Shown here: piece after piece, positions 1-19,648 of the stretch
Layout: each line of letters starts with the position of its first letter
How positions within the stretch are numbered: the first letter of the stretch is position 1
Assembly (NCBI GenBank): GCA_025774865.1
Contig: JALGZO010000225.1
Location: 1-19,648 of the forward strand
Reading direction: 5' to 3'
Source of the DNA: a bacterium
GTDB taxonomy: Bacteria > ARS69
Length of the DNA stretch: 19,648 bases
Position numbers and translations under genes: made by a program
Notes under the pieces: model-generated
Database searches by the model: none
The model's input: only the letters and a program-made list of their open reading frames with translations
What the model was told of the DNA's origin: nothing

Positions 1-77
1 AGGCCGTCCGCGGCGGCGGCAGGATCGAGCGGGACGAGCGAGACCGCAAGGAGAAGCGAGTACCTGATGAAGCGCAT
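1..77 (-). CDS. Secreted protein of unknown function, N-terminus only (cut by window edge)
   Basis: Only the first 25 codons lie in the window. They begin with ATG at 77-75 and translate to MRFIRYSLLLAVSLVP followed by LDPAAAADG. This is a classic signal peptide: two arginines, a hydrophobic core of about 11 residues and an Ala-rich cleavage region (AAAA|D). A GGAG Shine-Dalgarno sequence sits at 87-90, nine nucleotides before the ATG. A sigma70-type promoter (295-324) and a structured leader lie upstream, so the gene appears to be transcribed separately from accA. The mature protein is outside the window and no function can be given. The main alternative is a chance ORF, but the combined start, ribosome site and signal peptide make that unlikely. 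Confidence 0.6.
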   Translation of the reverse strand, partial: MRFIRYSLLLAVSLVPLDPAAAADG

Positions 78-294
78 TATGCGAGACTCCGACGTCAGGA
101 CCACGGCGCGCCCGCAGGCCCGCCGTACCGATGGGTGGCCAGGCGACGCACGGGCACGCATTGCCTGCGCATCTCTCTGGAATCCGATCTCGGCAGGGGA
201 ATAGCTCTGTTCCTCGGGGCAGACCGATCGCGGCCCAGCGCGATCCTCGGGGTCGGCGCTCTTCCGACGGCCCCGAGCCGATCATACCGCGTTG
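78..294 (-). other. Structured 5' leader with several inverted repeats
   Basis: This stretch between the predicted promoter (295-324) and the ATG at 77 has no convincing ORF. It contains four foldable elements. 246-252 (CTCGGGG) pairs with 271-277, extended inside by 253-256 with 264-267. 226-232 (GATCGCG) pairs perfectly with 239-245, directly adjacent to the first stem. 103-112 pairs with 117-126 (ACGGCG-N-GCC around a 4-nt loop), ending 13 nt before the ribosome site. TCCTCGGGG occurs twice (211-219 and 244-252), so 271-277 could pair with either copy. No U-tract follows any stem. GC-rich DNA folds easily by chance, so a regulatory role is only a hypothesis. Confidence 0.35.
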
Positions 295-324
295 ACGTTA
301 GCAGCGCGTCACCGCGAGTGTCAA
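295..324 (-). promoter_or_regulatory. Predicted sigma70-type promoter for the left-edge secreted protein
   Basis: On the minus strand a perfect -35 TTGACA (324-319) is followed after 18 nt by TAACGT (300-295), with TGC directly before it (extended -10). The -35 overlaps the accA stop codon. The architecture matches the promoters at 2362-2391 and 8412-8440. Confidence 0.5.
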
Positions 325-1307
325 GATTCGGCCGATCGCCGTCCCTCCTCCAGGCGACCCATCTTGCGGTACTTTTCGACTCTCGCCCGTACGAGCTCAT
401 CCGCGGGCATCCTTTCGAGCTCCTCGACCGCCTGTTCGAGGACATCCGCGACCTCGGCGGCCGCGGCTGCCGGATCCCGGTGCGCGCCGCCGGCCGGCTC
501 CGGAACGAGCCCGTCCACGATCCCGAGCTCACGTAGGTCCTCCGCCGTGAGCCGCAGTGCATCCGCCGCCTCCGGCGCGCGAGAGCGATCGCCCCACAGA
601 ATCGCAGCGCATCCCTCGGGCGAGATGACGGAGTAGACCGCGTTTTCCATCATGTAGACCCGGTCGCAGATTCCGAGCGCGAGCGCTCCTCCGCTTCCGC
701 CCTCGCCGATCACCATCCCGACGATCGGCACTGGAAGGCGCGCCATTTCCAGCAAGTTCCTCGCGATGGCTTCCGCCTGACCCCTCTCCTCGGCCCCGAT
801 CCCGGGGTACGCCCCCTGCGTATCGATGAACGTCAGGATCGGACGGCCGAAGCGACCCGCGAGCTTCATGAGACGGAGCGCCTTTCGATAGCCCTCGGGG
901 TGGGGCATTCCGAAGTTGCGCTCCAGCTTCTCCTTGATATCTCGGCCCTTCTGGTGGCCCACGAACAGCACCTTCCGTCCGCGGAAGACGCCGATCCCCC
1001 CGACGATGGCCCGATCGTCCGCGAAGCTGCGATCTCCGCGCAGCTCGAGGAACCCTTCGGCCAGCACCTCCAAGTAGTCCAACGTATGCGGGCGCTTGGG
1101 GTGACGCGCGAGCTGCACCCGTTGCCATCGGGTGAGCCCGGTGAAGATCTCGTGACGGAGCTTCTCGGCCTTGGACTCGAGGCGGTGCAGCTCTTCCCGG
1201 AATTCGAGCCTCTCGCCGTTCGCGAAGTCCCGGAGCTCCTCGATCTTCTGCTCGAGCTCGACAAGGGGTCGCTCGAAATCGAGCCAGCCACCCATCCCTT
1301 GGCTCAT
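321..1307 (-). CDS. accA: Acetyl-CoA carboxylase carboxyltransferase subunit alpha
   Basis: AccA pairs with AccD to form the carboxyltransferase half of acetyl-CoA carboxylase. It moves the carboxyl group from biotin on AccB to acetyl-CoA to make malonyl-CoA for fatty-acid synthesis in the cytoplasm. The protein opens with LDFERPLVELEQKIEEL, the family's N-terminal helix. It carries RHPKRPHTLDYLE, DTQGAYPGIGAEERGQ, the oxyanion/CoA-binding GGSGGALALG and SPEGCAAILW. At 328 residues it is close to the E. coli length (319). I chose ATG 1307 because GGAG lies 6 nt upstream (1314-1317). A GTG at 1349 would add 14 residues with no homology and no ribosome site. dnaE-accA order is common; here a beta-barrel gene separates the two. 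No accD is in view. Confidence 0.96.
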   Translation of the reverse strand: MSQGMGGWLDFERPLVELEQKIEELRDFANGERLEFREELHRLESKAEKLRHEIFTGLTRWQRVQLARHPKRPHTLDYLEVLAEGFLELRGDRSFADDRAIVGGIGVFRGRKVLFVGHQKGRDIKEKLERNFGMPHPEGYRKALRLMKLAGRFGRPILTFIDTQGAYPGIGAEERGQAEAIARNLLEMARLPVPIVGMVIGEGGSGGALALGICDRVYMMENAVYSVISPEGCAAILWGDRSRAPEAADALRLTAEDLRELGIVDGLVPEPAGGAHRDPAAAAAEVADVLEQAVEELERMPADELVRARVEKYRKMGRLEEGRRSAES

Positions 1308-1313
1308 CTTGGT

Positions 1314-1317
1314 CTCC
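1314..1317 (-). promoter_or_regulatory. Ribosome binding site deciding the accA start
   Basis: GGAG with a 6-nt spacer to ATG 1307 on the minus strand. The upstream GTG at 1349 has no comparable site, which favours the shorter 328-residue protein. Confidence 0.55.
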
Positions 1318-1385
1318 GAACTCTCTGGGACGGTCGTCGTGGCAGGCACGGCCGCTCTCTTCCCCGGATTGCCGAAACAGCCCCT

Positions 1386-1427
1386 TTGGCCGGCTAGCTC
1401 AGGCTAGAGCGGTTCCAGCCCGGCCAA
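1386..1427 (-). repeat. Inverted repeat between the beta-barrel gene and accA
   Basis: TTGGCCGG (1386-1393) and CCGGCCAA (1420-1427) are perfect complements. The interior can form a second short stem (GCTC/GAGC). It lies in the 140-nt gap between the beta-barrel stop and the accA ATG. No T-tract follows on the minus strand, so it is not a standard intrinsic terminator. It could be a processing or stabilising hairpin, or a GC-rich coincidence. No clear accA promoter was found in this gap. Confidence 0.3.
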
Positions 1428-1447
1428 GAGAGGGTGTCCGGACCCGG

Positions 1448-2269
1448 CTAGAAGCTCTCCATGTAGGAGATCGTGAACTCCCGTCCCCAGCCTTCGTCGA
1501 CGATGACGTCCGAGAACACGGGGTCAGGCTTCTCCGAGTTCTTCAGCATGTCGCGTATCGAGAACCGCATCCCGATCCCGGACGCGAGACTCCAGTTCAG
1601 GCCGAAGTTCAAGTAACCCCGACCCCTCCCGTAGATCCCATCGTCGCGGTTGTCGTTCAGGGCGAGATCGTATTCGAGAGCCAGCCCCACGGCCGATCCG
1701 ACGCTCTTCTCCAACCCGAGGAAAGGCGTGAGGTTCTCATCGTCGCCCTCTTCGAGGGAGCGATTCAAGCCTCCGTGCACGGAGAAGTCGCCATACCAGG
1801 CGTAGTTCTTCGACAGAACGGCGTAGATCCCCTTCGACTTGTACTGGTAGCGCTGCAGCTCCTCGTTGTAGTGGCCCGAGCCCTCCGTATCGATCCCGAC
1901 CGCGAGCGCCGGCACGACGAAATCCTCTTGAAGCACCCGGATCTTCAGGGCGAACGCCGGCTGCGGATACCAATCCGGGCGGCCGTCGCCGATCACCTGC
2001 ATGCCTCCGTACGCCCCTCCGAGAGACAGCCATGAGAGCAGCCCGACATCGGCCCGAGCCATGACCCCTCCGCCCGGATACGTGCGGAGCTGGGTCTCGA
2101 ATGAAGCCTCCGGCACGAGTCCCGCCGTCGGGACATCGACGAGCACCCTTGAAGGGGTGGGAGCCATGACCTGAGCAACGGCGGGGCCCGCCATCATCAA
2201 GGCTCCCAGACATGTGATCACCGCGACCAGCGCGGTCCACTTCCCTGACATCCCACTCCACCACACCAT
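1448..2269 (-). CDS. Predicted outer-membrane beta-barrel protein, family unknown
   Basis: I do not recognise a named family. The 273-residue protein starts with a signal peptide: a charged or aromatic start, a hydrophobic core at about residues 12-28, and AVA|Q at 30-33. The rest is rich in alternating polar and hydrophobic strands, glycine and aromatics (for example SWLSLGGAYGG and GRGRGYLNFGLNWSL). It ends in a strand closing with phenylalanine (FTISYMESF), as expected for BAM-dependent barrels. It is loosely reminiscent of YjbH-like barrels, but that is only an impression. The ATG at 2269 is supported by GGGAGG about 6 nt upstream. The gene has its own promoter (2362-2391) and splits the commonly seen dnaE-accA pair. 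Transcription may continue into accA. Confidence 0.75.
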   Translation of the reverse strand: MVWWSGMSGKWTALVAVITCLGALMMAGPAVAQVMAPTPSRVLVDVPTAGLVPEASFETQLRTYPGGGVMARADVGLLSWLSLGGAYGGMQVIGDGRPDWYPQPAFALKIRVLQEDFVVPALAVGIDTEGSGHYNEELQRYQYKSKGIYAVLSKNYAWYGDFSVHGGLNRSLEEGDDENLTPFLGLEKSVGSAVGLALEYDLALNDNRDDGIYGRGRGYLNFGLNWSLASGIGMRFSIRDMLKNSEKPDPVFSDVIVDEGWGREFTISYMESF

Positions 2270-2342
2270 CGTGGACCTCCCTTGAATTCCCGAGGGTCCG
2301 CCGGGGCGATTTGCCGAAGCGGCGCCTTCGACCCGTGAACCC

Positions 2343-2382
2343 GGGTTTTTCGAGCCAGCGGACCGTAGCAGAGGGTTTTTCG
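2343..2382 (-). repeat. 10-nt direct repeat spaced 30 bp across the beta-barrel gene promoter
   Basis: CGAAAAACCC (minus strand) occurs at 2382-2373, inside the spacer between -35 and -10, and again at 2352-2343, just after the expected transcription start. The copies are exactly 30 bp apart, about three helical turns, so a regulator could contact both on one DNA face. It could also be chance; no binding protein is known from the sequence. Confidence 0.35.
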
Positions 2383-2391
2383 CGCTGTCAA
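2362..2391 (-). promoter_or_regulatory. Predicted sigma70-type promoter for the beta-barrel gene
   Basis: Minus strand: -35 TTGACA (2391-2386), 18-nt spacer, -10 TACGGT (2367-2362) preceded by TGC. This would give a leader of about 85 nt before ATG 2269. The spacer and -10 closely resemble those of the M23 peptidase promoter at 8412-8440. Confidence 0.55.
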
Positions 2392-2441
2392 CGACCCGCC
2401 CTGAAGGCCGGTCATCCAGGCCGTCGCGGGGTCGCGAGTAT

Positions 2442-5400
2442 CTAGTACGGGGCCGGAGCCTCCACCGGCCGGCGGCCCCGCCGGACCTCGCCCGGGGTGG
2501 GATCCCACCGCCCGCCCAGGCGGACCCCTCCCTCGCCCACGAGCTCCTCCAGCTCGCCGAGCGCCTCGACCGAGGCCGGGAGTCGAACGTCGGGGATCTC
2601 GACCTGGACGAGCTCCCCGCCCCGGAGCCCGACCCGGAGGATCGTTCGCATGCCCCCCACGCGTCGCCGCCCGATGTCCCGGAGCCTCTCCACGAACCCG
2701 TCGTCCACGTCCGGATCGGACACGTCGAGGACCACCCGGTCGACGATGCTCTCGGCGACCTGATCCAGGGGGATCGCGCGGTTCAGCAGGAGCTTCGGCT
2801 CCGTTTCGCCCCGCTTCGATAGCGTGCCGCCGACGAGCACCATGGCGTCGGGAACGAGGAACTCGCCGTAGCGCTCCAGCGGCTCCGCGAACACGATGGA
2901 CTCGAAGGTGCCGGTGAAGTCCTCGAACTCGATGAACGCCATACGATTCCCGCGCCGATCGAAGGCGCCGCGCCGAGCCGTGACGAGTCCGCCGAACACG
3001 ACGTCAGCCCCGTCCGTGACCTCGGCGATCTCGGCGGCCCGCACCGTGGCGAATGAACGCACCTCCGTGGCCCACTTGAGCAGCGGATGCCCCGAGTAGT
3101 AGAAGCCCAGCACTTCCTTCTCCAGATGAAGGAGGGCGGCGTGAGACCACTCCTCCGTCTCGGGGAGCCCCCGTCGGAACGGGTTGATCGCGTCCGCGTC
3201 GGCCGTTCCCTCGAACAACGATGTCTGCCCGCGCTCGCGATCGAGGCGCACCCGATTCCCGACCTCCAGGAGCGAAGGGATGGCTTCGAAGACTTCCGCC
3301 CGGTGACCTCCGAGGCGATCGAACGCGCCGGCCTGCGCCAGGCTCTCGAGCACTCGGCGGTTCACGGTCTTGAGGTCGATGGCCGTCACGAAGTCGTAGA
3401 GACTCTCGAAGCTCACCTTTTCGCGCCGCACCTCGAGGATCTTTTCGATCGCGCCGACACCCACGTTCTTGACGGCGGCGAGGCCGAAGACCACCCCGCC
3501 TTCCTTCACGGTGAACCCGGCGTCCGAGCGGTTGATGTCCGGCGGATCGAGCCGGATGCTGGAGCGCCGCGCCTCCTCGATCAGCACGGGAACACGTTTC
3601 GAGTCGCCCATCTCGGAGGTGAGAGTCGCGGCCAGGAACTCCGCGCAGTGGTTCGCCTTCAGCCATGCGGTCTGCATCGAGAGCACCGCGTAGGCCGCCG
3701 AGTGCGACTTGTTGAATCCGTAACCGGCGAAGTACGCCATGAGATCGAACACCTGCTCGCCGATCGCGTCCTCGATGTGCTTGCGACGACAGCCTTGGAG
3801 GAATTTCTCCCGCTGGCGGTCCATTTCCTCCGGCTTCTTCTTGCCCATCGCCCGACGCAGGATGTCGGCTTCGCCCATCGTGAAGCCGGCCATCTCCGCC
3901 GCGATCGCCATGACCTGCTCCTGGTACAGGATGACGCCGTACGTCTCCCGGAGGATCGGCTCGAGTATCGGGTGGAGCACTTCGATCCTCTTGCGGCCGT
4001 GCTTGCGGTCGATGAAGTCCTTCTCCATCCCCGCCCCCAGGGGGCCCGGTCGGTAGAGCGCCGTGGCCGCGACGATGTCCTCGAAGACGGACGGACGCAT
4101 CAGCTTGAGCAGCCCGCGCATTCCCGAGCTCTCGAACTGGAACACGCCGATGGTGTCGCCGGCGCTGAGGAGCTGATAGGTCTTCACGTCGTCGTACGGG
4201 ATCTCCTCGGGCGTCATCGTCCGGCCGATCTTCTCCGCCACCAGATCGAGAGCCCGGTGGACCACGGTCAGCGTGCGCAACCCCAGGAAGTCCATCTTGA
4301 GGAGCCCGACGTCCTCCACCGACTTCATGTCGTACTGGGTGGTGATTTCCTTCTTGTTCGTGAGAAAAAGCGGCACGTAGTCGGTGAGACGGCCCGGGGC
4401 GACGACGACCCCGGCCGCGTGCGTGGAAGCGTGCCGCGCCAAACCCTCCAGCACCCGTGCGTGCTTCACGACCCGATGGAACGAGGAGTCGCTCTCCTCC
4501 AGACGACCGAGATCCGGATTCTGTTGAAAAGCCTTCTCGAGGGTCATCCCGACGTCGGCCGGCACCATCTTCGCGATGCGGTCCATCTCGCCGAACGGAA
4601 CCTTCAACACGCGACCGACGTCGCGCAGCGCCGCCCGGGAGGCCATCCGGCCGAAGGTGATGATCTGCGTGACGCTCTCCTTGCCGTACTTCTGCACCAC
4701 GTAGTCGATGATCTCACTGCGACGCTCGTAGCAAAAGTCGATGTCGATGTCGGGCATCGACACGCGCTCCGGGTTCAGGAATCGTTCGAACAGCAAGTGA
4801 TGCTCGAGCGGGTCGATGTTCGTGATTCCGAGACAGAAGGAGACGAGCGATCCCGCCGCGGAGCCTCGCCCGGGGCCGACCGGAATCCCGCGCTCGCGCG
4901 CCGCTTCGACGAAGTCGTGCGTGATCAGGAAATAGCCCGAGTAGCCCATCTGTTTGATGATCCCGAGCTCGTAGTCGAGGCGGCTCCGTATCTCCGGCGT
5001 GACATCGTCGAAGCGCCGCCGCATTCCTTGCTCCGCGAGGCGCGTGAGGTATTCGTCCTGGGTCGCGATTCCCTGAGGCAGCGGGAATTGCGGTAGCTTC
5101 AGTTCACCGAGCCGGAGCTCGACGTTGCATTTTTCCGCGACCTCGACCGTGTTCGTCACGGCTTCGGGGATGTCGTGGAACAGCAGCTTCATCTCCTCGG
5201 GCGTCTTGAAGTAGAGCTGATTGGTCGACATGCGGAGACGCTTCGGATCGTCGTACTCCTTGCCCGTCCCGATGCAGATGAGGAGATCCTGAGACTCCGC
5301 GTCCGCCGCTGCCATGTAGTGACAGTCGTTGGTCGCGACGACGCTCGCGCCGGTCCGCGCGGCGAGCCGCCGGAGTCCGGGAATGACGCGCCGCTCCTCA

Positions 5401-5960
5401 TCGATGTCGTGATCCTGGATCTCGATGTAGACGTCGTCCGCTCCGAGGATGTCCTGGTAGAAACCGAGCGCCGCCAGCGCCCTTTCTTCCTTTTCCTCCA
5501 GCAGGAGCGAGGGGATCTCGCCCTTCAGGCACGCGGTGAGAGCGATGAGCCCCTCGGAATGCTCGGTCAGAAGCTCGCGATCGATGCGCGGGCGGTAGTA
5601 GAACCCCTCCAGGTGCGCCTTCGAGGTGAGTGCCATGAGGTTTCGGTAGCCCCGCTCGTCCTTCGCCAGGAGGACCAGGTGGTGCGTCGTCGGGCCGCCG
5701 GCCGAGGCGGGCGTTCGGTCGTGGCGACTCCCGGTCGTGATGTATGTCTCGCAGCCCAGAATGGGTTTCACGCCGCGTCGGTGCGCTTCCTTGTAGAACT
5801 CGACGCAACCGTGCATCGCGCCGTGGTCGGTGATCGCCAGCGCGGGCATCCGGCAATCGTGGGCCGCGGCGACCAGCTGCGCGAGGCGGTTCGCCCCATC
5901 GAGGAGGCTGTATTCCGTGTGGTTGTGGAGATGGACGAAGTCCGCGTGAGCCAGCTTCAA
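2442..5960 (-). CDS. dnaE: DNA polymerase III subunit alpha (DnaE1 type)
   Basis: This is the catalytic subunit of the replicative polymerase. Numbering is from the chosen start. The PHP domain at about 5-280 keeps the metal-site residues seen in active family members: H10/H12/H14, D21, DHG at 45-47, E71, H93-H94 and the D and H of NDCH at 212-215. The palm carries PGRGSAAGS and PDIDIDF (D404, D406) plus D557 in KMDFLGL, the catalytic aspartates. A clamp-binding motif QTSLF is at 912-916 and an OB fold at about 985-1060. At 1172 residues the length is normal. I chose TTG 5960 because GAGG lies 5 nt upstream and TTG overlaps the previous stop as TTGA, giving a typical N-terminus (LAHADFVHLH). 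An upstream TTG at 6002 would overlap the M23 gene by 46 nt. Confidence 0.97.
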   Translation of the reverse strand: MKLAHADFVHLHNHTEYSLLDGANRLAQLVAAAHDCRMPALAITDHGAMHGCVEFYKEAHRRGVKPILGCETYITTGSRHDRTPASAGGPTTHHLVLLAKDERGYRNLMALTSKAHLEGFYYRPRIDRELLTEHSEGLIALTACLKGEIPSLLLEEKEERALAALGFYQDILGADDVYIEIQDHDIDEERRVIPGLRRLAARTGASVVATNDCHYMAAADAESQDLLICIGTGKEYDDPKRLRMSTNQLYFKTPEEMKLLFHDIPEAVTNTVEVAEKCNVELRLGELKLPQFPLPQGIATQDEYLTRLAEQGMRRRFDDVTPEIRSRLDYELGIIKQMGYSGYFLITHDFVEAARERGIPVGPGRGSAAGSLVSFCLGITNIDPLEHHLLFERFLNPERVSMPDIDIDFCYERRSEIIDYVVQKYGKESVTQIITFGRMASRAALRDVGRVLKVPFGEMDRIAKMVPADVGMTLEKAFQQNPDLGRLEESDSSFHRVVKHARVLEGLARHASTHAAGVVVAPGRLTDYVPLFLTNKKEITTQYDMKSVEDVGLLKMDFLGLRTLTVVHRALDLVAEKIGRTMTPEEIPYDDVKTYQLLSAGDTIGVFQFESSGMRGLLKLMRPSVFEDIVAATALYRPGPLGAGMEKDFIDRKHGRKRIEVLHPILEPILRETYGVILYQEQVMAIAAEMAGFTMGEADILRRAMGKKKPEEMDRQREKFLQGCRRKHIEDAIGEQVFDLMAYFAGYGFNKSHSAAYAVLSMQTAWLKANHCAEFLAATLTSEMGDSKRVPVLIEEARRSSIRLDPPDINRSDAGFTVKEGGVVFGLAAVKNVGVGAIEKILEVRREKVSFESLYDFVTAIDLKTVNRRVLESLAQAGAFDRLGGHRAEVFEAIPSLLEVGNRVRLDRERGQTSLFEGTADADAINPFRRGLPETEEWSHAALLHLEKEVLGFYYSGHPLLKWATEVRSFATVRAAEIAEVTDGADVVFGGLVTARRGAFDRRGNRMAFIEFEDFTGTFESIVFAEPLERYGEFLVPDAMVLVGGTLSKRGETEPKLLLNRAIPLDQVAESIVDRVVLDVSDPDVDDGFVERLRDIGRRRVGGMRTILRVGLRGGELVQVEIPDVRLPASVEALGELEELVGEGGVRLGGRWDPTPGEVRRGRRPVEAPAPY

Positions 5961-8401
5961 GGAAGCCTCACCGTTTCGACCCGCTGCGACGTGTTCCCAC
6001 AACGGTCCGTCGCGCGAATCTCGAAGCGGCCGCCGGCTCCGGGCTCGGCGAGGAACTCGGGATACGCGATGACGTCCCCGGTCTCGTCGTCGAGCTCGTA
6101 GAGAAGCGAGCGACCTTCGAAGAGAATCTCGACGTCGCTGCAGTCGATGCCGCAGCCGTCGTCCTCGGCGAGAAAGGTGAGGCGGACCCGCCCGTGCCGT
6201 TCCCCGAGACGGGGTTCGCCGAGGACGGGAGCCGTCACATCCTCGAAGAGTCCGATCCCGAGAGGAGTCCGGGTTTCCGTGACCCGACCTCCGCCTTTCC
6301 GCGCTTCGCCCCCAATGTACCGGAAACCATCCGGCTCATGCACGAAGATGCCGAGTCGATCGGGATCGAAATCGGCGACGTCCGGAACCAGCTCGACCTC
6401 GTACGCCGCCGTGATCGGAACCTGGCCACTCTCCAGGAACCGGAGCGGCGCTACCGACCGCAGCTCGCCGTCGCGCGACGGCGAGGGCTCTCGACGGACC
6501 TGGACCCAGGTGGGTTCCGCGAACCCGTCCTCCGGAAAGCGAAACGAGGCTTGCCCGTCGTCGGTCGTGACCTCGCCCCCGCGCGTCACCCGTGAGGGAG
6601 CGGCAAATCGGAGCCCCACCGGTCGACCCCAGGGGTCGTAGCCCTTCCACTCCTCTCCCCGCCCCGACCACACCCGAACCCCGACGGTGGCGACCGGGAC
6701 GACCACCCGTACCCCACGGCCCCACGGCCTCACGAGAACGGCGGCTCCGTCGTCCCAGCCTCCCGAGAGACCACTCCAGCAAACGGTCTCGGGGAAACGC
6801 ACTTCGAACCAGGCTCCCAGCGTCTCGATCTCGAATTCGGGAGAAGCGACCTCGCCGGGGGGAGCACTCGTCTCGGGCGCCACCGTTCGGGCGATGCCGG
6901 ACGCGCCGAGGACATCCACGGCCCGTGCGCGGACGAGCACATCCCGAACCCCCTCTCCGGGCACGCGTTGTGTCATTCGGAGGCGCGCGTGGAAGGTGTG
7001 GTCGGCTTCCGGTACGACTCTCGGCGCCAGATGCCAGGTCTGCCCGGCATCGAGCGAGTAGTCGAACGCGATGTGCCGAATCGCCCGCCCGCCCGGGCGG
7101 TACGCCCCGTGGACCACGACGGAGTCGGGCCACTCCGCCCCGAGCTCCGCGTCCACCTCGCGGAGCGCCTCGGCCTGACGGACGAGCTCCACGGACATCA
7201 CCGAGACGGTCGGCGGCGCGGCGAAGGACAGCTGGAGGTCGACCGTCCCGCGGTTCCCCGCCGCGTCCTCCACGACGATCGAGAGCTTCCGCGTCTTCTC
7301 GCCCGGTCGCTGCACGGAGTCGCGCCACGGAAACCCTCGGGCCGCCTCGACGGCCTCGTCCGGCGACTCGGGAAGTACCGGTGGACGCTCCTCGGGCGGA
7401 GTCTGTCGCGCCCGCACCATTCCATCCGCTCTCCAGTCGCCTGGCGAGAACGGCAGGTCGTTGCCGCTCCGGCGCCAGAGGTTGTGGAAGCGACCGACTT
7501 TCGTGTAGCTGAATCGCGGATCGATCTGGGTATCCATCAGTTTCGTCTCGGAGAACGCGAAGCCACGGTAGTCGACTTCGAACAGGAGCTCGCTCCCCTC
7601 GTGGAGCGACATCCGGCGCGGCGCGAGGCGGAAGCGGCACTCGTCGGCGCTCTCGTCGACCTCGATCGCGATCCCGATCTCTCCTTCCACCGGGATGACG
7701 CGGGGAATGCGCCCCGCCGGAGGCTCGCCGTGGACATCGAGGATGACGGTGTCCGAGCGGCCGTCGACGGACGAGACGAAGGTCAAGGGGGTGAGCGCGA
7801 CCCGCGTGACGAAGGGCGGGCTCGCATCCTTGACGGGAAACCCCTCCGTGAGGGGGTTGAGAGGTCGTTCGTTCTCGTCGCGAATCTCGAAGTGCAGGTG
7901 CGGCACCCCGGCTCCGGACTGGCCCGTGTAGCCCACGACATCGCCGGCCCGGACCGGGATTCCGGGCGAGAGCGTCAAGTCGCCGTACATGGTCCCCTCG
8001 GATTCCTGGTATTCCCGCATGGACTGAGCGACCGCGCCCTCTAATCGCGCGAGGTGCGCGTAGACCGCGGTCCGACCGTCCTCGAGCCTCAGGTAGAGCG
8101 CTCTGCCGTAGCCCCCGCACGAAACCCGCGCGCGGACCAACTCGCCGTCGCCCACGGCGAAGCACCGGAACCCGGTGCGACCACGAGTCGAAATGTCGAT
8201 ACCGGAGTGAAAGTGACCGGGGCGAAACTCGCAAAACGAGGAGGTGACGCACCGGCCGGCGTCGGTCGGCCACACGAGCGGGGCGGGGTCCGGTTCTGGC
8301 AAGCGCGCGACGGTCGGCTCCGAGGCGATCGAGGAAACCGCCGTCGAGGAGAGACCCGTCACCAGCAGGAGCGCTCGGGATACGGCCGCGGTGCATCTCA
8401 T
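5957..8401 (-). CDS. Secreted M23 (LytM) family metallopeptidase with long beta-rich C-terminal region
   Basis: This is a predicted periplasmic peptidoglycan endopeptidase of 814 residues. A signal peptide occupies about residues 1-28 (hydrophobic core ALLLVTGLSS, then SIAS|EP). The M23 domain follows at about 45-190. HSGID gives zinc ligands H65 and D69. YAHL supplies H116, and HLHFEIR supplies H168 and H170, so the catalytic set looks complete. The remaining 600 or so residues look like several beta-sandwich or Ig-like modules (AEDDGCGIDCSD, IRATDRCGNTS) with no family I can name. ATG 8401 is preferred over a GTG at 8449: the GTG lies upstream of the predicted promoter and ATG begins the signal peptide. 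No Shine-Dalgarno is visible, and the predicted leader is only about 5 nt. The stop overlaps the dnaE start. Confidence 0.88.
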   Translation of the reverse strand: MRCTAAVSRALLLVTGLSSTAVSSIASEPTVARLPEPDPAPLVWPTDAGRCVTSSFCEFRPGHFHSGIDISTRGRTGFRCFAVGDGELVRARVSCGGYGRALYLRLEDGRTAVYAHLARLEGAVAQSMREYQESEGTMYGDLTLSPGIPVRAGDVVGYTGQSGAGVPHLHFEIRDENERPLNPLTEGFPVKDASPPFVTRVALTPLTFVSSVDGRSDTVILDVHGEPPAGRIPRVIPVEGEIGIAIEVDESADECRFRLAPRRMSLHEGSELLFEVDYRGFAFSETKLMDTQIDPRFSYTKVGRFHNLWRRSGNDLPFSPGDWRADGMVRARQTPPEERPPVLPESPDEAVEAARGFPWRDSVQRPGEKTRKLSIVVEDAAGNRGTVDLQLSFAAPPTVSVMSVELVRQAEALREVDAELGAEWPDSVVVHGAYRPGGRAIRHIAFDYSLDAGQTWHLAPRVVPEADHTFHARLRMTQRVPGEGVRDVLVRARAVDVLGASGIARTVAPETSAPPGEVASPEFEIETLGAWFEVRFPETVCWSGLSGGWDDGAAVLVRPWGRGVRVVVPVATVGVRVWSGRGEEWKGYDPWGRPVGLRFAAPSRVTRGGEVTTDDGQASFRFPEDGFAEPTWVQVRREPSPSRDGELRSVAPLRFLESGQVPITAAYEVELVPDVADFDPDRLGIFVHEPDGFRYIGGEARKGGGRVTETRTPLGIGLFEDVTAPVLGEPRLGERHGRVRLTFLAEDDGCGIDCSDVEILFEGRSLLYELDDETGDVIAYPEFLAEPGAGGRFEIRATDRCGNTSQRVETVRLP
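5966..5969 (-). promoter_or_regulatory. Ribosome binding site deciding the dnaE start
   Basis: GAGG with a 5-nt spacer to TTG 5960, inside the last codons of the M23 gene. With the TTGA stop/start overlap it suggests translational coupling and a non-ATG start for dnaE. Confidence 0.55.
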
Positions 8402-8411
8402 CGGAGGCGGC

Positions 8412-8440
8412 ACGGTATCAACGGGTTTCGGCACTGTCAA
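8412..8440 (-). promoter_or_regulatory. Predicted promoter for the M23 peptidase and dnaE
   Basis: Minus strand: -35 TTGACA (8440-8435), 17-nt spacer, -10 TACCGT (8417-8412) preceded by TGA (extended -10). Transcription should start near 8405, only 4-6 nt before ATG 8401. The spacer contains CGAAACCC, similar to the beta-barrel gene promoter. Confidence 0.55.
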
Positions 8441-8466
8441 CCGAACCACGGAGGGGGCGCTCGCGC

Positions 8467-8495
8467 TTGCTCGGGCCAGGTCCGCGTGCTACCAT
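8467..8495 (+). promoter_or_regulatory. Possible promoter for the parvulin-type foldase, divergent to the M23 promoter
   Basis: TTGCTC (8467-8472), 17-nt spacer, TACCAT (8490-8495) with TGC directly before it. The -35 is weak, but the extended -10 fits the other promoters here. The leader of about 50 nt contains a perfect 6-bp hairpin (8510-8515 with 8521-8526, loop CAATT) before an AGGAG site at 8538-8542. Confidence 0.4.
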
Positions 8496-8552
8496 GCCGC
8501 GGTTTTGCTGCAGCGCAATTCGCTGCGAGCCCCTGAGAGGAGCCCACGCGTC

Positions 8553-10403
8553 ATGGTGATGAGCGCCCTTCGCGAGAAAATCAAGATCATCATTCTCGTC
8601 ACGCTCTTGGCGTTCGTGGGCCTCATCTTCTTCGAGTGGGGGATGCAGGGCAGCGGCCGAGGCCGCGGCGGCTCGCAATCCGGTGCCGCGGCCCGCGTCA
8701 ACGGACGTGAGATCTCCTGGGATTCGTACCGCCGCACCCGCCAGAACGTGCTCGCGACCTTCGAGCAGCGGACGGGCCGCAGTCCCGAGTCCATCGACCA
8801 GGGGGCGATCGAGGACGAAACATGGATCACGCTGATCCAGGACGCCGTGATCCAAGAAGAGATCGACAGGCACGGTATCAGGGTGAGCGATGCGGAGATC
8901 CTCGCGATCATGCGGACGAGCCCGCCGGACTTCGTCCGCCAGAACTTCGTGGACGATTCCGGACAGTTCGACCCCGTGCGCTACAGCCAAGCGCTCGCCG
9001 ACCCGACCTTCGACTGGACCCTGGTCGAGAACTACATCCGGGCGGTGGTGCCCCGCAACAAGCTGCAGAACTTTCTCAGTCTGAACGTGCGTGTGACGAG
9101 CGCCGAGGTCCGCGAGAGCTTTCTCGCGCAGAGCGAGACCGTCAAGGCACGGCACGTGGCTTCCCCGTCGTCCTCCGTGGAGCTCCCGGACGGCGCGATC
9201 ACGGACGATGACCTGCAGGAGTTCTACCGTGAGAACCGCGACGACTTTCGCGTCGGGGCCCAGGCCGTCCTCGACTTCGTGAGGATCGCGAAGGCGGCGA
9301 CGGCCCAGGACAGCTCCGAGATCCGAGAGGATCTGAACCAAGTGCGGCAGATGGCCATCGAAGGTGGCCAAGACTTCGCGACGATCGCTTCGCGATACTC
9401 CGACGATCCCTCCGCGGACCGCGGAGGCGACCTCGGGTTCATCGCGCGCGGCGACATGCCGTCGGAGCTCGAGGACGTCGCATTCGCGACGGAGGTCGGC
9501 GAGATCTCCGAGGTCTTCGAATCGCCGTTCGGGATGCATTTCCTCAAAGTGGAGGACCGCCAGCAGGAGGACGGTGTCGACCGCGTGCACATACGGCACG
9601 TCCTCATGCGCATCGAGCCGTCGAACACGACCGTGCGGGCCGCGGCACGGCGGCTCGGAGACTTCCTCGACGCAATCGCGGAAGGGGCCGTCTTCCGGGA
9701 AGCGGCGCAGCAGCTGGGACTCCAGGTCGAGACCACGGAACCGTTCGAGCGAGATGCTTTCATTCCGGGAATCGGGCTCATGCGCGCGGCCCACCGCTTC
9801 GCGTTCTTCAACGAGCTGGGCGCCACGACCGTCGATCCGTTGGAGGATGACGACAACCTGTACGCCTTCCGTCTCGCCGAGCTCCGGGAGCCGCACATCC
9901 GACCGTTCGAGGAGGTTCAGGAAGCGGTACGCGTTCGAGTCGAAGAAGAGAAGCGTCGCGTCGCCGCCCGGAAGAACCTCCAGGTCGCGATCGCGGCGAG
10001 CGACGGCTCACTCGGAGGAATCGCGAAGGCTCTGGGCGCCGAGATCGACACGACCGGCGAGTTCAGCCGCCAGTCGTTCGTCCCCGGCGTGGGCCGCCGC
10101 AATGCGTTCGTCGCGACCGCCTTCGGGCTGCCGCTGAACGAGGTTTCACAGGTCGTCGATACCGATCGTGGATCCTACGTGATCGAGGTGATCGAGAGGA
10201 CATCCGCGGACGAGGCCGACTTCGTCGAGCAACAGGAGAACATTCGGGGGGAGATCCTGTTCCGGAAACGTCAAGCATACTTCCAGGCGTGGCTCGAGCA
10301 ACAGGTCGTCGCCGCCGACGTCATCGACTTCCGCAATGGAATCGGGGCGGATTGGGAGCCTTCCTCGTCGGCGCTCCTCTATGCGGAGGCCGGCAGCGCG
10401 TAA
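8553..10403 (+). CDS. Membrane-anchored SurA/PpiD-type peptidyl-prolyl isomerase
   Basis: This is a predicted periplasmic folding factor of 616 residues, tethered to the inner membrane. Positively charged residues are followed by one membrane helix (about 10-30, KIIILVTLLAFVGLIFF), then a SurA_N-like region at about 45-190 beginning ARVNGREISWDSY. A parvulin (rotamase) domain lies at about 235-336, with SDDPSADRGGDLGFI and ESPFGMHFLKVED. A second, degenerate parvulin-like segment may start at about 345 (VHIRHVLMRIEPS). The layout is closest to PpiD. ATG 8553 is chosen because AGGAG lies 10 nt upstream and the N-terminal membrane segment starts there; the frame is open further upstream without support. 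It is the only plus-strand gene and converges on the response regulator with about 20 nt between stops. It probably assists outer-membrane protein export. Confidence 0.9.
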   Translation: MVMSALREKIKIIILVTLLAFVGLIFFEWGMQGSGRGRGGSQSGAAARVNGREISWDSYRRTRQNVLATFEQRTGRSPESIDQGAIEDETWITLIQDAVIQEEIDRHGIRVSDAEILAIMRTSPPDFVRQNFVDDSGQFDPVRYSQALADPTFDWTLVENYIRAVVPRNKLQNFLSLNVRVTSAEVRESFLAQSETVKARHVASPSSSVELPDGAITDDDLQEFYRENRDDFRVGAQAVLDFVRIAKAATAQDSSEIREDLNQVRQMAIEGGQDFATIASRYSDDPSADRGGDLGFIARGDMPSELEDVAFATEVGEISEVFESPFGMHFLKVEDRQQEDGVDRVHIRHVLMRIEPSNTTVRAAARRLGDFLDAIAEGAVFREAAQQLGLQVETTEPFERDAFIPGIGLMRAAHRFAFFNELGATTVDPLEDDDNLYAFRLAELREPHIRPFEEVQEAVRVRVEEEKRRVAARKNLQVAIAASDGSLGGIAKALGAEIDTTGEFSRQSFVPGVGRRNAFVATAFGLPLNEVSQVVDTDRGSYVIEVIERTSADEADFVEQQENIRGEILFRKRQAYFQAWLEQQVVAADVIDFRNGIGADWEPSSSALLYAEAGSA

Positions 10404-10423
10404 CGTCCTCTCCGGCGCCGCCG

Positions 10424-10941
10424 TCAATCTCGCGGGGGGAGCTCCGCCTTCCGCAGCCAGTATGTCTCCAGGATCCGGATGATGTTCCGGTAGCCTTCCA
10501 TCGAGTTCGGCTTCGTGAAGTACGAGTTCGCTCCGAGCTCGTAGCACCGAGTGATGTCGAGGTCGTCGCCGGAGCCGGTGAACACGATGACGGGGATCGT
10601 CCGTAGCGACAGGTCGCGGCGGATCGCCGCAAGCGTCTCTCGACCGCCGAGTCCGGGCATCTCCAGGTCCAGCAAGATCAGCGCCGGCCGGTTGGGACGA
10701 GGCTCCTCGATCGTCGCGTGACAGGCAGACAGGGCCACGAGCGCCTGTTCACCGTCCTCGGCCCAGCGCAGTTCGACCGGGCTCTCGCATTCCGTGAACG
10801 CCCACGCGATGAAGTCGCGATCGTCGGGATCCGAAGGCCTTCGTGCGCCGCCCGTAGCTGCGCGAGCTCCGAGGAGTCGATGGAATCCGTGCCGGGAGTC
10901 GCGAACCCCGTACTCCGGCCCCTCCTGAGAACTTCGTTCAC
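10424..10941 (-). pseudogene. CheY/Rcp1-like response regulator, apparently frameshifted near its N-terminus
   Basis: The single receiver domain keeps the phosphoacceptor Asp in ILLDLEMPG, the Thr in VIVFTGSGDD and the Lys in SYFTKPNS. It resembles stand-alone Rcp1-type regulators with a C-terminal helix. The N-terminus is abnormal. In the receiver frame the residues before DPDDRDFIAW are RRPS, so the first beta-strand and acidic pocket (usually LLVEDDPDD) are absent in every frame. A well-placed start, GTG 10941 with GGGAGG 5 nt upstream (10947-10952), opens another frame encoding MNEVLRRG through AAHEGLRI. It meets the receiver at a GATC (10828-10831). Loss of about 19 nt coding for LLVED between two GATC copies would explain everything. 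The receiver frame itself stays open up to a TTG at 10975, giving 183 residues, but that leader has no homology or ribosome site. Confidence 0.65.
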
Positions 10942-10946
10942 GCTCG

Positions 10947-10952
10947 CCTCCC
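10947..10952 (-). promoter_or_regulatory. Ribosome binding site supporting GTG 10941
   Basis: GGGAGG, 5 nt before GTG 10941 on the minus strand. It is the best ribosome site near the response regulator gene, and it points to a start in a different frame from the receiver domain. Confidence 0.5.
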
Positions 10953-11022
10953 GAGGTCCAGGTACGTATCGGCAAAGCGTGGGGTTCTCTTGACTTCTTT
11001 TGTCGGTCGCGGGAAGGACTCT

Positions 11023-11349
11023 CTATTGGCGGGGCGTCGGCCCGACCGGGCCGTCGGGAGGGGTCCGCGGCTCGGGCGGGGTGTCCGCCGGGCCGTCCGC
11101 CGGGGTGCCACCGGCGCTCGGCGGCGGGGCATCCTGGGAGGGGGTCAGAGAGGGTCGAGCGTGCGGCAACGGCTCATCTTCACGAGCGTCCACCAGGTTG
11201 ACTTCTCGTTGCAGCTCGGTGCTCAGACGACGAATTTCACGCAGGCCCTTGCCCAGCCCGCGCGCCACCTCCGGGATCCGCTGCGGTCCGAAGACCAGGA
11301 GCACGACCAGGAAGATGATGAGGAGCTCTGGTCCACCGATGCCGCCCAA
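11023..11349 (-). CDS. tatA: Twin-arginine translocase subunit TatA/TatE family
   Basis: This is a 108-residue protein of the Tat export pore. It starts MGGIGGPELLIIFLVVLLVF (one membrane helix with the polar Glu typical of the family). FGPQRIPEVARGLGKGLREIRR follows, the FGP hinge and amphipathic helix that define TatA/TatB. From about residue 60 the tail is Pro-rich and disordered, longer than needed for function. Translation starts at TTG 11349 with GAGG about 5 nt upstream. TatA versus TatB cannot be settled from this alone; no tatC lies nearby. It sits 56 nt after the DUF4321 gene, consistent with the same transcript. Confidence 0.88.
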   Translation of the reverse strand: MGGIGGPELLIIFLVVLLVFGPQRIPEVARGLGKGLREIRRLSTELQREVNLVDAREDEPLPHARPSLTPSQDAPPPSAGGTPADGPADTPPEPRTPPDGPVGPTPRQ

Positions 11350-11405
11350 GACGACCTCTCTCGTTTCGCGGCGTCAGCCGAGCGATGCGGCGCCCGCGGA
11401 AATCA

Positions 11406-11675
11406 TCAGTACCATCGGAACAAATAGACCGTCGCGAAGACACCGAGCACGGCGATCAGGTTGATCTTCAGCGAGAAGCCGAACGTAAACGTGAAGGCGA
11501 CCAGGTTCACCGTCACCGGTCCGAACGACGGATCGGCAGCGGCAAGAAAGAAACTCTTCACCACACCATCTGGCACGATGTGCCCGATCGCCTCGCCGAC
11601 CGCCGTTCCGATGATCATCCCCAGAATGAGCATGAAGAGCAGGAACCCGAAGCTCTTGTGCCGCGTCGGCCTCAT
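11406..11675 (-). CDS. Small DUF4321-like inner-membrane protein
   Basis: This 89-residue protein has two predicted membrane helices (about 9-29 and 66-87). GTAVGEAIGH lies after the first helix and FTFGFSLKINLIAVLG introduces the second. This pattern, with VNL..F.FGF.LKIN, matches my recollection of the DUF4321 family, whose function is unknown. Its ATG shares one base with the preceding stop (TGATG), and GGGGGAGG lies just upstream, so translation is probably coupled to the LytR_C gene. Membrane partners are unknown. Confidence 0.7.
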   Translation of the reverse strand: MRPTRHKSFGFLLFMLILGMIIGTAVGEAIGHIVPDGVVKSFFLAAADPSFGPVTVNLVAFTFTFGFSLKINLIAVLGVFATVYLFRWY

Positions 11676-12073
11676 CAGTGCCTCCCCCCGTATTCCTGGC
11701 CCCGGTCTCTTCCGAGGATGACGGTAACTTCCAGCAGCAACTCCGAGTTCCGTTGCTCGAGGTACCCGGGGATCCCCAGCGCGCTCGCGACCTTCAAGGC
11801 GTACGTCTCCACCCCGACGCGGTCCAGCACGATCGTCTCCGCGTAGTCGCCGCGATCGGCGTTTCGGACGTCGACCACGTCGAAGCCGTGCTCCCGCAGC
11901 TCCCCGGCGAGCCCGAGACCGGCGCGATATACGCCCGAACCGTTCAGCACTTCCACGCGAATCGGCTTGCCGTCTTCACGCGCGGGCGCCTCGCGAGCCC
12001 GCAGCCCCAGCGACGCGACCATCACCGCCGCGAGCAGTCCCACGGCCGCGACTCCCACCGTCTTGGGTCTCAC
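11675..12073 (-). CDS. LytR C-terminal domain (LytR_C) protein with N-terminal membrane anchor
   Basis: This 132-residue protein has one N-terminal membrane segment (VGVAAVGLLAAVMVASLGL, about 5-25). A single LytR_C-like domain follows at about 38-125: IRVEVLNGSG near its start, then GLAGELREHGFDVVDV and VTVILGRD at the end. It lacks the LCP phosphotransferase domain found with LytR_C in Gram-positive proteins, so it is a stand-alone version of unknown role, probably in the cell envelope. It starts at GTG 12073, overlapping the HIT-gene stop by 4 nt (GTGA), and its own stop overlaps the DUF4321 start. Confidence 0.75.
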   Translation of the reverse strand: MRPKTVGVAAVGLLAAVMVASLGLRAREAPAREDGKPIRVEVLNGSGVYRAGLGLAGELREHGFDVVDVRNADRGDYAETIVLDRVGVETYALKVASALGIPGYLEQRNSELLLEVTVILGRDRGQEYGGRH

Positions 12074-12615
12074 GTCCCCGACCCCTCCCTTTCCAACGCC
12101 CGATCGATAGCCCCGCGCAGCTTCTCGAACGTGTCGCTGAGCCTCTCGGGCAGCACCTTCGTCTGCCCCACGACCGGCATGAAGTTCGTGTCACCCAGCC
12201 ACCGCGGTACGAAGTGCAGGTGGAGATGATCGGGGATTCCAGCGCCTCCGGCGCGCCCGAGATTCATTCCCAGGTTGAACCCCTGCGCATTCATCCCGCC
12301 GGACAAGGCGATTTCGAGCAGCGACGCAAGCCGCAACAACTCTGCCCGCTCCACATCCGTCAGCTCGGCGAGCCGGGGTACGTGACGAAACGGCACCACC
12401 ATCGCGTGACCGTTGTTGTACGGATAGAGGTTCAGCACGATGTAGCACGTTTCGCCCCGGTGGACGACGAGGTTCTCCGGACCGTCCTCCGCCTTCGTCA
12501 ACGCGCAGAAAACGCACTCGTCCTTCTCCTCTCCGATGGACGTGAGGTATTTCATCCGCCACGTCGCCCAGAGACGCTCGAGCAGGGTTCCTTCCGTCGT
12601 GCCGTCTTCCTTCAT
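12070..12615 (-). CDS. HIT-family nucleotide hydrolase/phosphorylase
   Basis: This 181-residue protein carries the histidine-triad motif HLHLHFVPRW at about 132-141, the AMP-transferring site of the superfamily. An N-terminal CVFC at about 34-37 suggests a metal site. VVHRGETCYIVLNLYPYNNGHAMVVP and a C-terminal segment containing VGQTKVLPE are typical of the branch that includes diadenosine tetraphosphate phosphorylase (Rv2613c-like). It probably degrades Ap4A or related adenylylated nucleotides in the cytoplasm; the exact substrate is not visible. Its ATG overlaps the stop of the GlmU-domain gene (ATGA), and its stop overlaps the LytR_C start (GTGA), indicating coupled translation. Confidence 0.88.
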   Translation of the reverse strand: MKEDGTTEGTLLERLWATWRMKYLTSIGEEKDECVFCALTKAEDGPENLVVHRGETCYIVLNLYPYNNGHAMVVPFRHVPRLAELTDVERAELLRLASLLEIALSGGMNAQGFNLGMNLGRAGGAGIPDHLHLHFVPRWLGDTNFMPVVGQTKVLPERLSDTFEKLRGAIDRALEREGSGT

Positions 12616-13367
12616 TGGATCTGTTCCGCCGGTCCGGTGCGCCTCGCCAAAATGTCGGCGATCGCCCGCAGCTGGTCACGATCGTTCACGCCGAGAATCT
12701 CTTCGGGAAGAGCCGCCGGCACCGCGATGACGGTTTTGCCCTCGTCGCGCAGAATCTTGACGGAATCCGTGAGGTAGTACTCACCTTGCGCGTTGTCGTT
12801 CTGGATCTTCCCGAGCACCGAGACGAGTTCCGCCGCCTCGAAGCAATACACGCTCGAGTTGACTTCGTCGACGCCGCGTTGCTCTGGAGTGGCATCCTTC
12901 TCTTCGACGATACCGAGAAACTCCCCCGTCTCCGAACGCAACACCCTCCCGTAGCCGGACGGATCCGGAAGCCGCGCCGTGAGTACCGTGACGGCAGCAC
13001 CTTCCTCGCGGTGGCGGCGGCGTAGCGTCGCCAGGGTGTCGCCCTTCAGGAGCGGAACGTCACCGGCCAGGACGACCACCTCGCCGGCGAACCCACGCAG
13101 CTGGGACTCGGCGCGCCGAACGGCGTCGCCGGTTCCGGTGCGCTCGGGTTGCTCGACGAACTCCCACCCATCGGACGCGAACCTCTCTCGGACGAGCCCC
13201 GCACCCTTGCCGACGACTACCACGATGCGGTCGACTCCCGACTCCGTCGCCGCGCGCCCGACGTGCGCGAGGAGCGGCTTCCCTCCGACTTCGTGGAGCA
13301 CCTTCGGCAGGTCCGAATTCATGCGCTTGCCCTCGCCCGCCGCGAGAATGATCGCCATCCCCTTCAT
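12612..13367 (-). CDS. GlmU-like UDP-GlcNAc pyrophosphorylase, uridylyltransferase domain only
   Basis: This 251-residue nucleotidyltransferase matches the N-terminal half of GlmU, which makes UDP-GlcNAc from GlcNAc-1-P and UTP for peptidoglycan and LPS. Visible motifs are LAAGEGKRM with DLPKVLHEVGGKPL (nucleotide-binding loop), AGDVPLL, GYGRVLR, EEKDATPEQR, EVNSSVYCF and NDNAQGEYYLTD, the last being GlmU-specific, plus GVNDRDQL. The left-handed beta-helix acetyltransferase domain of full GlmU (about 450 residues) is absent, because the HIT gene starts at once. GlcN-1-P acetylation would therefore need another enzyme. Start choice is open: ATG 13367, 3 nt after the old panC stop codon, or ATG 13358 (MAIILAAGEG), which has AGGGG at better spacing. 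Confidence 0.88.
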   Translation of the reverse strand: MKGMAIILAAGEGKRMNSDLPKVLHEVGGKPLLAHVGRAATESGVDRIVVVVGKGAGLVRERFASDGWEFVEQPERTGTGDAVRRAESQLRGFAGEVVVLAGDVPLLKGDTLATLRRRHREEGAAVTVLTARLPDPSGYGRVLRSETGEFLGIVEEKDATPEQRGVDEVNSSVYCFEAAELVSVLGKIQNDNAQGEYYLTDSVKILRDEGKTVIAVPAALPEEILGVNDRDQLRAIADILARRTGPAEQIQ

Positions 13368-13370
13368 CCC

Positions 13371-13499
13371 CTAGCCCCGCTCCCCTTCGACCGAAGCCGC
13401 CAGCGCCACGACATCGCCGACCGTGGATTCGCCCAGGAACACGTTGTCGATGAGGCGGGCCCTGCCCACGCGGGCCGCTACCGCCAGCAAAGCCGGCTC
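13371..13499 (-). pseudogene. panC: Displaced C-terminal fragment of PanC in a different frame
   Basis: From 13499 leftwards the minus strand encodes EPALLAVAARVGRARLIDN and about 23 more residues to TAG at 13371. PALLAVAA..G..RLIDN is the conserved C-terminus of pantothenate synthetase. It is in a different frame from the rest of panC and lies 3 nt before the GlmU-domain start, as expected for the original end of panC. It shows that the panC ORF stopping at 13478 is truncated by a deletion, not by natural shortness. Confidence 0.8.
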
Positions 13500-14149
13500 G
13501 ACGCCTCGCGGTACGCAGCCTCGACCTCGCGCAGGCCACGTGAAAGCGCGAGCGACGCCTCCCGTTCATCGGCCGTCAGATACCGGTTCCTGGAGCTCAA
13601 CGCGAGCCCGTCGGCGTCCCGGACCGTCGGAGCCACGACGATCTCACCGGGCAGATTCAGGTCCCGAGCGAGTCGTTGCACGAGAATCGCTTGCTGCGCA
13701 TCCTTCTGGCCGAACACCGAGAAATCGGGCCGGACGATGTTCAGCAGCTTCGTCACCACGAGGGCCACGCCGTCGAAGTGCCCGGGGCGGCCAGCCCCGC
13801 ACAGAGGCGCCGACAGCGCCTCGACCCGCACGATCGTTGCGAAGCCCTCGGGGTACATTTCGGCGACGGACGGCGAGAAGTAAAGGTCGACGCCGGCGTC
13901 CAGCGCCACCTCGAGATCCGACTTCGCCGCCCGGGGGTATGTCTCGAAATCTTCGCCGGGGCCGAACTGGACCGGATTCACGAAGACGGACAGAACCACG
14001 TAATCGGCGCGCTGGCGCGCGAGCCGGATGAGCGAGAGGTGCCCTTCGTGCAGCGCCCCCATCGTGGGAACGAATCCTATGGTGCGCCGCTGCTTCCGTG
14101 CATCGGCGACCGCGGCCCGGACGTCGTCAATTCGGGCGGCGTCCCGCAC
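13478..14149 (-). CDS. panC: Pantothenate synthetase, truncated by an internal out-of-frame deletion
   Basis: PanC joins pantoate and beta-alanine using ATP, the last step of vitamin B5 synthesis. The catalytic domain is intact: FVPTMGALHEGHLSLI (HxGH-type motif), SVFVNPVQFGPGEDF, GRPGHFDGVALVVTKL, FGQKDAQQ and LALSSRNRYL. After EAAYREAS (near 13500) the frame runs into SRLCWR and a stop at 13478. About 45-50 residues of the C-terminal domain expected from E. coli PanC (283 residues) are missing, and the true C-terminus survives in another frame (13371-13499). The junction lies near GTCGAG (13497-13502). The resulting 223-residue protein lacks most of the C-terminal domain and is probably impaired. 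I chose GTG 14149, with GGAGG 7 nt upstream, over ATG 14203. It overlaps panB by 23 nt. Confidence 0.85.
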   Translation of the reverse strand: MRDAARIDDVRAAVADARKQRRTIGFVPTMGALHEGHLSLIRLARQRADYVVLSVFVNPVQFGPGEDFETYPRAAKSDLEVALDAGVDLYFSPSVAEMYPEGFATIVRVEALSAPLCGAGRPGHFDGVALVVTKLLNIVRPDFSVFGQKDAQQAILVQRLARDLNLPGEIVVAPTVRDADGLALSSRNRYLTADEREASLALSRGLREVEAAYREASSRLCWR

Positions 14150-14972
14150 GGGGAGCCCTCCGATCGGACGAGCTATAGCTGTGATCGAGGTCGGGGAACG
14201 CACCTTCCTTCACTTCACGTCGGAACCGCCCGATCGCGTCGATCATTTCGTCGTTCAGGTTCGCGTACCGCTTGACGAACTTCGGCTCGAGGTGCGCCTC
14301 GATCCCGAGCAAATCGTGGAACACGAGAACCTGTCCGTCGCACTCGGGACCGGCACCGATCCCGATGGTGGGGATCGCGAGCGAGCCCGTGATCTCCCCG
14401 GCGATCTCGTGGGGAATGCCTTCGAGCACCAGCGAGAAGCACCCAGCGCGCTCGAGCAGGCCGGCGTCCTCGAGAATCCGCTTACGGGAGTCCTCGGTGC
14501 GCCCCTGGACGCGGAAGCCCCCGAAACGATGAACCGACTGCGGCGTGAGGCCAAGGTGCCCCATGACCGGGATGGAGGCGTCGGTCAGCGCACCCACCGT
14601 GTTCAGGAATTCACGACCACCCTCGATCTTCACGGCCTGGGCGCGGCCCTCCTTGATGAGACGACCGGCGTTCGCCACCGCTTCCGCCGTCGACACCTGG
14701 TAGGAGAGGAACGGCATGTCCGCGACGACGAGGCAGTGAGGGTCCGCGCGGCGCACGAGGCGGGCGTGATAGGTGACGTCTTGGACCGTCACCGGCAGGG
14801 TGTTTTCGTGACCCTGAATCACCATTCCGAGGGAGTCGCCGACGAGGATGACGTCGATCCCGGCGGCATCGACCACCCGCGCCGAATGGTAGTCGTACGC
14901 CGTTACCATCGTGATCTTCTCGCCCTTCTTCTTCATTGAAAGAAGGGTGCGTACGGTCACTGCCGTTGTCAT
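14127..14972 (-). CDS. panB: 3-methyl-2-oxobutanoate hydroxymethyltransferase
   Basis: PanB adds a hydroxymethyl group from methylene-tetrahydrofolate to alpha-ketoisovalerate, the first committed step to pantothenate. The 281-residue protein shows the family pattern in order: VTAYDYHSARVVDAAGID, DVILVGDSLGMVIQGH (metal-binding Asp), VVADMPFLSYQ, AVKIEGG, PVMGHLGLTPQS, GRTEDSRKR, LEGIPHEIA, TIGIGAGPECDGQVLV and a FVKRYAN segment. ATG 14972 has GGGAGG 7 nt upstream. A gap of 100 nt separates it from the kinase gene, with a hairpin and a possible weak promoter (14997-15026). The folate cofactor links it loosely to folB and folK upstream. Confidence 0.96.
   Translation of the reverse strand: MTTAVTVRTLLSMKKKGEKITMVTAYDYHSARVVDAAGIDVILVGDSLGMVIQGHENTLPVTVQDVTYHARLVRRADPHCLVVADMPFLSYQVSTAEAVANAGRLIKEGRAQAVKIEGGREFLNTVGALTDASIPVMGHLGLTPQSVHRFGGFRVQGRTEDSRKRILEDAGLLERAGCFSLVLEGIPHEIAGEITGSLAIPTIGIGAGPECDGQVLVFHDLLGIEAHLEPKFVKRYANLNDEMIDAIGRFRREVKEGAFPDLDHSYSSSDRRAPRAGRRPN
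14157..14161 (-). promoter_or_regulatory. Ribosome binding site deciding the panC start
   Basis: GGAGG with a 7-nt spacer to GTG 14149, inside the 3' end of panB. It gives about 24 residues before GFVPTMG, the usual distance in PanC. Confidence 0.5.
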
Positions 14973-14996
14973 GACGGCACCTCCCGGGCCTCGAGG

Positions 14997-15026
14997 AGTC
15001 TACTCGACGACCTTCGAGTCGTCGAG
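14997..15026 (-). promoter_or_regulatory. Hairpin and possible weak promoter before panB
   Basis: 15003-15011 (CTCGACGAC) and 15018-15026 are perfect 9-nt complements around a 6-nt loop. On the minus strand TCGACG (15025-15020) and TAGACT (15002-14997) are 17 nt apart and could be -35 and -10, so the hairpin would overlap the promoter. A smaller 6-bp hairpin lies at 15054-15070, just after the kinase stop. Neither is followed by a T-tract, so they are not standard terminators. Confidence 0.25.
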
Positions 15027-15072
15027 GGAGCCTACGCCCACTGGCGCTCCCCCGCCACGGCTCTCGTGGCCG

Positions 15073-15756
15073 TCAGCGCCCTCCGATGTACCGAGTTCCC
15101 TTCGAATGTTCCCGGATCATGCCGAGAAGCCCCTCGTAGTCGCCGTCGGTTCCGACCAGATCGATCTCGTTCGTATTGACGATGAGGAGAGGTGCGTCGT
15201 CGTAGTGGAAGAAGAAGTGGTTGTAGGCCTCGGCGAGCGTCTCGAGGTATTCGCGCGAGATGTCGCGTTCGAACTCGCGACCACGGTGCTTGATGCGCTC
15301 GAGCAGCACCTCGGTCGTGGCTTGCAGGTAGATCACCAGATCCGGCCGATTGAGCCTCGCCTCCAGCAGTGGCAGAAGAGTTCGGTACAGCGCGAGCTCG
15401 TCCTCGCCGAGATTGATCGTCGCGAAGATCTGGTCCTTCGCGAACAGGTAGTCTGACACGACACTCTCGGTGAAGAGGTCCCGCTGCGACAGCTCGAGGT
15501 GCTGCCGGTATCGTGACAGAAGAAAGAAGATCTGCGTCTGGAAGGCGAACGCGTCCGGGTCATCGTAGAAGCGGGCGAGGAAAGGGTTCTCTTCCACGAC
15601 CTCCAGCACGAGTGACGCGCCCAAGCTCCTTGCAAGGCGATTCGCCAGCGTGGTCTTGCCGACTCCGATCACGCCCTCGACCGCGAGGTAACGGTTCGCC
15701 GAGGGCTCCGCTCCCTCTTCCTTCGGGGGAGCCATTTCCTCGATTATCTCCGACAT
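15073..15756 (-). CDS. Deoxynucleoside kinase (dAK/dGK/dCK family)
   Basis: This 227-residue kinase phosphorylates deoxynucleosides in the salvage pathway. The P-loop is VEGVIGVGKTTLANRLA at about residue 25. EVVEENPFLARFYDD and FQTQIFFLLSRYRQ supply substrate-site residues. DLFTESVVSDYLFAKD holds the family's (D/E)RS-like region, and ERIKHRGREFERDIS looks like the LID with its Arg residues. DLVIYLQA marks a core strand. Base specificity cannot be read from sequence. The start at ATG 15756 lies within the folK 3' end (13-nt overlap); ATG 15735 is a possible alternative, and residues 1-20 are variable. folK next to a deoxynucleoside kinase recurs in several FCB-type genomes, to my recollection. 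Confidence 0.87.
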   Translation of the reverse strand: MSEIIEEMAPPKEEGAEPSANRYLAVEGVIGVGKTTLANRLARSLGASLVLEVVEENPFLARFYDDPDAFAFQTQIFFLLSRYRQHLELSQRDLFTESVVSDYLFAKDQIFATINLGEDELALYRTLLPLLEARLNRPDLVIYLQATTEVLLERIKHRGREFERDISREYLETLAEAYNHFFFHYDDAPLLIVNTNEIDLVGTDGDYEGLLGMIREHSKGTRYIGGR

Positions 15757-16283
15757 GGGGCAAGCTCGATGAGGTCTCCCAGCGCGACTCCGGCGATTCG
15801 CTCGCACGCGGTGACGGCACCAGTGCGCCTCAGTCGGTCGAGCATCTCGGCGGCGGACACGTGCGTCTCGGGGTGCCGCCAGTCGGGCGCGACATCGATC
15901 AGTGGTTCGAGGACGAACGAGCGCTCCGGGAGTCGCGGATGCGGCAAGACGAGGTCCGGCTCCTGCTGCACGAGGTCACCGAACCAGAGCAGGTCGAGGT
16001 CGAGGGTTCGAGGCCCCCATCTCTCGCGGCGTTCGCGACCCGCCGAGCGCTCCTCTTCGTGCAAGAGATCCAGGAGTCGCCGCGGGGAGAGGATGGTCTC
16101 GAAAGTGGCGACGCCGTTGAGATAGTCGGGCTGCTCCGGCCCCTGCCATGGATCGCTGCGGTACAACCCCGACACTTCGACCAACGTGAGAGCGGAGTGC
16201 GTCCGCAGATGAGAGAGTGCCTGTTCGAACGCGACGTCCGGTCGACCCAGGTTCCCTCCGAAGCCCACCGCCGCGCGGTTCAC
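15744..16283 (-). CDS. folK: 2-amino-4-hydroxy-6-hydroxymethyldihydropteridine pyrophosphokinase (HPPK)
   Basis: FolK transfers pyrophosphate from ATP to 6-hydroxymethyl-dihydropterin in folate synthesis. The 179-residue protein opens AAVGFGGNLGRP (pterin/ATP loop). It contains SGLYRSDPWQGPEQPDYLNGV and GRERRERWGPRTLDLDLLWFGD, the HPPK signature with the two Mg-binding aspartates (DLD). LPHPRLPERSFVLEPL follows. It begins at GTG 16283, overlapping the folB stop by 4 nt (GTGA), with AGGAG about 10 nt upstream. The two genes are therefore likely co-translated and catalyse consecutive steps. Confidence 0.95.
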   Translation of the reverse strand: MNRAAVGFGGNLGRPDVAFEQALSHLRTHSALTLVEVSGLYRSDPWQGPEQPDYLNGVATFETILSPRRLLDLLHEEERSAGRERRERWGPRTLDLDLLWFGDLVQQEPDLVLPHPRLPERSFVLEPLIDVAPDWRHPETHVSAAEMLDRLRRTGAVTACERIAGVALGDLIELAPCRR

Positions 16284-16654
16284 TCGAGGACGTCTCCTCG
16301 AGAGACCTCGATCTCGACGTAGCCGAGATTCGGGCAGAACGGAATCTGCGCCTTTCGGATCCGTAGGGTGACGCCTTCGATGTCGAACTCTTCGTAGATC
16401 GTGTTCACGAGATCGGTCGCGAGGGCTTCGAGAAGGGCGAAGCGATCGCCGTGCACGATCTCCTCGATGCGCTCGTACACCTTTTCGTAGTTCACCGCAT
16501 CCGGCAGGTTGTCGGACTTGGCCGCATCTTCGATATCCACGAAAAGATCCACGTCCACTTCGAAGCGCTGGCCGAGCTCCTTCTCGGCCTCGTGATAACC
16601 GTGGTAGCCGACAAGGGAGACGTCGGACAGCGTGACGCGCGCCAGATCGCTCAT
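16280..16654 (-). CDS. folB: Dihydroneopterin aldolase
   Basis: FolB cleaves dihydroneopterin to the HPPK substrate. The 124-residue protein has the family core: VTLSDVSLVGYHGYHEAEKELGQRFEVDVDL, with the substrate-binding Glu after the GYHG turn. NYEKVYERIEEIV follows, then LLEALATDLVNTI, and VTLRIRKAQIPF with the catalytic Lys. ATG 16654 is chosen over an upstream extension of 32 residues, because GAGG lies 7 nt before it and the family starts here. It is the first gene of the long minus-strand cluster and sits downstream of the groEL terminator. The gap holds no clear promoter, only a weak -10-like TACGCT (16685-16690). Confidence 0.95.
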   Translation of the reverse strand: MSDLARVTLSDVSLVGYHGYHEAEKELGQRFEVDVDLFVDIEDAAKSDNLPDAVNYEKVYERIEEIVHGDRFALLEALATDLVNTIYEEFDIEGVTLRIRKAQIPFCPNLGYVEIEVSRGDVLE

Positions 16655-16706
16655 CTCAACACCTCGGGACCGGGGAGAACCGGGAGCGTAGCGGAAACGC
16701 GGCGTT

Positions 16707-16751
16707 TGTGCGCGGCCAATCTCGTCGCGTGAGCACGACCGGCCGCGCACA
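16707..16751 (-). repeat. 11-bp inverted repeat between groEL terminator and folB
   Basis: TGTGCGCGGCC (16707-16717) and GGCCGCGCACA (16741-16751) are perfect complements around a 23-nt loop that can form a further short TCGT/ACGA stem. It abuts the groEL terminator and lies about 50 bp upstream of folB. There is no T-tract, so it may be an operator, a backup transcription barrier or a leader structure for folB. Confidence 0.4.
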
Positions 16752-16753
16752 CG

Positions 16754-16788
16754 AAAAAGGGCGCCCCCCGCGAGGGAGGCGCCCTTCG
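16754..16788 (-). terminator. Intrinsic terminator of the groES-groEL operon
   Basis: AAGGGCGCC (16757-16765) pairs perfectly with GGCGCCCTT (16778-16786). The inner CCC/GGG can extend the stem. On the minus strand the stem runs into five T residues (16758-16754). It begins about 20 nt after the groEL stop. Confidence 0.85.
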
Positions 16789-16807
16789 TGCAGTCGAGCG
16801 GGCGAGC

Positions 16808-18532
<1,725 letters not shown>

Positions 18533-18817
18533 CTAGAGGATGGCGAGGATGTCGCTCTCCCGCAGGATCAGGTATTCCTTGGCTCCGACCGTGACCTCGG
18601 TGCCGGAGTATTTGCCGTAGAGAATCGTGTCGCCCTTGGTGACCTCGGGCTTCACACGATCTCCTTCATCGGTCAGGCGTCCGGGACCGACCGCCACGAC
18701 ACGCCCCTCGGACGGGCGTTCTTTGGCGGTGTCGGGGATGATGATTCCGCTTTTCGAGACCTCTTCGGCCTCGAGGGCCTCGACGAGGACGCGATCCCCG
18801 AGGGGCTTGATCTTCAT
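18533..18817 (-). CDS. groES: Co-chaperonin GroES (Hsp10)
   Basis: GroES caps GroEL. The 94-residue protein has [29 protein letters not shown], containing the mobile loop (SKSGIIIPD) that binds GroEL, then [23 protein letters not shown] and [13 protein letters not shown] strong GGAGGAGG ribosome site lies about 6 nt before ATG 18817. The promoter (18931-18959) and CIRCE operator (18887-18913) lie upstream, giving a leader of about 105 nt. Confidence 0.98.
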
Positions 18818-18886
18818 GGGTTTCCTCCTCCGACCATAATGCCAATGATATCAAGGGCTTGGGTCGGGCTGGCGTGGCTTCTGGGA

Positions 18887-18913
18887 TTAGCACTAGTGGC
18901 AAAAGAGTGCTAA
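18887..18913 (-). promoter_or_regulatory. CIRCE operator (HrcA binding site)
   Basis: On the minus strand TTAGCACTC-N9-TAGTGCTAA, one mismatch from the consensus TTAGCACTC-N9-GAGTGCTAA. It starts about 10-12 nt downstream of the predicted transcription start and lies upstream of groES, the usual position. It implies an HrcA repressor elsewhere in the genome. Confidence 0.93.
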
Positions 18914-18930
18914 CAGGCAGAATCGGCGAG

Positions 18931-18959
18931 AAGATACACGCCGGCCTCTGGAGTGTCAA
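18931..18959 (-). promoter_or_regulatory. Sigma70-type promoter of groES-groEL
   Basis: Minus strand: perfect -35 TTGACA (18959-18954), 17-nt spacer, -10 TATCTT (18936-18931). It is directly followed by the CIRCE element. Confidence 0.75.
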
Positions 18960-19011
18960 GAGGCGCCCCGTCGCAAGGCCAGGCCGGGAGCGCCCCGAAC
19001 GCTTCGGATAG

Positions 19012-19044
19012 AAAAAAACGGCCGACGGGACAACCCGCCGGCCG
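19012..19044 (-). terminator. Intrinsic terminator of the right-edge gene
   Basis: Minus-strand RNA forms an 11-bp stem (CGGCCGGCGGG at 19044-19034 with 19029-19019, one G-U pair) around UUGU. It is followed by seven U residues (19018-19012). It lies about 30 nt after the stop at 19073. Confidence 0.88.
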
Positions 19045-19072
19045 CGTTGCTTCGAGGTTGGTCGGCGACCGC

Positions 19073-19648
19073 CTAGAAGTCCGGCAGGTCGGCCGTCACC
19101 GTCGGGATGATGTTGATCATCACCTTCACGCTCCAGACGAAGTACGTCGGCTGATTCGTCGGCGGGGCCGTGCCTATCCATTGGTAGAAGATCGAGGTGT
19201 CCGTGGCCGGCGGCCCGTTGGTCTGGGCTTCCGCGAGGCAATCCGCGAGGAGCCGGTTGATCTCGGCCACGCCCGCCTCGGTGACGTTCTCGGTGATGTC
19301 GATCCAGTCCGTGACGGCGCCGGCGGCGAAGCCGGTGACCGAGCCGAGCGTCTGGGTCGGGCGGTTCCCGAACGTGACCTCCAGGTTGCCGGTGACCGCG
19401 CGGTCTTGCACCACGTCGGCCGTGTCGATCTTCGCGCAGAGGCCCCGGAACGTGACCGCACGGATGCTGTCGGGGTTCACTCCGTTGTCCAGAGCAATCT
19501 GTCGAAGATCCAGCTCGTCCTTCAAGTCCACGGTGTCGGACCCGAGATCGACGTTCTTGTCACCTTGCGCGGTGAAGCGGGCGTACGACTCTTCGTTGAC
19601 CACGAACTCGACCGTCTTCTCCTCGGTGCACGTCGATCCGACGAGCGG
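19073..19648 (-). CDS. Probable secreted protein or lipoprotein of unknown function, 5' end missing
   Basis: The frame is open from the right window edge to TAG at 19073, giving 191 residues without a true start. The first visible residues are PLVGSTCTEEKTVEFVVNEE. A hydrophobic signal sequence ending just before or at this Cys would be natural, but the lipobox is imperfect and the signal core lies outside the window. The body is acidic and strand-rich (LEVTFGNRPTQ, TYFVWSVKVMINI) with a helical stretch at TEAGVAEINRLLADCLAEA. It has three Cys in all. I recognise no family. A GTG at 19601-19603 could be read as a start, but the reading frame clearly continues upstream. A strong terminator follows. 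Confidence 0.65.
   Translation of the reverse strand, partial: PLVGSTCTEEKTVEFVVNEESYARFTAQGDKNVDLGSDTVDLKDELDLRQIALDNGVNPDSIRAVTFRGLCAKIDTADVVQDRAVTGNLEVTFGNRPTQTLGSVTGFAAGAVTDWIDITENVTEAGVAEINRLLADCLAEAQTNGPPATDTSIFYQWIGTAPPTNQPTYFVWSVKVMINIIPTVTADLPDF

Follow-up and report, generated by a model that had tools for sequence, protein, structure and literature searches.

The panC gene of the window, by which we mean the whole 19,648-nt stretch of DNA analyzed, is broken in the assembled sequence by an out-of-frame internal deletion that has left its C-terminus behind. This observation, which had been made in an initial annotation, is confirmed, and the interpretation given there is partly supported. 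The phylum relatives are intact and there is no second copy in the assembly. We consider it somewhat more likely that the gap is an artefact than that it is a true deletion.

Structure of the interrupted panC gene

The features referred to below are as follows.

13371..13499, minus strand: panC 3′ remnant in another frame, with the native stop (translation, protein and profile matches)
13478..13480, minus strand: premature TAG stop that follows the junction in the wrong frame (translation, ORF list)
13481..14149, minus strand: panC 5′ part, 223 codons, N-terminal domain with HIGH-like motif and SSRN
13497..13502, minus strand: junction region GTCGAG, where ~121 nt of the homologs are absent (sequence and alignment with relatives)
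14127..14972, minus strand: panB, intact and overlapping the panC start (full-length matches to TIGR00222 and PRK00311, both above cut-off, and to PF02548)

Translation of the three minus frames, along with the ORF list, showed that panC starts with GTG at 14149 and reads normally through EAAYREAS, after which its 5′ part ends with EAAYREASSRLCWR and the TAG at 13480-13478. The last ~8 residues before this stop are out of register with homologs. The conserved end (PALLAVAARVGRARLIDNVFLG...) is encoded in another frame at 13499-13371, which reads EPALLAVAARVGRARLIDNVFLGESTVGDVVALAASVEGERG up to its stop; the same translation thus bore out the stop after EAAYREAS and the displaced end reported initially. 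Alignment with the relatives showed a complete set of N-terminal domain motifs, and neither half of the gene has visible decay. The 3′ remnant is 71% identical over 28 residues to the end of the PanC of one relative (G002) and had only a weak profile match, to positions 261-283 of the PanC-containing profile PRK13477.

Assignment of the gene to the PanC family is based on TIGR00018 (264.5 bits against a cut-off of 212.75; profile positions 5-218 of 283) and PF02569 (292.6 bits against a cut-off of 20.7; positions 5-206 of 268). The match to TIGR00018 stops at position 218, and there is no full-length open frame that includes the C-terminal domain.

The size of the gap was determined from the distance between the SSRN and LIDN motifs, which is 143 nt in the window and typically 261-267 nt in 28 intact PanC genes (the four homologs from the same phylum have 264, 264, 261, and 285 nt). 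The excess of the 28 homologs over the window is 115-142 nt, with most at 118-124 nt. Since the change of frame requires a missing length of 1 modulo 3, we place it at ~121 nt (118-124), or ~40 codons of the C-terminal domain, and the 140-150 nt (45-50 residues) estimated earlier is too large. In alignments with the relatives the missing residues form the stretch from the helix after the SSRN motif to the last strand, a segment found in every intact PanC homolog examined.

The hexamer GTCGAG is present at the junction (13502-13497), as initially noted; counted over both strands, the window contains it 39 times, and the supposed second copy of the repeat would lie inside the missing sequence. 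No long repeat that might explain a misjoin was found at the junction, and the hairpin strength there does not exceed that of shuffled sequence (z -0.53).

Copy number and relatives

The initial annotation proposed a search of the genome for a second panC. In the organism's own 4.7 Mb assembly (92.65% complete) PF02569 matched in one place only, and no intact second copy was found. When the same assembly was searched with the G002 residues that correspond to the gap, only the remnant and chance matches came back. The junction region, used as a DNA query, matched itself alone at a meaningful E-value. One match to the missing segment, on contig C733 (E 0.012), was dismissed as chance: its frame is the wrong one, and the longer open frame around it (259 residues) has no panC sequence.

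The comparison with relatives that had also been proposed was made in a phylum sample of five genomes including the window's own (G000), all of one family and each of its own genus. The four other genomes have one panC each, full length and open. The matches listed in the scan for related loci were all more distant PanC proteins (61% identity at best), and a single relative (53%) came from the viral scan. Among the homologs examined we found no natural variant kept at the shortened length of the window copy; a 224-residue frame in G024 was rejected as such a variant since it is cut by a contig end.

panB and the remainder of the pathway

The full-length matches to TIGR00222, PRK00311, and PF02548 agree with the initial description of panB as intact. 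The gene is likewise intact in G002, G003, and G004 and is cut by a contig end in G001. Four of the five phylum genomes, the window's own among them, encode a type III pantothenate kinase. A search for a pantothenate transporter had also been suggested; no PanF above the curated cut-off was found in the five phylum genomes, although weaker members of the sodium-symporter superfamily are present. A true loss of panC would be without rescue by PanF above cut-off or by a second panC.

The five genomes have retained panB and panC but have no match to PanD (aspartate decarboxylase, PF02261) or to the C-terminal domain of ketopantoate reductase (PF08546); other enzymes probably supply beta-alanine and pantoate in these organisms. 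The gene after panC (12612-13367) encodes a 251-residue nucleotidyltransferase (NTP_transf_3) that resembles the N-terminal half of GlmU, without the acetyltransferase domain.

Assembly quality and other lesions

The window belongs to a draft of 785 contigs with an estimated contamination of 8.3%. Other lesions were sought by comparing 373 kb of this assembly with 1.6 Mb of the relatives, a sample that held 68 of its genes with a homolog in the phylum. Thirty-nine of the 68 are clean over >85% of their length in one frame, and most of the remainder are truncated at contig ends or have single-domain matches. The sampled neighbors have no decay. There is a second out-of-frame lesion in the sample, with a loss of a few residues, in a C25-peptidase-like gene (G000:C229 near 10829; L198:10829) that shares 46% identity with a G003 protein of 1345 residues. 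This lesion is modest evidence in favor of assembly or consensus error. Two-frame matches in L138 and L218 proved to be tandem paralogs, and the stops inside L217 and L138 precede the true starts; neither were counted as lesions. Published work attributes many apparent pseudogenes to assembly errors that vary with coverage and with the assembler used (PMC11017572).

Origin of the interruption

Because both halves of panC are undecayed and panB is intact, the lesion is either very recent or an artefact. We lean, with confidence slightly above even, toward an ordinary panC after panB in which the ~121-nt gap in the C-terminal domain would be an error of the draft assembly, possibly a misjoin or a consensus built on a small number of reads or on aberrant ones; the organism itself would have an intact PanC. 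The points for this reading are the four intact phylum genes, the lack of a second copy or displaced segment, the lack of decay, the 785 contigs with their 8.3% contamination, the second lesion, and the published record of false pseudogenes produced by assembly. An artefact is at least as likely as a true deletion because there is no accompanying decay, the draft is fragmented, and a second out-of-frame lesion occurred in a sample of modest size. Against it, a block of ~121 nt is atypical compared with the usual one-base slip, the junction has no long repeat or unusual hairpin, the rate of lesions in the (small) sample is low, and real recent deletions have the same look.

A true, recent deletion of ~121 nt in the lineage or strain is a serious contender that we rate somewhat below even. 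PanC would then lack most of its C-terminal domain, and pantothenate or its precursors would have to come from neighbors. This is what the assembled sequence directly shows; the size fits slipped or illegitimate deletion at short homology, and the type III kinase that is kept could make imported pantothenate usable. However, neither panB nor the remainder of panC has decayed, PanF is lacking at the cut-off despite the weaker symporter relatives, and panC is kept in all the relatives. The fuller proposal, that a real and recent loss of PanC in the lineage left panB in place and made it dependent on pantothenate from the community, its phylum relatives all being makers, is tentative, and we give it a little less credence still.

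We regard it as very improbable that the gene is functional as it stands, with either the truncated protein active or ribosomal frameshifting joining the two parts. The N-terminal domain has its full motifs, and the existing structure of this part of the E. coli protein on its own (3guz, 176 residues) indicates that the domain can fold alone, so that partial folding is possible. However, ~40 codons are missing and programmed frameshifting is unable to supply them, which excludes it as a remedy. The presence of the segment in all intact homologs suggests that PanC without it would be inactive, and no variant of this length is retained elsewhere, the G024 copy being at a contig end. Our search found no literature on the activity of truncated PanC.

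A real deletion would add another example of recent auxotrophy for a vitamin among uncultured bacteria, whereas an artefact would caution against calling auxotrophy when a single gene is broken in a fragmented draft. In both cases this is an ordinary gene with an ordinary type of lesion, and events of this kind are well known.

Comparison with known PanC loci

The window gene resembles known PanC (TIGR00018, PF02569) in its N-terminal domain with the full set of motifs, in its place directly after panB, and in the conserved C-terminal end that is still encoded. It differs in that ~40 residues of the C-terminal domain are lacking and the frame is broken. The intact PanC proteins of the phylum (G002:C31, G001:C49, G003:C14, and G004:C242) are 62-67% identical to it over the shared part and also have panB directly upstream. 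Unlike the window copy, all four are encoded by continuous open frames of 317-335 codons.
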